Source: an uncultured Victivallaceae bacterium (GTDB lineage Bacteria; Verrucomicrobiota; Lentisphaeria; Victivallales; Victivallaceae). From it: DNA of 64,000 bases. Below the pieces are notes generated by a model. The model worked only from the letters and a program-made list of their open reading frames with translations, searched no databases and had not been told where the DNA came from. The stretch's first letter is position 1, and every line of letters starts with the position of its first letter. Below are positions 1 to 64,000 of this stretch, one piece after another. The DNA is taken from NCBI GenBank assembly GCA_944392655.1, contig CALXXL010000001.1, positions 124,001 to 188,000 of the forward strand, written 5' to 3'. Both the position numbers and the translations under genes were made by a program.

Positions 1-421
1 CCATGCATGCGATCACCGGTATGTCCTCTTCGCGCAACTCCTGGATTTTGCGGTACAATATATCTGTGGCGACTACTTCTCCTCCAGGGGTATTGAGTCT
101 CAGAACGACTGCTTTGACATTTGGATCCATTGCAATATCATCCAGCTGATTACAGATGTGTTTGACGTCGGCGACAGAGCTGCCGGCAAATCCGGTGTTG
201 TCCTCCAGCATAATGATTCCTGCCACATCAATTACCGCAATCTGGTTGGGGTGTTCAATTTTCACCGTAGATTTAATATTGGATGCCGCTACGACACATA
301 AGATAATCAGAAGAATTACCGGTGTAACTGCTGCGATAAATGCGGCCAGACATCCTATTCCCGCAAATCCCAGACATCCGATACCCTTTCTGCGGTTTTC
401 ATTGCAATCTGCTTCATTCAT
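1..421 (-). CDS. sppA: Signal peptide peptidase SppA, S49 family (N-terminal part; runs off the window)
   Basis: The first 140 codons are present; the rest lies left of the window. The product starts MNEADCNENRR, has one hydrophobic anchor at about residues 13-47, and then begins the S49 fold with IAVIDVAGII and the typical SppA stretch LRLNTPGGEVVATD. The family degrades cleaved signal peptides in the inner membrane; the catalytic Ser and Lys would lie beyond the window. The start is supported by a GGAGGAAT Shine-Dalgarno sequence inside the end of the PfkB gene, whose stop codon begins two bases upstream. It is probably the last visible gene of the leuB-rnc transcription unit. Confidence 0.88.
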   Translation of the reverse strand, partial: MNEADCNENRRKGIGCLGFAGIGCLAAFIAAVTPVILLIILCVVAASNIKSTVKIEHPNQIAVIDVAGIIMLEDNTGFAGSSVADVKHICNQLDDIAMDPNVKAVVLRLNTPGGEVVATDILYRKIQELREEDIPVIACM

Positions 422-422
422 A

Positions 423-1397
423 TCAATATTCCTCCATGGTTATTTTGCTGTAAATAACTGCGGCGTCCACTATGGGGAAGTGGCCGCAGAAGAAACTCAA
501 ACAATTGGCCTGGGCGGCGGCGAGCGCGAATTTAAACGCCTCCTCAGGCGGAGTATTGCGCAGCAGTTCGCTGAAAAATATTCCGCTTGCAGTATCTCCT
601 GAGCCGAGCGGGCTGACCACCTTATCCAGTTCAGGCAGGGTATAGCGCCATCTTCTGCCGTTGGCGAACAGCCATGCCGGATTAGGGCCGTCAGTTATGC
701 CTGCAACCGGAACTCCCAATTCCGGAATAGTAGCCAGAGCTTCCCCGGCATCTCCTTTGCCGGTCAGGCGCTGAGCTTCACTTATATTGATTTTCAAAGC
801 GTATGCTTTTCCGGATTCCAGCAGCGGGCGGGCGAATTCCGGGGCGTCAACTAAAAGAGGTTTATTCATAATATCCACTTCTGCCATCTTGTGGTAGAGC
901 TGCCGGCTGGAATTGCCTGGGGCGGTACCGCAGATTATAATGCCGTCGTATTGTGGAACGAGTTCGGCGAATTTAGTGATATAGCAGTTGATCTCCTCTT
1001 CCGACGGTGTACCGGCCGGTTCAATTATCTCGGTCATTTCGCCATTTTCCGACAGACATGTGGTACAGCATCTGGTATTGGCGGCGGTACGGATAACGAC
1101 GTTGTCGATATCGTCGGCTTGCAGTCTGGCTGTAAGTCTGGCGCCGTTCTCGCCTCCTGCGAATTGCAGAACAGTGGATTGTGCCTGATGCCAGGTTGCA
1201 ACTGCCCGTGCACTGTTTATTCCTTTCCCTGAGGCGAATTCCCGCATTGAATGTGCGCGATTGACTTCGCCCTGGATAAAGTTGTTGAACATTAAAGTTT
1301 TCTGCCATGCCGGATTGGGTCCGGCAATCAGTATTTTTGGTATATTATTATTAATAGACATATTTAAAAAATCAATAGATTTCGTTAATGGATTCAT
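423..1397 (-). CDS. PfkB-family sugar kinase, 1-phosphofructokinase/tagatose-6-phosphate kinase type
   Basis: This is a 324-residue ribokinase-fold (PfkB) kinase. GKGIN near residue 58 is the substrate-binding signature and GSGDTASG near residues 265-272 carries the catalytic Asp and anion hole. The short FruK/LacC-like N-terminus (AGPNPAWQKTL) suggests phosphorylation of a phospho-sugar such as fructose-1-phosphate or tagatose-6-phosphate, but no sugar transporter or PTS gene is next to it, so the substrate is open. The start is uncertain: the ATG at 1397 overlaps the end of rnc by 26 bp with a weak GGAAA; a second ATG at 1361 (MSINNN) lies outside rnc but has no visible ribosome site. Confidence 0.85.
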   Translation of the reverse strand: MNPLTKSIDFLNMSINNNIPKILIAGPNPAWQKTLMFNNFIQGEVNRAHSMREFASGKGINSARAVATWHQAQSTVLQFAGGENGARLTARLQADDIDNVVIRTAANTRCCTTCLSENGEMTEIIEPAGTPSEEEINCYITKFAELVPQYDGIIICGTAPGNSSRQLYHKMAEVDIMNKPLLVDAPEFARPLLESGKAYALKINISEAQRLTGKGDAGEALATIPELGVPVAGITDGPNPAWLFANGRRWRYTLPELDKVVSPLGSGDTASGIFFSELLRNTPPEEAFKFALAAAQANCLSFFCGHFPIVDAAVIYSKITMEEY

Positions 1398-2082
1398 CTT
1401 TTTCCGCGATCATGCCGATGATGCGTCTGGCGGCTTCGCACTCCGCCAGTCTCCGGTTTGCGCCGATTCCTACTGCACGATAGTCGTGAACCACCGCCTC
1501 GCACGAGAAGGTTTTCTGGTGATCCGGGCCGGAAGTAGACAGTACCCGGTATTGAGGCGCAATATTCCATTTTCTCTGTGTGTATTCCTGAAGTGTTCCT
1601 TTGGGATTCAGGGTAGCTAGCAGTTTCTGCGGCTCCGGATAGGTTTCGTGAATGGCGGATAGAACAAATTTTCTGGCGGCCTCCAGGCCGCCGTCGAGGT
1701 ATATGGCTCCGGCTACGGCTTCAAAGAGGTCGCACAAGGTGGAATCGCGATCTGCGCCTCCGGCCTCTTGTTCGCCGTGTCCGATGAGCAGAAATTCGCC
1801 CAGACAGCGGTTGCGGGCCAGCGTTGCCAATGCATCCTGCTGAGCCAGCGCCGAACGCAGTTTTGTCATTACGCCTTCGGTCGCATTGGGGTAGGTTTTA
1901 TAGATATATTCTGTTATAATGATCTCCAGAACCGAATCGCCCAGGAACTCCAGCCGTTGATTATCATATTTCAGTTTAGTCTCTGCCGCATATGAGCGGT
2001 GAGTAAGCGCCTGCCTGAGTAGAGCGCGATCTTTAAACTGATAATCGATGAAGTTTTTTAATTGTTCAATATCAGCCGGCAT
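1372..2082 (-). CDS. rnc: Ribonuclease III
   Basis: RNase III cleaves double-stranded RNA during rRNA maturation and mRNA decay. The protein of about 236 residues has the family signature NQRLEFLGDSVL, the second acidic cluster DLFEAVAGAIYLDGG, and a C-terminal double-stranded RNA-binding domain beginning NPKGTLQEYTQ and ending near NRRLAECEAARRI. I chose the ATG at 2082 (MPADIEQL); the longer frame opens with a TTG at 2109. A promoter-like pair lies just upstream at 2118-2147. The 3' end overlaps the PfkB kinase gene, suggesting coupled translation. Confidence 0.95.
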   Translation of the reverse strand: MPADIEQLKNFIDYQFKDRALLRQALTHRSYAAETKLKYDNQRLEFLGDSVLEIIITEYIYKTYPNATEGVMTKLRSALAQQDALATLARNRCLGEFLLIGHGEQEAGGADRDSTLCDLFEAVAGAIYLDGGLEAARKFVLSAIHETYPEPQKLLATLNPKGTLQEYTQRKWNIAPQYRVLSTSGPDHQKTFSCEAVVHDYRAVGIGANRRLAECEAARRIIGMIAEKDESINEIY

Positions 2083-2117
2083 ATTCAGATTCCATTTCAA
2101 GTTGTGCAAATTTACAG

Positions 2118-2147
2118 ATAATAAAAACCAAAATCATAAAAATACAA
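2118..2147 (-). promoter_or_regulatory. Putative sigma70 promoter of rnc
   Basis: On the minus strand, TTGTAT (2142-2147) and TATTAT (2118-2123) are separated by 18 bp in the 98-bp gap between the lipoate ligase and the rnc start codon. It would let rnc-pfkB-sppA be transcribed independently of leuB. The -35 is only a partial match; this is pattern evidence alone. Confidence 0.45.
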
Positions 2148-2180
2148 AGAAAAACATGTAAAAAAGGCGGTAAAATGGCT

Positions 2181-2801
2181 TTATTCCAGTTTAGCGGCAA
2201 TAGCGGTATGGAATTTCGTATCCGGAGAGAAAAAGATAAAATCGTCTCCGGTCGCTTTCCGCCATTCATTGACAATTGTCTGCGGTAAACGTGGATCGAG
2301 AGATGCAATTGACCCTTGATGCAGGGTGCCGGCCCGTCCTTTCCATTGAGCCGCTCCGGCAAGTTTGCCGTTGGCATCCATTACGTCATATTTGCTGGGC
2401 TGGATAAAGCAGCGCATAGAGCCGCGGTCATTGACCTGACTTTGTTCCGGCTGCAGGTGGATATGTTCAACTCCAACTTCAGTTAATGCTTCGGCGATGA
2501 TGGAGTGAATTTTCCGGTAACATTCATCACGGCGGATCTTGTTCCACGGGTGCTCAACTGGCAGGATTACAGTATATGCGGTATCCTGGCCGTGCTGAAC
2601 AATGCCGCCGCCGGTGGGACGGCGTACAGCCTCCGGGGTTGGCAGCGGCTGACTTTTGCCGCATGTCACTGCCGGTTTTATCCAGTAATAAAAACGCAAT
2701 ACCGGGGTTGCCGAGTGGCCGAAAATTTCCAGAAGCGTTTTATCGGCCGCCATATTCCAGACAGCGGAATGGGCCGAATCAAACCATATAACAGCGGTCA
2801 T
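2181..2801 (-). CDS. Lipoate-protein ligase A family (biotin/lipoyl ligase fold)
   Basis: A 206-residue single-domain protein of the BPL/LplA/LipB fold. RRPTGGGIVQHG at about residues 60-71 is the signature Gly-rich loop that binds lipoyl-adenylate, and NGKLAGAAQ carries the conserved Lys. It would attach lipoate (or octanoate, if LipM-like) to E2 subunits of 2-oxoacid dehydrogenases or to GcvH. It lacks the C-terminal accessory domain of E. coli LplA, as is common for short forms. Its start overlaps the end of the upstream kinase gene by 4 bp. The exact substrate cannot be told from the sequence. Confidence 0.85.
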   Translation of the reverse strand: MTAVIWFDSAHSAVWNMAADKTLLEIFGHSATPVLRFYYWIKPAVTCGKSQPLPTPEAVRRPTGGGIVQHGQDTAYTVILPVEHPWNKIRRDECYRKIHSIIAEALTEVGVEHIHLQPEQSQVNDRGSMRCFIQPSKYDVMDANGKLAGAAQWKGRAGTLHQGSIASLDPRLPQTIVNEWRKATGDDFIFFSPDTKFHTAIAAKLE

Positions 2802-3643
2802 AAAGGATACCGTTCCTTATGTGCGGCGATCTGCCGCAGGTAACGTTTCAGGATAGCAGGATTAAGTTCAATTTTTGCCGCCTCGTTGTAGGCTGAGCGG
2901 ACGGTGCTTTCGACCCGTTCCTGTTCTATCTGGATATCGTTCTGACGGCATACCTTGATAAAAGAGGTGATTATTCTGGCGACTTCTTTACATCTTTTTC
3001 TCATCGACACAGGGCCGAACTGTACTCCGTCGAAATCGAATAATCCGAGTGCGAACTCCATATCTGACAGTTGCCGCATCAGGATATTCTGCATTTTCAT
3101 ATCGCCGTGAACTATATTGTGGCGATGGATTTTTGCCGCCAGTCTGGCGACGGAGGTTAAAAACCCGCCGATTACTCCGTCTGCGGCGGCAAAACTGATC
3201 TGTTCTGCCACGGTAAGCGGTTCCGGATATGCAACGGTGATTATCGCCTGACATCTGGTAAAAAAAGAATCCTTTCTTTCCAGAGCCATTATCAGCTGTG
3301 GTACGGCAATATGGAGTTTCAGCATCTCTTCCGTGGCGCGCATGGTGCGGAACGGGCGCGGCATACCGAAGAGCTGGCGGAATTTGCGTTTAAAAGAATA
3401 TGCGTTATATCGTTTAATAAAAAAATCCGCCCCGTTCAGTGAAAAGATTCCGGCGGTAGTTCCGAGAGAATCTTTTGCTGTCCGGGCGGAGTTCAGAATT
3501 CCCTCTACATCGAGGAACCGGTCAATTTCCGTTTCATCGAGAGAGGCGAGGCAATATCCGTAACATTTCTGCCGTTTGAACGCGCGCAATTCTCCGCGTA
3601 TTTCTGATGCGGGAAAAGATTGCGATTCAAGCGGCAGCGTCAT
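2798..3643 (-). CDS. Lipopolysaccharide-kinase-like protein (Kdo/WaaP or RIO-like fold)
   Basis: A 281-residue protein with a small-molecule-kinase fold: an early ADFFIKRYNAYS segment (candidate VAIK-type Lys), the catalytic loop IVHGDMKMQNILM, and LFDFDGVQFG as the DFG-equivalent metal-binding motif. This pattern is typical of WaaP/KdkA-type enzymes that phosphorylate LPS core sugars on the cytoplasmic side of the inner membrane. It has no membrane segment. It follows leuB by 11 bp and overlaps the lipoate ligase by 4 bp. The substrate is inferred from the family, not from neighbours. A second, longer relative is at 52444-53631. Confidence 0.7.
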   Translation of the reverse strand: MTLPLESQSFPASEIRGELRAFKRQKCYGYCLASLDETEIDRFLDVEGILNSARTAKDSLGTTAGIFSLNGADFFIKRYNAYSFKRKFRQLFGMPRPFRTMRATEEMLKLHIAVPQLIMALERKDSFFTRCQAIITVAYPEPLTVAEQISFAAADGVIGGFLTSVARLAAKIHRHNIVHGDMKMQNILMRQLSDMEFALGLFDFDGVQFGPVSMRKRCKEVARIITSFIKVCRQNDIQIEQERVESTVRSAYNEAAKIELNPAILKRYLRQIAAHKERYPL

Positions 3644-3654
3644 TGTACCTGGTG

Positions 3655-4764
3655 TCAGAGGTTTTCTACGACCAGATCGCCGACTTCAGATGTGGAGTAG
3701 CCCATTTTACCGGCGGACTGGCTCTTCATCTTCTTGGCGGTGACGAATTCGACGGATTTTTCAATATCCTTGGCCGCTTCGGTTTCGCCGAGGAAGTCGA
3801 GCATCATTGCACCTGCGAGAATAGCGGCTACTGGGTTGATTACGCCGAGACCGGTATATTTAGGCGCGGATCCGCCGATCGGTTCAAACATGCTTACGCC
3901 GTTGGGATTGATATTACCGCCGGCGGAGACGCCCATACCGCCCTGAGTCATTGCGCCAAGGTCGGTGATGATATCGCCGAAGATGTTGCATGTTACGAGG
4001 ACGTCAAACCATTCCGGATTCTTGACCATCCACATGCAGGTAGCGTCTACATGGCAGTAAGCGGTTTTGATATCGGGATAATCCTTGGCAACTTCATAGA
4101 AAGTGCGTTCCCAGAGGTCGAATACGAATGTAAGAACATTGGTTTTACCGCAGAGGGTGACCTGTCCGATTTTGCCGGCGGCGATGTCTTCCTGCGAGAG
4201 TCCGCGCCACGGAGCGTCTTTATGGCGTTTGCGGGCGGTTTCGAAGGCAAAGCGGACGCAGCGTTCCACCTGCATATAGTTGTAAACCATGGACTGTATG
4301 GCGACTTCGCTCTTAGTTCCCTTCTGGGAGATGCCGCCGATACCGGTATAAATGCCGCCGGTGTTTTCGCGTACGACGACGTAGTCGATATCTTCCGGAC
4401 CTTTGTTGGCGAGCGGAGTTTCTACTCCGGGATAGAGTTTTACCGGACGCAGATTGATATACTGGTCGAGGTCAAAGCGCAGTTTAAGCAGGATACCTTT
4501 TTCGAGGATACCCGGTTTTACTTTGGGGTGGCCGATAGCGCCCAGGAATACCGCGTCAAACTTCTTCAGAGTTTCGGCGGCATCTTCCGGCAGGACTTCG
4601 CCGGTGGCCAGATAATGTTCACCGCCCCAGTTAAAGGTGGTTTTTTCAAATGCGAAGCCGTATTTTGCGGCGGCTGCATCGAGTACTTTCAATCCTTCAG
4701 CCACAACTTCCGGACCGGTGCCGTCGCCGGGCAGAACGGCTATTTTGTAAACTTTCTTTTCCAT
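3655..4764 (-). CDS. leuB: 3-isopropylmalate dehydrogenase
   Basis: A 369-residue isocitrate/isopropylmalate dehydrogenase-family protein for the oxidative decarboxylation step of leucine synthesis. It starts with [15 protein letters not shown], has the substrate-binding [13 protein letters not shown] segment, [13 protein letters not shown], the metal-binding Asp stretch [12 protein letters not shown], and the NAD-binding GSAPKYTG loop. Tartrate dehydrogenase is the alternative within the family; the leucine role is favoured because leuA lies in the same window. It has its own promoter-like pair and a hairpin leader (see 4801-4880). Confidence 0.88.
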
Positions 4765-4800
4765 GATAACTCTTTCCGGTTTTTCTGATTAAAAAATTTT

Positions 4801-4833
4801 TCTCCGGGCGGAAAGCAGTTTCCGCTCAGGAGA
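4801..4833 (-). promoter_or_regulatory. Hairpin in the leuB leader (possible attenuator)
   Basis: A two-part inverted repeat in the leuB 5' leader: outer arms TCTCC/GGAGA and inner arms GCGGAAA/TTTCCGC around a CTGC loop. On the minus strand it is followed within a few bases by a run of six T, so it resembles an intrinsic terminator placed between promoter and gene. It ends about 37 bp before the leuB ATG. Its role in control of leuB is inference. Confidence 0.5.
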
Positions 4834-4851
4834 TATAAATTGTTAATTATT

Positions 4852-4880
4852 AATGTAACGTGTTATATGCCGGAATGCAA
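4852..4880 (-). promoter_or_regulatory. Putative sigma70 promoter of leuB
   Basis: On the minus strand, TTGCAT (4875-4880) and TACATT (4852-4857) are separated by 17 bp, about 90 bp upstream of the leuB start. The predicted leader would contain the hairpin at 4801-4833. Confidence 0.5.
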
Positions 4881-4911
4881 GCAATAAGGGTTAAAAAATT
4901 CTCCCCGGCAC

Positions 4912-4940
4912 TTGAATATTACCGTCAAATAATGTACCTT
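4912..4940 (+). promoter_or_regulatory. Weak candidate promoter of the 5010-12459 operon
   Basis: TTGAAT (4912-4917) and TACCTT (4935-4940) with 17-bp spacing, about 70 bp before the first gene of the operon. The -10 is poor. The 245-bp gap 4765-5009 otherwise holds only the divergent leuB promoter and hairpin. Confidence 0.28.
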
Positions 4941-5009
4941 AATAGTTGATTGAAGAGCTTTATATTGAATTGTAGAATGGTTGTTTATCAGCAAGGGGGA
5001 AATTAAGGA

Positions 5010-5543
5010 ATGGAAACAAGAAAAAACAGTGCGTTGAGTGTTGCCGCGGTGGTTGTGGTGACTTTGATTATTTTCGGTGTGCTTCTGTCGGCTTATATTT
5101 ATAATGACTGGTTCCACAGCATATTCATCAACAAGCCGGCGGATCAGCAGGTTATAGGTGAAGTTCCGCAGGCCAGCAAAGAGAGCATTGCCGCATATAA
5201 AGAGATGATTGGGCTGATGGTGTTCGGGATATTCTCGGTTATGATCAGTCTTCAGGTGGTGATTTTCGGAACAGCGATAATTGTCGCGAAAAACATTATA
5301 AAGTCGGTTGGCGAAGCGAAGCTGAAACTTAAGAAGCTGGAAAACGCGGAAATTTTCTTTGACCTGCCGCTCTATGCCGGGTTATTTGGTACGGTAGCGA
5401 GTTTTATGGTGATTGCATTCAGCCGTGAATCGAGTCTTCTCATCGCCTATTCGACCACGCTTATGGGGATTATTTTCAGCGTACTGCTCCGGGTATCGGT
5501 ACTGTATCCGGCCAAACGTTCTCTGCTTAATGAAGTAAAATAA
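5010..5543 (+). CDS. MotA/TolQ/ExbB-like membrane protein
   Basis: A 177-residue membrane protein with four hydrophobic segments (about residues 8-31, 65-94, 117-137, 142-166). The last two resemble the proton-channel core of MotA/TolQ/ExbB: a Leu-rich GLFGTV motif (124-129, with T128) entering one helix and STTLMGIIFSVLLR (148-161) in the next, matching the conserved pore Thr positions of ExbB/TolQ. The family forms pentameric ion channels that power a partner. The next gene, 18 bp downstream, encodes a MotB/ExbD-like single-span protein, which strengthens the call. A strong AAGGGGGA and a closer TAAGGA precede the ATG. The large cytoplasmic loop of MotA is reduced to a short charged stretch (residues 98-115). 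A direct homology search is needed for proof. Confidence 0.55.
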   Translation: METRKNSALSVAAVVVVTLIIFGVLLSAYIYNDWFHSIFINKPADQQVIGEVPQASKESIAAYKEMIGLMVFGIFSVMISLQVVIFGTAIIVAKNIIKSVGEAKLKLKKLENAEIFFDLPLYAGLFGTVASFMVIAFSRESSLLIAYSTTLMGIIFSVLLRVSVLYPAKRSLLNEVK

Positions 5544-5561
5544 AGAAGTCGGGAGCGGAAA

Positions 5562-7400
5562 GTGAATAAGTCGGTATTGATAGTAATTTGCGACTTCGTC
5601 GTACTTTCGATGATGACGCTGATAATCGGGCTGAGCGGTCCGCAGCAGGGTGTTGGAGGCACAGGGCGTTCCACATCGGACATTGCGGCGAGTTCGGTGC
5701 TTCTGGAGGCGTTGACTGAACGCAGTATTGAATTGGCGCGGGTGCGTCAGGAGTTGGAAGAGCTCCGCCGACAGCGTGAACTGACTCCGGATGAAGTAAA
5801 GAAGCTGGAAGAGCTTACGCGTGAATTGGCGGCGAACATGGTTAAATCCGATGAGCTTGCCAAGGAGCAGTCGCTGACGGATGAAACCCGTGGCGAGAAG
5901 AGTGCGGCTGAGCTTCAGCGTGAATTGCAGGAGGCGGCACGGCGTTATGCGATGCTTGAACTGGAAGCGAAAGGCGCGGCAGGCGATGCTGAGTATTACA
6001 AAGAGCTTCTGGCCGGCAAAGAGGCGGCGATTGCCGAGAATCAGGCGGAATTGAACCGTATGCGTCAGGAGATGCTTGAAAGCGGCAAAAAACTGACAGA
6101 GAAAGAGAATGAATTGATAGAATCCGGCAATCAGGTTGTTGCGGCGCAGCAGGAGTTGATCCGGACTAAAGCGTCGCTGGCTGAGACGGAATCAGCGTTG
6201 GCCAATGCCCGCAGTATGCTGGATCAGCGTGCTGGCGAATTGAATATAGCCAAGAGTGAATTGGCCAAAAGTACCGGAGAGATAACGGACTATCAGGAGC
6301 TTATCCGGCAGACTCAGTTGGAGATGTCGTTCATTTCCGGCAAGTTGTCGGCAACGGAGCGTGAACTTGCGGAGACGCGGAGTCAGCTTGAGGTAACGCG
6401 CCAGACGGCGGGCAAGCATGAGCTGGAGGCGGCGGATGCCAAAAAGCAGTTGACCAGTCTGCAGGGAGTGCTTAAGAAAGCGGTGAATGATCTTTCCGAA
6501 GCGAAGAGTGAGGTCAAAGACCTGCGCGGCAAGGAAGAGGAGTTTATGGCTTCCAAAAAGCAGCTGGCGCAATTGCAGGGAGAGGTCAAGACCAGTCAGG
6601 CTGAATTGGATGCGGCGCGGGAGCGTCTGGCCAAGGCTGAAGCGGATCTCCGCAGTGATGTTTATGAACACTATTCCGATGCGGTGCGCAAACTTTCCGT
6701 GCATCTGGCTGAACGGCGGACGCTGGTGGATCATCGCAGTGACTTCAGTTTTTATCTGCCGGAAGTGGAACTGGATGGCCGCAGATTTCTTATTTCCGAA
6801 CTTCTCTCAGTAACCGACATGGGTGAAATCAATACACCGTATAGCCGTATTTATGAGTTGGGCTTTGCGGTAGATAAGGATCGTGGAGTGCGGCACTTTT
6901 ACAGTGTGAACGCAGATCCGCGTCTGGTATTGCTTGAAGTTGACAGTGTTGAAGGTGGCAAAGCCTTGCCGGTAATCCGTTACAGTGAACTGAAGAAGCG
7001 CGGGTTGCACGACCTGTATTTATTTCGCAAGGGGGCGTTGGGCAGTGAATCGGCGCCGCTGGCGGAACGTGTGTCGATGGACATGGTAGGGGATGAGCCT
7101 TATTTATACGTCCGTAATTCGACCAGCCGTTCAAACAGTGAGTTAAAAGCGGAAACTGGAGATTTCATTTTAACCAAGCAGGGTGAGTTTGTCGGTGTGG
7201 TTGTTGCGCTGGAAAACTTTGATTTGAACAGTAAACAGGAAGCGCGGGTTGCTCTGTTCCCGGACAACTTCAAATTGGATGCGCTTACCGAGGTTCCGCT
7301 CAACAAGCAGGGTGAATACTTTGCCGGATTCATTGCCGGCATGGAAGAGTTGTTCCGCAAGGTGCAGTTGGCCAACCGTGTGCAGAGAGTGCGTAAATAA
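5562..7400 (+). CDS. MotB/ExbD-like anchored coiled-coil protein with C-terminal globular domain
   Basis: A 612-residue protein starting at a GTG preceded by GGGAGCGG. Its N-terminus, VICDFVVLSMMTLIIGLSG (residues 8-26), is a single membrane span opening with an Asp-Phe (D11), like the ion-carrying Asp of MotB and ExbD. Residues about 40-375 are an almost uninterrupted heptad-rich coiled coil (Leu, Glu, Lys, Ala, Gln), probably periplasmic. The last 240 residues form a globular domain that vaguely recalls a trypsin-like fold: LVLLEVDSVEGGKALPV, then TGDFILTKQGEFVGVVVA at the place where a protease would carry GDSGGP, but without Ser and without an obvious His, so presumably inactive. It lies between the MotA-like gene and a receptor kinase, with about 18-bp gaps. 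No OmpA peptidoglycan-binding domain is visible. Confidence 0.6.
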   Translation: MNKSVLIVICDFVVLSMMTLIIGLSGPQQGVGGTGRSTSDIAASSVLLEALTERSIELARVRQELEELRRQRELTPDEVKKLEELTRELAANMVKSDELAKEQSLTDETRGEKSAAELQRELQEAARRYAMLELEAKGAAGDAEYYKELLAGKEAAIAENQAELNRMRQEMLESGKKLTEKENELIESGNQVVAAQQELIRTKASLAETESALANARSMLDQRAGELNIAKSELAKSTGEITDYQELIRQTQLEMSFISGKLSATERELAETRSQLEVTRQTAGKHELEAADAKKQLTSLQGVLKKAVNDLSEAKSEVKDLRGKEEEFMASKKQLAQLQGEVKTSQAELDAARERLAKAEADLRSDVYEHYSDAVRKLSVHLAERRTLVDHRSDFSFYLPEVELDGRRFLISELLSVTDMGEINTPYSRIYELGFAVDKDRGVRHFYSVNADPRLVLLEVDSVEGGKALPVIRYSELKKRGLHDLYLFRKGALGSESAPLAERVSMDMVGDEPYLYVRNSTSRSNSELKAETGDFILTKQGEFVGVVVALENFDLNSKQEARVALFPDNFKLDALTEVPLNKQGEYFAGFIAGMEELFRKVQLANRVQRVRK

Positions 7401-7418
7401 GGTTGATTATTTTTGGTC

Positions 7419-10013
7419 ATGAATAATGAGCCGGAAAAAAAAGTGCGGTTTGATGAAGATGCGACTCTGAATGTAGAGGCTGCGGTTGAGCATATTGAGC
7501 GCCAGCTGTCTCCGGATGAGTTGCGTAATATCCTGGATTTGAAGCAACCGGATCAGTTCGGGGATTTTTCGGAAAACAGCACAATAGGCGTTGGCGGCAT
7601 CGGAGCGGTATTTGCCGTGCATGATTCGCAGTTCAACCGTTTGGTAGCATTGAAGGTGCTGCGTCCGGCTTATCGCAATGACTCGAAATATATTGACAAT
7701 TTTGTCCGTGAAGCGCGTATAACGGCGCAGATCGATCATCCGAACGTAGTGCCGGTGCATCAGCTTGGTGTATTGAAGGATGCCGGCGCTTATTTCACGA
7801 TGAAGCTGGTTGAGGGTGAGAATCTGCGGGTTATCCTGAAGAAGCTGGAGAGCGGCGAACCGGAATATCTGAAAAAATACACGCTCAACCATTTGCTGGA
7901 CATTTTCCTTGCGGTATGCAACGGGGTAAGTTTTGCTCACAGTAAAGGGATTATCCACCGGGATTTAAAGCCCGGGAATGTCATGGTCGGCTCCTATGGT
8001 GAAGTTCTGGTGATGGATTGGGGGTTGGCCAAATACCGTGCGGATCAGGATTCGGCCACAACTGGTCAGAAGATCGATTTGAACAGTGAAATTTTCCAGG
8101 CGGTGGACAACGATGTAAAGACGCAGTTTGACACTATTGCTGGAACACTGCATGGAACTCCGGCATTTATGGCTCCGGAACAGGCCAGAGGCAATTCTGA
8201 AGAAATAGACGAACGTACGGACATTTACGGTCTTGGTACAATTCTGTACTCTATATTGACGTGGAAGCGTTCGCGTTTTGATCCTGATTTACCTGTGGAA
8301 GAGATATTGCGCAAGGTTGTTGCCGGAGATTTTCCGCCTCCGGGGAAAGCTGTTCCCAGGAAGCGTGTGCCGGTTGAGCTGGAGGCGATCTGCCTCAAGG
8401 CCATGGCGCACGATAAAGGGGATCGTTATCTATCGGTACAGGGATTGATACGCGATATACACAACTATCGTGAAAATTTTCCGGTCAGCGCCTATTCAAA
8501 CAAGGTATTTTACCGTGGAATTAAATACTGCCAGAGGAAGCCGATGCTGCCATTCAGTATTCTGGTGGGATTTTTTTCGATAATGATGGCGGCGATCATT
8601 ATGGCAGTTGCGGCGGTATTGCGGGCCAATCCTGTTATTGAGACGATAGACGAGCATATAGCGGTTGGTGATCGTGAGATGCTTGAGGCTCAGGAGCTTG
8701 CCAACTACCGTAAACAAATGATTGCAGACGGTGGTGAATTGAGTTACAGTGAAGCTCAGGAGCTGCGCAGTCGTATAGATGAAGCAACGACAGAAGCGGA
8801 GAAGCGTTATCTGGTTGCCCGGGATCTTCTCACTCAACTTGAAGGGGCAAATATTTCTCCTGAGCGTCTTAATGCGGCGCTTGGAGGTATGTTTGCCAAG
8901 CAACTGGAACTTGCGTTGCTACTGGAAGATTTTGACGGAGTGAGAGACATATACGAGCGCATTAACATTCGCAATTCCGGTCTTCGAGCTTATATGGCGA
9001 CGATGTATCCTGCGTTGATGGAGCAGGTAAGTCAGATTGTGCGTGCGGAAGGCTATGTGGAATTTGCGGTTGAGCCTGCTGATACGGAGATAAATCTCTA
9101 TCGTATGGACATTTCTGGCAAATATACGGATGGCGTAGGCGGTTATGAACTGCTGGGAAGCGCGACCGGGAGTATGGAGATGCCGTTGAGTGAGGGGGGC
9201 TATCTGGTTCGTCTTAACAGTCCGTCCGGAGTTGAGGTTTTTTATCCTTTACTGATAAAACCGGGGGATTATCTTGAGAAAACGCTGAAGATGCCTGCTG
9301 AAATTCCTGAAGGCACAGTGTATGTTCCCGGCGGTGAATTCCGTTATGGTTTTGATTTTGCGCCCGGGTTGTACCGGAAAGAGGATTTACCGGGATTTTT
9401 CATCGGCCGGCATGAAGTCACATTGGGAGAATATCAGAAATTCTTCAATGATTTGCGGGATGAATTTGAGCGTAAGAAATATATGCCGCTACACATATTC
9501 TCCAAAGAGGAGCGTAATTTTGAGCCGATATTCCAGGTGGATGGCTCAATTCGTGCGCCGTTTACGGCGGACATGCCGGTGACAGGTATCAACTATGAGG
9601 CAGCAGAGGCCTATTGCCGCTGGTATGGGGAACAGCACGGGGTAGTTTGCCGTCTGCCGTCGAATCTGGAATGGGAGAAGGCGGCTCGTGGTATTGATGG
9701 GCGGAATTATGTATGGGGTAATTCGTTCAAGCCGGAAAATGCATTATATTTGGAGAATCCTAAATTAAAAGAGTATATGAATGGCGCAGAAGTCGGGTTA
9801 TTTCCTTTGGACTGTTCGGTATATGGTGCGATGGATATGGCAGGCAACGTGCGTGAATATGTAAGCAGTGAGGATGAGAGTTTTCCGCGGATGGTCAAAG
9901 GCGGCAGTTTTGATACTACGCAGTTTACGCTGATGTGTGCAGCCTTTGGCCGTTCTTACGAGAATGAGAACGACAGTGGCTTTAGAATTTTGATAGAGTC
10001 GGACAGTAATTGA
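7419..10013 (+). CDS. Membrane Ser/Thr protein kinase with extracytoplasmic FGE/SUMF1 domain
   Basis: A receptor-like Hanks kinase of 864 residues. The kinase domain (about residues 45-345) has the Gly loop GVGGIGAVFAV, VALKVL, the catalytic loop HRDLKPGNVM, a DWG variant of DFG, and GTPAFMAPEQA in the activation segment. One transmembrane helix follows at about residues 376-398 (FSILVGFFSIMMAAIIMAV). A linker with helical stretches leads to a formylglycine-generating-enzyme/C-type-lectin fold (about 630-862): VPGGEFRYG, RHEVTLGEYQKF, CRLPSNLEWEKAARG, MAGNVREYV and GGSFDTT. This layout is known in planctomycetes and relatives, where the outer domain is thought to bind ligands rather than oxidise Cys. 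I prefer the ATG at 7419 to an upstream in-frame TTG. It is probably cotranscribed with the MotA/MotB-like pair. Confidence 0.88.
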   Translation: MNNEPEKKVRFDEDATLNVEAAVEHIERQLSPDELRNILDLKQPDQFGDFSENSTIGVGGIGAVFAVHDSQFNRLVALKVLRPAYRNDSKYIDNFVREARITAQIDHPNVVPVHQLGVLKDAGAYFTMKLVEGENLRVILKKLESGEPEYLKKYTLNHLLDIFLAVCNGVSFAHSKGIIHRDLKPGNVMVGSYGEVLVMDWGLAKYRADQDSATTGQKIDLNSEIFQAVDNDVKTQFDTIAGTLHGTPAFMAPEQARGNSEEIDERTDIYGLGTILYSILTWKRSRFDPDLPVEEILRKVVAGDFPPPGKAVPRKRVPVELEAICLKAMAHDKGDRYLSVQGLIRDIHNYRENFPVSAYSNKVFYRGIKYCQRKPMLPFSILVGFFSIMMAAIIMAVAAVLRANPVIETIDEHIAVGDREMLEAQELANYRKQMIADGGELSYSEAQELRSRIDEATTEAEKRYLVARDLLTQLEGANISPERLNAALGGMFAKQLELALLLEDFDGVRDIYERINIRNSGLRAYMATMYPALMEQVSQIVRAEGYVEFAVEPADTEINLYRMDISGKYTDGVGGYELLGSATGSMEMPLSEGGYLVRLNSPSGVEVFYPLLIKPGDYLEKTLKMPAEIPEGTVYVPGGEFRYGFDFAPGLYRKEDLPGFFIGRHEVTLGEYQKFFNDLRDEFERKKYMPLHIFSKEERNFEPIFQVDGSIRAPFTADMPVTGINYEAAEAYCRWYGEQHGVVCRLPSNLEWEKAARGIDGRNYVWGNSFKPENALYLENPKLKEYMNGAEVGLFPLDCSVYGAMDMAGNVREYVSSEDESFPRMVKGGSFDTTQFTLMCAAFGRSYENENDSGFRILIESDSN

Positions 10014-10019
10014 GGATAT

Positions 10020-11984
10020 ATGATTGATTTTATAGGGGTTGAGAAGAATTTTGCGGACAAGACTATTCTCAACCGTATATCATTCCGGATCAATTCCGGA
10101 GAGCGGGTTGGACTGGTTGGGCCCAATGGGGCGGGCAAGAGTACGATTTTCAACCTGATAACGGGGGAACTCACACCTGACCGGGGTGAGGTTGTAATTC
10201 CCAAGCGGATGCGTATCGGTTACCTGAAGCAGCAACTGCTGGCGAGTGATCTGGATTGTCCGTTGCTGGATTACACGGCGGATGCGGTATCTGCGATTGC
10301 GGATATTTCATCAGAGATAGAGGAGATCGAGTCGGCGCTCGAGCGTTACCCGGCTGAATCGGAAGAGCGCCAGGTGGCATTGAACCGGCTTGGGGTATTG
10401 CAAACGGAATTTGAGCATCTGGGGGGATATCGTCTGCGTCCGGAGGCTGAAGCTGCATTGTGCTCTCTGGGGTTCAAGCCGACAGACATGGGGCGTCCGA
10501 TGAATGATTTTTCCGGGGGCTGGCAGATGAGGGCGACGTTGGCGCGTACACTTATAGCTGATCCGGATATTCTTCTTCTGGATGAACCGTCCAACTATCT
10601 TGATGTGCCGGCAGTTGAGTGGCTTTGCAAATTCCTGCGTTCTTACAAAGGCACGATAGTATTGATCTCCCACGACCGTTTTATGCTGGACAAACTAACT
10701 TCGGTAACTCTGGAACTTTCAGATGGTCAGATTACCCGTTATAACGGCAGTTACACGGTATATCGTGAGGAGCGCGAGGCGCGTAAGGTGGCGCTTGATG
10801 CGGCAAAAAAGAATATAGAGAAGCGCAAGAAGGATCTGGAGCGCAATATAGAGCGGTTCCGCTATAAGAGTTCGAAGGCGTCGCAGGCGCAGTCGTGGCA
10901 GAAGCAGTTGGATAAGATAGCGGATGTGGTGACGATTTCTGATGATTTGAGTTATCGTGGAGCGATAAGATTTCCGGAGCCGCCGCCATGCGGAGCTGAA
11001 GCGGCGCGATTTGAACATGTAACGTTTGGCTATGATCCTGCTAAACCGGTTTTGCGGGATGTTTCGTTAAATATCAACCATGGAGAAAAGATAGCGTTCA
11101 TCGGTTATAACGGCATGGGCAAGACCACGTTGCTGAAACTGCTTGCTGGGGTGTTGAAGCCGCAGGAGGGGCGGGTTGTTCCGGGGCACAATGTTATAAT
11201 CGGCTATCAGGCGCAGGAGTTTGGGGAACTGCTGCCGGGAGAGATGTCGGTATTTGACGTGGTGCGTGCCGCTTGCGGGCGTGATTTCCCGGTGGCATCG
11301 CTGCCGAATGTGCTTGGCAGTTTCGGTTTTTCCGGCAGAGACCAGTCGAAGCTGTGCAAGGTGCTGTCCGGTGGGGAGAAGATCCGGCTCTGTTTTGCCA
11401 GGATATTTGTCAATCCGCCGAATCTTCTGGTATTGGACGAACCGACGACGCACCTGGATATCTCGGCGCGTGAGATGTTGCAGAACATGGTAAAAAGCTA
11501 CAAAGGGACGGTATGTTTTGTCAGTCACGATATTGAATTTATCCGTGGTACGGCGGAGTTGATTTTTACGGTTACGCCATCAGGTGTTCGTAAATACTTC
11601 GGTAATTACGATTATTATACGGAGAAGTTGGCACAGGAGAATGCTGCCGCTACGCCGGTGACGGCGGCGGAACAGCCGCGGGGGGGAGCATCGGATGCCA
11701 GGAACCGGCGTCGTGAACGTGCGCAGGAGCGTGCGCGTTTAGCGCCTTTGCGCCGCAGTCTGGAACGCAGGATTGCTGCGGCAGAGGCGGAGATAGATAA
11801 AAAGGAGGCGCGTAAAAAGGAGCTGCTGGAGCTGTTGTCCGGCGGAGGGAATGTTGATTATGCCGGTTGCAACCGTGAATTGGGCTGGCTGGATCATGAG
11901 ATAGAAGAGTTATCTGCCGAATGGGAATCGGCGGCTACTGAATTAATGGAACTACAGGAAAAGACGGCTGAGCAGGAGAGGTAA
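10020..11984 (+). CDS. ABC-F family ATPase
   Basis: A 654-residue protein with two ABC ATPase domains and no membrane segments. Domain 1 has Walker A GPNGAGKS near residue 38 and signature FSGGWQMR with LLLDEPSNYLD; domain 2 has GYNGMGKT near residue 360 and LSGGEKIRL with LVLDEPTTHLD. A basic linker (AKKNIEKRKKDLERNIERF) joins them, and a charged coiled-coil tail follows residue 555. ABC-F proteins act on the ribosome E site, relieving stalls or giving antibiotic resistance. The long C-terminal coil recalls Uup/YheS-type members, but the subfamily cannot be fixed by eye. It starts 6 bp after the kinase gene with GAGGAT as ribosome site. Confidence 0.9.
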   Translation: MIDFIGVEKNFADKTILNRISFRINSGERVGLVGPNGAGKSTIFNLITGELTPDRGEVVIPKRMRIGYLKQQLLASDLDCPLLDYTADAVSAIADISSEIEEIESALERYPAESEERQVALNRLGVLQTEFEHLGGYRLRPEAEAALCSLGFKPTDMGRPMNDFSGGWQMRATLARTLIADPDILLLDEPSNYLDVPAVEWLCKFLRSYKGTIVLISHDRFMLDKLTSVTLELSDGQITRYNGSYTVYREEREARKVALDAAKKNIEKRKKDLERNIERFRYKSSKASQAQSWQKQLDKIADVVTISDDLSYRGAIRFPEPPPCGAEAARFEHVTFGYDPAKPVLRDVSLNINHGEKIAFIGYNGMGKTTLLKLLAGVLKPQEGRVVPGHNVIIGYQAQEFGELLPGEMSVFDVVRAACGRDFPVASLPNVLGSFGFSGRDQSKLCKVLSGGEKIRLCFARIFVNPPNLLVLDEPTTHLDISAREMLQNMVKSYKGTVCFVSHDIEFIRGTAELIFTVTPSGVRKYFGNYDYYTEKLAQENAAATPVTAAEQPRGGASDARNRRRERAQERARLAPLRRSLERRIAAAEAEIDKKEARKKELLELLSGGGNVDYAGCNRELGWLDHEIEELSAEWESAATELMELQEKTAEQER

Positions 11985-11985
11985 A

Positions 11986-12459
11986 ATGGAATATCAGCGT
12001 TTTGGCAATTATATTTTGATGCGTGCAGATGTTGATGAAGAGGTAATCGAGGCGATAAAAGCGGTTATAAAGCGTGAAAATGTGGAATTTGCGCGGATAA
12101 GCGGGATAGGTCTGGTAAGCAAAGTGACGTTGGCATTTTATCATCTTGAGAACTACGAATACCGTTACAACTATTTTCCCGGTTCTTATGAAATTACGTC
12201 GCTGCAGGGCAATATTATGAATTTTGCTGATGGCGACATCCATGTTCACACACATGCAACGATTGCGGACCGTGGGCATCGTGTTTACGGCGGACATTTA
12301 AAAAGTGCCTATGTGGGAGCGGCTTTTGAAGCGGTTATTGACATTATTCCCGGCGAAGGCGTTCACCGTATAATTTCTGAAAGTTCCAAACTTCCGGCTG
12401 TGGCTTTCAGCAATGGAATAAAGGTTGACTGCAAAGTTGTCCGGCATGAAGAGCAGTGA
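11986..12459 (+). CDS. PPC-domain (DUF296) protein
   Basis: A 157-residue single-domain protein of the plants-and-prokaryotes-conserved (PPC/DUF296) family. The clearest mark is DIHVHTHATIADRGHRVYGGHL near residues 85-106, the His cluster that binds metal in bacterial members, together with the N-terminal RISGIGLVSKVTLAFYHLE. In plants the domain accompanies AT-hooks; bacterial stand-alone forms have no settled function. It is joined to the ABC-F gene with one base between stop and start and has a good GGAGAGG site, so it is the last gene of the 5010-12459 operon. Confidence 0.85.
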   Translation: MEYQRFGNYILMRADVDEEVIEAIKAVIKRENVEFARISGIGLVSKVTLAFYHLENYEYRYNYFPGSYEITSLQGNIMNFADGDIHVHTHATIADRGHRVYGGHLKSAYVGAAFEAVIDIIPGEGVHRIISESSKLPAVAFSNGIKVDCKVVRHEEQ

Positions 12460-12552
12460 AAACATTTTTTATAATTGCGCATTGCAAAAGCCACGTCATA
12501 TGTTATATTAAAATGTATAATTGTTGACAGATAACGTAATGGGCGTAATATA

Positions 12553-13488
12553 ATGGATTTCGACTACAGTTTTGACCGTGATGAACCGCGGGTGAAGATG
12601 CCTGGCGGCGGGAACCGCCGGCGTTGGCTTTTTGCTGTAATTTTTACAATTATTTTACTTATTTTAGTATTTCTTTTCCGTCCGGAGAGTGACAGCATGC
12701 CGGCAGATGAGCAGCCGGCTACTGGTGCGGCTGAGAGTTCAGAGACCACAGAAGGTGCGGTTGAGAGCGAAAATAGTGGCAGTGGTTTGAGTTTTACAGC
12801 TGATCAGTCGCGGGTGTTGAGCGAAGCGTCGCGTAGTGTTGCCGGGAATCCGGTGAAGGCGAAAGCGATGGCTGGTAATCTGTTGAAGAATTTTGCTGTT
12901 GGCACTCCGGAATGGGAAGCAGTGGCGGATGTCATAGGCAAGGCGAACATCAAGATAATGATGGATAAAGTGCCTTGTGATAAAAATGTAGAGTACACAG
13001 TGGTTTCCGGAGACAGTTTTATACGGATATCGAATAAGTTTGACACTACCAATCTTCTGATCTGGAAGGTGAACGGCATACCTGAGAACTCGAGTCATCT
13101 CGGTATTGGTGACAAACTTACGATTTACAAAAATTCCGGTTGGCATATAGAGATACTTAAGTCCAAAGGTTTGTTATGTGTTTACGATGGTCCGGAATTG
13201 TTCAAGGTTTATAGAGCTGGAATTTCCTCCAAGAATCCGCCGGCCGGGGAATATACATTGCCCGGGTCGAAGAAGCGGGTAATGGATGCCGGTGGAGACC
13301 GTAACAATCCTTACGGCAGTCGTTTTATGGGATTCAACAAGAGTGAAGCCGGCGGCATACATGGCTGCTGGGATGGTGATGATGTGCGCAAGCCGTTCAG
13401 CGATGGTTATATCCGGTTGAGCAACAGTGATATTGAAGAGCTGTATCTCTATATTCCCGGTGGAACCAAGGTAAAAATAGCTGATTAA
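12553..13488 (+). CDS. LysM / L,D-transpeptidase-like membrane protein lacking the catalytic Cys
   Basis: A 311-residue protein with one N-terminal membrane anchor (about residues 23-43), a Ser/Glu-rich spacer, a LysM motif (VEYTVVSGDSFIRISNKF, about 145-195) and a C-terminal YkuD/ErfK fold. The family makes 3-3 cross-links in peptidoglycan using a SHGC(I/V)R motif. Here the first motif His-Gly is kept (H270-G271) but the active-site loop reads SDGYIRLS (283-290): His has become Asp and Cys has become Tyr. A Cys sits instead at 272 directly after the His-Gly. The enzyme is therefore probably not a standard transpeptidase. A perfect TTGACA with TAATAT overlaps the annotated start, so the real start may be M16 (12598), which keeps the anchor. 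Confidence 0.8.
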   Translation: MDFDYSFDRDEPRVKMPGGGNRRRWLFAVIFTIILLILVFLFRPESDSMPADEQPATGAAESSETTEGAVESENSGSGLSFTADQSRVLSEASRSVAGNPVKAKAMAGNLLKNFAVGTPEWEAVADVIGKANIKIMMDKVPCDKNVEYTVVSGDSFIRISNKFDTTNLLIWKVNGIPENSSHLGIGDKLTIYKNSGWHIEILKSKGLLCVYDGPELFKVYRAGISSKNPPAGEYTLPGSKKRVMDAGGDRNNPYGSRFMGFNKSEAGGIHGCWDGDDVRKPFSDGYIRLSNSDIEELYLYIPGGTKVKIAD

Positions 13489-13507
13489 TTTCAAGGCGGA
13501 GATAATC

Positions 13508-14503
13508 ATGGGTGAAGTTTATTTAGAGTTTGAAAAACCGATTGCGGAATTAAAGAAGAAGATAGCGGAATGGGAAGAGCTCTCCGCTACTTCCAATGTT
13601 GATATGTCGGCGGAGCTTGATATGCTCAGGAACCGTTTGAATGAAACGGTAAGTACGATTTTCTCCAATCTTACGCCGTGGCAGCGTGTACAGTTGGCGC
13701 GTCATCCGGAGCGTCCTTACACTCTGGATTACATTGAAAGGATATTCACAGATTTCATTGAACTGCACGGTGACCGCCGTTTCAGCGATGATAAGGCGGT
13801 GGTTGGCGGATTTGCCAAATTGGATGGGAAGCCGGTTATGGTTATCGGTACGCAAAAGGGGCGTGATGTCAAGAGCAATATGATGCGCAACTTTGGCTGG
13901 CCGCATCCGGAAGGGTACCGTAAGGCTCTGCGTTTAATGCATATGGCGGATCAGAGCGGAGTACCTGTTATAACCTTAATCGACACTCCCGGAGCATTTC
14001 CCGGGATTGCGTCGGAAGAGCGTCATATTGGTGAAGCGATTGCGCTGTGTATGCGTGATATGTTCAGTTTCAAAGTGCCGATAATCGCAGTGATTATTGG
14101 TGAAGGCGGTTCCGGCGGAGCGATTGGTATCGGGGTAGGCAACCGTATATTGATAATGGAAAACGCCTATTATTCGGTCATTACTCCTGAGGGGTGTGCG
14201 GCGATTCTGTGGAAAGACCGTAAATTTGCGGAAACGGCGGCAGAGGCGTTGCATCTGACTGCGCATGACCTGGCTAAGCTGGGGATTGCGGATGAGATCA
14301 TTGCTGAACCGATGGGCGGTGCGCACCGGGATATGGATGGTGCGGCCAAGGCGTTGCATGAGGCGTTGTCGCGTCATTTAGGTGAGCTGCGTCAACTGTC
14401 GGGCAAGAAGCTGCAGGAAGATCGTTACGCAAAATTCCGTGCGATGGGGCAGTTTATTGAAGATACTCCGGCGGCGGAGACGGAGGACGTGGTCAATGAA
14501 TAA
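13508..14503 (+). CDS. accA: Acetyl-CoA carboxylase carboxyltransferase subunit alpha
   Basis: A 331-residue AccA for the carboxyltransferase half-reaction that makes malonyl-CoA for fatty acids. It has the helical N-terminus LEFEKPIAELKKKIAEWEEL, ELHGDRRFSDDKAVVGG, IDTPGAFPGI and the oxyanion-forming GEGGSGGAIGIGVGN, all at the expected places. Length is normal. accD is not in the window. AAGGCGGAG precedes the ATG. The stop codon overlaps the start region of the acetyltransferase gene. Confidence 0.96.
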   Translation: MGEVYLEFEKPIAELKKKIAEWEELSATSNVDMSAELDMLRNRLNETVSTIFSNLTPWQRVQLARHPERPYTLDYIERIFTDFIELHGDRRFSDDKAVVGGFAKLDGKPVMVIGTQKGRDVKSNMMRNFGWPHPEGYRKALRLMHMADQSGVPVITLIDTPGAFPGIASEERHIGEAIALCMRDMFSFKVPIIAVIIGEGGSGGAIGIGVGNRILIMENAYYSVITPEGCAAILWKDRKFAETAAEALHLTAHDLAKLGIADEIIAEPMGGAHRDMDGAAKALHEALSRHLGELRQLSGKKLQEDRYAKFRAMGQFIEDTPAAETEDVVNE

Positions 14504-14975
14504 GATAATCCGTCCGGCGCATGAAAATGATGTTCTGGCAATTTATCAATTACTGGCGTTTTATGCGTTGAAGCAGATCGTTTTACCGCGGACAGAGGCG
14601 GACATCCGTTATTATCTGGCCAACTTCACGGTTTGCGAGATTGATGGTGAATTGGCCGGTTGCATGGCGGTGCGTGATTTCGGCAATCGTCTGTTTGAGG
14701 TTCGGTCTTTAGTGATAAAGAGTGAATATCAGGGGCAGGGAATTGGCGGTGAGCTGGTTTCCGGAGCGATAGCCCGGCTGAAGAGCAAGTACGATAAATT
14801 CAAACTTTTTGCGCTCACTTACAGAGCCAACTTTTTTATCCGCAACGGTTTTGTAAAGGTCAACAAAGAAATGTTCCCCGAGAAGATCTGGAGCGACTGT
14901 ATGTTGTGTCCCAAGCATGACCATTGTGATGAAGAAGCGGTTCTCTATGAATACGAAAAAGGCCGTATCGGGTAA
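14496..14975 (+). CDS. GNAT acetyltransferase, short ArgA-like N-acetylglutamate synthase
   Basis: A 159-residue GNAT protein. VRSLVIKSEYQGQGIGGEL contains the acetyl-CoA-binding motif A (Q/RxxGxG/A). The tail MFPEKIWSDCMLCPKHDHCDE, with three Cys, is typical of the short ArgA-type N-acetylglutamate synthases that start arginine synthesis without the amino-acid-kinase domain. I chose the ATG at 14496, which overlaps the accA stop and has CGGAGGA upstream; the longer open frame from 14382 lies within accA and is not needed. Confidence 0.82.
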   Translation: MNKIIRPAHENDVLAIYQLLAFYALKQIVLPRTEADIRYYLANFTVCEIDGELAGCMAVRDFGNRLFEVRSLVIKSEYQGQGIGGELVSGAIARLKSKYDKFKLFALTYRANFFIRNGFVKVNKEMFPEKIWSDCMLCPKHDHCDEEAVLYEYEKGRIG

Positions 14976-15957
14976 TGCGGCTGTGCCTGGCGACAACGGT
15001 GGCGAGCCGCCGCTGGAGTGCCGGGTGGTAAAGAGTATAATTTCTGCAAATGATGCCGGCAAAAGTTTACTGGAACTTTTGACCGGCCGTTTTTCCTATC
15101 ATTCCTTTTCTGAGTGGCGTACCATCATAGATCGTGGTCTGATTACCCTGAATGGGGTAAAGGCGTCTTCTGAGGCGATTCTGACGAAGGGTGACATTCT
15201 GGAGTACCATGTGGCAGATATAGCCGAGCCGGAGGTTGATGCGTCATATGCTGTTCTGTATGAGGATGCAGATATTCTGGCTGTGGATAAATCCGGTGAT
15301 CTGCCTTGTCATCCGGCTGGTCCGTTTTACCGTAATACGCTGTGGTTTATCTTGAAGAAGCGTTATGGCGAGGTTTTTCCGGTAAATCGTCTTGACCGTG
15401 AAACATCCGGCATTGTACTTTGGGCAAAGAACAGTTCTGCGGCTTCTCTACTGGCGGCTCAGCTCGCATCCATGCGCAAGCGTTATGTTGCGCTGGTGCA
15501 TGGGAAATTCACAAAAGAGATAGATGCGAGTGGATTTCTGGAGCGTGACAATGCGAGTATTGTCCTCAAAAAACGCTGTTTTGTCTATAATGACAGTGGC
15601 AGCGGGCAGCGGGCGGAGACGCTTTTGCGTCCGGTCTGGTGGAATGAAAAATACTCTCTGGTGGAAGCGCTGCCGCGAACCGGCCGTCTGCATCAAATCC
15701 GGGCGACGCTGTGTTCGCTCGGGTTTCCGCTGGTTGGTGATAAACTGTATGGTATAGACGACACGTTTTACTTAAAGATCAAAGACGACCTGTTTACTGC
15801 GGAGGAGCGTGCCGCACTGCTGTTACCGCGCCAGGCATTGCATGCGGCAGGATTGGAATTCAAGCATCCCCGCAGTGGTGATGTTATTCATTTAGAGTCG
15901 CCTGTTCCGGCGGAATTTTCAACATTCCGGCAGATCGGGGATATTGTCGGCGAATAG
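14947..15957 (+). CDS. RluA-family pseudouridine synthase with S4 domain
   Basis: A protein of about 336 residues. The N-terminal half has an S4-like RNA-binding segment (FSEWRTIIDRGLITLNGV); the catalytic domain has ILAVDKSGDLPCHPAG and VNRLDRETSGIVLWAK, whose Asp is the nucleophile. The usual His of HRLD is Asn. The family isomerises uridines in 23S rRNA or tRNA; the site cannot be predicted. Three in-frame ATGs (14917, 14929, 14947) lie inside the acetyltransferase gene; I chose 14947, which has a GAAGAAGCGG just upstream. The 3' end overlaps the convergent miaB by 39 bp. Confidence 0.88.
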   Translation: MNTKKAVSGNAAVPGDNGGEPPLECRVVKSIISANDAGKSLLELLTGRFSYHSFSEWRTIIDRGLITLNGVKASSEAILTKGDILEYHVADIAEPEVDASYAVLYEDADILAVDKSGDLPCHPAGPFYRNTLWFILKKRYGEVFPVNRLDRETSGIVLWAKNSSAASLLAAQLASMRKRYVALVHGKFTKEIDASGFLERDNASIVLKKRCFVYNDSGSGQRAETLLRPVWWNEKYSLVEALPRTGRLHQIRATLCSLGFPLVGDKLYGIDDTFYLKIKDDLFTAEERAALLLPRQALHAAGLEFKHPRSGDVIHLESPVPAEFSTFRQIGDIVGE

Positions 15958-17271
15958 TGACATACTGCTGGCGCGGGCAATTTTAACCTCGACCAGGTCG
16001 CCGATTTTTATTCCTTCCCATGGGGCGAACATCACCGATTTTGCAGTAGAGGTCTTGCCGCACCATCTGGCCGGGTTGCGGGAGCTGGGGCCTTCAGCAA
16101 GTACCTGTTGAACGGTGCCTATAAGTGCACGGTTATGAGCCAGAGATCGTTCGGCCAGGTCGGCGAGCAGAATCTGATTGCGCCGTTCTTTTTCCTCCTG
16201 CGGTACATTGTCTGCTGTTTTGGCGGATACGGTACCGGGTCTGGGGGAGTATTTAAAGATGAACGCATTGTCAAAGCCAACTTCATTCATCACATCTCTT
16301 GTTGCGCAGAAATCCTCTTCGGTTTCACCCGGGAATCCGACAATGATATCGGTTGAAAATACAATTCCCGGCACAGCTTTTTTCAGCTTATTGACAATTT
16401 CCAGATATTTTTCTGCAGTATAGTGGCGGTTCATTGCCTTGAGGATGCGGTTGGAGCCGGATTGCAACGGCAGGTGTATACTGCGGCATATTTTGGGATT
16501 GTCGGCAATGACCTGAATTAATCTGTCGGTAAAATATGTCGGGTATGGTGAGGTGAATCTGATGCGTTCAATGCCGGGAATCTGTGCGGCTTTGGCCAGC
16601 AGTTCACCGAAAGGCGAGACATTATCCGGCGGAGGAGTGATTACGCCGTTCAGTCCGAACGCGGCGACATTCTGTCCCAACAGCATAACTTCGCGTATCC
16701 CGTGCTTTGCCAACTCCCCGATTTCATTTAAAACATCTTTTTCACTGCGGCTCATTTCGCGTCCGCGTACATAAGGTACAATGCAGTAACTGCAGAAACG
16801 ATTGCATCCGCGGGTTATGGCTACCTGCCCGAAGATGGAGTTCATGCCGTCAAACAAGTGTACGCCCATACCGGTGAGAACGGCTTCAGAATTGGACAAC
16901 AGCGCCTGCTGTTTCCGGTCTTCGCGGAGAGACTCGACCAGATCAGGCAGCTCGTGAAGCTGGCCGGTACCGAGGACGAAGTCGATATGCGGCAGTTCCT
17001 GAAACAGTTTCTCCCCGTGGTTCTGAGCCATGCATCCGATAACGCCGATAATGATATGTTCGCGTCCGCGTTTAAGTTTTTTCATGTGCATGATTTTTCC
17101 CAGAGCCTTGCGTTCGGCCTGTTCACGCACACTGCATGTATTGAAAATAAGCAGATCGGCATCATTTTCGTTCTGGGTTATCTCCCAGCCTCTGGCGGAT
17201 AGCATACCAGCAAGAGCTTCTGAATCGCGCTCATTCATCTGACAGCCGTATGTTTTGATATAAGCCTTCAT
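15919..17271 (-). CDS. miaB: tRNA-2-methylthio-N6-dimethylallyladenosine synthase MiaB
   Basis: A 450-residue radical-SAM methylthiotransferase that modifies A37 of tRNAs reading UNN codons. It shows the N-terminal UPF0004 Cys residues (TYGCQMN, FNTCSVRE, GVIGCMAQ) for the auxiliary cluster, then RGCNRFCSYCIVPYVRG with the radical-SAM CxxxCxxC, and a C-terminal TRAM domain. Its length and motifs fit MiaB better than RimO or MtaB. It converges on, and overlaps, the pseudouridine synthase gene. proB lies 11 bp upstream in the same direction. Confidence 0.95.
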   Translation of the reverse strand: MKAYIKTYGCQMNERDSEALAGMLSARGWEITQNENDADLLIFNTCSVREQAERKALGKIMHMKKLKRGREHIIIGVIGCMAQNHGEKLFQELPHIDFVLGTGQLHELPDLVESLREDRKQQALLSNSEAVLTGMGVHLFDGMNSIFGQVAITRGCNRFCSYCIVPYVRGREMSRSEKDVLNEIGELAKHGIREVMLLGQNVAAFGLNGVITPPPDNVSPFGELLAKAAQIPGIERIRFTSPYPTYFTDRLIQVIADNPKICRSIHLPLQSGSNRILKAMNRHYTAEKYLEIVNKLKKAVPGIVFSTDIIVGFPGETEEDFCATRDVMNEVGFDNAFIFKYSPRPGTVSAKTADNVPQEEKERRNQILLADLAERSLAHNRALIGTVQQVLAEGPSSRNPARWCGKTSTAKSVMFAPWEGIKIGDLVEVKIARASSMSLFADNIPDLPEC

Positions 17272-17282
17272 ATTGCGGGGAC

Positions 17283-18389
17283 CTATTTCAAGCAGAGGTT
17301 GTCGCGGTGAATAATTTCCTCCGGTACGTCATGACCGAGAATGGCGGCGATTTCCGGAGCTCTCAACCCGCGTATTTTATAACTCTCTTCGCTGGAGAAG
17401 TTGACGAGGCCGCGTCCAAGCAAAATTCCGTCGCGGGTGGCGATTTCCACGGTATCTCCGGCGTCAAATATACCGATAACCCGCTTTACTCCGGAGGGGA
17501 GCAGGCTTGAACCGTCTTGGGTGAGAGCCTTTGCTGCACCGTCGTCGATAACCAGTCGTCCGGATACTTCGGCAAAGGAGTCAATCCACAACTTTCTTGA
17601 GTGGAGTTTCGCCGCCTGCGGGAGGAACAGCGTGCCAACGTCTTCTCCAGCCATAATTTTATCGAGGATTTCCGGATCGCGACCGTCGGCGATCCACAAA
17701 TGGCATCCGGCGCGGGTAGCCAGCGCCGCGGCGTTGAGTTTACTGGTCATGCCTCCGACGGAGAATTTCGGGTCATCGGTTCCCATGGCATTGTCCATAA
17801 CTTCAGCGGTAACTTCCGGGACAACGCTGATGCGTTCGCCGAGTACGCCGTTTTCGCTGCGCCGCAGTCCGGATTCAGTGGTTAATATGATGGTCAGCTG
17901 AGACTGCGTCATAGCGGCGAGCATACCTGAAAGGATATCATTGTCGCTGAATTTCAGCTCATCGACAGAGACGGAGTCATTTTCGTTGACAATGGGCAGA
18001 ATATTGTGAGACCACAGTGACTGTATGCAGTTATGAACGTTGAGATAACGGTCGCGGTGGCGCAAATCGTCGCGTGTAAGCAGCAGTTGAGCGGCGAGGA
18101 ACCCTTCTTTTTCGCATGCCTCGCTGTAAAGGCTCATAAGTTTGCCCTGGCCGGTAGCAGCGAGTGCCTGGATTTCAGCGAGTTTGCGAGGACGTTTTTC
18201 CATGCCGAGGAGTTTCAATCCGGTGCCGACGGCGCCGGAAGAGACTAAAAGCAGTTGGTAGCCGGCATTTCTCATTCGGGCGATACCGCGTATAAGAACA
18301 GGTATCTGTTCCGGGTCGGTCAGGAGCCGTGTTCCGGCCTTTACTATAATTTGTCGGCACGAGGCCATAAGTTTTTTACGTTCGTTCAT
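17283..18389 (-). CDS. proB: Glutamate 5-kinase
   Basis: A 368-residue ProB, the first enzyme of proline synthesis. The amino-acid-kinase domain shows IIVKAGTRLLTD, LLVSSGAVGTGLKLLG, NENDSVSVDELKFSDND and VGGMTSKLNAA. A C-terminal PUA domain (from about residue 275, RLVIDDGAAKALTQDG) is present, as in full-length bacterial ProB. proA is not nearby. It is probably cotranscribed with miaB (11 bp apart). The 162-bp gap to the divergent kinase gene at 18552 is AT-rich and should contain both promoters; none stands out. Confidence 0.95.
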   Translation of the reverse strand: MNERKKLMASCRQIIVKAGTRLLTDPEQIPVLIRGIARMRNAGYQLLLVSSGAVGTGLKLLGMEKRPRKLAEIQALAATGQGKLMSLYSEACEKEGFLAAQLLLTRDDLRHRDRYLNVHNCIQSLWSHNILPIVNENDSVSVDELKFSDNDILSGMLAAMTQSQLTIILTTESGLRRSENGVLGERISVVPEVTAEVMDNAMGTDDPKFSVGGMTSKLNAAALATRAGCHLWIADGRDPEILDKIMAGEDVGTLFLPQAAKLHSRKLWIDSFAEVSGRLVIDDGAAKALTQDGSSLLPSGVKRVIGIFDAGDTVEIATRDGILLGRGLVNFSSEESYKIRGLRAPEIAAILGHDVPEEIIHRDNLCLK

Positions 18390-18551
18390 AAAATATCCGA
18401 ATTGTTGAGATTATTTATAATAATATAAGATAAGTTGGTGCGGTTGGCAAATATGGGGTGGATTAAAATCCGATAAATTGGCAAAATATCCTTGAAAAGG
18501 AGCCGGAGGAATATTATTGTTATAAGTTTTTCAAGAGAGGCCATATAAGAT

Positions 18552-19484
18552 ATGAAATTGAGATGTAAAAGTTGCCGTCATGAATTTTTATCAGACGAAC
18601 TGGCGGATTTTGATGGCCATTGTCCCTCCTGTGGAGCGGCAATGGCGGGTGATTTTTCCGGGGGCTGTATAGATGAGTTTCAGGTGCTGGCGGAACTTGG
18701 GCGCGGCAATAATGGTGTGGTGTTTCTGGCCCGTCAATATGGGGTGAACCGTGAGGTGGCATTGAAGATAATGCTGGAGGATTCGCTCAAAGAGGCCGAT
18801 GGGGTGGCGAAATTTTTCAGTGAAGCGCGTGCAGTGGCAAAATTGAACCATCCGAACATAGTGCAGGCGATTGCGGCGGGCAAGATGGAGTCCGGTAATT
18901 TCTATTTTGCAATGGAACTGGTGGAAGGGCCGTCGGTGGAGAATTTGCTGGATGCGTCCGGTGCACTGCCTTTTAGTGATGCTCTGGCAATTGGTGAAGC
19001 TATTGCGCAGGCGATGGCCTACGGTTGGGATAAGCGTGGTCTTATACACGGGGATATCAAGCCGGGGAATATAATTTTACAGCATGGTAAGACGCCTAAG
19101 CTGGCGGATCTGGGGCTGGCGCAGTTTCACAAAGTAGTTCCGGGTGACATTATGGCGACGCCGTTATATGCGCCGCCTGAGGTTATCCGCGGTGATTTTG
19201 CGCACATGTCCTTTTATTCTGATATTTACAGTTTTGGCGCGACATTGTACGAGATGTTTTCCGGCGATCCGCCATTTCCCGGCAATGATATAGATCTGGT
19301 GCTGAAAATGCAGCTGGAGCAGACTCCGGAGTCTCTGGTGGCGAAACTTGGATTATTTCAGCCGGAATTGTCGGAATTTATTGACCGTATGCTGGCCAAA
19401 GATCCGTCCGGTCGTCCCGGTTCGTGGGATGAGGTGGCGGATTTTCTCTCCGCAATGTACGAGAAGCACAAAAGTTCCCATTAA
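18552..19484 (+). CDS. Cytoplasmic Ser/Thr protein kinase with N-terminal zinc ribbon
   Basis: A 310-residue soluble kinase. It opens with a zinc-ribbon (CKSC at residues 5-8 and CPSC about 20 residues later), followed by a Hanks kinase domain from about residue 40: LGRGNNGVVFLA, VALKIM, the catalytic loop HGDIKPGNI (Arg of HRD replaced by Gly, suggesting no activation-loop phosphorylation control), DLG in place of DFG, and YAPPEV. No membrane segment or sensor domain follows. GAGAGG lies about 12 bp before the ATG. Substrates are unknown; it stands alone upstream of a pseudopilin gene. Confidence 0.88.
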   Translation: MKLRCKSCRHEFLSDELADFDGHCPSCGAAMAGDFSGGCIDEFQVLAELGRGNNGVVFLARQYGVNREVALKIMLEDSLKEADGVAKFFSEARAVAKLNHPNIVQAIAAGKMESGNFYFAMELVEGPSVENLLDASGALPFSDALAIGEAIAQAMAYGWDKRGLIHGDIKPGNIILQHGKTPKLADLGLAQFHKVVPGDIMATPLYAPPEVIRGDFAHMSFYSDIYSFGATLYEMFSGDPPFPGNDIDLVLKMQLEQTPESLVAKLGLFQPELSEFIDRMLAKDPSGRPGSWDEVADFLSAMYEKHKSSH

Positions 19485-19637
19485 ATGATACACTGATTTT
19501 GTTTAATGAAGAAATATTTTCATGTTTGAATTTCTTTTCTGAAAATTATGCACTATTGTAAAAGAGTGTGTGTGCCTGCGTGTGTGAAAAGTAAATAAAT
19601 AGAGGCAGAGGAAAAATGAAGGATCGAATAAACAGAC

Positions 19638-20465
19638 ATGAAAATGCGTTCATTTACTTTAATAGAACTTCTGGTAGTTATTGCGATTATTGCGATACTG
19701 GCGGCAATGCTGCTGCCGGCGCTTGCCCAGGCTAAATCGCTGGCTATAAAGACGGCATGTGCCGGTAATCTGCGGCAGATCGGATTGGCATTTGCAATGT
19801 ATGCCGGCAATCACAACGGCTGGGTCTGCACAATGGGGGACAATGGTTGTGAGTGGTACCGGATAGGCGGTATGGCCCATGAGTTGGGGTTGACGTCATC
19901 CGGCAATCAGCCCGGGTTGTACACGACGTTGGATGATGAGTTGCTGAAAGATCCGAACCGGCGCAAAGTTACGCTGTGTCCCGGCAATGCTGATTTCAAC
20001 AAGGTTAATCAATCAATCTGTTATGGTGCGATCTGTCCGACGAATGCCGAGCTTATTTCTGCGGATTACTGTTATGCCGACTCCAAATTCGAGCTGGTAT
20101 TGGAGCACCGGGTAAAACCGACCTTCATAAATTTGAATGGCTGTCCTGCTCCGTCGAATTATCTGTTGATAGCTGATTCGGCGCTGGGGCCTGACTGGGA
20201 TACATTTGATCTGGATGGGTGGACCACAGGAGGTCAGCGTTCATTTTTCATCCGCGAGAGTGCGGGTGATTCCGGTATTATTGCGCGTCATAATCATCTG
20301 GCCAATATCTGTTACGGGGATGGCCATGTGGATGACAGCCGTGACCGGAACAAACTCTATGAGTTGTCTCATCTGCATCAGATGCTGGATGATGGCGGTT
20401 ATACCATAGTTGGTTTATGCGGTCATGATCATGGGCATGACGATGATCACGACCACGATCACTGA
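19638..20465 (+). CDS. Type II/IV pseudopilin with H-X9-DG motif and His/Asp-rich tail
   Basis: A 275-residue protein with a prepilin leader: [20 protein letters not shown], where processing would occur before the Phe, followed by LLPALAQAK. Near the C-terminus H218 and D228-G229 form the H-X9-DG motif of the processing-associated pseudopilin family found in great numbers in planctomycetes, Verrucomicrobia and Lentisphaerota. The last 15 residues are almost all His, Asp and Gly, a likely metal-binding tail. Family members are thought to be secretion or surface pseudopilins, each with an individual C-terminal domain. The ATG at 19638 or the one two codons later could be used. A strong terminator follows. 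Confidence 0.88.
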
Positions 20466-20477
20466 TTTTCAGTAAAA

Positions 20478-20507
20478 AAAGCGCCGGAATTTCCGGCGCT
20501 TTTTTTT
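20478..20507. terminator. Bidirectional intrinsic terminator
   Basis: A perfect hairpin (arms AAAGCGCCGGA and TCCGGCGCTTT, 3-base loop) with A-run and T-run on either side, between the convergent pseudopilin and aminotransferase genes. The T-run overlaps the aminotransferase stop codon. Confidence 0.92.
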
Positions 20508-21870
20508 ATCCGAGAACGGCGTCGCAAGCCTCTTCGAGAACTGCGAGTGATTCTCTGAGAGCCTCTTCATTAATACATAACGGCGGTGCGATTTTTATGC
20601 ACTCTCCGCCGGTGCCGACTGGAGCGAACATCAGCACGCCGCGATAAAGACATGCGAGGTTGATTTTCTTTGCCGTTTCCGGGTCTGGCTGTTTATCTTT
20701 TGTAGTACAGCGAATACCGCCGACCAGTCCTTTTGCGTATGCCCAGGTGAGATGATCCGGATATTTTTTCTGAATGCGCGTGACTTCAGCGTAGAGAATT
20801 TCGCCGAGTTTGGCGGCATTTTCAGTGAGTTTTTCATCTTTGAGGATGCGGATATTTTCGAGTGCGGCAGTAACGCACAGAGGCGATCCCGAGTGGGTGG
20901 AGGTCATGGATCCCGGCGGATAAATATCCATAATGTCCTTGCGGCCGATCACCGCCGACAGCGGCAGGGATGAGCTTATGCCTTTGCCGCACGGGATGAG
21001 GTCGGGTGTAATGTTGTAGTGCTGGAATGCAAACCACTTTCCGGTGCGTCCGAATCCGGACTGAACTTCGTCCATAATCAGCACGATATCGTATTTACGG
21101 CAGAAAGCCTCGAGTTGCTGTGCGTATTCTACCGGGAGGAAATCCGGTCCGCCGCCCTGATAGCTTTCACTCATAACTCCGGCGATCTCATCCGGCTCAA
21201 CGTTATTGTTTTTCAGCGTTTCAAGGAAGAGGTTGAACGAGAGATCTCTGGTGCGGAATCCATCCGGGAACGGCACCTGAATAAAGGTCCGGTCGCCGTC
21301 CACAATCCACTCTTTCTGGTTATTCCATCCTCCGGCGAGCTGAGACCCCATGGTGCGTCCATGGAAAGCGGAGGTAAAGCTGACAAAATATTTCCGCTTC
21401 GGGCCATATTTTTTCAGAGCATAAGTTTTAGCGAGTTTAATGCAGTTTTCGGTTGCTTCTGCTCCGGTTGAGAGCAGGAAAACCCGGTAATTTTCCGGAT
21501 CCGGCGATAACATCCGCAATTCTTCGGTCAAATCGATCCGTTTTTCATGGACAAAAACATATGTTGCGAGCAGGCTCTGATCAATCATCTGTTTGAGGGC
21601 AGCCTTAATTCTGGGGTGTCCGTGTCCGGCGTTGGTGATGAGTACGCCGCTGGACCAGTCGATCCACCGGTTGCCGTAGGCGTCTTTAACGGTGAATCCC
21701 TCCGCCGAGTGCCAGATAATCGGCGGCTGTCCGCTCATTGAGCGGGGTTCATTTTTATGCAGTCTTTCAAACAACGGCAGTGACTCCGGTACCGGGATTG
21801 CGGTTTTGATAGAGCGGTATTTGGTCTCAATATGCGGTACTTCCACCGGTGTAAATGAATATTCAGCCAT
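20506..21870 (-). CDS. Class III pyridoxal-phosphate aminotransferase
   Basis: A 454-residue aminotransferase of the GABA/acetylornithine/ornithine group. LIMDEVQSGFGRTG is the PLP-stacking region, followed by the PLP Lys in CGKGISSSLPLSAVIG; LLSTGAEATENCIKLAK binds the phosphate. It uses 2-oxoglutarate or pyruvate as acceptor; the amino donor cannot be assigned. The ATG at 21870 has AGGAGGAAATT upstream. It lies 25 bp after the Gfo/Idh oxidoreductase gene, so the two may form a small catabolic or amino-sugar unit. Confidence 0.9.
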   Translation of the reverse strand: MAEYSFTPVEVPHIETKYRSIKTAIPVPESLPLFERLHKNEPRSMSGQPPIIWHSAEGFTVKDAYGNRWIDWSSGVLITNAGHGHPRIKAALKQMIDQSLLATYVFVHEKRIDLTEELRMLSPDPENYRVFLLSTGAEATENCIKLAKTYALKKYGPKRKYFVSFTSAFHGRTMGSQLAGGWNNQKEWIVDGDRTFIQVPFPDGFRTRDLSFNLFLETLKNNNVEPDEIAGVMSESYQGGGPDFLPVEYAQQLEAFCRKYDIVLIMDEVQSGFGRTGKWFAFQHYNITPDLIPCGKGISSSLPLSAVIGRKDIMDIYPPGSMTSTHSGSPLCVTAALENIRILKDEKLTENAAKLGEILYAEVTRIQKKYPDHLTWAYAKGLVGGIRCTTKDKQPDPETAKKINLACLYRGVLMFAPVGTGGECIKIAPPLCINEEALRESLAVLEEACDAVLG

Positions 21871-21895
21871 AATTTCCTCCTGATTATGTAAAAGG

Positions 21896-23137
21896 TTACT
21901 TTAATCTCACTTCCGGAATAGCGTTATGATAATCGATCACAGCGAATGCTCCGTTATTCATAATGGAGAGCCGTGCGGCCTCCTGAACCAGCTCATTGTA
22001 GCTCGAATTTGCCGGAGTGGCGATAATGCCGCACATATCAGCGGAGCGTATGGCGTTCCGGCGGATATTGATTGCATTGCTGCCGGAATTGGCGGCGGCA
22101 TTTTCAATATCTCTTGCGGTGGAGCAGATGGCGGTGATGGAGTCGACGCCGTAGCCGACGGGTTTAGCGCCTCTGCCCTGATATGCGACTTCGCGGATAA
22201 AATCCGGGCTGAGGTATTGGAATTTTTTGATATTATCGGCGATAAAGCAGCTTTCCACGCCACGGTTCTGATCGTTATGCGCGAGGAGGCCTGAGCAGTC
22301 ATTGCCTTCAAAATACATAATAAGACCCTGATCGTTGCTGCCGCCGGCCTCATCGGGATATCCGAGTCCGTTATTGATGGAGAGTATTGCGCCGTTATCA
22401 AAAATCACTCTGCCATTGCTCCACAGGAATCCGGTATTGCCGTTGGGGAACCGGCCTTTTCTGCCGGAGACGGAGATCTCGACCGGTTTTAATCCGGTGA
22501 TAAAACATACGAGGTCAACATAGTGACAGCCGATATATACGAACGGGTCAGTATTTTCGCAAGTAAACCAGTTCTGGAAATTGGAGTGGCGGTAGTAGTA
22601 CGGCTCGATCAGCCGTGCTTCGCCGAGGGCGAACTCTCCATACAGTCCATCGCGATAATTTTTGCGTGCGGCCATGGCGCGCCGGTCGAATCTCTTGTGG
22701 TATTCGATGCCGACAAAGCATCCGCGTTCGAACGCCTCCTGTTCAATCTCAACTGCTTCAGAATATTTGAGAACCAGCGGCTTGACGCACAGAATGTGCT
22801 GATTGAACTGCAGAACGCCTTTAATTGCCTGATAATGAAGTTGATCCGGCAGCGCAATAGCGGTTATCTGGTATGGTTTGGCATTGGCGAGCACTCTCTT
22901 ATACGCATCCGGTCCGCATTCTGTCTGGGTATGCGGGAATGTATGGAAGGTCTGATCCGGGAAAGAACGTTTTATAGATTCTGAGTTTTCGAGACTTTTG
23001 AGCGCTTCCCACCGCATATCGGTAACGGTTATTTCTCCTATAATGCCATCGCGCCGCATCTGAAGCGCGGCCGGCAGAATCAGGTCGTTTACAATCATTC
23101 CTGCACCGATAATGGTCAGATCCAGTTTTTCCGGCAT
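21896..23137 (-). CDS. Gfo/Idh/MocA-family NAD(P)-dependent oxidoreductase
   Basis: A protein of about 413 residues with an N-terminal Rossmann fold (LTIIGAGMIVNDLILPAAL), then CVKPLVLKYSEAVEIEQEA, which holds the conserved catalytic Lys-Pro of the family, and the central EYHKRFDRRAM. Members oxidise or reduce sugars and inositols. I chose the ATG at 23137 (MPEKLDL) because GGGGGTG lies at the right distance; a longer start at 23149 is possible. It is the first gene of a two-gene unit with the aminotransferase. The substrate is unknown. Confidence 0.86.
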   Translation of the reverse strand: MPEKLDLTIIGAGMIVNDLILPAALQMRRDGIIGEITVTDMRWEALKSLENSESIKRSFPDQTFHTFPHTQTECGPDAYKRVLANAKPYQITAIALPDQLHYQAIKGVLQFNQHILCVKPLVLKYSEAVEIEQEAFERGCFVGIEYHKRFDRRAMAARKNYRDGLYGEFALGEARLIEPYYYRHSNFQNWFTCENTDPFVYIGCHYVDLVCFITGLKPVEISVSGRKGRFPNGNTGFLWSNGRVIFDNGAILSINNGLGYPDEAGGSNDQGLIMYFEGNDCSGLLAHNDQNRGVESCFIADNIKKFQYLSPDFIREVAYQGRGAKPVGYGVDSITAICSTARDIENAAANSGSNAINIRRNAIRSADMCGIIATPANSSYNELVQEAARLSIMNNGAFAVIDYHNAIPEVRLK

Positions 23138-23184
23138 ATACACCCCCATGAAGTTGTCGGTTTTTGTTAAATTTATTTACAAAA

Positions 23185-23212
23185 AATATAATCCGGCAAC
23201 CCCTAAATACAA
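23185..23212 (-). promoter_or_regulatory. Putative promoter of the Gfo/Idh-aminotransferase unit
   Basis: On the minus strand, TTGTAT (23207-23212) and TATATT (23185-23190) are 16 bp apart, about 50 bp upstream of the start codon. Confidence 0.45.
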
Positions 23213-23254
23213 CCTTGGAATTAAATATTTTTCTTTAAATGTTAGATTTTATAA

Positions 23255-23299
23255 CAAACAAAGATGACGGAAAGGAGATTTCGTATGGGAGTTTTCCGT
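23255..23299 (-). terminator. Weak terminator-like hairpin after metW
   Basis: Inverted repeat ACGGAAA (23267-23273) / TTTCCGT (23293-23299) followed on the minus strand by a T-rich but interrupted stretch. It lies just after metW and could end the metX-metW transcript. The long loop and poor T-run keep the call low. Confidence 0.33.
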
Positions 23300-23311
23300 T
23301 AAAGATATCTA

Positions 23312-23959
23312 TTATTCTTCAAAACTTTTGCGCCGTTTGGCAATCATAAAGACGCAATTTACCGCGAGCATGTTCGGCCATAGGCGTGAAAGGCGGTGTT
23401 CCTTGCGGTTTTGAGCTGATAGCGGAATAGTTTTAAGGATCTTGAAATCGAGTTCCCGGCACAGATGTTTGAAGTCCTTGAGGGTTCCCAGGTGGATATT
23501 CGGTGTGGAATGCCACTGATGCGGGAGCCGTTTGGAGACAGGCATTTTTCCGTAAAAGAGGATCTGGAACCGGTTGCGGATGTGGCCGAAATTGATTACG
23601 CCGACTATGGCATTGCGGCCTATGCGCAGCATTTCCTGGAGCAGCCGGTGCGGATATACCATCTCCTGCAATGTGCATGACAGGATAACGTAGTCGAAGC
23701 TCTGATCCTTGATAAAATCGAGTTTTTCATTCAAATCGCCGTGGATCACGGGTACTCCGGTATCGATACACTGGATAATTGCCTCCTGGGAGATATCGAT
23801 TCCGAGGGCCCGTATATGTTTGGTTTCGACGAGGTATTTCAAAAACAATCCGTTGCCGCACCCCAGGTCGAGTACGCGTGCTCCTTCCGGAATCAGGTCG
23901 GCAATCGCCATTAAATCGGGGCGTTCCTGAACATATTTTACTGCATCATTTGCATTCAT
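23312..23959 (-). CDS. metW: Methionine biosynthesis protein MetW (class I methyltransferase fold)
   Basis: A 215-residue SAM-methyltransferase-fold protein with motif I VLDLGCGNGLFLKYL, LGIDISQEAI and VIHGDLNEKLDF. It matches MetW, which in many bacteria is encoded beside metX and is needed for full homoserine acyltransferase activity, rather than acting as a known methylase. I chose the ATG at 23959 (MNANDAVKYV), overlapping the metX end by 14 bp; the open frame extends to 24004. The gene order metX-metW supports the name. Confidence 0.9.
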   Translation of the reverse strand: MNANDAVKYVQERPDLMAIADLIPEGARVLDLGCGNGLFLKYLVETKHIRALGIDISQEAIIQCIDTGVPVIHGDLNEKLDFIKDQSFDYVILSCTLQEMVYPHRLLQEMLRIGRNAIVGVINFGHIRNRFQILFYGKMPVSKRLPHQWHSTPNIHLGTLKDFKHLCRELDFKILKTIPLSAQNRKEHRLSRLWPNMLAVNCVFMIAKRRKSFEE

Positions 23960-25103
23960 CTTTGCGCCACTCCATAAGTTGATTGCGGAGGAAGTCGGAG
24001 ACAATTCTTCCCAGGGTTTCTATTTCGAGCAGAAAAGCGTCGTGTCCGTAGCTGGATTCTATTTCGCAGAAGCTGACTTCCAGGCTGTTGTTGAGCAGTG
24101 CCCGCACTATCTCTTCGGACTGCTTGGTAGTAAAGAGCCAGTCGCTGGTAAAAGATACCACGAGATAATTGGCTCTGGCTCCGGCAAAAGCCTGAGTAAG
24201 GCTGCCGTTTCCGAGGGCTGAGAGGTCGAAATAATCCATTGCCTTGGTAATGTACAAATAACTGTTGGCATCGAATCGCTCAACGAATCTCTGTCCCTGA
24301 TAACGCAGATAGCTTTCAACGGCGAAATCGCGGTCGAACTTATAGGTATAACTGTTGGAGTTCTGCAATCCCCGGCCGAACTTTTTAGCCATGGATTCGT
24401 CGCTCAGGTAGGTAACGTGAGCGAGCATTCTGGCGATGGACAATCCGTGTTCTGGAGGGAACTCATCATCGTAGTTGCCGTTGACGAATTCGTGGTCGTA
24501 CTGTATTGCCGAGCGTCCGATCCAGTCAAATGCGATACTCTGCGGGGATAACTGTGCTGTGGTGGCGATAGCCGCGACCGAGTGAACCATTTCCGGATAT
24601 GATATGGACCACTGCAGTGCCTGCATCCCCCCCATTGATCCACCGACAACGGCAAGCAGTTCCGGAATTTCCAGATATTCGATCAATCTCTGCTGAGCTC
24701 TGACCATATCGGCTATAGTAAGTACAGGAAAGTCGAGATTGTACGGTTTGCCGGTTTCCGGGTTGATGGATCTGGGACCGGTGGAGCCAGAGCATCCTCC
24801 AATAACGTTGGAACAGATGACGAAATACTTATTGGTATCGATAGGTTTGCCCGGACCCACCATTTCGTTCCACCATCCGGGTTTATCGTCGCTTGGCGAG
24901 TGATATCCGCATACGTGTGCGTCGCCGGACAAGGCGTGAAGGATCAGGATTGCGTTGCGTTTATCCTTGTCAAGCTGGCCGTAAGTCTCATATTTCAGAG
25001 TGACATTGCGCAGAGTGCGTCCGCAGTCGAGCGGCAGTTTATCGTCCTCCTCCACGGCGAAGAGGAACTCCTTTGGCGTAACTATCTGTTTAGAAGTGTT
25101 CAA
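23946..25103 (-). CDS. metX: Homoserine O-acetyltransferase
   Basis: A 385-residue alpha/beta-hydrolase that acylates homoserine in methionine synthesis. Nucleophile elbow GGSMGGMQALQWS, the Asp-containing SFTSDWLFTT, and SYGHDAFLLE with the catalytic His are all in place. It starts at a TTG codon, preceded at 7 bp by a full AAGGAGGTG. That ribosome site is one arm of a perfect 8-bp hairpin (25112-25137), so translation may be controlled. Acetyl versus succinyl specificity cannot be read safely by eye. Confidence 0.93.
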   Translation of the reverse strand: MNTSKQIVTPKEFLFAVEEDDKLPLDCGRTLRNVTLKYETYGQLDKDKRNAILILHALSGDAHVCGYHSPSDDKPGWWNEMVGPGKPIDTNKYFVICSNVIGGCSGSTGPRSINPETGKPYNLDFPVLTIADMVRAQQRLIEYLEIPELLAVVGGSMGGMQALQWSISYPEMVHSVAAIATTAQLSPQSIAFDWIGRSAIQYDHEFVNGNYDDEFPPEHGLSIARMLAHVTYLSDESMAKKFGRGLQNSNSYTYKFDRDFAVESYLRYQGQRFVERFDANSYLYITKAMDYFDLSALGNGSLTQAFAGARANYLVVSFTSDWLFTTKQSEEIVRALLNNSLEVSFCEIESSYGHDAFLLEIETLGRIVSDFLRNQLMEWRKDECK

Positions 25104-25111
25104 AATAGCAC

Positions 25112-25137
25112 CTCCTTATGCAAAATTAAATAAGGAG
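25112..25137 (-). promoter_or_regulatory. Hairpin hiding the metX ribosome-binding site
   Basis: Perfect inverted repeat CTCCTTAT/ATAAGGAG with a 10-base loop. In the transcript the 3' arm is part of the metX Shine-Dalgarno AAGGAGGTG, so folding would block initiation at the TTG start. The predicted transcription start falls at or within the 5' arm. Confidence 0.6.
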
Positions 25138-25141
25138 TATT

Positions 25142-25170
25142 AATATAGTTTATATGAGCGGGAAATACAA
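25142..25170 (-). promoter_or_regulatory. Putative sigma70 promoter of metX-metW
   Basis: On the minus strand, TTGTAT (25165-25170) and TATATT (25142-25147) with 17-bp spacing, in the 82-bp gap after plsY. The expected start point is near 25135, giving a leader of only about 35 bases. Confidence 0.6.
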
Positions 25171-25185
25171 GAATTATAAAAATTT

Positions 25186-25824
25186 TTAAGATTTTTTCGG
25201 TCCGAAGCGGTTTTCTGTACCGTTAAGTAGTCTTTTGATGTTGCTCAAATGACGCAGTATGGCTGCCAAGCCGAGAATATATAGCAGAACCTGCACCGGC
25301 ACAGGCAGTACCCACCAGTTGAAATAGTTGAATACGGTTGCGAGTACCGGAACCGCGATTGCGGCGAGGATGCTGGCCAGGGATACATACCGGAAAGCGA
25401 GGAAAGCGGCGGCCCATATAATCAATCCACCGATGCAGGCCGGTGGAGAGAGGGCAAGTATACCGCCCGCCGCGGTGGAGATGCCTTTCCCACCTTTAAA
25501 TTTGAGAAAAATCGGGAACATGTGCCCGACTACTGGTGCGACCATGGCGATAATGCGGAAGCTGCTGTGGTTGGGAATGAAGCCTCTGGCTTCCAGAATA
25601 ATTACAGCCAATACGGGCAGGAATCCTTTCATAAAGTCGAGGAAGAAGCATATTTTTCCCTGGACTGGGCCGACCACGCGGGTAACGTTGGTTGCTCCGA
25701 TATTGCCTGAGCCCTCTTTACGGACGTCTTTTCCGTAGAGTTTGCCGATCAACAGCCCCCACGGTATGGAGCCGACAAGATATGAAGCGAGAAAGATAAC
25801 AGCTGCATACAGTATATAATTCAC
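25186..25824 (-). CDS. plsY: Glycerol-3-phosphate acyltransferase PlsY
   Basis: A 212-residue multi-span inner-membrane enzyme that transfers acyl groups from acyl-phosphate to glycerol-3-phosphate, the first step of phospholipid synthesis. The three signature motifs are visible: SGNIGATNVTRV with the preceding LVGSIPWGLLIGKL, FKGGKGISTAAGG, and the later RHLSNIKRLLNGTE. It begins with GTG, with GAGGC upstream. plsX is not in the window. It is followed by metX in the same direction, but metX has its own promoter-like site. Confidence 0.95.
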   Translation of the reverse strand: MNYILYAAVIFLASYLVGSIPWGLLIGKLYGKDVRKEGSGNIGATNVTRVVGPVQGKICFFLDFMKGFLPVLAVIILEARGFIPNHSSFRIIAMVAPVVGHMFPIFLKFKGGKGISTAAGGILALSPPACIGGLIIWAAAFLAFRYVSLASILAAIAVPVLATVFNYFNWWVLPVPVQVLLYILGLAAILRHLSNIKRLLNGTENRFGPKKS

Positions 25825-25855
25825 GGAAAAGCCTCGTTTTTATATTAATTAGTGA

Positions 25856-25883
25856 TTGATTTAAATATAAGATATGCTATTTT
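25856..25883 (+). promoter_or_regulatory. Putative promoter of the M24 peptidase gene
   Basis: TTGATT (25856-25861) and TATTTT (25878-25883) with 16-bp spacing. A transcript from here would start near 25890, after the longest in-frame ATG (25874), which supports the start at 25925. Confidence 0.42.
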
Positions 25884-25924
25884 CAATGAAAGTCAAGCGA
25901 GGTATTGTTGAAAGAGGCGGGGTG

Positions 25925-27028
25925 ATGAACAGAGCGAAACTGATGGTTGCGGCGAGCGGTCGCAACAGTGATTTGCGCTATGCGGTAAAATTTTCTGCAC
26001 CGGATGAGTTTGTTTTCATAGAGATCGGTGGCCGCCGCGAGATTGTGGTCAGCGCATTGGAATATGACCGGGCGCGGTCTGAAGCGGCGCACGGGGTGAA
26101 AGTGCGTGCATTATCGGAATTCAGCGGTAATGATCATCTATCTGTGATTATGGAATTGGCGGCGGAACATGGAATAAAAGAGTTTCTTGTTCCGTCGGAT
26201 TTTGCCATTGGTCTTGGGGATGAACTGCGCCGGAGGGGATTGAGTGTAACTCCTGAAGGCGGATTATTTTTTCCGGAGCGTGAGTACAAGGTTCCGGTGG
26301 AGATGGACGAAGTTCGCCGCGGGATCCGTGTAGCAGAAGCGGGGATGCGCCGGGCGTTTCAGGTGCTGGCGGAGTCGGAGATAATGAATTCCGGAGCGCT
26401 GTATTGGGCTGGAATGCCGCTGACCAGTGAGATTTTACGGACGGAGATAGTTTTAGAGTTTGTCCGTCATAACGCGTCGGCGGATTCGACTATTGTTGCC
26501 GGCGGATTACAGTCGGCGCAGCCGCATTCCGAGGGTTATGGGCAGCTGTACGCCGGTTGTCCTATTGTAATGGATCTCTTTCCGAGGTTGAATGACTCCG
26601 GCTACTGGGGTGATTTAACCCGCACGGTGGTTAAGGGGAAAGCGCCCGATATAGTCCGGCGTGCGTTTGATGCAGTGCTTTTTGCGCGTGACGAGGCCAA
26701 ACGGCGGCTGAAGTCCGGAGTAGTTCCATCGGAAGTGCATAATTTTGTCACGGATTATCTGGCTGGAGCCGGATTTCCGACCGGCTGCGACAATACCGGG
26801 AACTACGGGTTTTTCCATGGACTCGGCCATGGTCTTGGGTTGGATATACATGAGGAACCGCGGGTCAACAGCCGCAATCACGAGCCATTGAAAGGTGGGG
26901 AAGTGGTGACAGTTGAGCCTGGGGTCTACTATCCTCAATGGGGAGGTATACGTCTTGAAGACGTAGTGGTCATTGGGGAAGAAGAGAGTATATGTTTAAC
27001 TGAAATAGAAACATTTCTGGAGATTTAG
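25925..27028 (+). CDS. M24-family metallopeptidase (Xaa-Pro aminopeptidase type)
   Basis: A 367-residue protein with a creatinase-type N-terminal domain and a C-terminal pita-bread metallopeptidase domain. The metal ligands are seen in IVMDLFPRLNDSGYWGDLTRTV (two Asp), FHGLGHGLGLDIHE (His), VTVEPGVYY (Glu) and GGIRLEDVVVI (Glu). It would release N-terminal residues before proline. ATG 25925 has AGGCGGGG upstream; an earlier in-frame ATG at 25874 lies within the promoter candidate. The GH20 gene follows after one base, so the two are probably cotranscribed. Confidence 0.9.
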   Translation: MNRAKLMVAASGRNSDLRYAVKFSAPDEFVFIEIGGRREIVVSALEYDRARSEAAHGVKVRALSEFSGNDHLSVIMELAAEHGIKEFLVPSDFAIGLGDELRRRGLSVTPEGGLFFPEREYKVPVEMDEVRRGIRVAEAGMRRAFQVLAESEIMNSGALYWAGMPLTSEILRTEIVLEFVRHNASADSTIVAGGLQSAQPHSEGYGQLYAGCPIVMDLFPRLNDSGYWGDLTRTVVKGKAPDIVRRAFDAVLFARDEAKRRLKSGVVPSEVHNFVTDYLAGAGFPTGCDNTGNYGFFHGLGHGLGLDIHEEPRVNSRNHEPLKGGEVVTVEPGVYYPQWGGIRLEDVVVIGEEESICLTEIETFLEI

Positions 27029-27029
27029 T

Positions 27030-29789
27030 ATGAGAGAAATTTTGTTGTTGTTGGGGGTGGTGCTGACGGCCTTCTCTCTTGCCGGAGCAGAGTCGTTGAA
27101 GGTTGACGCCACCCGCCGGGGATTTCTGATCAAGAGTGAAAATGCTGATATTACGACTATGACTTCGGTAATAGTCTGTGTACCGCCATTCCGTGAGAAG
27201 CATTTTTATAATGTGACGGATGATATAGATTTGGTAAATACCGGCGACTATTCGGCGATTATCCAGAAAGGTGCGAAGAACAAGGTTGATATTGTTGATT
27301 ACTCGGTCACGCGTGAAGGCGATTCGCTTATTCTGTCGCTGGTTGCCGATCTTACGCACAGTGATCCGACCGACATGGAGAACACGCTTCTGGTCACTCC
27401 GGAGTATCTTCTGAGCGATGCCGACTACACGGCTGTTCTGGCTGACGGCAGTGAAGTTACCGGTCATATTCCGCCTACATTTGAAGGCGAGATCGAGGTT
27501 CGTCATGTATTTGAGAATGCGGTAAAGGCCTCCTTCACGAACAAATACGGTACTCTGACTTTGGAAGTCCTTGCCGGGCCGCCGTTTCTGGTTGGCGACC
27601 GGCGTGGAGTGGTGTTTGAAGAACGCCGCTGTTTCTGGATCGGTCATCAGGTGCCGATGTTTGAGGGCAAGCGTTATGACAGCAAGGTTAAGCTGACTTT
27701 TGAGCGTGCGGAGAATCTGAGCAAGGCCAAGCCGTCTGCCTCTGCTCCGGATGCGGTTGTAAAGACCACTGCGGCTGCCGATGCGGTAATTGACTACAAT
27801 TTTGATTATCCACTGTATCCGGCGCCGAAAGCTATGGAATTTTACAAGGATAAGTTTTTTATGCCGTCTGACAGTGTAAGCTGTTCGATTGGCGGAAACG
27901 ATGCCCGTTTGAACCGTGCGGCGGAAAAACTTTTCCGTGGTTGGGGGATGAACCTTGTGCCATCGGAAGGCGATGCGCAGTTAAAGATATTGATCTCCGC
28001 TGAAGGGGAAGGGATAATGATTCCGCCGGACAATCCGGAGGGCTATCTGTTGAAGGTGGATGAATCCGGGATAAAGATCTATGCGCGTACGGAGAAAGGT
28101 GCGTTCTATGCGCTTCAGACATTGCGTGGACTCTATCGTGACAACAAGTTCAAAAGTGCGTTGATCCGTGACTGGCCGGATATGGAACTGCGTGCGGTGC
28201 ACTTTATGCTTCCGGACCGTGATGCCTACGCTCTTCTGAGCCGTATGATAACCGAGGTAATGGTTCCGATGAAGATGAACATGTTCATCATGGAGTGTGA
28301 ATTTGTTCACTGGGAATCAATTCCTGAGTTGCATGTAAAATGGGGTATGACGAAAGAGGATTGCGAAAAACTTATTGCGTTGTGCGAAGAGAATTTCATT
28401 GAACCCATTCCGCTCATGCAGACTCTGAGTCACATGCCGTGGCTCTTCTCGAACGGTCAGAACCTTGACATGTGCGAAGACACGCGTAATCCTTATGCTT
28501 ACTTTACGAGTCATCCGGATCTTTATCCATTGATGGAGAAGGTATTTGATGAAGTGGTGGAAACATTCCACAATCCGCGTTATCTGCACATAGGTCATGA
28601 CGAGTTGTACACCTGGGCGCAGTATCCCTGCCGTCCTGAAAGTATAGCTATCGGGACCAAGAAGCTGGTTTACGATGATGTAATGTGGTACTACAACTAT
28701 GCGAAGAAGCATAATGCGCAGATCATGATGTGGCACGATATATTTGTGACACCGGAAGAGAGTCCGGAGAACGGTCATGGTGGCGGTGCGCCTGACTGGG
28801 TGGATCAGATCCGTCCGGATTTGCCGCGTGATATTGTTTTCTGTGTCTGGCGTTATGCGGGCAAGACCACTGAGTTTCTTGATCTTGAACATCTGGCGGC
28901 CGAAGGCTTTGAAGTTATGGGTTCATCGTGGTTTGAGATCAACAATGTTGAGCGTCTTACGCTGGAGACCAAGCGGGTTGGTGGCCTTGGTATGATTTCG
29001 ACCACATGGATATATCCTGTTCTTGACAAAAATGGCAATATAGAGCGTGGCTGTTTCAATGCGTTGGAAAACTGGTTCATACAGGTCGCACCATATACCC
29101 GGAGCGGAGCCTGGAGCTGGAACAGCAATGCTAAAGCGAATGCCGGTCTTAACGGTAAAGAGTTGTTTGCCTCTCTGCTTGAAGGCAGCCGCAACAACGG
29201 TACCATGGCGGGAGAGTTGGTTGATTTGAGCGGTATTGCCAATATTGGCGTCAATAATACAGACAAACCGTTTCTCATCGATGAGCTGTATGGCTTTGAT
29301 ATATTGAAGCCCGGCAAAATGCGCGTAGGGCGTGTCCTGTTTGACATTCCAGCCAAAGGTGATTCTGCCGGTGTGATTGCATTGAAATCCCGTTTGAATC
29401 CTGAGTTTCCGGATAAGGTTACAATCAAGCTGGACAATGTGAAGTGTGATGAATTCTATTTCCTCAACACTGCGTTGGGAATACAGCCGGTTCCCGGTGC
29501 GGTGGTAGCCAATTACATCATCACCTATGCCGATGGAGAGGAAGCGGTTCTTCCGGTGCGTTACCAGTATGAAGTTGCGCCTCCGGAAGAGGATGTAAAC
29601 TACTTCCTGAGTACGGGGAACCGGTTGAACTGGCGTTTTGGTACGCAGAATATGAGTTTATTCTACTCAACGTTTGCCAATCCGCGTCCGGATGTTCCTG
29701 TTACGGCGATAACTGTAGCCGGAACGGAGGAAGAGTATCCGTTCTATGTTTTCGGTATATCGTTATCTGAGAAGGCGGAACAGCCTTAA
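27030..29789 (+). CDS. Secreted GH20 beta-N-acetylhexosaminidase-like protein
   Basis: A 919-residue exported protein with a signal peptide (ILLLLGVVLTAFSLAGA, residues 4-20). Residues about 25-250 form a beta-rich unknown domain; about 255-372 look like the GH20b accessory domain (YPLYPAPKAMEFY ... KGAFYALQTLRGLYRD); the catalytic TIM barrel follows. YLHIGHDELYTW has the adjacent Asp-Glu pair (D524-E525) used in substrate-assisted hydrolysis, with His where many GH20 enzymes have Gly. A beta-rich tail of about 200 residues ends the protein. It would remove terminal GlcNAc or GalNAc from glycans, for example mucin, outside the cytoplasm. It is followed 42 bp later by the DUF4855 gene. Confidence 0.82.
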   Translation: MREILLLLGVVLTAFSLAGAESLKVDATRRGFLIKSENADITTMTSVIVCVPPFREKHFYNVTDDIDLVNTGDYSAIIQKGAKNKVDIVDYSVTREGDSLILSLVADLTHSDPTDMENTLLVTPEYLLSDADYTAVLADGSEVTGHIPPTFEGEIEVRHVFENAVKASFTNKYGTLTLEVLAGPPFLVGDRRGVVFEERRCFWIGHQVPMFEGKRYDSKVKLTFERAENLSKAKPSASAPDAVVKTTAAADAVIDYNFDYPLYPAPKAMEFYKDKFFMPSDSVSCSIGGNDARLNRAAEKLFRGWGMNLVPSEGDAQLKILISAEGEGIMIPPDNPEGYLLKVDESGIKIYARTEKGAFYALQTLRGLYRDNKFKSALIRDWPDMELRAVHFMLPDRDAYALLSRMITEVMVPMKMNMFIMECEFVHWESIPELHVKWGMTKEDCEKLIALCEENFIEPIPLMQTLSHMPWLFSNGQNLDMCEDTRNPYAYFTSHPDLYPLMEKVFDEVVETFHNPRYLHIGHDELYTWAQYPCRPESIAIGTKKLVYDDVMWYYNYAKKHNAQIMMWHDIFVTPEESPENGHGGGAPDWVDQIRPDLPRDIVFCVWRYAGKTTEFLDLEHLAAEGFEVMGSSWFEINNVERLTLETKRVGGLGMISTTWIYPVLDKNGNIERGCFNALENWFIQVAPYTRSGAWSWNSNAKANAGLNGKELFASLLEGSRNNGTMAGELVDLSGIANIGVNNTDKPFLIDELYGFDILKPGKMRVGRVLFDIPAKGDSAGVIALKSRLNPEFPDKVTIKLDNVKCDEFYFLNTALGIQPVPGAVVANYIITYADGEEAVLPVRYQYEVAPPEEDVNYFLSTGNRLNWRFGTQNMSLFYSTFANPRPDVPVTAITVAGTEEEYPFYVFGISLSEKAEQP

Positions 29790-29831
29790 AAACTAACTTG
29801 ATAAGATAAAACAAGCTGGGGAGGGAGGGAA

Positions 29832-32135
29832 ATGAAAGCTGTTAAACTGTTTGGTTTGGCGCTGTTGGTGCTGCCATGTATATTGGTGGCGGATTTCATC
29901 ACGCCTGAAGAGGCCGGATTTCGTCATTGTGCATTGATCTACCATCACAATGGGGTGAATGCAGACTATTTCAAGCCGATGCTGGTTAAATATGATGGAG
30001 AAAATCCGACGTCGCAGCCTGGATTTGACATGTTTCTCTTTCTCTCTTATTCCATACCAAACGGCAAAAGAACGGAGATGAGTCCGACTGATATGGCCGA
30101 CTGGCAGTGGATAATCGACGACTACTTTGGTGAAAATGGTCATACAGTCGGCCTGGCGCAGGCGATCCGTGAACTGCGTGGAGAGGTTGGAGAGCCGTCC
30201 GGGAAGATCCGTGCAGCGTTCTGTGTGCCGTGGATAAATCCGGAAGTAACGGAATTTGGTGATGTTGATGGCGATGGTGTTTCCGAAGATCTGTCGACAA
30301 GCGAGGGGCGTGAAGCGGCGATAAGGTGGTATACTGCTTCTATCATCAAAGAGCTGGCAAAATATCCGGAGATAGAGTTATGGGGCTTCTATCTGATGCG
30401 CGAAGGTGTCAGTGATTCTGAGCGCTATATTGCCCGTGAATTGAGTAATATTGTACACGATCTCGGTTACCGGATGCTGTGGATTCCCTATTATAACGCG
30501 GCTGGTTACGAGAAGTGGCGCGAGGCGGGATTTGATGCGGCCTTTTTTCAGAGCAACTGGATGTTCACTCCTTCGCAGCGCAACCGGCTGTGGAACACGG
30601 CGGACCGGGCGCAGCGTTATGATGCGGGTATAGAGCTTGAGTTGTACAGTACCACGCCCACGCCGCGTCAGCGTCGTATTTTCTGGGAGACTATGGAAAC
30701 CGGGACATTGTCTGGTTTTCAGGATGGTGCGTGCGCCTATTATTTCGGTGATGGCTTTAATATGCATGTGGATAAGGATCCGGAGAACCGTGCGCTCTAT
30801 GCGGCGTGGATGGATTTTGTTGCAGGCAAGCCGATTACAGCTCCTCCGGTTGGGGAGTGGGAGGTTGACTACCAGGGTGATTGTATTGAGGTGGTATACC
30901 ATTTGGATGCGCCCGGATTTCCGGTGGCGGTGGATCTGACTCTGGATACGGATAACGCCTCATATTTTACAGGAATTGCGGAATTATTCGGGCGCAGAGC
31001 CGGCGGCGACTGGCGTCCATTGGCCTGGAAGGTGTGTGACAGTCCGGATGAAGAAGATGTCCGTTATCAAAGCGTGCAGGTAAAGCTGCTGCCGGAAGAG
31101 TTGGATGAGCTCAAATTTGTATTGCGTCCGAACCGTGAGGCCCGTCCGTGGCCATCGGTGATGGAGTGCAATGTGCAGTTGGATTCTGCCGGGACGGCTT
31201 TTTCCAAAAGTTTGAACCGCAAATACCACAGCAGTGTTGATGAAGTAGCTGCTCCACTCTATCCGGACTCTACCGGTTTTGAGTTAAGTGACGGGGTGAT
31301 TGGCGGCAGCTGGGAGAATTATGTCGGCTGGTTTTCCAACGATGGCCGGGTTACTTTAAACATTGAGTTTGCCGGAGAGTGCCGTTTTGACGAGATAAGA
31401 GTGTATTCGCTGAAGGATGGTAATTCAAGCATCTATCCTCCTGCGGCGGTGGAGACCCGTTGGGGGAATGATTTCCCCTCTTCTGCGTATGACGGCTTTG
31501 GTGCATTGCCGGAAGAGCTGCTGACCCGGGAAAACGGCTTCCGTTATCTGGCGGACAAGGGTTATGTGCAGATTCGGCTTCCGCATATGGCGGACAGCAA
31601 TTTTGTAACGCTGCTGATAGATCCACATGGTTGGTTTTTTGCTTCGGAGATAGAATTTTATCTGAATGGAATCAAGTGCGAGGTCCCCTTCAGCTATGAT
31701 TTTGAACCTGTGCCGTCAAATCCGTCTGTCAAACGTGATGCTCCCGGTCTTTATGAGGATCCGGGCGACTGGCTTACCGATGGGGAGTATTCATCTTTTT
31801 ACAGTGATGGAGCGGTAGGATTTGTCAATGAAGCTCCGCGTAAAATTGCCATGGATCTTGGCAGTGTTATGCCGGTGAATGAGATCCGCTGTTATACCAT
31901 AGGAGGAGGTCATGCCGGAATTCTTGCTCCGGCTAAGATCACGGCCTGGATTTCCGCCGACCGGAAGAACTGGGTTGAACTTCCCGCAGTTGCTGGCGGC
32001 GATGAAAACACAGGCGCGAATCTGGTGAAGGAGTTAAAGATCCCGTGTGATGGCCGGGAGGCGAGATTTATCATGCTGGAGTTTACTGCTGAATCCGGCG
32101 CATGGTGTTTTGTGACGGAGATCGCAGTTTATTAA
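29832..32135 (+). CDS. Secreted DUF4855 protein with C-terminal discoidin-like domains
   Basis: A 767-residue exported protein: signal peptide KLFGLALLVLPCILVA, then a DUF4855 domain (about residues 25-340; GFRHCALIYHHNG, FDMFLFLSYSIPNGKR, LWGFYLMREGVSDSE, FQSNWMF), and two beta-rich modules at about 475-565 and 640-767 that look like F5/8 type C (discoidin) domains, e.g. NEIRCYTIGGGHAGILAPAKI. DUF4855 has a TIM-barrel-like pattern and usually occurs with carbohydrate-active proteins, but its reaction is unknown. GGGGAGGGAGGG gives a very strong ribosome site. It probably works with the upstream GH20 enzyme on the same glycan. Confidence 0.78.
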   Translation: MKAVKLFGLALLVLPCILVADFITPEEAGFRHCALIYHHNGVNADYFKPMLVKYDGENPTSQPGFDMFLFLSYSIPNGKRTEMSPTDMADWQWIIDDYFGENGHTVGLAQAIRELRGEVGEPSGKIRAAFCVPWINPEVTEFGDVDGDGVSEDLSTSEGREAAIRWYTASIIKELAKYPEIELWGFYLMREGVSDSERYIARELSNIVHDLGYRMLWIPYYNAAGYEKWREAGFDAAFFQSNWMFTPSQRNRLWNTADRAQRYDAGIELELYSTTPTPRQRRIFWETMETGTLSGFQDGACAYYFGDGFNMHVDKDPENRALYAAWMDFVAGKPITAPPVGEWEVDYQGDCIEVVYHLDAPGFPVAVDLTLDTDNASYFTGIAELFGRRAGGDWRPLAWKVCDSPDEEDVRYQSVQVKLLPEELDELKFVLRPNREARPWPSVMECNVQLDSAGTAFSKSLNRKYHSSVDEVAAPLYPDSTGFELSDGVIGGSWENYVGWFSNDGRVTLNIEFAGECRFDEIRVYSLKDGNSSIYPPAAVETRWGNDFPSSAYDGFGALPEELLTRENGFRYLADKGYVQIRLPHMADSNFVTLLIDPHGWFFASEIEFYLNGIKCEVPFSYDFEPVPSNPSVKRDAPGLYEDPGDWLTDGEYSSFYSDGAVGFVNEAPRKIAMDLGSVMPVNEIRCYTIGGGHAGILAPAKITAWISADRKNWVELPAVAGGDENTGANLVKELKIPCDGREARFIMLEFTAESGAWCFVTEIAVY

Positions 32136-32138
32136 TTC

Positions 32139-32181
32139 TTGACGAAGCCGCCTTGATGGTGTAAATTACTCTTATTATATT
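32139..32181 (+). promoter_or_regulatory. Two overlapping promoter-like pairs before clpC
   Basis: TTGACG (32139-32144) with TAAATT (32162-32167), and TTGATG (32153-32158) with TATATT (32176-32181). Both have 17-bp spacing. No CIRCE or CtsR-type repeat was seen. Confidence 0.5.
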
Positions 32182-32190
32182 ATTGCATAA

Positions 32191-32205
32191 CCGGCTGACA
32201 GCCGG
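32191..32205 (+). promoter_or_regulatory. Short hairpin at the 5' end of the clpC leader
   Basis: CCGGCT-GAC-AGCCGG, a 6-bp perfect stem with a 3-base loop, lying at the predicted transcript start and just before the GGAAGGAGG ribosome site. It may stabilise the mRNA or modulate initiation. Confidence 0.4.
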
Positions 32206-32222
32206 GAAGGAGGAATGCTATT

Positions 32223-34808
32223 ATGGCTGAACATTTTGGCGGCATGGCCAATTTCACTCCGCGGGCGCAGCATGTACTGGTGCTGGCGCAGAAGGAGGCG
32301 GAGCGTTTTAATCATGATTTTGTCGGAACGGAGCATCTGCTTTTAGCGTTGCTGGCTTTCAACGAGGGAGTTGCGGTAGAGGTACTGCGCAAGATGGGGT
32401 TGAATCTGGACGAACTGCGTCTGGAGGTGGAAAAATCCTGCGGGGCGAGCGGCACTACGAAAGTAAGCGGTTATATTCCATTGACAGACCGACTTAAACG
32501 GGTGCTGATACTTTCTGCGGCTGAAGCGCGTGGAATGAATTACAATTTTATTGGTACAGAGCATCTATTACTTGCGTTGCTGCGGGATGGTTCCAGTGTC
32601 GCGGCGCGTCTTCTGCAGAATCTGAATATCAATTTGAAGGCGGTGCGGCGCGAGGTTCTGAAGGCGCTGGATTCCGACTATATTCCTGACGATGATGAAG
32701 CAGATGATGAAAACGAAGTTTCTCCGGATGGCGGTGGTACTCCGGGGGCATCCAGTCAGGGTGGTGAGTGTCCGACTTTGAACTCTTTCGGGCGCAATCT
32801 CACGGAGTTGGCGCAGAATGGTGGTCTGGATCCGGTGATCGGGCGGCGCAATGAGATAGAGCGTATTATACAGGTGCTTTGCCGCCGGACGAAGAACAAT
32901 CCGGTTCTAATCGGGGAGGCCGGTGTAGGCAAGACGGCGATACTTGAGGGATTGGCGCAGGCGATTGCCGACCGCCGTGTACCTGAGCTTCTGCTGGACA
33001 AAAAGATCTACGCACTGGATCTGCCTTTGATGATTGCGGGTACGAAGTACCGCGGTCAGTTTGAAGAGCGTATAAAGGCGGTGATTGACGAGGTTCGCAA
33101 CTCCGGCCAGATAATTCTGTTTATTGACGAACTGCACACGATAGTCGGTGCCGGTGGAGCAGAGGGTGCGATGGATGCGGCGAACATCATAAAACCGGCA
33201 TTATCGCGCGGCGAACTGCAATGTGTTGGGGCCACTACGCTGGACGAATACCGCAAAGGCATAGAGAAGGATGCGGCGCTGGAGCGTCGTTTTCAGCCGA
33301 TTATAGTCAATCCGCCGACAGTGGATGAGACGATCGCCATACTTGAGGGGTTGAGTAAAACCTACGAAGAACATCATCATGTTGTTTACACGCACGATGC
33401 GCTGGTGGCGGCGGTGCGTCTGTCGGACCGTTATATAACCAACCGCTTCCTGCCGGACAAGGCGATAGATGTGCTTGATGAAACTGGCGCGCGGATTCGG
33501 ATATTGAATACTCTGCCTCCTTTGGACACCAGTGAATTGCAATCGAAGCTGGAAGAGGCGCAGGCGAAGAAACGCCAGGCGGTGAGTGACCAGCAGTTTG
33601 AGCTTGCGGCCAGTTGGCGTGACAAGGCTGAGGCGATTGCAGACGAGATTGCGGCGGCGGAGAAGAGCTATCGGGAGAAATCGGCGGCGAACCGTCCGGT
33701 AATAGATGCCGGAGCGATTGCGGATGTTGTAGCCAAACTTACCGGTATTCCGGTGCAGCAGATAGAGTCGAGTGAAACGCAGAAACTTCTGCATCTGGAG
33801 GATGAGTTGAAGCGTGTGGTCATTGGTCAGGACGAGGCGGTGGCCACGGTGGCGCGTGCATTGCGTCGCAGCCGGGCGGACTTAAAGGATCCGGCCCGTC
33901 CGATCGGGTCATTCATCTTTCTGGGGCCGACGGGAGTGGGCAAGACATTGCTGGCCAAGGAGCTGGCGGAAATAGTTTTCGGCAGTCCGGATGCGCTGGT
34001 GCAGGTGGATATGTCGGAATATATGGAAAAATTCAATGTTTCGCGTCTGGTTGGTTCGCCTCCGGGTTATGTCGGACATGGGGAAGGTGGCGAGCTGACT
34101 GAAAAGGTGCGTCGTCGTCCTTATTCGGTGGTGCTGTTTGACGAGATTGAAAAAGCGCATCCGGATGTTGCGCATCTTCTGTTGCAGATACTTGAAGAGG
34201 GTAAGCTGACAGATTCACTGGGACGCCGGATCGATTTCAGTAACACTGTGGTTATTATGACGAGCAACGTCGGTGCGGAGCAGTTGGTCAAAGGCAATAC
34301 TGCGTTGGGCTTCTCTTCCGGAAACACGGCTTCTGAGGCGGCGAAAGCGGAAGAGCGTCTGCTTGCGATAGCGAAGAAGCACTTCAAGCCGGAATTTCTG
34401 AACCGGCTGGATGATATTGTGCTCTTCCGTCAGCTTGGCAAAGAGGATCTGGTGCGGATAGTTGATCTTGAGATCAGTGAAGTTGCGTCCCGGTTGAAGC
34501 AGAAGCAGCTTGAGCTTGTGGTTGCTCCGGAGGTAAAAGATTTCCTGATACAGAAAGGTTATCAGGTTGAATATGGTGCGCGTCCATTGCGCCGGGCGGT
34601 TCAGCGTTATCTGGAAGATCCTCTGGCGGAGGAACTGTTGAAGGGTTATTTCCGGGATGCGGCGCGGATTCGTGCAGAGATGGACAACGGCAAACTGCTG
34701 TTTTTTCCGGAGAAGGCGGAGAAGAAGCCGGCGGTTAAGCGTCGGCGCAGCTCGGGAGAATCCGGGTCAAAACGTCCGCGTGGCAAGCGTAAAGAAGATC
34801 AGGAATGA
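32223..34808 (+). CDS. clpC: ATP-dependent Clp protease ATPase subunit ClpC
   Basis: An 861-residue Hsp100 unfoldase. Two Clp-N repeats occupy the first 150 residues ([31 protein letters not shown]). AAA domain 1 has [19 protein letters not shown]; a linker with a UVR-like segment ([14 protein letters not shown]) marks it as ClpC rather than ClpB, which would have a long middle coil. AAA domain 2 has [16 protein letters not shown] and the [21 protein letters not shown] end. A ClpP-binding loop is expected in domain 2. The C-terminal 40 residues are very basic and low in complexity. The stop overlaps the next start (ATGA). Confidence 0.95.
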
Positions 34809-36502
34809 GCGAAGAGTATTTTGACGTTTACAACGCCGCGGGCGAACATATTGGCCGTCGTCTGCGGCGGGAGTGTCACGGCAATCCGGAGTTGATCCAC
34901 CGGGCGGTGCATGTAGTGATTTTCCATCCGGAAAGGCCGCAGTTATTGTTGCAGAAGCGCAATTCTAAAAAAGACATTCAACCCGGCAAGTGGGATACTG
35001 CGGTTGGCGGTCATCTGGATGCGGGGGAGGACTATCTTACTGCGGCGCGGCGTGAGATGGGGGAAGAGCTGGGTCTGCGCGGTGATTTTGAATTGAAAGA
35101 GCTGTTTGACAGCAAGATCCGCAACGATATAGAGTCTGAAGATGTACGGGTATTCGGTCTGCGGCACAGCGGACCGTTTACAATCCAGCCGTCGGAGCTT
35201 GATGCGGCGGAATTCTGGGATTATCCGGAGTTGTTCAAGCCGGAGAACCGGGTGGAATTCACGCCGAATCTATGTGCGGAGCTGGATAGGCTTAGAGAGC
35301 TCGGCTATATTGTTCTGCCGGATGACGATGCGCCTCCGTCCGTCGGAGGGGAATCCCGGCGGCTGAAGACTGACGTGCTATCGCTTATCGGTGCGGTTGT
35401 AGTTGGGGTGCTGTTTCTTCTGGCGCTTGCGGCGCCATTGCTGGCGAATGGCCGTCCATTTTTCATATTCAACGGTGGGACTGGAGAATGGAGTTTTCCA
35501 TTTTTAAGATATATCTTTGCTCCGGATACCACCGAGGTAGTGATAGAGAAGCTCTTTAATTTTCTGTTGCTTTATCTGCCTCTGCTGGGGGTGGTGCGGC
35601 TGATATTCCGTGGCCGCTGGCGGAAAACGGCCGGATTAACTTCAGCGGTTCTGCTTGCATTGCCTTTTTTTCTGGTTCAGCCCAGGTTGGATAAAACAGA
35701 TTACCGTGTGCTTGTGGAACATCTGCCATCCGGGTCGCGATACTGTTTTGCCCCTATTCCCTATGGACCTTATGAACTGGTAACCGTGCCGTACGCCGCG
35801 CCCTCTTCCGCTCATATTTTCGGCGGGGATCAGGTTGGGCGCGATGTTGCCAGCCGGATGCTGTATGGCGGGCGTGTTTCGCTGGCGGTTGGTATCGGAG
35901 CCACAGTTATAGCGCTTGGGATAGGCACGGTTATTGGACTGGTGTGCGGATTTTTCGGCGGCTGGGTGGATATGGCGGTAATGCGTGTGGTGGAGATAGT
36001 GATCTGTTTTCCCACGTTTCTGCTTTTGCTGATATTGATGGCGATCTTCCGGGATTACAAATTTGAGCAATCGATACTTATAGTTATCGGGGTAATCGGT
36101 TTAACCGGCTGGATCGGGGTATGCCAGCTGGTGCGGGGGGAGGTTTTGCGTCAGCGTGAGCTTCCTTATATACAGAGCTGTATAGCTTCCGGTATATCAA
36201 CATGGCGGACGCTTTTCCGGCATCTTCTGCCGAATGTGGCAGCTCCGGTGATAATCACTTTTACTTTCAGTGTAGCCGGGGCGATTTTAGCAGAGAGCAC
36301 GCTGAGTTTCCTTGGTTTCGGGGTGCAGCCGCCAACGGCGAGCTGGGGAGGGCTGCTGCGCCAGGCCTATGAGAACCCGCTGGATTACTGGCATTTGATG
36401 GTGATCCCCGGGGCGGCGCTGTTTTTTGCGGTTTGCGGGTTCAACTTTACCGGAGAAGGGCTTCGGGCAGTTCTGGATCCCAAGTCGGGTGTATCGCGCT
36501 GA
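34805..36502 (+). CDS. Fusion of a Nudix hydrolase and an OppC/DppC-type ABC permease
   Basis: One open frame of 565 residues. Residues 1 to about 170 are a Nudix hydrolase of the YfcD/IPP-isomerase-like type (YFDVYNAAGEHIGRR; Nudix box GHLDAGE...REMGEELGL with all Glu residues). After a short acidic linker, hydrophobic segments begin at about 188; residues 337-560 form a complete OppC-like permease (HIFGGDQVGRDV, ASGISTWRTLFRHLLPN with the EAA loop, STLSFLGFGVQPPTASWG). No stop, frameshift or in-frame ATG lies at the junction, so a single polypeptide is expected. The partner permease, ATPases and binding protein are absent from the window. The start overlaps the clpC stop by 4 bp. The gene ends 2 bp from the convergent carboxypeptidase stop. 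Confidence 0.88.
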   Translation: MSEEYFDVYNAAGEHIGRRLRRECHGNPELIHRAVHVVIFHPERPQLLLQKRNSKKDIQPGKWDTAVGGHLDAGEDYLTAARREMGEELGLRGDFELKELFDSKIRNDIESEDVRVFGLRHSGPFTIQPSELDAAEFWDYPELFKPENRVEFTPNLCAELDRLRELGYIVLPDDDAPPSVGGESRRLKTDVLSLIGAVVVGVLFLLALAAPLLANGRPFFIFNGGTGEWSFPFLRYIFAPDTTEVVIEKLFNFLLLYLPLLGVVRLIFRGRWRKTAGLTSAVLLALPFFLVQPRLDKTDYRVLVEHLPSGSRYCFAPIPYGPYELVTVPYAAPSSAHIFGGDQVGRDVASRMLYGGRVSLAVGIGATVIALGIGTVIGLVCGFFGGWVDMAVMRVVEIVICFPTFLLLLILMAIFRDYKFEQSILIVIGVIGLTGWIGVCQLVRGEVLRQRELPYIQSCIASGISTWRTLFRHLLPNVAAPVIITFTFSVAGAILAESTLSFLGFGVQPPTASWGGLLRQAYENPLDYWHLMVIPGAALFFAVCGFNFTGEGLRAVLDPKSGVSR

Positions 36503-36504
36503 TA

Positions 36505-37704
36505 TTAAGGTTGCTTGTAACCCCATTCGAGAAGCTGGGTAGCGCAGTTGTTGCGGTCGGTACCGGAGGCGAATCCGGTCAGTACGAGGAGGAGTCTTCT
36601 TCCGTCGCGCAGACAGCTTACGGTGATACATGATCCGGCGTTTCTGGTATATCCTGTTTTCATACCGTCCACGCCTTTGACTTTACCCAGGAGCCGGTTG
36701 GTGGAAGCGTAGACCATCTGACGTATTTTGCCGCCCTTGGAGCTGGAGAATTCGAGATAAAGCGGATATTCCAGCAAGCGCTCAGCTACCAGAGCCATAC
36801 CTTCGGCGGTACTCAAACAGTCACGTTTTTTCGCATCCGGCAGACCGTTCGGTGTATAGAATTTAGTTCCCGGCATATGAAGCTCTTTGGCCCGTTTATT
36901 CATCATTTCCAGGAAATTGTTGATATCTCCGCCGCCGACATATTCACCGATGGCGTAAGCGGCGTCATTAGCGCTTTTAATAATAACAGCCTTCATGTAG
37001 TCGCGCAGAGCGAAGACCTCGTTTTCGCGCAGATATACGCTGCTTTCGCCCACCATACTGGCGGCCTTTGATACAGGCAGCATAGTATCCAGAGTTATTC
37101 GCGGGTCAGCCTCCATTTTTTCGAACAGCAACAGGATCGTCATCATTTTAGTCATGGAAGCGATCGGTACAGGTTTATAAGCCTCTTTTTCCCACAGGAC
37201 CTGATGATTATTCATATCAATCAGAATACCTGATCTGGCTCTACTGGTCAGTGGAACCTGTGCGAGATATCCTGATACAGCTCTGGAGTAGTCGAATCCG
37301 GTACCGAACATCGGGTTATTTGAAGGCACCCGGAACCGGTATGATTTATTTCCTGTTACTACTGCTGCCGGTCTGGCCATGGAGATATTTACGGCGCTTT
37401 CCTCAACCACTGGCTTAGGAGGTGGAGGGACAGCGATATCAGTCAGGGTATCTTCGGCCGGGATAACGATATTTTCATTAATTTTAATATCATTATCTGC
37501 TGTTCTCTGCGGCTCAACGATTACAACATCAGGCACAATTCCTGTTTGTGCATAATCTGCCCGGAGAAAGAAGTAGTAATATGCGATGGCTATATCAGCA
37601 ACGGCAAAGACCGCGATAAGCGCGATCAGTTTTATTTTTGCCGTCCGGCTCATAGGCGGAGCCTTTTTAACCGGAGTTGTTCGCCGTTTGATATTTCTAG
37701 CCAT
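36505..37704 (-). CDS. D-alanyl-D-alanine carboxypeptidase, peptidase S11 (DacA-like)
   Basis: A 399-residue penicillin-binding protein that trims the terminal D-Ala of peptidoglycan peptides. A basic N-terminus precedes one membrane anchor (about 24-48). The active-site triad of motifs is complete: ASMTK (SxxK), SAND (SxN) and KTGYT (KTG). The C-terminal PBP5 domain of E. coli DacA is absent, and the anchor is N-terminal instead. A Pro/Val/Glu-rich spacer separates anchor and catalytic domain. This supports the presence of peptidoglycan in the organism. Confidence 0.92.
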   Translation of the reverse strand: MARNIKRRTTPVKKAPPMSRTAKIKLIALIAVFAVADIAIAYYYFFLRADYAQTGIVPDVVIVEPQRTADNDIKINENIVIPAEDTLTDIAVPPPPKPVVEESAVNISMARPAAVVTGNKSYRFRVPSNNPMFGTGFDYSRAVSGYLAQVPLTSRARSGILIDMNNHQVLWEKEAYKPVPIASMTKMMTILLLFEKMEADPRITLDTMLPVSKAASMVGESSVYLRENEVFALRDYMKAVIIKSANDAAYAIGEYVGGGDINNFLEMMNKRAKELHMPGTKFYTPNGLPDAKKRDCLSTAEGMALVAERLLEYPLYLEFSSSKGGKIRQMVYASTNRLLGKVKGVDGMKTGYTRNAGSCITVSCLRDGRRLLLVLTGFASGTDRNNCATQLLEWGYKQP

Positions 37705-37728
37705 CGCTGTACCGTAGTTGCATATTAA

Positions 37729-39417
37729 TTACGCTTTTACCGCGGCTCTATTGAGAGCGGTAAAGAGTGCTGCCAGTGCGGCGCGGTCGATATTGGAGTG
37801 AATACCAACGCCGTACACGAGGTTTTTGCTACCGCCGAAGCTGACGCCGACAAAAGCGATAGCCTTGGCGCTGGCGCTGTCTCCCATCGTACGTTCGGAG
37901 AAGTCGCGCAGTTCAAAATCCGGTACGAGCGGACTCTGGCGGAGTGCGTGAACCACAGCTGCGATCGGGCCATTGCCCTGATCACTGAGTTCTACTTTAT
38001 GCCCGTCATAGTCGAGTACGAATTTTACTCCGATCAAATCTCCGGCGTCCTCCAGTATTTCGCGCTGATAATCGAGCATCCGGAATGGCCCCTGGATATT
38101 GACGAAGTTGGTATCGAACAGCTCTTTAAGTTTTACGGAATCGATTTCGCCTCCTACCTTATCCATATAATCCTGAACCACTCTTCCGATGCACGGGTGC
38201 ATTGCCTTGGGCGGATATATTCCGTACTCTTTTTCCAGGACATAAACAATACCGCCCTTGCCGGACTGGCTGTTTATGCGGATCAGTTTTTCGTAGGTTG
38301 CGCCTACATCGGCAGGATCGACATGCAGATAAGGTATTTTCCACCCCTGGTGGAAGAATTCGCTGATCTCCTCTTTCCGGTCGAGCCCCTTGCGGATAGC
38401 ATCCTGATGAGATCCGGAGAAGGCGGCGAACACGAGTTGTCCGGCATACGGGTGGCGTGGATGCACTTCAATGCCGCTGGCAGCCTCAACGGTGCGTATA
38501 ACCTCCTGCATATCGCTGAAATCCAGCCCGATATCGATTCCGCGCGAGTGCAGATTCAGTGCCAGTACGGCCAGATCCACATTACCGGTGCGTTCTCCGT
38601 GACCGAAGATGGTACCTTCGACTCTGGTAGCGCCGGCCATCAGTGCCATTTCGGTGGCGGCGATAGCGCATCCCTGGTCGTTATGGGCGTGCAGACTGAT
38701 GATTGTCTCGTCAGTATACGGATAATGTTCGCGGAAATACTCGATCATATCGGCGTACTGGTTGGGCGGTCTACGCTCAACGGTAGCGGGCAGATTGAGG
38801 ATAAATTCGCCTGGTCTTGTCGGCTGCCATGTCTCTTTGACGCTCTTGCATACATCGATAACGAAATCGAGGTCGCTGTCGGTAAACTCTTCCGGAGAGA
38901 ACTCATAGAACACATGTTCCATGAGACCGGCCTTTTCGACAGCGTCGCGAACCATGGCGGTTCCTTCGATAGCCATCTGTTTTACTTCGTCGCGATTTTT
39001 ATTGAAGACGAATTTGCCGTGCAGGTCGCTGGTAGCGACGTAGCAATGAACGATAGCCTTCTTCACCCCTTTCAGGGCTTCGACAGTGCGGTCGATCAGG
39101 TGCTTTCTGGCCTGAGTCAGGACAGATATGCGCACGTCATCGGGGACGAGGTTCTCCTCTATCAACCGCCGGCAGAAGTCAAAATCCTCCTGAGAGGCGG
39201 ATGGGAATCCCACTTCGATCTCTTTAAATCCTATTTTGACCAGCATTTTAAAGTAGTTGAGTTTAGTATCGCTGTCCATCGGTATCGGCAGAGCCTGATT
39301 ACCGTCGCGCAGGTCAACGCTCATCCATGTCGGAGCCTTGGTCAAAATATTATCCGGCCACTTCCGGTTGGTAATTTTAATAGGTTCCGGTTGTCTGTAT
39401 TTTGGAAACTGTGCCAT
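37729..39417 (-). CDS. leuA: 2-isopropylmalate synthase
   Basis: A 562-residue enzyme of the longer (actinobacterial/yeast-like) LeuA group, joining acetyl-CoA and 2-oxoisovalerate. SVDLRDGNQALPIPMD begins the TIM barrel, LHAHNDQGCAIAATEMAL supplies metal-binding His residues, and GTIFGHGERTGNVDLAVLALNL follows. The C-terminal LeuA regulatory domain, which senses leucine, is present from about residue 430. The ATG has CAGGAGA upstream. The leader of about 300 bases contains a small ORF and several hairpins, suggesting leader-mediated control. Confidence 0.95.
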   Translation of the reverse strand: MAQFPKYRQPEPIKITNRKWPDNILTKAPTWMSVDLRDGNQALPIPMDSDTKLNYFKMLVKIGFKEIEVGFPSASQEDFDFCRRLIEENLVPDDVRISVLTQARKHLIDRTVEALKGVKKAIVHCYVATSDLHGKFVFNKNRDEVKQMAIEGTAMVRDAVEKAGLMEHVFYEFSPEEFTDSDLDFVIDVCKSVKETWQPTRPGEFILNLPATVERRPPNQYADMIEYFREHYPYTDETIISLHAHNDQGCAIAATEMALMAGATRVEGTIFGHGERTGNVDLAVLALNLHSRGIDIGLDFSDMQEVIRTVEAASGIEVHPRHPYAGQLVFAAFSGSHQDAIRKGLDRKEEISEFFHQGWKIPYLHVDPADVGATYEKLIRINSQSGKGGIVYVLEKEYGIYPPKAMHPCIGRVVQDYMDKVGGEIDSVKLKELFDTNFVNIQGPFRMLDYQREILEDAGDLIGVKFVLDYDGHKVELSDQGNGPIAAVVHALRQSPLVPDFELRDFSERTMGDSASAKAIAFVGVSFGGSKNLVYGVGIHSNIDRAALAALFTALNRAAVKA

Positions 39418-39437
39418 AATTTTATCTCCTGAAAACT

Positions 39438-39472
39438 CCTCTGTTTAAAAAATATGCTGTTGATTACAGAGG
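39438..39472 (-). promoter_or_regulatory. Inverted repeat just upstream of the leuA ribosome site
   Basis: CCTCTGT and ACAGAGG, 7 bp each, with a 21-base AT-rich loop. The 3' arm ends about 8 bases before the leuA CAGGAG. The arm itself contains GAGG, so it could hide or expose an alternative ribosome site. Confidence 0.4.
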
Positions 39473-39554
39473 TAATGATTAAATGAATAACTTAAAAAGC
39501 TCTTGACTGATTCCACGCTGACGCACATAATCCGACCGGGATAACCGGTGGACG

Positions 39555-39701
39555 TCAAAAACCGGCTGCGCCAGCGCTGCTAAGTCGTTCAGGAGCGCGT
39601 AGAGAAGAGTGGAAAATAACGGCACGAACCATCCACCCGGGCCATACGCCCGAGGCGGGATTCCCTGAAGGGATAGAGTTGTGTTCCGTCATGCAATACA
39701 T
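39555..39701 (-). CDS. Possible 48-residue leader ORF upstream of leuA
   Basis: An ATG frame of 48 codons preceded by AGGTG at a suitable distance, lying in the leuA leader just after the predicted transcript start. The peptide begins MYCMTEHNSIPSG and ends SSAGAAGF. It has only two Leu codons, so it is not a classical leucine attenuator peptide, and no family is recognised. It could equally be chance reading of a structured RNA. Confidence 0.25.
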   Translation of the reverse strand: MYCMTEHNSIPSGNPASGVWPGWMVRAVIFHSSLRAPERLSSAGAAGF

Positions 39702-39729
39702 AAAAATCACCTGTTTATTTTGTCCTATA

Positions 39730-39757
39730 AATATACAATAAAATATGAATCTGTCAA
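39730..39757 (-). promoter_or_regulatory. Putative sigma70 promoter of leuA
   Basis: On the minus strand, a perfect TTGACA (39752-39757) and TATATT (39730-39735) are 16 bp apart. The expected start is near 39723, about 305 bases before the leuA ATG. Confidence 0.65.
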
Positions 39758-39862
39758 GTACGGGGAGAAAATTATGGTGTGAAAATTTTAAAATCTGTCA
39801 AATGGTGCTATATTTAAAAATATGTATATTAGAGGCAATGTATCATCACAGCGGAGGTCTGG

Positions 39863-41071
39863 ATGAGAAAAAGAGCGATTTTTTTGGTAAAGAACTGGAA
39901 AACAGAGGTATTTGCATATATATTATATGCCTGTTCTGTGCCTGTGGTCTATCTATATGGCATGAACGGTTCGGTGGCTTATGCTGCTGAAACAGGTGTT
40001 TTTTTAGCCTCTGGCGATGCGCAAGCTGCCGGGGGTGTGGAGATTATGCGCGCTCCAGGGTTGTCCGGGCTTGATGCCGGAGATGGGGCGTACGGTGCTG
40101 CGGAAGCGGCACCTGCCGGAGGGACAGGGAAGGTTCCGGCCGGCGGCGGGCTCATAAACGGCTCCGACGGGAGTGGCGTTTATGCAGATAACCCGTCACA
40201 ATCAGGCGCGTCCGGATCCGTCGGGCCGGCGCGCTCGGGTGCGGTGCAAGGGAAGGCAGCAGTACCTGAAGGGGCTGACCGCGAATCAGCTCCCGTGGAT
40301 GGCGGCGTTGCGGAGGTGCGAAGATCCGCTGCTGCAGGCGACGGGCAAACATCATTTGTGCGGGTGACGGCCAAAGTGAAAGATGCAGAACTTCAGGCTG
40401 AACTCATTCGTCTGAATGATGAGCTGGCTGCTTTGAAAGCGAAGGTAGCCGGGATTGAGGCGGAGCGATCCGCCGCGTTGGCTGAGCTCGACTTAGTGCG
40501 AAGCGGGCTTGGCGAGTTACTTGAAAAATTGCATGACAAAGATCAGCAGTTATCGGCCTTGCAGCTGAAATTTGCCGGAATGCTCGACGCGGGTGGTCGG
40601 AGTGAATCCGGTGAACGGGAAGTTCAGCTGATGGGAAGGTACAAGGCTCTGGTTGATCAAGGTGGAGCGCTTGCCCTGCGTTTTACCGAGTTTTGCAAGA
40701 AGGTCGACTCTCTGGCGTCGGCTATGGATCTGGATGAGGTTCAGCGAGCTGAGCTTCGTTTAACCATGGAGAATCTGTCTGGAGAGTTGCAGAAGTTCAG
40801 CGTGGCTCTGGATTCCGGGAGTGAGGAAGCGAGTTTCAGGAATACCCGCATACTTGCGATAAACCGTGATCTTGGGTTGGTAGTGCTGCCGGTAGGAATC
40901 AATCATGGAGTATTTAACGGGTTGATGATGTATCCGGTGGGCGACCCCTCCACTGCGCTCAGAATAATCAGTGTCCGCCCGAATGTGAGTGGTGCGATTG
41001 TGGTATCTGGTGAAATAAGCCGGTTATCGTCTGGGCAGGAGGTCCGCGCAGACCGCGAAAAAACAGAATGA
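39863..41071 (+). CDS. Secreted coiled-coil protein with C-terminal beta-rich domain, unknown function
   Basis: 402 residues, not assigned to a named family. A long basic signal-like region (residues 1-45, core VFAYILYACSVPVVYLYG, possible cleavage after AYAA) is followed by about 110 residues rich in Gly, Ala, Ser and Pro, higher in GC than the neighbours and probably disordered. Residues about 170-235 and 285-320 are helical heptad stretches. The last 80 residues (ILAINRDLGLVVLPVGINHGVFNGLMMYPVG ...) look like a small beta-barrel seen after coiled coils in Verrucomicrobia and Lentisphaerota envelope proteins. GCGGAGG precedes the ATG. It ends 18 bp before rplV, where rpsS would normally lie, so it is perhaps cotranscribed with the ribosomal genes. 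Confidence 0.65.
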   Translation: MRKRAIFLVKNWKTEVFAYILYACSVPVVYLYGMNGSVAYAAETGVFLASGDAQAAGGVEIMRAPGLSGLDAGDGAYGAAEAAPAGGTGKVPAGGGLINGSDGSGVYADNPSQSGASGSVGPARSGAVQGKAAVPEGADRESAPVDGGVAEVRRSAAAGDGQTSFVRVTAKVKDAELQAELIRLNDELAALKAKVAGIEAERSAALAELDLVRSGLGELLEKLHDKDQQLSALQLKFAGMLDAGGRSESGEREVQLMGRYKALVDQGGALALRFTEFCKKVDSLASAMDLDEVQRAELRLTMENLSGELQKFSVALDSGSEEASFRNTRILAINRDLGLVVLPVGINHGVFNGLMMYPVGDPSTALRIISVRPNVSGAIVVSGEISRLSSGQEVRADREKTE

Positions 41072-41089
41072 AATATTGAGAAAGCGACT

Positions 41090-41422
41090 ATGGAAGTAAG
41101 AGCTTTAACCAAGAATGTACGAATCAGTCCGGAAAAGGCGCGTCATGTATCGCGTCTGATCCAGGGGCTGAGCGTGCGTGAAGCGTTGGCTATTTGCGAT
41201 CTGAGTCCCCGTAAGGCGGCGCGTTTGATCGGCAAGACCCTGCGTTCAGCGGTGGCGAATGCCGAAAACAATGCGGAGCTGTCGAGCAAGGACCTGAAGG
41301 TAAAATATGCCATTGTCAACGCCGGCACGATGCTGAAACGGTTCCGTCCGAAAGCGCGTGGATCTGCCGGTCGTATTCGCAAGAGAACGAGCCATCTTGA
41401 AGTCGTTCTGAGTGATGTCTAA
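41090..41422 (+). CDS. rplV: 50S ribosomal protein L22
   Basis: 110 residues. ALTKNVRISPEKARHVSRLI at the start and the RPKARGSAGRIRKRTSHLEV beta-hairpin tip that lines the exit tunnel identify L22. It is the first ribosomal gene of the cluster; rpsS, rplB and the rest of the S10 operon do not precede it. Confidence 0.97.
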   Translation: MEVRALTKNVRISPEKARHVSRLIQGLSVREALAICDLSPRKAARLIGKTLRSAVANAENNAELSSKDLKVKYAIVNAGTMLKRFRPKARGSAGRIRKRTSHLEVVLSDV

Positions 41423-41439
41423 TAGGAAAAGGTGAAACT

Positions 41440-42141
41440 GTGGGACAGAAAGTAAATCCGATTGGCTTGAGAACGGCGCTGACCAAGGATTGGGATTCGC
41501 GCTGGTTTGCCAACAATACGATGTTCAGCAAATGGCTCCTTGAAGACTTGAAGATACGCAAGTATATCAAAGAAAAATTTGCGGCCGCGGCGATAGCCCG
41601 CGTAAAGATAGAACGTTCAGCGAGCCGGGTCCGTGTGACGATCTTTTCCGCCCGTCCTGGAGTGCTTATCGGCAAGAAGGGTGCGGAGCTTGATACTCTC
41701 CGTCAGGAGATCAGCAAGCTGGTAAACAACAAAGAAACGAAAGATGTATTTGTTGAAGTATCGGAAATCCGCCGTGCGGAAACGAATGCTCAGCTTGTAG
41801 CTGAGAACATAGCGTTGCAGCTTGAGCGCCGAATTGGATTCCGTCGTGCTATGAAGCGTGCGATTCAGGTAGCGATGGAAAACGGAGTAGACGGTATAAA
41901 GGTGAATGTATCCGGCCGTCTTGGCGGAGCCGAGCTGGCTCGTTCAGAGCAGTATAAAGAAGGACGTGTGCCGTTGCACACATTGAAAGCCAAAATTGAC
42001 TACGGGTTTGTTGAAGCCAACACCCCGGCAGGTAAGATAGGCGTGAAAGTATGGATTTGCCGTAACGAGGCGATGGAGGAAGAAAACAATGCCACTAATG
42101 CCAAAAAGGGTAAAGTACAGAAAGGTTCAGCGCGGAAGTAA
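41440..42141 (+). CDS. rpsC: 30S ribosomal protein S3
   Basis: 233 residues, starting at GTG (GQKVNPIGLRTAL). The KH domain is visible as RPGVLIGKKGAELDTLRQEI, and the C-terminal domain as GRLGGAELARSEQYKEGRVPLHTLKAKIDYG. After the conserved end (KVWICRNEA) a hydrophilic tail of about 20 residues runs into the rplP gene: the last 53 bases are read in two frames. Confidence 0.97.
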   Translation: MGQKVNPIGLRTALTKDWDSRWFANNTMFSKWLLEDLKIRKYIKEKFAAAAIARVKIERSASRVRVTIFSARPGVLIGKKGAELDTLRQEISKLVNNKETKDVFVEVSEIRRAETNAQLVAENIALQLERRIGFRRAMKRAIQVAMENGVDGIKVNVSGRLGGAELARSEQYKEGRVPLHTLKAKIDYGFVEANTPAGKIGVKVWICRNEAMEEENNATNAKKGKVQKGSARK

Positions 42142-42505
42142 TGCCGGTCTTGCCACAAAGAACAACAAGATCGACTTTGGTGATTATGCGCTGCAGGCTG
42201 TAACCCGTGGATATGTAACAAACAACCAGATAGAAGCGGCTCGTGTGGCGATCAATCGTCACCTGAAGCGCCGTGGTAAAGTCTGGATTCGTATGTTCCC
42301 TTATAAATCGTTTACCAAGAAGCCGTTGGAAGTACGTATGGGTAAGGGAAAAGGTAACGTAGAGGGCTGGATGGCTCCGGTAAAACCCGGACGTGTATTA
42401 TTTGAAATATCCGGCTGCAGTGAAACGGTTGCCCGGGAAGCGATGTCCCGTGCGGCGAACAAGCTTTGCTTGCGTTGTAAATTCCTGTCGCGTGAATCTA
42501 ACTAG
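42089..42505 (+). CDS. rplP: 50S ribosomal protein L16
   Basis: 138 residues, binding near the A site and peptidyl-transferase centre. PKRVKYRKVQRGS, NNQIEAARVAINRHLKRRGKVWIR and MGKGKGNVEGWMAPVKPGRVLFE are diagnostic. The start is fixed by the conserved N-terminus, so it truly overlaps rpsC by 53 bp; GGAGG at the proper distance lies inside rpsC. Confidence 0.97.
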   Translation: MPLMPKRVKYRKVQRGSNAGLATKNNKIDFGDYALQAVTRGYVTNNQIEAARVAINRHLKRRGKVWIRMFPYKSFTKKPLEVRMGKGKGNVEGWMAPVKPGRVLFEISGCSETVAREAMSRAANKLCLRCKFLSRESN

Positions 42506-42516
42506 GGGGAACAGCG

Positions 42517-42717
42517 ATGAAGTACGAAAAAGTCCAGGCGATGACTGATGCGGAACTTGCGAATTCACTCGAAGAATTGCGCCGGGAAAAATTGACCTTG
42601 AAGATCCAGTCCCGTACTGGTCAGCTGGAAAAGAGTGCGCGTGTGCGTGAAGTCCGTCGTGACATAGCGCGTGTTCTGACCGAGCAGGCGAGTCGTGCGG
42701 CCAAGGCGAACAACTAA
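42517..42717 (+). CDS. rpmC: 50S ribosomal protein L29
   Basis: 66 residues, the small helical hairpin protein at the tunnel exit. MTDAELANSLEELRREKLTL and the TGQLEKSARVREVRRDIARV end are typical. The ribosome site is AGGGGG. Confidence 0.95.
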   Translation: MKYEKVQAMTDAELANSLEELRREKLTLKIQSRTGQLEKSARVREVRRDIARVLTEQASRAAKANN

Positions 42718-42741
42718 TCAAGTAAATTCTGAGTGTAAGCT

Positions 42742-43017
42742 ATGGAAAATATAGAAAAGACCCAGCAGCGCGGTCTCCGCAAGGAGCGCGTGGGTGTGGT
42801 AAAGAGCGATGTACAGGACAAGACCATAGTGGTTGAAGTATCCCGTCGCACGCCGCATCCGCTGTATAAGAAAGTGGTAAAGGTGCGTAAAAAGTTCACC
42901 TGCCATGATGAAAAGAACGAAGCGAAGGTAGGCGATACAGTTCGTATTGTTGAAACTCGTCCGTTGAGTAAGAACAAACGTTGGCGTTTACTTGAGATCA
43001 TCAGCCACGCGGAATAA
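42742..43017 (+). CDS. rpsQ: 30S ribosomal protein S17
   Basis: 91 residues. The OB-fold core [20 protein letters not shown], the [18 protein letters not shown] signature and [20 protein letters not shown] identify S17. Spacing and order are as in the standard cluster. Confidence 0.97.
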
Positions 43018-43035
43018 CAACTCTGGAGAAGAACA

Positions 43036-43401
43036 ATGATTCAGATGCAGACAAAATTGGATGTCGCGGACAACTCCGGAGCTAAGAGCATAGTAGCGAT
43101 TACGGTGCTTGGTCAGCGTAAGCGTTTGGCTCAGGTAGGCGACATTATTACGGCGACCGTAAAGGAAGCGATTCCGGATGGTTCCGTAAAGAAGGGTGAT
43201 GTGGTAAAAGCGGTTGTAGTCAGAACGAAATACAAGATTCGTCGTCCGGATGGATCCTATTTAAGTTTTGACAACAATGCAGCAGTTATCATTGACGGGC
43301 AGAAAAATCCGGTAGGTACCCGTATATTCGGGCCGGTAGCGCGTGAATTGCGTGACAAGGATTTCATGAAGATAATTTCGCTTGCGCCGGAGGTATTATA
43401 A
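43036..43401 (+). CDS. rplN: 50S ribosomal protein L14
   Basis: 121 residues. [19 protein letters not shown] and [24 protein letters not shown] are diagnostic; [19 protein letters not shown] ends the fold. Its stop and the rplX start share one base (TAATG), implying coupled translation. Confidence 0.97.
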
Positions 43402-43748
43402 TGAAGAAGTATCATGTAGCCAAGGGTGACAAGGTAGTGGTGATAGCCGGATCCTGGAAAGGTGAAGAAGCCACGGTTCGTGCTATGCTCCCGAAGAAGG
43501 ATCGTGTCGTTTTGGAATTCTCCGCGTTTGATGCGAAGAAGCGTGAAGCGGCAGGCAAGCGCAGTGAAGTTGGCAAGCGTACGGTGGCGAAGAGCCGTCG
43601 TAATCGTCAGGAAGCCAATCCTGGCTTGATAGATCGTGCCGTATCGGTGCACGTTTCGAACGTAGCGCTCACCGAGGAAGGCAAGAAGGCTAAACAGGAA
43701 AAGCAGGCGGCGTGGCGAGCCAAAAAAGCCGGCGCTGCTCAGGAGTAA
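43401..43748 (+). CDS. rplX: 50S ribosomal protein L24
   Basis: 115 residues. The KOW segment HVAKGDKVVVIAGSWKGEEATV is at the start; the Lys/Ala-rich tail (KKAKQEKQAAWRAKKAG) extends slightly beyond the usual end. Confidence 0.95.
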   Translation: MKKYHVAKGDKVVVIAGSWKGEEATVRAMLPKKDRVVLEFSAFDAKKREAAGKRSEVGKRTVAKSRRNRQEANPGLIDRAVSVHVSNVALTEEGKKAKQEKQAAWRAKKAGAAQE

Positions 43749-43754
43749 TTCGAA

Positions 43755-44291
43755 ATGCCTGACATGCTGAAAAAATATAACGAAGAAGTGCGTGGCGAAC
43801 TTCAGAAAAAGATGGGCTACAAGAACGTTATGCAGATTCCGAAGCTGACGAAGATAGTAATCAGCAGTGGTATGAGCAGCGGTTGTGAGCGAGATGCTTT
43901 TGCTGAAGCGAAAAAGCAGATCAGCTTCTTCACCGGTCAGATGCCGGTAATAACGAAAGCTCGTAAGAACGTGTCTAACTTCAAGTTGCGCGTAGGGATG
44001 CCGATTGGGGTAATGGTAACATTGCGTGGCCGTCGGATGTACGAGTTTCTGGATCGTTTTGTACACAACACTTTGCCTCGCGTCCGCGACTTCCGTGGTA
44101 TCAGTCCGAAAGGGTTTGATGGAGCTGGCAACTACAATGTAGGTGTGCCGGATGTAGCGGTATTCACAGAAGTGGATCAGGACAAGCTGAAATATCCGCT
44201 TGGTGTAAACATCACCATGGTAACGACGGCGAAGACAGATGCTGAAGCGCGTGAGCTTCTGCGTATGTTGGAAGTTCCTTTTGCGGAATAA
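43755..44291 (+). CDS. rplE: 50S ribosomal protein L5
   Basis: 178 residues, contacting 5S rRNA. MQIPKLTKIVISSGMS, TGQMPVITKARKNVSNFKLR and LPRVRDFRGISPKGFDGAGNY are all conserved. Confidence 0.97.
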   Translation: MPDMLKKYNEEVRGELQKKMGYKNVMQIPKLTKIVISSGMSSGCERDAFAEAKKQISFFTGQMPVITKARKNVSNFKLRVGMPIGVMVTLRGRRMYEFLDRFVHNTLPRVRDFRGISPKGFDGAGNYNVGVPDVAVFTEVDQDKLKYPLGVNITMVTTAKTDAEARELLRMLEVPFAE

Positions 44292-44309
44292 AGTTAAGGA
44301 AACAGAATT

Positions 44310-44495
44310 ATGGCAAAGAAAAGTTTGATAGTAAAATGCGAACGTGGGAACAAGTTTCCAGTGCGGAACTACACCCGCTGCAAAGTATGCGGACGGCCGC
44401 GTGCTTTCATCCGCAAGTTTGGTTTGTGCCGCATCTGTTTCCGGGAGCTGGCCAGTTCTGGTCAGATTCCTGGTGTAACCAAGGCTAGCTGGTAA
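44310..44495 (+). CDS. rpsZ: 30S ribosomal protein S14, zinc-binding (type Z)
   Basis: 61 residues, the short zinc form. CKVC and CRIC, separated by 12 residues, make the ribbon; the end [11 protein letters not shown] is typical. No long, Cys-free S14 copy is in the window. Confidence 0.96.
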
Positions 44496-44514
44496 TTTTA
44501 AGGAGAGTACTGAA

Positions 44515-44910
44515 ATGAGTTTACAGGATCCGATTGCCGATATGCTTACCCGGTTGCGTAATGCCGGAGCCGCGGGATTGAAGAGTGTGGAGATGCCGGG
44601 CAGCAAGGAAAAGGTAGCCATAGCTGAAGTAATGAAGAGCGAAGGTTACATCAGTGATTACCGGGTAAAGGAAGACGGGAACAAGCGTTTTCTTGCGATA
44701 GACCTGAAATACTATCAGGGCAAGCCGGTGATAGAAGGTCTCGAACGGGTGAGTAAGCCGTCGTGCCGTATATACTGTGCGGTAAAGGACATTCCTCAGG
44801 TTCGGAATGGACTTGGTACGGTGATACTGACCACTCCGAAAGGGATCATGAGCGGTAAGAAAGCAGCTGCCGAGAATGTCGGTGGTGAAGTGCTTTGTTA
44901 CATTTGGTAA
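44515..44910 (+). CDS. rpsH: 30S ribosomal protein S8
   Basis: 131 residues. [17 protein letters not shown] at the start and [19 protein letters not shown] near the end identify S8. Spacing and order are normal. Confidence 0.97.
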
Positions 44911-44941
44911 TAACTAAGAGCCAGAAAGATTGATATAGAAA

Positions 44942-45475
44942 ATGTCACGAATTGGTAAGAAGGCGATTGACCTGCCGAATGGGGTTAAGGCCAGTGTTGC
45001 CGACGGTGTCGTGACGGTGGAAGGTAAGAGCAAACTTACTTTAACTTTGCCTCCGAAGGTAGAAGTTGAAGTACAGGAAAAGCAAATTTTTGTCCACCGT
45101 ACGGATGACAGCCGTACATCGAGTGCGATGCAGGGTCTGGCCCGCAGTTTGATCAACAACATGGTTATTGGTGTGGTCAGTGGGTTCAAGAAGGAGCTTC
45201 AGATCATCGGGGTAGGTTACCGTGCGCAGATGAGTGGTAACAAGCTTACGTTGAATGTAGGTTTCTCACATCCGATAGAATATGTGATACCTGAAGGTGT
45301 CAAAGTCACGGTGACTGACAACGTTAAGTTGACGGTCGAAGGCGCCGACAAGCAATTGGTCGGGGAAACAGCTGCGACGATCCGTCGTTTCCGCAAGCCT
45401 GAGCCTTACAAAGGCAAGGGTATCCGTTATGTGAATGAACAGGTTATCCTCAAAGAGGGTAAATCTGTCGGATAA
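44942..45475 (+). CDS. rplF: 50S ribosomal protein L6
   Basis: 177 residues. MSRIGKKAIDLPNGVKASV, GFKKELQIIGVGYRAQMSGN and the C-terminal RFRKPEPYKGKGIRYVNEQV are diagnostic for L6. Confidence 0.97.
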   Translation: MSRIGKKAIDLPNGVKASVADGVVTVEGKSKLTLTLPPKVEVEVQEKQIFVHRTDDSRTSSAMQGLARSLINNMVIGVVSGFKKELQIIGVGYRAQMSGNKLTLNVGFSHPIEYVIPEGVKVTVTDNVKLTVEGADKQLVGETAATIRRFRKPEPYKGKGIRYVNEQVILKEGKSVG

Positions 45476-45490
45476 GTCAGAGGTAAATAG

Positions 45491-45853
45491 ATGGCTGTCA
45501 AGGATAAGAAAGAGTTGCGTATTCGTCGTCATTTACGGATTCGCAAAAAGATTTCCGGCACTGCTGAGCGTCCGCGTTTTGTGGTCAGTATTACGACCAA
45601 CAACATCTACTGTCAGTTTATAGATGACGTAAATGGAGTAACGTTGGCGTCCACCAGTACCTTAAGTGCCGAGTTCAAGGCTGCGAATGCGCGTCCGAAT
45701 CTTGCCGGTGCGGAACTGTTGGGTAAATTGGCTGCTGAACGTGCGGCAGCTGCCAACATCAGTGAAGTGGTATTTGACCGTTGCGGATACAAATTCCATG
45801 GTCGGATGAAGGCTATTGCGGATGCTGCGCGTGCAAACGGGCTGAAATTTTAG
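45491..45853 (+). CDS. rplR: 50S ribosomal protein L18
   Basis: 120 residues, a 5S rRNA-binding protein. [20 protein letters not shown] and [20 protein letters not shown] are the conserved ends. Confidence 0.97.
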
Positions 45854-45863
45854 GAGCTGACAC

Positions 45864-46367
45864 ATGGCTAAACGTGAAAATTTTAAGAACGAAGAGGTCA
45901 ATAGCGATATCAACGAAAATGTTATCTCTATTAACCGTTGCAGCAAAGTGGTCAAAGGCGGCCGTAACTTCAGTTTTGGCGCGTTGGTAGTTGCCGGAGA
46001 CGGCAAAGGGCGTGTTGGCTATGGTTATGGCAAAGCGAATGAAGTTTCGGATGCTATCCGCAAGGGTAACGAAGCTGCGCGCAAGAACATGATAACGCTG
46101 CCGTTGAAGGGTGGCACGCTGCCTCATTCAGTGGAAGTTAAGTTTGGTGGAGCCAAGGTACTGTTAAAGCCGGCGAGTCCCGGAACGGGTTTGATTGCCG
46201 GTGGTGCGGTGCGTGCGATACTTGAACTTGCCGGAGTAAAGGATGTTCTGGCGAAGTCGTTGGGTGCCAGCAATGCGGTCAACGTAGCCAAAGCTACATT
46301 CAAGGCGATTGAAAGTCTTTCCAGTCAGGAAGATGTAGCGACCCGTCGTGGGGTAGAATCACTTTAA
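45864..46367 (+). CDS. rpsE: 30S ribosomal protein S5
   Basis: 167 residues. [19 protein letters not shown] and [20 protein letters not shown] form the N-terminal RNA-binding domain; [20 protein letters not shown] follows. The next gene is rplO; rpmD (L30), which usually lies between them, is missing. Confidence 0.97.
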
Positions 46368-46382
46368 TGCGAGGATATGACA

Positions 46383-46832
46383 ATGAAATTGCATGAATTA
46401 TCTCCGACGCCCGGTTCGCGTCAGCGGCGCAAGCGGGTAGGTCGCGGTGACGGTTCCGGAATGGGCAAGACCGCCTGCCGTGGAGAAAAGGGGCAGAAAT
46501 CGCGTACTGGTTCAACGATCCGTCCGTTCTTTGAAGGGGGTCAGATACCGTTGTTCCGTCGTCTGCCGAAACGTGGGTTCAAGAATCCTGACCGTGTGGA
46601 ATACAACCTGGTCAATCTGAATGTGATCGAAGATCATTTTGAAGCTGGATCCGTGGTTGATCTGGAAGCGTTGCGTTTCCTTGGTCTTATCGGTAAAAAC
46701 GATATGGGATTGAAGGTCCTTGCCAATGGTGAGCTCAGCAAAGCTGTAACTGTGAAAGCGGAGAAATTCTCTGCTGCGGCGAAGGCGAAGATTGAAGCTG
46801 TTGGCGGGAGCTGTGTAGAGCTCAATGCCTAA
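46383..46832 (+). CDS. rplO: 50S ribosomal protein L15
   Basis: About 149 residues. KLHELSPTPGSRQRRKRVGRG, GEKGQKSRTGSTIRPFFEGG and RRLPKRGFKNPDR identify L15. ATG 46383 gives the conserved N-terminus at good distance from GAGGAT; ATG 46377, two codons earlier, is the alternative. A strong terminator follows, separating it from secY. Confidence 0.96.
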   Translation: MKLHELSPTPGSRQRRKRVGRGDGSGMGKTACRGEKGQKSRTGSTIRPFFEGGQIPLFRRLPKRGFKNPDRVEYNLVNLNVIEDHFEAGSVVDLEALRFLGLIGKNDMGLKVLANGELSKAVTVKAEKFSAAAKAKIEAVGGSCVELNA

Positions 46833-46874
46833 TGATTGAAAGTACGGTTTTTTAATCTGTTGCTTCGAATCGTA

Positions 46875-46925
46875 CAGCGGAGCAATTTATGGTTAAACCA
46901 TGAATTGCGCCGCTGTTTTTTTTTT
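46875..46925 (+). terminator. Intrinsic terminator after rplO
   Basis: A long stem, CAGCGG and AATT plus ATGG on one side pairing with CCAT, AATT and CCGCTG on the other around a TTAAA loop, followed by ten T. It ends the ribosomal transcript before secY. Confidence 0.9.
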
Positions 46926-46964
46926 AAAGGTGGGGTACAGAGGTTATTTTTCGCAAGTAAATAG

Positions 46965-46991
46965 TTGTTTTGCCTTGATTTTTTGTATAAT
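46965..46991 (+). promoter_or_regulatory. Possible promoter of secY
   Basis: A perfect TATAAT (46986-46991) follows TTGTTT (46965-46970), but at only 15 bp. Another TATAAT is at 47010-47015 without a good -35. Since a terminator lies upstream, secY needs a promoter in 46926-47063; which one is unsettled. Confidence 0.35.
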
Positions 46992-47063
46992 TAAGTTATC
47001 TTTATAAGTTATAATAATATCGTTTTTTTTAACAGTTAACAATAAAAAGTTTGGATAAAGTTC

Positions 47064-48440
47064 ATGATAGCCGCGTTTCTGAATATTATAAAGATAAAAG
47101 AGCTTCGCAATCGTCTGTTGTTTACAGCCGGAATAATCATACTGGTGCGTGTGGCCTCGGCCATACCCTGTCCCGGGGTGGATCCCACGGCGTTGAAGAT
47201 GTTCATAGATCAGCTGATGCAGTCGGAAGGCGGTGGCATAGTGCAGACGGTGAACCTGTTCTCCGGGGGCGCGTTGGAAAAGTTTGCGATTGCGGCGTTG
47301 GGGATTATGCCTTACATCTCGGCGTCGATCATTATGCAGATACTGATGCCGGTATTTCCGGCGTTGGAAAAGCTTCAGCGTGAAGGTGAAGCCGGCCGTG
47401 GGAAGATCAGCCAGTACACGCGTTATCTGACGATTCTGATCTGTCTTATTCAGGGTTTCATGATTGCGTATACGATAGTGAATCCCCAGACGCTGGATAT
47501 CAATTTAGGTCGTAAGATGTACGATGGTTCGCAGTTCGGCTTTATGTTTATGACGATAGTGGTTCTGACGGCTACGACCATGGTTTTTATGTGGCTGGGG
47601 GAACAGGTTACCGAGCGTGGTATCGGCAATGGTGTATCGATCATCATCACGGTTGGTATTATTGCGAGAATGCCGCAGGCGGTGATAGAGTTGATTACGA
47701 TGACCTATCAGGGGCACAGCGCATCCGGCAGCAACTTCCGGGTAGTGCATCTTCTGATACTTCTGATAATTTTTGTTGCGGTTACAGCGTTGACGATTAT
47801 GTTGACTCAGGGCTATCGCAAAGTTCCGATTCAGATTGCGCGTAAGACGGTTGGTTCGCAGGTTCGCGGCGGTACGACTTACATGCCTTTGAAGGTAAAT
47901 TTGGCGAACGTAATGCCGATTATTTTCGGTGGTATGTTCATGATGATTCCGGGGCCGGTATTTGGATTTATTGCGCAGCGTTGGGAAGCGGGTTCGTCAG
48001 TATTCTATGCGTTGAACAGTGCGTTCAGCAATCACACGAGTGTGCCTTACATGGTGGTATATGCGGCGCTGATTATGGGATGCAGTTTCCTGTGGGTGGC
48101 CAACATCTTCAATCCTGGTCAGATATCGGAGAATCTCAAGCGTGACGGAGCGTACATTCCGGGCATTCCTCCGGGGCAGGCTACGGCGAAATATCTTGAC
48201 AGTACGATGACCAAGGTTACCTTTGGCGGTGCGGTATTTCTCACGGCGCTGGCACTGTTCCCGACGATTCTCACAGAGCAGTTCGGTGTATCGTTTATAG
48301 TTTCCAGTTTCTTTGGCGGCACCAGTATACTTATTATGGTTGGTGTGGTGCTGGAAACGATGACTCAGCTGGAATCGCATTTGACTATGCGCAACTATGA
48401 TGGATTTCTGAAGAGCGGCCGTTTGCGCGGCCGGCGTTAA
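47064..48440 (+). CDS. secY: Protein translocase subunit SecY
   Basis: A 458-residue, ten-span channel of the Sec translocon. IKELRNRLLFTAGIIILVRV, the plug-region SGGALEKFAIAALGIMPYI, QREGEAGRGKISQYTRYLT, RKVPIQIARKTVGSQV (cytosolic loop contacting SecA/ribosome) and NPGQISENLKRDGAYIPGI are all conserved. It follows rplO, as in other bacteria, but behind a terminator; adk, map, infA and rpmJ do not follow. No strong Shine-Dalgarno precedes the ATG. Confidence 0.97.
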   Translation: MIAAFLNIIKIKELRNRLLFTAGIIILVRVASAIPCPGVDPTALKMFIDQLMQSEGGGIVQTVNLFSGGALEKFAIAALGIMPYISASIIMQILMPVFPALEKLQREGEAGRGKISQYTRYLTILICLIQGFMIAYTIVNPQTLDINLGRKMYDGSQFGFMFMTIVVLTATTMVFMWLGEQVTERGIGNGVSIIITVGIIARMPQAVIELITMTYQGHSASGSNFRVVHLLILLIIFVAVTALTIMLTQGYRKVPIQIARKTVGSQVRGGTTYMPLKVNLANVMPIIFGGMFMMIPGPVFGFIAQRWEAGSSVFYALNSAFSNHTSVPYMVVYAALIMGCSFLWVANIFNPGQISENLKRDGAYIPGIPPGQATAKYLDSTMTKVTFGGAVFLTALALFPTILTEQFGVSFIVSSFFGGTSILIMVGVVLETMTQLESHLTMRNYDGFLKSGRLRGRR

Positions 48441-48464
48441 ACTCCGAATAAAGAGGAGGCGGCG

Positions 48465-49535
48465 ATGGTATCCCGTGTAATTGCCATAGACGGACCTGCG
48501 GCGTCTGGTAAGAGCAGTGTAGCGTCGCGTGTGGCGGACTATTTTGGCATTCCTTATATCAGTACCGGCAGCATGTACCGTGCGATAGCTTATGTAGCGT
48601 CTGGTGAAGGTGTTGACTGTGGTAATGCCAGTGCTGAGCTGCTGAAGCCGGTATTGAGCAAACTTCAAATGAGTTATGTAGCCACTGCCAATGGCATGCA
48701 GCTATGTGTAAACGGCAAATTTCCCACCTCTGAACTTCGCAGTGAAAAGGTAGCGGCGCTTACCAGTGTTATTGCAGCTATACCGGAAGTACGTATCTGG
48801 CTGAGTGTAAAGCAGCGTGAGCTTGCCGGTGCCGGCTGGATAGTGATGGAGGGGCGTGATATTGGCAGTGAGATTTTTCCTGATGCGGCGATGAAGTTTT
48901 ATTTAACTGCTTCGCCGTGGGTGCGTGCCAAACGCCGTATGGCGCAGAAAGGGGAGACGGTATCGGGGGCGACGCTGGAAGAGGTTGCTGAAGCGATATC
49001 GGCGCGTGACCGTCAGGACTCGCAGCGGAAGGTCAGTCCATTAAAGATAGCCGATGGAGCGACGGTAATCGACTCGTCGGATTTTGAATTGGATGAAACG
49101 GTTGGTGTATTTATAAAATTAATCAGTCGTCACCGTTGTGAATATCGGGTGCCATATGCGGACACGGATCAGATGGGGGTGGTCTATTACGCCAACTATC
49201 TGGAATATTTTGAGCGTGGTCGTACGGAGATGCTGCGTTCGGTTGGCTTTTCCTATCGTGATATGGAAAAGATGGGTGTATTCATGCCGGTGGCGGAGGC
49301 GACGTGCCACTACTATGCTCCGGCGCGTTATGATGATCTTTTGACGATCCATTCGTGGATAATCTCGGCCCGCGGGGCGCGGATGGTGATCGGCAGTGAA
49401 ATTTATTGTGGGGATAAACTTCTGGTGAAGGGTTCGGTAACGTTGGGCTGCATAGACGGCAGTCGTAAGCTGGTGCGTTTGCCGGAGAATCTGATAAAAG
49501 CGTGTTCGATTTATCTCGAGCGGGAGGAGAAATAA
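48465..49535 (+). CDS. cmk: Fusion of cytidylate kinase and YbgC/FadM-type acyl-CoA thioesterase
   Basis: One frame of 356 residues. Residues 1 to about 220 are a complete CMP kinase: P-loop DGPAASGKSSVA, ISTGSMYRAIAY, VMEGRDIGSEIFPDA and the LID region ARDRQDSQRKVSPL. Residues about 224-356 are a hotdog-fold thioesterase: YRVPYADTDQMGVVYYANYL contains the catalytic Asp and helix start of the YbgC/4-hydroxybenzoyl-CoA thioesterase family. The junction (VGVFIKLISRHRCEYRV) is tight and has no Met, so the two are made as one protein. GGAGGCGG precedes the ATG. Confidence 0.92.
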   Translation: MVSRVIAIDGPAASGKSSVASRVADYFGIPYISTGSMYRAIAYVASGEGVDCGNASAELLKPVLSKLQMSYVATANGMQLCVNGKFPTSELRSEKVAALTSVIAAIPEVRIWLSVKQRELAGAGWIVMEGRDIGSEIFPDAAMKFYLTASPWVRAKRRMAQKGETVSGATLEEVAEAISARDRQDSQRKVSPLKIADGATVIDSSDFELDETVGVFIKLISRHRCEYRVPYADTDQMGVVYYANYLEYFERGRTEMLRSVGFSYRDMEKMGVFMPVAEATCHYYAPARYDDLLTIHSWIISARGARMVIGSEIYCGDKLLVKGSVTLGCIDGSRKLVRLPENLIKACSIYLEREEK

Positions 49536-49536
49536 G

Positions 49537-50559
49537 GTGGCTTTTGTAGATCCTGGAAAGTTATATCCGCTGTTATTTGCTCCGGTGTATATGCCGCGTG
49601 TTTGGGGCGGCAGTTTAATGCGTGAGGTTCTGAACAGGGATGTACCGGAGAATGTGCCGCCTTTTGGTGAAGCGTGGGATATAGTAGACCGTGGAGATAT
49701 TCAGAGTGTAGTCCGCAACGGGGCTTTAGCCGGGAATACATTGAATCAGCTGGTAAATTATTATGATCATCTGCTGCTTGGAACCAAGTGGAATGGGGCT
49801 AAGCGTTTTCCGTTGATAATCAAGCTGATAGATGCTGGTGAGCGGTTGAGTTTGCAGGTTCATCCTGACGAAGCCTACTGTTCACGCAATGCCGGCAGCG
49901 GTTTTGAGCCGAAGGCGGAGATGTGGTATGTAATAAGTCACCGTCCGGGAGCGCGTCTGATGGTTGGGTTGAATCCGCGTGCCACGCGTCAGCAGATGTT
50001 AAGTTTAATGAATTCGCAGGAAGTTGAAAACTGCCTGCAGTGCTATCCCAGCAGCAATGGGGATGCCTATTTTATACCGGCAGGTACGATTCATGCGATA
50101 GATGCGGGCAATCTTCTGCTGGAGGTGCAGCAGAACAGCGACTGTTCGTTCCGTTTGAGTGACTGGAATCGTTGTGATGAGAACGGCAATCCCCGTGAAT
50201 TGCACACCAAGGAGGCGTTGGAAGCGGTAGATTTCATGAACCGTACTACTCCGCGGATTCCCGGTGTGGTGGATGAGGTGGAACACAACCGTAAATTTGC
50301 TCTGGTGAACCGTTCACCGGCGTTTACGGCGGACATATTAAAGCTGCGTAACATGTGGCGTGATGATACCCGCAACGGGTTGAGTTTTCATCTTTTAACT
50401 GCGATAAACAATCCGATAAAAGTGGGCAGACACTCGGAGAACGAGGCGATGGTTGAAGTTGCTCCCGGGGAAACGGTGCTTCTGCCGGCGTGTTTCGGTG
50501 GTTATTTTATTGTTCCTCAGCGCAGTGGAGCGACGGATGTTATCCGTACGACGCTGTAA
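49537..50559 (+). CDS. manA: Mannose-6-phosphate isomerase, class I
   Basis: A 340-residue type I isomerase interconverting mannose-6-P and fructose-6-P. RVWGGSLMREV, LIIKLIDAGERLSLQVHPDE (zinc ligands His and Glu), KAEMWYVISHRPGARLMVGL and YFIPAGTIHAIDAGNLLLEVQQNSD show the cupin metal site. It starts with GTG one base after the cmk-fusion stop, with GGGAGGAG inside that gene. Confidence 0.93.
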   Translation: MAFVDPGKLYPLLFAPVYMPRVWGGSLMREVLNRDVPENVPPFGEAWDIVDRGDIQSVVRNGALAGNTLNQLVNYYDHLLLGTKWNGAKRFPLIIKLIDAGERLSLQVHPDEAYCSRNAGSGFEPKAEMWYVISHRPGARLMVGLNPRATRQQMLSLMNSQEVENCLQCYPSSNGDAYFIPAGTIHAIDAGNLLLEVQQNSDCSFRLSDWNRCDENGNPRELHTKEALEAVDFMNRTTPRIPGVVDEVEHNRKFALVNRSPAFTADILKLRNMWRDDTRNGLSFHLLTAINNPIKVGRHSENEAMVEVAPGETVLLPACFGGYFIVPQRSGATDVIRTTL

Positions 50560-50586
50560 AAAATTAACTTCATTTGGTATATAATC

Positions 50587-52380
50587 ATGTTTCAACTGCT
50601 TAATGATCTGGCCGCGCATTGGCGGAGTATGTTTCCGGAGGCGAATCCGGGAGAATTCAGAATTGTTCCGGAGAAGTGTCCGGAGAACATGGATGGCGAG
50701 CTTACGGTGAATGCGTTCCGTTACGCGCGTTTATTCAAAACGGCTCCGGATAAGCTGGCTGAGCTGTCGGAAGAGTTTCTGTCCGGGCATGCGGATGTTG
50801 AGAAGGTCAGCCGTGTAAAAGCGTTTGTAAATGTCACTCTGAATCCTGCGGCGCTGTTCCGTGATACTCTGGCTGACGTTGCCGGCTTGCTGGGTGAAGC
50901 AGAGCTGGATGTGGAAAAGCGGAAACGGATTCTGATTGAATATTCTGCGCCGAATACCAATAAGCCGCAGCATCTCGGGCATGTAAGGAACAACACACTT
51001 GGCATGGCGGTCTCATCGCTGTTAAAGCGGGTGGGCAATGATGTTATTCAGATCAATCTGGTGAATGACCGTGGGATACACATCTGCAAATCGATGATTG
51101 CCTATCAGCGTTTCGGGGAAGGGACGACTCCGGAGAAAGCCGGCCGCAAGGGCGATCATCTGGTTGGCGACTTCTATGTCCGTTACAATGCGGAATTGTC
51201 TAAAGAGATCAAAGAGCTGCGTGCGGCGCAGCCTGACTTGGCGGAAAAGAGTGACGAGGAACTCTTTCTTTTTACGGAGATTGGCCGTGCGACGCAGCAG
51301 ATGCTGCAGGATTGGGAGGCTGGCAAGCCGGAGGTTATTGAGTTATGGAAGAAGATGAACTCATGGGTATTTGCCGGTTTTGCAGAGACCTACAAATCGA
51401 TGGGTATCAAGTTTGACCACACCTATTTAGAGAGTGAAACCTATCTGCTGGGCAAGGATATTGTAGCCAAATGTCTGGAAAGCGGAGCATTCTGCCGTCG
51501 TGATGACGGGGCGGTGATCTGTGATCTGGGTAAGAAGTTGGGACAGAAGGTGATGTTGCGCTCGGACGGTACGAGTGTTTATATTACGCAGGACCTGGGT
51601 ACCACACTCAAGAAGTTTGCTGATTATCATCCGGATTCGATGATCTGGGTAGTTGGAGACGAGCAGATCTGGCACTTCCAGGTGCTGTTTGGAGTATTGA
51701 AAAAGCTGGGATATCCGTGGGCGGATCAGCTTTATCACCTGGCATACGGGATGGTTAATCTGCCGTCAGGTAAGATGAAAAGCCGTGAAGGCACGGTGGT
51801 GGATGCGGACAATCTGTTTGCGGAGATGAGCGATCTGGCGTTTGCGGGTTGCCGTGAGCGTAACAGTGCTGGTGAGCCGGACGATGTTTTGCGTCGCCGG
51901 GCGGATATAATCGGCATGGGAGCATTAAAGTTTATGCTGCTTAAGTTCAATCCGAAAACGACGATGATGTTCGACCCGCAGTCGTCGATCAAATTTGAAG
52001 GTGACACCGGTCCTTATGTTCAGTATGCCTGCGTGCGTATACACTCGATTCTGCGTAAAGCGGAGGCGGCCGGTTTGGATTACAGTGCACCGGACTGGGG
52101 ATTACTGAGTGCGAAAGCGGAAAAGAATCTGGCAATAATGGCGGCGTTCTATCCGGTACAGCTGCAGATGGCGGCGGAAAAACTCGACTGCTCGGTAGTG
52201 GTGGAATATCTGCTGAACATGGCAAAAGCGTTCAATCAATTTTATCGCGAATGCCCGGTATTGGCCGGAGATGTGCCGGATGATTTGAAGAAGGCGCGTC
52301 TGGCGTTGGCGGCTTCGGTTCTGAAGGTGTTGGAAGACGGGCTTGCTACGCTGACAATCGGCATTCCGGATGCGATGTAA
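50587..52380 (+). CDS. argS: Arginyl-tRNA synthetase
   Basis: A 597-residue class I synthetase. The N-terminal Arg-tRNA-specific domain is present, IEYSAPNTNKPQHLGHVRNN holds the HIGH-type motif as HLGH, and MKSREGTVVDADNLF covers the KMSK-like region; KFEGDTGPYVQYACVRIHSI and the C-terminal anticodon-binding helices complete it. It is 27 bp after manA. A strong terminator follows. Confidence 0.96.
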   Translation: MFQLLNDLAAHWRSMFPEANPGEFRIVPEKCPENMDGELTVNAFRYARLFKTAPDKLAELSEEFLSGHADVEKVSRVKAFVNVTLNPAALFRDTLADVAGLLGEAELDVEKRKRILIEYSAPNTNKPQHLGHVRNNTLGMAVSSLLKRVGNDVIQINLVNDRGIHICKSMIAYQRFGEGTTPEKAGRKGDHLVGDFYVRYNAELSKEIKELRAAQPDLAEKSDEELFLFTEIGRATQQMLQDWEAGKPEVIELWKKMNSWVFAGFAETYKSMGIKFDHTYLESETYLLGKDIVAKCLESGAFCRRDDGAVICDLGKKLGQKVMLRSDGTSVYITQDLGTTLKKFADYHPDSMIWVVGDEQIWHFQVLFGVLKKLGYPWADQLYHLAYGMVNLPSGKMKSREGTVVDADNLFAEMSDLAFAGCRERNSAGEPDDVLRRRADIIGMGALKFMLLKFNPKTTMMFDPQSSIKFEGDTGPYVQYACVRIHSILRKAEAAGLDYSAPDWGLLSAKAEKNLAIMAAFYPVQLQMAAEKLDCSVVVEYLLNMAKAFNQFYRECPVLAGDVPDDLKKARLALAASVLKVLEDGLATLTIGIPDAM

Positions 52381-52400
52381 TTGCGGATAAGACAATATAA

Positions 52401-52432
52401 AAAAAGCGGAGAATAGTTCTCCGCTTTTTTTT
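52401..52432. terminator. Bidirectional terminator between argS and the kinase-like gene
   Basis: Perfect hairpin AAAGCGGAGAA/TTCTCCGCTTT with a TAG loop and A/T runs on both sides, serving the convergent genes at 50587 and 52444. Confidence 0.92.
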
Positions 52433-52443
52433 GTGTTTATAAA

Positions 52444-53631
52444 TCAGTCGATTAGAGTTTCGATATCTTCGAGTTCTGTGAGCAGGAATTTACCGTTCTT
52501 ACCCTGTGCGATGGAGTTGCGGTTTACCACGATCTCCTGTTCAGCGAGGGTTTGAGCGAAGAACTCGATTCCGGATGAGCTGTTGGAGGTTGTATTCAAC
52601 TCCGGCATGGGTTCGAAATAGATTTTTCCCGGGCTTTCCCATGCGGCGACTTTGCGGTGCGGCACCAGACATAGTTGCAGGAAAAGGGAGCGCAGGAAAA
52701 GGCATTCAGCCTGTTTTTCAGAGTATTCTCTCAGTTCATAATCGTTACGGATGGCCTGATTTTCCCACTCTTCGGGCGATATAATCTCCTCCTGCAAATC
52801 ATTTTTGCGTAGCATAGTGAGGTGATCGCCTTTGATTACTGGGGTAACGAACTTGTGATATCCGTCAAGGATCTGCCGTCTGCGTTTAGGCCATTCGGCG
52901 AGCCGGCGTTGAGCCTCCTCGGCGACTCCGTTCAGGAAGAACTCTTTAGCTGCGGCGGTATTGATAGCGATATTGGTACCGGTAATGGCGAGCAGCATAT
53001 CCTCTTCGGACAATCCTTCGCGCAGTTCCAGAACAACGCGTTGCATCCGGCGCAGCTGTGTTGGGGAGAGCTCCTCTTCTTTGGTGATATCGATAAGATC
53101 GACCAACACTATTTCGCCCATTTCAGGTGAAAATAACAGATTTCCCAGATGTAGGTCGTCGTGATAAAAGTTGCTGCGGAAAAATAGCCGCAGGAAATCG
53201 GTCAGCAACGCGACAAAGTGTTCATATTGTCCGTCGGCGTAGACATAGTTGCGATAAAAGTAGTCATGAACGCTTGAAGCGCCGGGGAAAGCTCTGGAAA
53301 CGAGGATATTTCTGCTGCCGCATGCTCCCCACCCCAGATATTCCACAGTCGGGATAGACTCTTCTTTGAGCAGTTGAGCGATTTCGAATTCGCTTTCTGC
53401 TTTGGGGAACAGTCGTGATTTAAGCTGTCGCAATGGCGCATCCGGATGTTCTATTTTAAGAAAGAGGTCGTCTACTTGGTAGACAGATCGCACATCATTG
53501 TATTTCACCCGGTTTTGGGGTAAAAGCTCCACATCATTGCATATTCTGTTGAGAGTGTCCTGGTCGCTGATATGCCACTCCCACTCATGCGGATTCCATA
53601 ATATACCGTCGCTTTCGCCGTCACCGTCCAT
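52444..53631 (-). CDS. LPS-kinase-like protein with C-terminal extension
   Basis: A 395-residue protein. The centre has a kinase core like KdkA/WaaP: DDLFLKIEHPDAP (candidate ATP-binding Lys), YHDDLHLGNLLF as the catalytic loop, and VLVDLIDI in place of DFG. About 150 extra residues follow, ending with an acidic tail (LLTELEDIETLID), with no recognised domain. It probably phosphorylates a core sugar of LPS or another small acceptor in the cytoplasm. It is 8 bp downstream of rsmD. A shorter relative occurs at 2798-3643. Confidence 0.65.
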   Translation of the reverse strand: MDGDGESDGILWNPHEWEWHISDQDTLNRICNDVELLPQNRVKYNDVRSVYQVDDLFLKIEHPDAPLRQLKSRLFPKAESEFEIAQLLKEESIPTVEYLGWGACGSRNILVSRAFPGASSVHDYFYRNYVYADGQYEHFVALLTDFLRLFFRSNFYHDDLHLGNLLFSPEMGEIVLVDLIDITKEEELSPTQLRRMQRVVLELREGLSEEDMLLAITGTNIAINTAAAKEFFLNGVAEEAQRRLAEWPKRRRQILDGYHKFVTPVIKGDHLTMLRKNDLQEEIISPEEWENQAIRNDYELREYSEKQAECLFLRSLFLQLCLVPHRKVAAWESPGKIYFEPMPELNTTSNSSSGIEFFAQTLAEQEIVVNRNSIAQGKNGKFLLTELEDIETLID

Positions 53632-53639
53632 AAAATTAT

Positions 53640-54197
53640 TTACTCCATTTTATTTACGATTAAAAAATTTACGCCGCCGAACCTTCTTACGGCGCGCTGA
53701 AGTGGTGCCGCAAGCAGGAATTCGCCGAGTGCTCCGGGGTGATCCGGGATTTCCCAAACCAGCTTTGCATTGGCGGCGAAGATTTTAAAATCGTTATTGT
53801 TCATTAACTGTTTAAATTCGTTAAGCGACTCTGCATAAGGCGGATCGCCGAAGATAAGATCAGGGGGGGCGCCCTGCCAGCGCACCCGGCTTACGGGGGA
53901 GTTGACAATATTAGTAGCCACGCCCGGCACACTGCGCCGCACTCTATCGATATTGCGCTGTATAAAGTCGCAGTGATTCTTCTCCAGTTCGACGAACGTC
54001 ACAAGTTTAGCACCTCTGCTGGCGCACTCCAGTCCGACAGCGCCGGATCCGGCGAAAAGATCCCATACGACGAATCCATTGATAGCGCCCAGACTGTTGA
54101 ACAAAGCCTCTCTGGCCCGGTCTGCGGTAGGCCGGACAGCGAGGCCCGGAGGAACGTCAAGAGGTATACTTCTGGCGGCGCCGCCGATAATTCTCAT
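53640..54197 (-). CDS. rsmD: 16S rRNA (guanine(966)-N(2))-methyltransferase RsmD
   Basis: 185 residues. MRIIGGAARSIPLDVPP at the start, RPTADRAREALFNSL, VWDLFAGSGAVGLECASRG (SAM motif I) and the catalytic FGDPPYAE identify RsmD. It starts 3 bp after the stop of the GuaA-like gene. Confidence 0.93.
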   Translation of the reverse strand: MRIIGGAARSIPLDVPPGLAVRPTADRAREALFNSLGAINGFVVWDLFAGSGAVGLECASRGAKLVTFVELEKNHCDFIQRNIDRVRRSVPGVATNIVNSPVSRVRWQGAPPDLIFGDPPYAESLNEFKQLMNNNDFKIFAANAKLVWEIPDHPGALGEFLLAAPLQRAVRRFGGVNFLIVNKME

Positions 54198-54200
54198 AAA

Positions 54201-55499
54201 CTATTCCCACTCGATTGTCGCGGTTGGTTTCGGAGAGAGGTCGAAGCATACGCGGTTGACGTGTGGTACTTCGGCGAGGATGCGTTTAGTGATATTCTGC
54301 AGAACCTGCCATGGCAGCTCCGGCACCTCTGCGGTCATTGCGTCGACGGTATTTACGGCGCGCATGATAACCGGCCAGTCGAAGCATCTGGCATTATCTC
54401 TTACTCCTACGGATTTAAAATCCGGAACGATGGTAAAGTATTGCCAAACCTTGCCTTCGAGACCGCATTTAGCGAACTCTTCGCGCATAATTGCGTCGGA
54501 TTCGCGTACGGCTTCGAGACGGTCGCGGGTGATAGCTCCGAGGCATCGTACGCCGAGCCCGGGGCCGGGGAACGGCTGGCGGAAGACCATATTATCGGGC
54601 AATCCGAGAGCCTTGCCGCAGGCGCGGACTTCATCTTTAAAGAGCATTTTAAGTGGTTCGACCAGTTCAAACTGCAAATCTTCCGGGAGTCCGCCTACAT
54701 TGTGATGGCTTTTAACCATCTTGGCGGTCTTGGTTCCGCTTTCGACGATATCGGGATAGATGGTTCCCTGAGCGAGGAATTCAATGCCGTCGAGCTTGCG
54801 GGCTTCTTCTTCGAATACGCGGATGAACTCTGCGCCGATAATCTTGCGTTTTTCTTCGGGATCTGCTACTCCGGCGAGTTTATCGAGGAAGCGGTCGACG
54901 GCGTCGACATATATCAAATTGGCATTGAGTTCGTTTCTGAACACCTGTACCACCTGTTCTGGTTCTCCCTTGCGGAGGAGGCCGTGGTTGACGTGGACGC
55001 AGGTAAGCTGATTGCCGATTGCCTTGATAAGGAGGGCGGCGACGACGCTGGAGTCAACGCCGCCGGAGAGTGCGAGCAAAACTTTGCGGTTGCCGACCTG
55101 TTTGCGAATTAGTTCGATCTGGTCAGCGATAAAGTTTTCCATATTCCAGTTAGGAGTAGCTTTGCACTGATCGAATACGAAAGAGCGGATGGCGTCGGCG
55201 ATTTCGCCGTCGCATTCAGGCATGGGATTGATCTTGCCGTTTTCGTTGTAGTCAAAAGTATAGATGGGGAATCCGGCGTTTTTAACTTCGTCGGAGAGGC
55301 CGATTTTAACGCCGTTGACCACGTCGTTTGGTCCGCCGTTGGCGATAATACCGCGGACATTTGGGAGAGCCTTGAGCTCACTTGCGGTGATATCGAAGTT
55401 GCAAATTTCGCTGTAAACGCCGAGTTTGCGTATAGCGCGGGCGACGTCGGTATTGCGGGTGCTGCCCATATCGAGGACAACGATCATATCCTGTTTCAT
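54201..55499 (-). CDS. GMP-synthase paralogue lacking a functional glutaminase domain
   Basis: 432 residues, against 516 for the canonical GuaA at 57158-58708. The ATP-pyrophosphatase part is intact: P-loop ALSGGVDSS (residues 143-151), [31 protein letters not shown] and the C-terminal dimer end KPTATIEWE. The glutaminase part is reduced by about 80 residues: it keeps the first strands (IVVLDMGSTRNTDVARAIR, GIIANGGPNDVV) but the Cys-bearing GICYG is YTFDYN and the His-x-Glu pair is gone. It should therefore use free ammonia, or an ammonia-supplying partner, to aminate XMP or a related nucleotide. It heads an operon with rsmD and the kinase-like gene. Confidence 0.88.
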   Translation of the reverse strand: MKQDMIVVLDMGSTRNTDVARAIRKLGVYSEICNFDITASELKALPNVRGIIANGGPNDVVNGVKIGLSDEVKNAGFPIYTFDYNENGKINPMPECDGEIADAIRSFVFDQCKATPNWNMENFIADQIELIRKQVGNRKVLLALSGGVDSSVVAALLIKAIGNQLTCVHVNHGLLRKGEPEQVVQVFRNELNANLIYVDAVDRFLDKLAGVADPEEKRKIIGAEFIRVFEEEARKLDGIEFLAQGTIYPDIVESGTKTAKMVKSHHNVGGLPEDLQFELVEPLKMLFKDEVRACGKALGLPDNMVFRQPFPGPGLGVRCLGAITRDRLEAVRESDAIMREEFAKCGLEGKVWQYFTIVPDFKSVGVRDNARCFDWPVIMRAVNTVDAMTAEVPELPWQVLQNITKRILAEVPHVNRVCFDLSPKPTATIEWE

Positions 55500-55571
55500 A
55501 TTTTTCTCCTGAGTTAGGCGCGGTTATCCGGGCTAAACATTTTTTATTCCGGAATAATAAAAAGCTGTTTC

Positions 55572-55612
55572 GCCTTATACTATAGCAACTTTTTAAAAAT
55601 TAACAACATATT
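55572..55612 (-). promoter_or_regulatory. Promoter of the GuaA-like operon, nearly identical to the MFS promoter
   Basis: On the minus strand, TTGTTA (55601-55606) and TATAGT (55579-55584) with 16-bp spacing. The whole 41-bp block matches 56997-57037 without gaps at 33 of 41 positions, counted by hand, including GCCTTATA at one end and AACAACA at the other on the plus strand. Confidence 0.6.
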
Positions 55613-55690
55613 GCGTTGGCAAAAGGCGCAATTATTTATGAATTATATTTTCATTATCGGCACTGGAAATATGCGGGAAGGATTTTTTCA

Positions 55691-55732
55691 TAAAAAAAGA
55701 CAGCCTTCCGCCGGTATAGATGTCAGCTGTCT
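55691..55732 (-). terminator. Terminator of the MFS gene
   Basis: Arms GACAGC/GCTGTC (AGACAGC at 55698-55704, GCTGTCT at 55726-55732) with a 21-base loop, followed on the minus strand by seven T. It lies 32 bp after the MFS stop. Confidence 0.65.
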
Positions 55733-55763
55733 GTTTTATTATTTTCAATCTTTTTACGAGATT

Positions 55764-56966
55764 TTATGAAGTTGTGCTTATTGTTCGGCCAAACTTTTTA
55801 TTTAGTACAAGCAGTCCAATCACAAGAACAACCGGAAAAATTGTGGCTGAAAGTAATCCTGTTTTAAGGTTGCCGCCAGCCATTTCGGAAAGAGTTCCAA
55901 CCATAGTTGGACTTACCATGGCGCCCAGATCTCCTGCCAGCGCCAGAAAAGCGAACATTGCAGTACCGCCTTTGGGACATTTCAGCGAAGAAATGCTGAT
56001 CGATCCCGGCCACATAATACCGACAGCCAAACCGCAAAGTGCGCATCCGGCAAGGCCGAGAATCGGCAATGAGGACAAAGACGCCAGCAAATAACAGCAT
56101 GCGCACATAATTCCGCAGGCGAGCATAACTCTGGTTAGATCAAGTTTTTCGCTGAACTTTCCGTACATCATTCGTGCAATACCCATAAACATTGCAAACA
56201 AGCATGGTCCGGCCAGATCTCCGACCGTTTTGGACACGCCGATAGCAGCTTCAGTAAATGCCGAAGCCCATTGCGCCATACTTGCCTCCGACGCTCCCGA
56301 ACATACCATAAGTAGAATCATCAGCCAGAATATAGGAGTTCTCAGCAGGCTGCTTATACTCATGCTTTTTCCGTCTTTAACCAGTCGTTCTATGGGGCAT
56401 GAAATAAAGTTGAAAGTATTATATAGTGGGACTGATGCCCACAGGAAAGTAAGTATTTTCCAGTTTTCCACACCAAACAGAGAGAAGAAGAGTGTAGAGC
56501 CTAAAATAACGCTCATCGCTCCCCAGCAATAGAAAGAGTGCAGCAAGCTCATCATTCCGTCCTTATTTTCAAACGGACAAGCCTCAACAATGGGGCTTAC
56601 TAAAACCTCGATGAGTCCACTCCCCACAGCATAAAGTACTACTGAAATCAGAATGCTTGCGAACGGAGAAGGCAATAGTTCCGGTAATATAGCCATCAAA
56701 ACCAGCCCGGCCGACGATAATATTTGCGACACAACTACACATATGCGGTATCCTATTTTATCTGCAAATCTGGTAGCGGCGAGATCAACAAGTAATTGCG
56801 TCAAATAGAACACTAATGGAATCATTGCGATCTTTTCAAAAGTTATATCGTAAGTATTTTTGAAAGTCAGAAATAAAAGAGGGGCAAAGTTTGCGGTTAT
56901 AGCTTGTGTTACAAAGCCCAGATAGCACGCAACAAGTGTTCTTCTATAATTTGGTTGTTTACTCAT
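55764..56966 (-). CDS. Major facilitator superfamily transporter
   Basis: A 400-residue, about twelve-span MFS protein. The segment TRFADKIGYRICVVVSQIL after the second helix corresponds to the family loop 2-3 motif (D-x-x-G-R-R/Y-x). FVTQAITANFAPLLF at the start and the FucP-like overall look suggest a sugar or nucleoside porter, but the substrate is not readable. It is framed by two purine-related genes and shares its promoter block with the GuaA-like gene, which suggests a common signal. Confidence 0.82.
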   Translation of the reverse strand: MSKQPNYRRTLVACYLGFVTQAITANFAPLLFLTFKNTYDITFEKIAMIPLVFYLTQLLVDLAATRFADKIGYRICVVVSQILSSAGLVLMAILPELLPSPFASILISVVLYAVGSGLIEVLVSPIVEACPFENKDGMMSLLHSFYCWGAMSVILGSTLFFSLFGVENWKILTFLWASVPLYNTFNFISCPIERLVKDGKSMSISSLLRTPIFWLMILLMVCSGASEASMAQWASAFTEAAIGVSKTVGDLAGPCLFAMFMGIARMMYGKFSEKLDLTRVMLACGIMCACCYLLASLSSLPILGLAGCALCGLAVGIMWPGSISISSLKCPKGGTAMFAFLALAGDLGAMVSPTMVGTLSEMAGGNLKTGLLSATIFPVVLVIGLLVLNKKFGRTISTTS

Positions 56967-56996
56967 AGTACCATCTTCTATCTATGGTTGAATTTT

Positions 56997-57037
56997 GCCT
57001 TATATGATAGCAGGCTTTAAAAAATAAACAACACATT
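56997..57037 (-). promoter_or_regulatory. Promoter of the MFS gene, paired with 55572-55612
   Basis: On the minus strand, TTGTTT (57026-57031) and TATCAT (57004-57009), 16-bp spacing, about 40 bp before the MFS ATG. Similarity to the other copy runs through the spacer and flanks, so it may include an operator. Confidence 0.6.
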
Positions 57038-57115
57038 TTTGGGTAAAAATCGGCAATTTTTTTGCTGGTTTACTCTGCCATTGCCGTTGCTGATACCGGA
57101 GTTGCTTTTTACCAT

Positions 57116-57150
57116 AAAAAAACAGCCGCGGATGCGCATCCGCGGCTGTT
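57116..57150 (-). terminator. Terminator of guaA
   Basis: A perfect 30-bp palindrome (57121-57150, half-site AACAGCCGCGGATGC) followed on the minus strand by a T-run. It sits 8 bp after the guaA stop. Confidence 0.92.
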
Positions 57151-57157
57151 TTGCATA

Positions 57158-58708
57158 TTATTCCCACTCGATGGTGCCCGGTGGTTTGCTGGTGATGTCG
57201 TAGACAACGCGGTTGACGCCGGCAACTTCGTTGATAATGCGCGAAGATATCCGGCCGAGGAGGTCGTACGGCAGGTGAACCCAGTCGGCGGTCATGCCGT
57301 CGGCGGAGTCGACCGCGCGCAGGACGATCACATAGTCGTAGGTGCGTTCGTCGCCCATTACGCCGACGGTGCGCAGGGGCAGGAATACGGCGAAGGTCTG
57401 CCAGATGGAGAAATAGAGTCCGGCCTTTTTAATTTCGTCGACCACGATTTCGTCGGCATTGCGCAGGATATCGAGTGTTTTCTGTGATACAGCGCCGAGG
57501 TGGCGTACAGCGAGTCCGGGTCCGGGGAACGGCTGGCGCATCACCACATCTTCGGGCAGTCCGAGCTGGCGGCCGACTTCGCGCACTTCGTCTTTAAAGA
57601 GTCTGCTCAATGGTTCGAGCAGTTTGAATTTCATTTCCTTGGGGAGTCCGCCGACGTTGTGATGACTTTTGATCATGGCGGATGGGTTGCCGTCAATCGG
57701 CACCGACTCAATCACATCGGGGTATGTGGTACCCTGAGCGAGGAAAACGGCATTTTCAATGGAGTTTGCAGCTTCGTCAAAGACCTGGACGAACTCTCTG
57801 CCGATAATTTTGCGTTTACGCTCCGGCTCTTCAACTCCGGCGAGTGCGTCAAGGAACCGTTCAGTAGCGTCGACATATTTAAGATTGATTTTAAAATTTC
57901 TGCCGTATAATTCCTGAACTCTTTCAGCCTCGTTTTTGCGCAGGAGGCCGTTGTTGACAAAGATGCATGTAAGCTGATTACCGATAGCCTTATGAATAAG
58001 TGCGGCAGCGACGCTGGAGTCGACGCCGCCGGAGAGACCCAGAATCACCTGTTCGGAACCGACGGTTTTGCGGATATCTTCAACCGCCTGATCGATAAAC
58101 GAGCGCATAGTCCAGTTGCCCTTGCATCCGCAGATTTTATGGCAGTAGTTGGCGATGATCTCTTTACCCTGAACGGAGTGAACCACTTCCGGGTGGAACT
58201 GGATACCGTAGAGGTTGCGTTCTGGGAAGCATACTGCGCCATACTCGGTGTTATCGCTTACCGCGAGTACCTCGATTTTTCCTTCGGGGAGTTTCACCAC
58301 CTTGTCGCCGTGCGACATCCACACAACGGTTTCTGCGTCTACACCGGCGAAGAGATTGTCAAAATTCTTCACTTTGAGGACAGTTTTGCCATATTCGCGG
58401 GCCTTGCCTCTGGCGACTTCGCCGCCCAGTGTTACCATCATAAGCTGGAGTCCGTAGCAGATGCCCAGCACGGGAACATTGAGGTTGAATATTTCCGGAT
58501 CGCACTTTGGTGCGTTTTCGGCGTAGACGCTGGAAGGGCCACCTGAGAGAATAATGCCTTTAGGATTTTCGGCAGCGATAATGTCGGCGCTGGTGTAATA
58601 AGGCAGGATTTTGCTGTAAACGTTGCATTCGCGGATCCGGCGTGCAATTAGCTGACTGTACTGCGAGCCGAAATCCAGAACTATGATAGTTTCTGTTTGT
58701 TCTGACAT
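57158..58708 (-). CDS. guaA: GMP synthase (glutamine-hydrolysing)
   Basis: A 516-residue enzyme converting XMP to GMP. The glutaminase domain has the nucleophile C84 in GICYGLQLM and H172/E174 in FHPEVVHS. The ATP-pyrophosphatase domain has [31 protein letters not shown] and [18 protein letters not shown]; the C-terminus KPPGTIEWE closes the dimerisation domain. It serves as reference for the reduced paralogue about 1.7 kb away. The 245-bp gap to the next gene (58709-58953) is AT-rich and probably contains divergent promoters; none is convincing. Confidence 0.97.
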
Positions 58709-58953
58709 AATTTATTTTCGGACTGGTTATTTTTAAGATTAAATTTTATTTCTATAATGTAATGCCGAAAGTGGATATTTGAAAGTGCTTATCTCTTATA
58801 ATATCAAAGTTTTTTAATATTGCGGCATTGAAAAGAAGAGAAAACCCGTTATCTTTAATAGGAGTTTTATAATTCGCTTCAGGTTAAGGTATAAACGGTT
58901 CAGTTGAGGCGGAGCAATATTTTAACAGTTAATTCCGGAGTGCGGTAGTAATC

Positions 58954-60558
58954 ATGGGCGACTCATTGAATAAGCGTGAAAATTGGAATGGTCTGATTGG
59001 TTTTATATTGGCTGGGGCCGGTTCTGCGGTTGGTCTGGGTAATGTATGGAAGTTCCCGTACATCACCGGCATGAATGGCGGCGGAGCGTTTGTAATGATC
59101 TATCTGTGCTGCATAGTGCTCATAGGTCTGCCTTTAATGCTTTGCGAGATAGCGATCGGGCGTAAAACGCAGAAGAATCCATTTGGTGCATTCCGGGCAT
59201 TACATCCGGAGAAGACGCAGGTAGCGGTATTTTTCGGAGTGGCGATGCTGTTATGCGGAGTCAGTCTGCTGATACTTGGCAGTTACGGTATGGGTATAAT
59301 GCTGGTGCTTGGCGGAGCGGCGGTGATAACGTGGGGCTGGGCGGCGGTAGGAGCGCTTGGAGTATTGATACCGGTGCTTATTATATCGTATTACAATGTG
59401 GTTGGGGGGTGGACGCTGATATACGCGGTGGAGTCGCTGGTTCGCGGCGGAGCGCTGGCGGATGCGCAGTTTACGGACGCGCACTTTGGCGTAGTTGCGA
59501 GCAGCTGGAAATATTCTCTGGCGGGAACCGGGATCTTCAGTATATTTGTACTTCTGACGGTCTGGTTTGGGGTAAGCAAGGGAATTGAGCGTGTAAGTAA
59601 AGTATTGATGCCGCTATTGGTGCTGATGCTGATTGCGCTGATAATCCGCAGTGTAACGCTGCCGGGTTCGACAGAGGGGATAAGTTTTCTTCTTACGCCG
59701 CATTTCGGCAAACTTACTGCGGCTGGAGTGCTTGAGGCGTTGGGGCACGCCTTTTACACTTTGAGTCTTGGGATGGGTATTGTGATAACCTACGGCAGTT
59801 ACCTGCCCAAGGAGCGCAATATACTTGGTGCTTCGATCTGGATTATCATACTTGATACTACGATTGCGCTGATGGCCGGTCTGGCGATCTTTCCGGCGCT
59901 GTTTGCGGTTGGAATGGCACCGGAAGCGGGGCCTGGTCTGGTATTCAAGATAATGCCGGTAACGCTGCATTCGTTCGGGGATGGGCTGGGAGCGTTATGG
60001 TGTTTCCTCTTCTTTGGTTTACTGTTTATTGCGGCGCTTACGAGTTCGATCAGTCTGCTGGAGGTTCCGGTAGCGTTCTGCATGGACCAGTTGAAATGGC
60101 GTCGCCGTACTGCGGCTGGGGTATCATTTATTGTGATTTCGGTACTGAGTCTGCTGTCGGTATTTGGGGCGGCGAACTGGGAGAATATTCTCTGGGCGAA
60201 GGATGCGATTATAAAACTTATGGGAGAAAGTCATCTTTGCGGCAGTTTCTTTGATCAGATGGACATATTCTGTTCGAACTATCTTTTGCCGCTTTCCGGT
60301 CTTTTGACGTCGCTGTTTGCGGCGTATGTATGGAAGAGCCGGAACTGCCTGGCGGAATTGCGTCAGGGGGCAGGAAATATATGGGACACGAGCATCTGGC
60401 TGGCGATAGCCGGATTGCGTGGTGATGAGCATGTTCCCGGCCGGAATCAGGTGATATTCACGCCGGCTCTGCTTTTCGGGATTTTCATACGGATATTTGC
60501 GCCGATAGCGATAATAATCTGTTTTATGAACGTGATCGGCTGGATTAATCTTACCTAG
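58954..60558 (+). CDS. Sodium-dependent neurotransmitter-transporter-family (SNF/NSS) symporter
   Basis: A 534-residue protein with about twelve spans. GFILAGAGSAVGLGNVWKFP in the first helix is the hallmark of the LeuT/SNF fold, with unwound Gly residues that bind Na+ and substrate; NGGGAFVMIYLCCIVLIGLP follows. It imports an amino acid or related amine with Na+; which one cannot be said. hflX starts two bases after its stop. Confidence 0.92.
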   Translation: MGDSLNKRENWNGLIGFILAGAGSAVGLGNVWKFPYITGMNGGGAFVMIYLCCIVLIGLPLMLCEIAIGRKTQKNPFGAFRALHPEKTQVAVFFGVAMLLCGVSLLILGSYGMGIMLVLGGAAVITWGWAAVGALGVLIPVLIISYYNVVGGWTLIYAVESLVRGGALADAQFTDAHFGVVASSWKYSLAGTGIFSIFVLLTVWFGVSKGIERVSKVLMPLLVLMLIALIIRSVTLPGSTEGISFLLTPHFGKLTAAGVLEALGHAFYTLSLGMGIVITYGSYLPKERNILGASIWIIILDTTIALMAGLAIFPALFAVGMAPEAGPGLVFKIMPVTLHSFGDGLGALWCFLFFGLLFIAALTSSISLLEVPVAFCMDQLKWRRRTAAGVSFIVISVLSLLSVFGAANWENILWAKDAIIKLMGESHLCGSFFDQMDIFCSNYLLPLSGLLTSLFAAYVWKSRNCLAELRQGAGNIWDTSIWLAIAGLRGDEHVPGRNQVIFTPALLFGIFIRIFAPIAIIICFMNVIGWINLT

Positions 60559-60560
60559 TT

Positions 60561-61844
60561 ATGTTTGACACTGAAATTACTGAGCGCAAGATAGTCCAGC
60601 GTGCGATGATAGTTGGCGTCCAGTCGCCTGAAGAGCGTGACACGGTAATATCTGAGCATCTGGATGAACTTGCGGAACTGTTAAATAATCTTGGCATAGA
60701 GACGACGGGCCGGCAGGTGGTTCGTCTCCGTACGGTACATCCTCAATATCATGTTGGCAGCGGCAAAGCGGAGGAGATTGCCGGTCTGTTTCATGAGTGG
60801 GGTTGCGACGTATTGGTGTTCGACACGGATCTGTCGCCATCGCAGCAGCGCAACTGGGAGCGTCTGGTGAAGGCGGCGGTGATCGACCGCCGTGAAGTTA
60901 TTCTGGACATTTTTGCCGAGCGTGCCACTACGAAAGAGGCGATACTTCAAGTAGAGCTTGCCCGTCTGGAATACTCGCTTCCGCGGCTGACGCGGGCGTG
61001 GACGCACCTGTCGCGCCAGCGTGGCGGAGCCAAGGGTACGCGTGGCGAGGGGGAGAAACAGATAGAGGCGGACCGCCGTATGGTACAGCACCGTATCACC
61101 GCATTAAAGAGCGAGTTGGAGCAGATACGCCGTCAGCGGTCGACGATGCGCAAGAACCGTCAGCGCAGTGATGTTGCCAAAGCGGCGATAGTTGGTTACA
61201 CCAATGTAGGAAAATCCTCATTGCTGAATGCGTTAAGCGGTTCGGACGTGCTGGCGGAGGATAAACTGTTTGCGACGCTGGATCCTTCGACGCGCCGGGT
61301 TGTACTTCCCGGCAATACTGAACTGATAATGACGGACACTGTGGGTTTTGTCCGCAAACTTCCGCACATGCTGGTAGAGGCGTTCAAATCGACGCTGGAA
61401 GAGGCGGCGTATGCTGATTTTCTGGTGGTGGTGCTGGATGTTTCGAGTGAATTTCTTGAAGAGCACTGGGAGACCACGATCAGTGTGCTGAACGAGCTTG
61501 ATGCGGCGGACAAAGAGATGATAGTGGTCTTCAACAAAAGTGATCTGGAGCACGATCAGGTGCTTGAAGCTCGTGCGCGTGGATTATTTCCGCGTGGATT
61601 ATTTGTTTCGGTCAAGAGCGGCCAGGGAATGGATCAGTTGAAATCGGAGCTTGCCTCGATGGCGCGGCGTCACTGCCGTACGTTAAAAGTTCTGCTGCCG
61701 CCCGGGCGTTCAGATCTGGCGGCCCTGGCCTATGCCAGGGGGCGGGTATACGAATCGGAGTACGATGAAGAGGGGAATCTCCGGCTGATATTCAGTATCG
61801 GAACGAATCTGGAAGAGCGTTATAACTCCTACATATTGAATTAG
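60561..61844 (+). CDS. hflX: Ribosome-associated GTPase HflX
   Basis: 427 residues. The N-terminal HflX domain has TVHPQYHVGSGKAEEI and DLSPSQQRNWERLV, followed by the coil, with RGGAKGTRGEGEKQIEADRR, and then the G domain: GYTNVGKSSLLNAL (G1), DTVGFVRKLPHMLVEAFKST (G3) and FNKSD (G4). HflX splits stalled or heat-damaged ribosomes. It is translationally linked to the symporter gene. Confidence 0.95.
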   Translation: MFDTEITERKIVQRAMIVGVQSPEERDTVISEHLDELAELLNNLGIETTGRQVVRLRTVHPQYHVGSGKAEEIAGLFHEWGCDVLVFDTDLSPSQQRNWERLVKAAVIDRREVILDIFAERATTKEAILQVELARLEYSLPRLTRAWTHLSRQRGGAKGTRGEGEKQIEADRRMVQHRITALKSELEQIRRQRSTMRKNRQRSDVAKAAIVGYTNVGKSSLLNALSGSDVLAEDKLFATLDPSTRRVVLPGNTELIMTDTVGFVRKLPHMLVEAFKSTLEEAAYADFLVVVLDVSSEFLEEHWETTISVLNELDAADKEMIVVFNKSDLEHDQVLEARARGLFPRGLFVSVKSGQGMDQLKSELASMARRHCRTLKVLLPPGRSDLAALAYARGRVYESEYDEEGNLRLIFSIGTNLEERYNSYILN

Positions 61845-61866
61845 TGTTCAAAGAGGGGGCTTTATT

Positions 61867-64000
61867 ATGAAAAAGGTTATAAGCAGATTAAGTCTGGTGT
61901 TGCTGGTATATTTATTGATTTATCCGGTATTGGTTTACGGCCAGGGAGTGGACAACCGTGAGGCCTGGGCGCTGTGGAACTCCGGATACGAGAGTTATCT
62001 TGCGGCGAAGACGGCCCGTGCGCGCGGGGATTTCAAAGGGGCGGAGCAGGCTCTGTCCAAAGCCCGGGAGTGTTACTTGAAGCTCAAGGAGTTGCGTCCG
62101 GACTGGAAGCAGGAGGTTATAGATGCGCGGCTTGAATTATTGAATACCGAGCTTGCCGCGATTAATGGCAGTGCGTCTGAGCCGGAAGAGAAGGCCGAAG
62201 TTGCGGTTGTTTCAGGCGGGCGGAATGAGGATCGCCGCCGTTTGAGTTTCAGCGAACAGCAGTTGTTGCAGAAAGAGGTTGAAGAGTACCGCAAGCTGGT
62301 GATACAGCTGACTCAGGAGCTGGAGACAATGCGTTTGAATGCGCAGAAGGACAATGCGAACAGCGAAGAGCTGGCGAATCTACTGAAGGAGAATCGTCAA
62401 TTGGCGGCGGATTATGCGCAGCTTGAGCGTCAGTATAATACCTTGGAGTCGCGTATAAATATGCCGGATGCGGAGAAGGACGATTTGCGTACGCGTCTGG
62501 TTGAGGAGCGGATAAAGTCTGAGAATCTGAATCAGCGCATAGCGCAGCTTGAAAAGGAGAATGTGAATATCCGCCAAGACTCCGCCGGGGCCTACCGTGA
62601 GCGTAATGAGTTGCGGCTCAAGGAGCAGGATCTGAACACCCGGATCCGGGCGCTGGAGCGGGAGCTGGAAGAGCTGCGCAACCGTGTTTTTTACGATGAC
62701 AAAGACCGCGCGGATGCGGTGGCGAAACTGGCGGCCAGAGACAAGGAGATTGGCGAGAAGGCGCGCCAGCTGGAAGAGCTAACGGGAGAAATGACCCGGT
62801 TGAAAGAGCTCTATAACAACTTATTGAATGATCCTTCGATTGCTGGGTCGGATGGAGCTGCGGCGTTGCAGGAGAACATTCGGCTGTATGATGAAGTGCA
62901 TCAGCTCAAAGAGGAAAACCGCAATTTGGTTGCGGAGGTTTCCGGGTTGAACGAACAGCGCCGCGGGGCGACGCTGGAGATGACTCAGCTTAAGGACTCA
63001 CTGCGTATGCTCCAGGAGCAGGGTAAAGCGCTGGAGGCGGAGCTGGAGTTCTGCCGTAATCACATGAAGGCCGACGGCGAGGATCTGGGAAATCTCCGCG
63101 CGGAGAACAACACACTGAAGGAACGGGTTGGTTCGCTGGAGAACGATCTGGTAGAGCTGACCACCACAGTTGAACAGCAGCGTAAGCGTCTGGAATCCGG
63201 CAGTAACAATGTGCAGAATCTGATTGATCTGAACACACAGAACCGTGAGTTGGCCGGACAGCTTGCGGCGGCGGAAAGTGAATTGAAACTTCTGCGTTCG
63301 CATGTGGAAGAGTATGAAAAACAGCTGACCTCGCAGAATGAACTGGCGAAGAAGAGTCACGATAAAGCGCTGGCAGATTTGGCGGCGGCGCAGGCCAAGA
63401 TCCAGTCGATGAGTGTGGAGATTGCGTCGGCGGAAGAGCTTAAGAAGCGTCTTGAAACGGTGGATGCCGAATCGCGTATAGCACAGGAGAAGCTGGCGGA
63501 GCTGCCCAAGGTTCAGCAGGAGTTGGCGGCGGTACAGAAGAAGAATCAGGAGCTGACAACTACGCTGGAGCAGTTGCGTGGCGAACACTCCGGCAGTGCA
63601 GCGCAGTTGGCGGATCTTGGTGCGGAAAACAGTGCACTGAAGGAGAAAGAGAAGAATTTGACTGCTGAGATTGCCCGTTTGGAAGAAGAGGTTAAAACGC
63701 TTACCGGAGAGCTGACCGAAAGCGGTGAGTTGCTGGAAAAGTTTTCCGGGAAGAGCAGTCGTGAAGAGCAGCAGGCGTTACGAAAAGAATTGGATGATTT
63801 AGCCGCTGAGCGTCAGGCGCGTCAGGCGCGGCTGGCGGAATTGCGTCGTGAAGCGGAAGAACAGCTGGCGCGGGAAGCGGCGTTGACTGCGGCGCAAGGC
63901 CAGGAAGGGGGCAAGATAGTTCCTTTGAGTCTTACGGAGCAGATAAAGAGTCACCTCTCCGGCGGGGAGGATGCGGTCAAGCGTGGAGCGGTGGAAGTGG
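61867..64000 (+). CDS. Large exported coiled-coil protein (C-terminus beyond the window)
   Basis: At least 711 codons with no stop before the window end. A signal peptide (LSLVLLVYLLIYPVLVYG) precedes a short helical region that resembles a tetratricopeptide-like repeat (GYESYLAAKTARARGDFKGAEQAL in pattern, about residues 40-75). From about residue 135 on it is a continuous heptad coiled coil rich in Glu, Leu, Gln and Ala. No enzyme motif is visible. GAGGGGG precedes the ATG. It belongs to the same loose class of envelope coiled-coil proteins as 5562-7400, but without the N-terminal Asp-bearing anchor. Function unknown. Confidence 0.75.
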   Translation, partial: MKKVISRLSLVLLVYLLIYPVLVYGQGVDNREAWALWNSGYESYLAAKTARARGDFKGAEQALSKARECYLKLKELRPDWKQEVIDARLELLNTELAAINGSASEPEEKAEVAVVSGGRNEDRRRLSFSEQQLLQKEVEEYRKLVIQLTQELETMRLNAQKDNANSEELANLLKENRQLAADYAQLERQYNTLESRINMPDAEKDDLRTRLVEERIKSENLNQRIAQLEKENVNIRQDSAGAYRERNELRLKEQDLNTRIRALERELEELRNRVFYDDKDRADAVAKLAARDKEIGEKARQLEELTGEMTRLKELYNNLLNDPSIAGSDGAAALQENIRLYDEVHQLKEENRNLVAEVSGLNEQRRGATLEMTQLKDSLRMLQEQGKALEAELEFCRNHMKADGEDLGNLRAENNTLKERVGSLENDLVELTTTVEQQRKRLESGSNNVQNLIDLNTQNRELAGQLAAAESELKLLRSHVEEYEKQLTSQNELAKKSHDKALADLAAAQAKIQSMSVEIASAEELKKRLETVDAESRIAQEKLAELPKVQQELAAVQKKNQELTTTLEQLRGEHSGSAAQLADLGAENSALKEKEKNLTAEIARLEEEVKTLTGELTESGELLEKFSGKSSREEQQALRKELDDLAAERQARQARLAELRREAEEQLAREAALTAAQGQEGGKIVPLSLTEQIKSHLSGGEDAVKRGAVEV

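Follow-up and report, generated by a model that had tools for sequence, protein, structure and literature searches.

Two adjacent genes of the window, the whole stretch of 64,000 nucleotides that was analysed, encode a multi-span membrane protein (A) and a partner with a single aspartate-bearing span (B). Together they make up a conserved pair with the same layout as MotAB, ExbBD, and GldLM, which is spread across Verrucomicrobiota and Lentisphaerota and lies outside the catalogued protein families. We interpret the A–B pair as a diverged ion-driven motor of the 5:2 type, in which A would form the ring and B the axle, with a probability of roughly 0.6. A wider proposal, held tentatively and at somewhat less than even odds, is that the pair represents a separate, undescribed family of ion-driven motors of Verrucomicrobiota and Lentisphaerota, whose axle would be a periplasmic drive shaft of 30–60 nm and whose serine-less HtrA-fold head would act on a target in the envelope.

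Locus and distribution of the gene pair

The features of the locus are listed in Table 1. The B gene started at a GTG codon, separated from the stop codon of A by 18 bp. For the kinase gene K, the in-frame ATG at 7419 was a likelier start than the TTG at 7413, and the ABC-F gene started 6 bp past the end of K.

Table 1. Coordinates of the A–B pair, the parts of B, and the two following genes in the window.
Feature	Position	Strand	Basis
A: 177-aa, four-span MotA/ExbB-like subunit	5010..5543	+	relatives, AlphaFold, structure alignments, hhalign
B: 612-aa MotB/ExbD-like partner with one D11-bearing span, long coil, and HtrA-fold C-terminal domain	5562..7400	+	
Single membrane span of B, residues 5–23 (D11 codon 5592–5594)	5574..5630	+	hydropathy
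Coil of B, residues 26–364, 339 aa	5637..6653	+	composition: 0.6% Pro, 42% DEKRQ
Trypsin/HtrA-fold C-terminal domain of B	6654..7397	+	AlphaFold, Foldseek, structure alignment
K: Hanks-type kinase, one span, and FGE-like outer domain	7413..10013	+	profile matches, hydropathy
ABC-F type ATPase gene, fourth gene of the cluster in the window's family	10020..11984	+	neighbourhood conservation

Elsewhere in the window, two GMP-synthase-like genes were present (54201–55499 and 57158–58708), the amidotransferase part of the first being shortened. Single open frames combined a Nudix-like domain with an ABC transporter permease-like part (34805–36502) and a cytidylate-kinase-like part with a YbgC-like thioesterase part (48465–49535).

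A single-sequence search detected A in 125 of the 388 genomes of the phylum, usually as one copy per genome, and a profile built from 61 A proteins gave the same genome count. The main match in each genome had an E value of 8e-38 or better. The relatives included Victivallaceae and Lentisphaerota metagenome-assembled genomes, Lentisphaerota strain zth2, strain WC36, and Pontiella sulfatireligans. When the loci were read, a B gene with the aspartate-bearing N-terminal motif was located directly 3′ of A for 96 of 97 distinct A proteins, and the A and B genes commonly overlapped by 4 bp. The N-terminus of B opened with a short basic segment, continued as a hydrophobic stretch, and then read D-[FV]. 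The only A without an adjoining B was that of locus L052 (6573–8243), where an lpxA-like acyltransferase gene followed.

Scanning of a contig collection with the single protein A gave no match, and a diverse A alignment (A1) offered no stretch of sufficient conservation for such a scan. A narrower A alignment (A4), whose single motif does not capture long-form A, found 53 loci in the contig collection, all labelled Lentisphaerota, Kiritimatiellota, Verrucomicrobiota, or 'uncultured bacterium'; the pair may also occur outside the phylum. No description of the A–B pair was found in a literature search of open-licence papers.

Subunit A and the MotA/ExbB/TolQ superfamily

Subunit A contained four hydrophobic spans (about residues 8–26, 74–92, 119–137, and 142–160) and the motifs GLFGTV (residues 124–129, including Thr128) and STTLMG (residues 148–153). 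The motifs and the position of B downstream had been described in the first-pass annotation, and both coordinates and motifs were confirmed. Residues Gln82, Asp118, Leu121, Tyr122, Gly124, Ala146, Tyr147, and Gly153 were invariant among 97 sequences. Residue 128 was Thr or Ser in all 97, and residue 150 was either Thr (81 sequences) or Asn (16 sequences) in every one; the spans that carry these two positions would line a pore. The basic residues at the N-terminus, the middle loop, and the C-terminus of the sequence are consistent with an N-in/C-in topology like that of MotA. The AlphaFold model of A (pLDDT 92.6) was composed of helices at residues 2–31, 33–39, 54–98, 103–132, and 139–176.

A formed the C-terminal part of an open frame of 520–840 aa in many genomes belonging to other classes, and a few of these long forms gave a weak second match within the same frame. 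An N-terminal addition of about 400 residues with spans of its own, which had no Pfam match, stood ahead of A in loci L037, L051, L059, and similar loci; it is probably a periplasmic extension.

Curated motor models from Pfam, NCBIfam, and PADLOC gave no MotA, ExbB, ExbD, Zor, or Gld match to A or B. The MotA/ExbB-type family PF01618 was absent among the families listed for A, which did not score above the Pfam gathering cut-off, and was not among the 25 families listed, of 93, for 61 A members (E up to 10). The same model detected four other genes in the window's genome, and A was not among them. When A was compared by hhalign with 32 ExbB/TolQ-type proteins of related genomes, the whole protein gave a weak P value of 0.004–0.005 and residues 62–177 gave 0.0014–0.0026, with a low HH probability of 8–18%. 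The alignment was in register, with GLFGTV placed on GLFGTV and TTLMG placed on TTAAG. For a 97-row alignment of A, the real score was reached by none of 120 block-shuffled profiles and by no reversed profile; for a 61-row alignment, the top of 60 shuffles came near to the real score (25.2 vs 25.6). Five unrelated membrane families scored at most 15.2. The comparison with MotA/ExbB profiles suggested in the first-pass annotation gave no match by curated profiles but a weak one between profiles.

The top nine Foldseek matches of the A model were all ExbB or TolQ structures, at non-significant E values of 0.66 to 1.6. VIA-align gave Z values of 8.3 for ZorA, 8.1 for ExbB, 7.9 for TolQ, and 7.4 for both PomA and MotA, and 110 residues of A were superposed on ZorA at 3.6 Å. 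About 22 of the 50 rows of the list belonged to the MotA/ExbB/TolQ superfamily. The fold of A alone is no proof of kinship, because designed bundles scored higher in the same list, where unrelated and designed helical bundles reached a Z of 9.5. A search of solved structures with the A profile returned designed and unrelated helical proteins only. The sequence statistics are marginal, and a Z of 7–8 for a helical bundle can arise by chance. We regard A as a highly divergent protein within the MotA/ExbB/TolQ superfamily, one that has four spans like MotA and scarcely any cytoplasmic domain.

Partner B and the neighbouring kinase

The sole membrane span of B, VLIVICDFVVLSMMTLIIGL (residues ~5–23), encloses Asp11 and Phe12. 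An earlier reading had the span open with the Asp-Phe pair; the single span and the pair were both present, but Asp11 was located inside the span and not at its opening. Conservation of Asp11 in homologues had been set beforehand as a test, and the residue was one of two invariant columns among 56 aligned B proteins. An hhalign comparison of the first 45 residues with ExbD gave a non-significant P value of 0.16 with Asp aligned on Asp; some of the 24 ExbD rows were out of frame, which weakens this comparison. The proposal of a stator family was supported by the invariant Asp11, by the A motifs in ExbB register, and by the similar predicted fold, but not by curated profiles.

The coil of B and the globular end behind it agreed with the ~330-residue coil proposed earlier. 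Because a straight coil of 339 residues would measure about 50 nm, which exceeds the usual periplasm, the coil may be bent or folded. Among B relatives, the coil length varied from 195 to 400 aa, corresponding to 29–59 nm if straight. The sequence profile of B against solved structures matched generic coils only.

The C-terminal head domain of B was predicted with a pLDDT of 93.7 to have the trypsin/HtrA fold, with a best Foldseek E value of 8.9e-6 (HtrA1) and a Z of 12.1 to HtrA3. The site corresponding to GDSGG reads GDF, and residues Gly533, Asp534, Gly541, and Gly545 were conserved. At this site, B relatives had GD followed by Phe, Leu, Val, or another hydrophobic residue (sampled rows and column counts), and the catalytic serine motif (SGG) was absent from the head of the aligned relatives sampled. 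Because the serine motif is missing, the head is most likely a binding module, which would bind rather than cut a partner. No ExbD or OmpA-like periplasmic domain was detected in B by Pfam.

The HtrA fold of the head, with its Z of about 12, could also point to a membrane-tethered device for protein quality, in which the head would serve as a chaperone or substrate holder and A would merely oligomerise B. This explanation is very improbable; the serine motif is missing in aligned relatives, no PDZ domain was detected in B by profile search, and Asp11 and the Thr/Gly motifs of A are left unexplained. A passive envelope scaffold is a better alternative, but an unlikely one. In such a scaffold, A would anchor B, the coil and head would bridge the inner membrane to the outer layers, and Asp11 would be a structural hydrogen-bonder with no ion flow. 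The long coil of variable length, the serine-less head, and the failure of curated libraries to match the pair significantly to any known motor are all compatible with it. However, an invariant aspartate in a hydrophobic span, together with the GLxGT and TxxG motifs of the partner in ExbB register, is more than an anchor needs, and a motor formed by A and B is the preferred reading.

The product of K matched the FGE-sulfatase (E 1.3e-33) and Pkinase (E 4.1e-32) models, with one span at residues ~383–401 and an FGE-like outer domain at residues 634–859; its earlier description as a transmembrane Hanks kinase with an FGE-like outer domain was correct. The kinase motifs were VALK, HRDLKPGN, and DWG, so that the Lys, HRD, and DFG-type elements were all there, and by sequence K is a Hanks-type Ser/Thr kinase. 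The FGE-like domain also matched the GldK model (8e-16). The catalytic cysteine pair of FGE-type domains, as in the human enzyme, was not evident by eye after the GGS of residues 830–832, and the domain may therefore bind and not catalyse. Another Hanks-type kinase, smaller than K at 310 aa and with a zinc-ribbon-like stretch at its N-terminus, was encoded at 18552–19484 of the window.

Thirty distinct loci had K directly 3′ of B, with a gap mostly below 150 bp, and almost all of these loci belonged to the window's own family. The presence of the kinase next to A–B in further genomes, which had been set beforehand as a test, was thus confirmed. The pair occurred without K in the sister family and in Kiritimatiellae and Verrucomicrobiae loci, and was K-free in most lineages. 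Full-length K orthologues (36–39% identity) with no adjoining A–B were present in families f4, f5, and f8, and A was not found in those of these K-bearing genomes that were searched. In the K tree, the f4, f5, and f8 proteins were nested within the pair-adjacent K proteins, which fits an ancestral A–B–K cluster with later loss of A–B. Locus L218, labelled in the tree as non-adjacent, had the A–B–K layout, and L220 had a distant kinase only; the number of label changes on the tree is therefore not relied on. A pair-adjacent K examined in one relative had no FGE match. The ABC-F gene followed K directly in 18 of the 28 distinct K-bearing loci with room (hand count); it is part of the conserved neighbourhood, with no obvious functional link to a motor.

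A machine in which K is the obligate sensor or controller of the A–B channel would account for the close spacing in 30 loci and is compatible with the K tree, but it is improbable in view of the K-less pairs, the full-length K without A–B, and the pair-adjacent K that lacks an FGE match. Because of its distribution, K is not regarded as an obligate part of A–B, and the claim in the first-pass annotation that the kinase is integral was not upheld. K is a common yet separable neighbour of the pair, in a lineage-specific gene neighbourhood.

Proposed mechanism and comparison with known systems

In the proposed motor, a ring of A would be embedded in the inner membrane, with its last two spans bearing the hydroxyl at residue 128 and the Thr or Asn at residue 150. 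Two B spans would be located inside the ring, presumably in a 5:2 assembly, with Asp11 as the ion carrier. Ion flow through Asp11 and residues 128 and 150 would rotate or displace A with respect to B, and the work would be relayed outward along the rod-like coil to the HtrA-fold head. This outward relay through the coil is the simplest arrangement because A has almost no cytoplasmic domain. The serine-less head would probably bind a partner in the outer periplasm. In Victivallaceae, K could be an accessory receptor kinase, which might monitor the motor or control it.

The known ion-driven 5:2 motors comprise few types, namely those of flagella, Ton, Tol, gliding, and Zorya. If A–B is a motor, it would extend this small set by a machine with a new kind of head domain and a transmission in the form of a rod, and the envelope of Verrucomicrobiota and Lentisphaerota, of which little is known, would gain an energised component that can be tested. 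The pair was missed by curated profiles and is normally single-copy, in about a third of the phylum genomes sampled.

MotAB and PomAB share with the pair the four spans of A, N-in/C-in by charge, and the single Asp-bearing span at the start of B. The Asp-bearing start of the MotB span is ADF, and that of B is CDF. In place of the torque domain of MotA, the A subunit here has just a helical hairpin, and no OmpA-like peptidoglycan domain was detected in B. In ExbBD and TolQR (PF01618/PF02472), a multi-span subunit likewise adjoins a single-span partner with a membrane aspartate, the GLxGTV and TxxG motifs align in the weak profile comparison, and the last three helices of the A model superpose, at Z values that chance could also give. 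However, A here has a fourth span and a short cytoplasmic hairpin, and where ExbD has its small fold, B has a long coil with an HtrA-fold head.

ZorA gave the top Z among motor proteins (8.3), and the Zorya machine also contains a very long coil. The Zorya coil is the cytoplasmic tail of ZorA, whereas the coil here is on B and is predicted to be periplasmic. Zorya was considered on account of the coil and rejected; the PADLOC models for Zor proteins matched neither the window's A and B nor the relatives scanned. A stator phylogeny places ZorAB apart as remote (PMC12505986).

The 5:2 motor GldLM shows no obvious homology to MotAB in its sequence, and its axle shaft measures 18 nm (PMC9389320). 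Its axle is a long periplasmic shaft, as proposed for B, and the GldK match of the FGE-like domain of K is a further likeness. In contrast, A and B had no GldL or GldM profile match, A has four spans, and the head of B has the HtrA fold.

TolQ-like proteins pair with vWA partners that carry an Asp-bearing transpore helix, as reported in Verrucomicrobia, and further systems of a TolQ-like protein with an Asp-bearing partner are expected (PMC12204202). As in the A–B pair, the Asp-bearing span of the partner carries its own globular domain that is not of the ExbD type. In those systems the A component is a recognisable TolQ homologue, the head is a vWA domain, and the pairs are mostly heterologous, whereas here A is unrecognised by curated profiles and each A has one B, with a coil and an HtrA-fold head.
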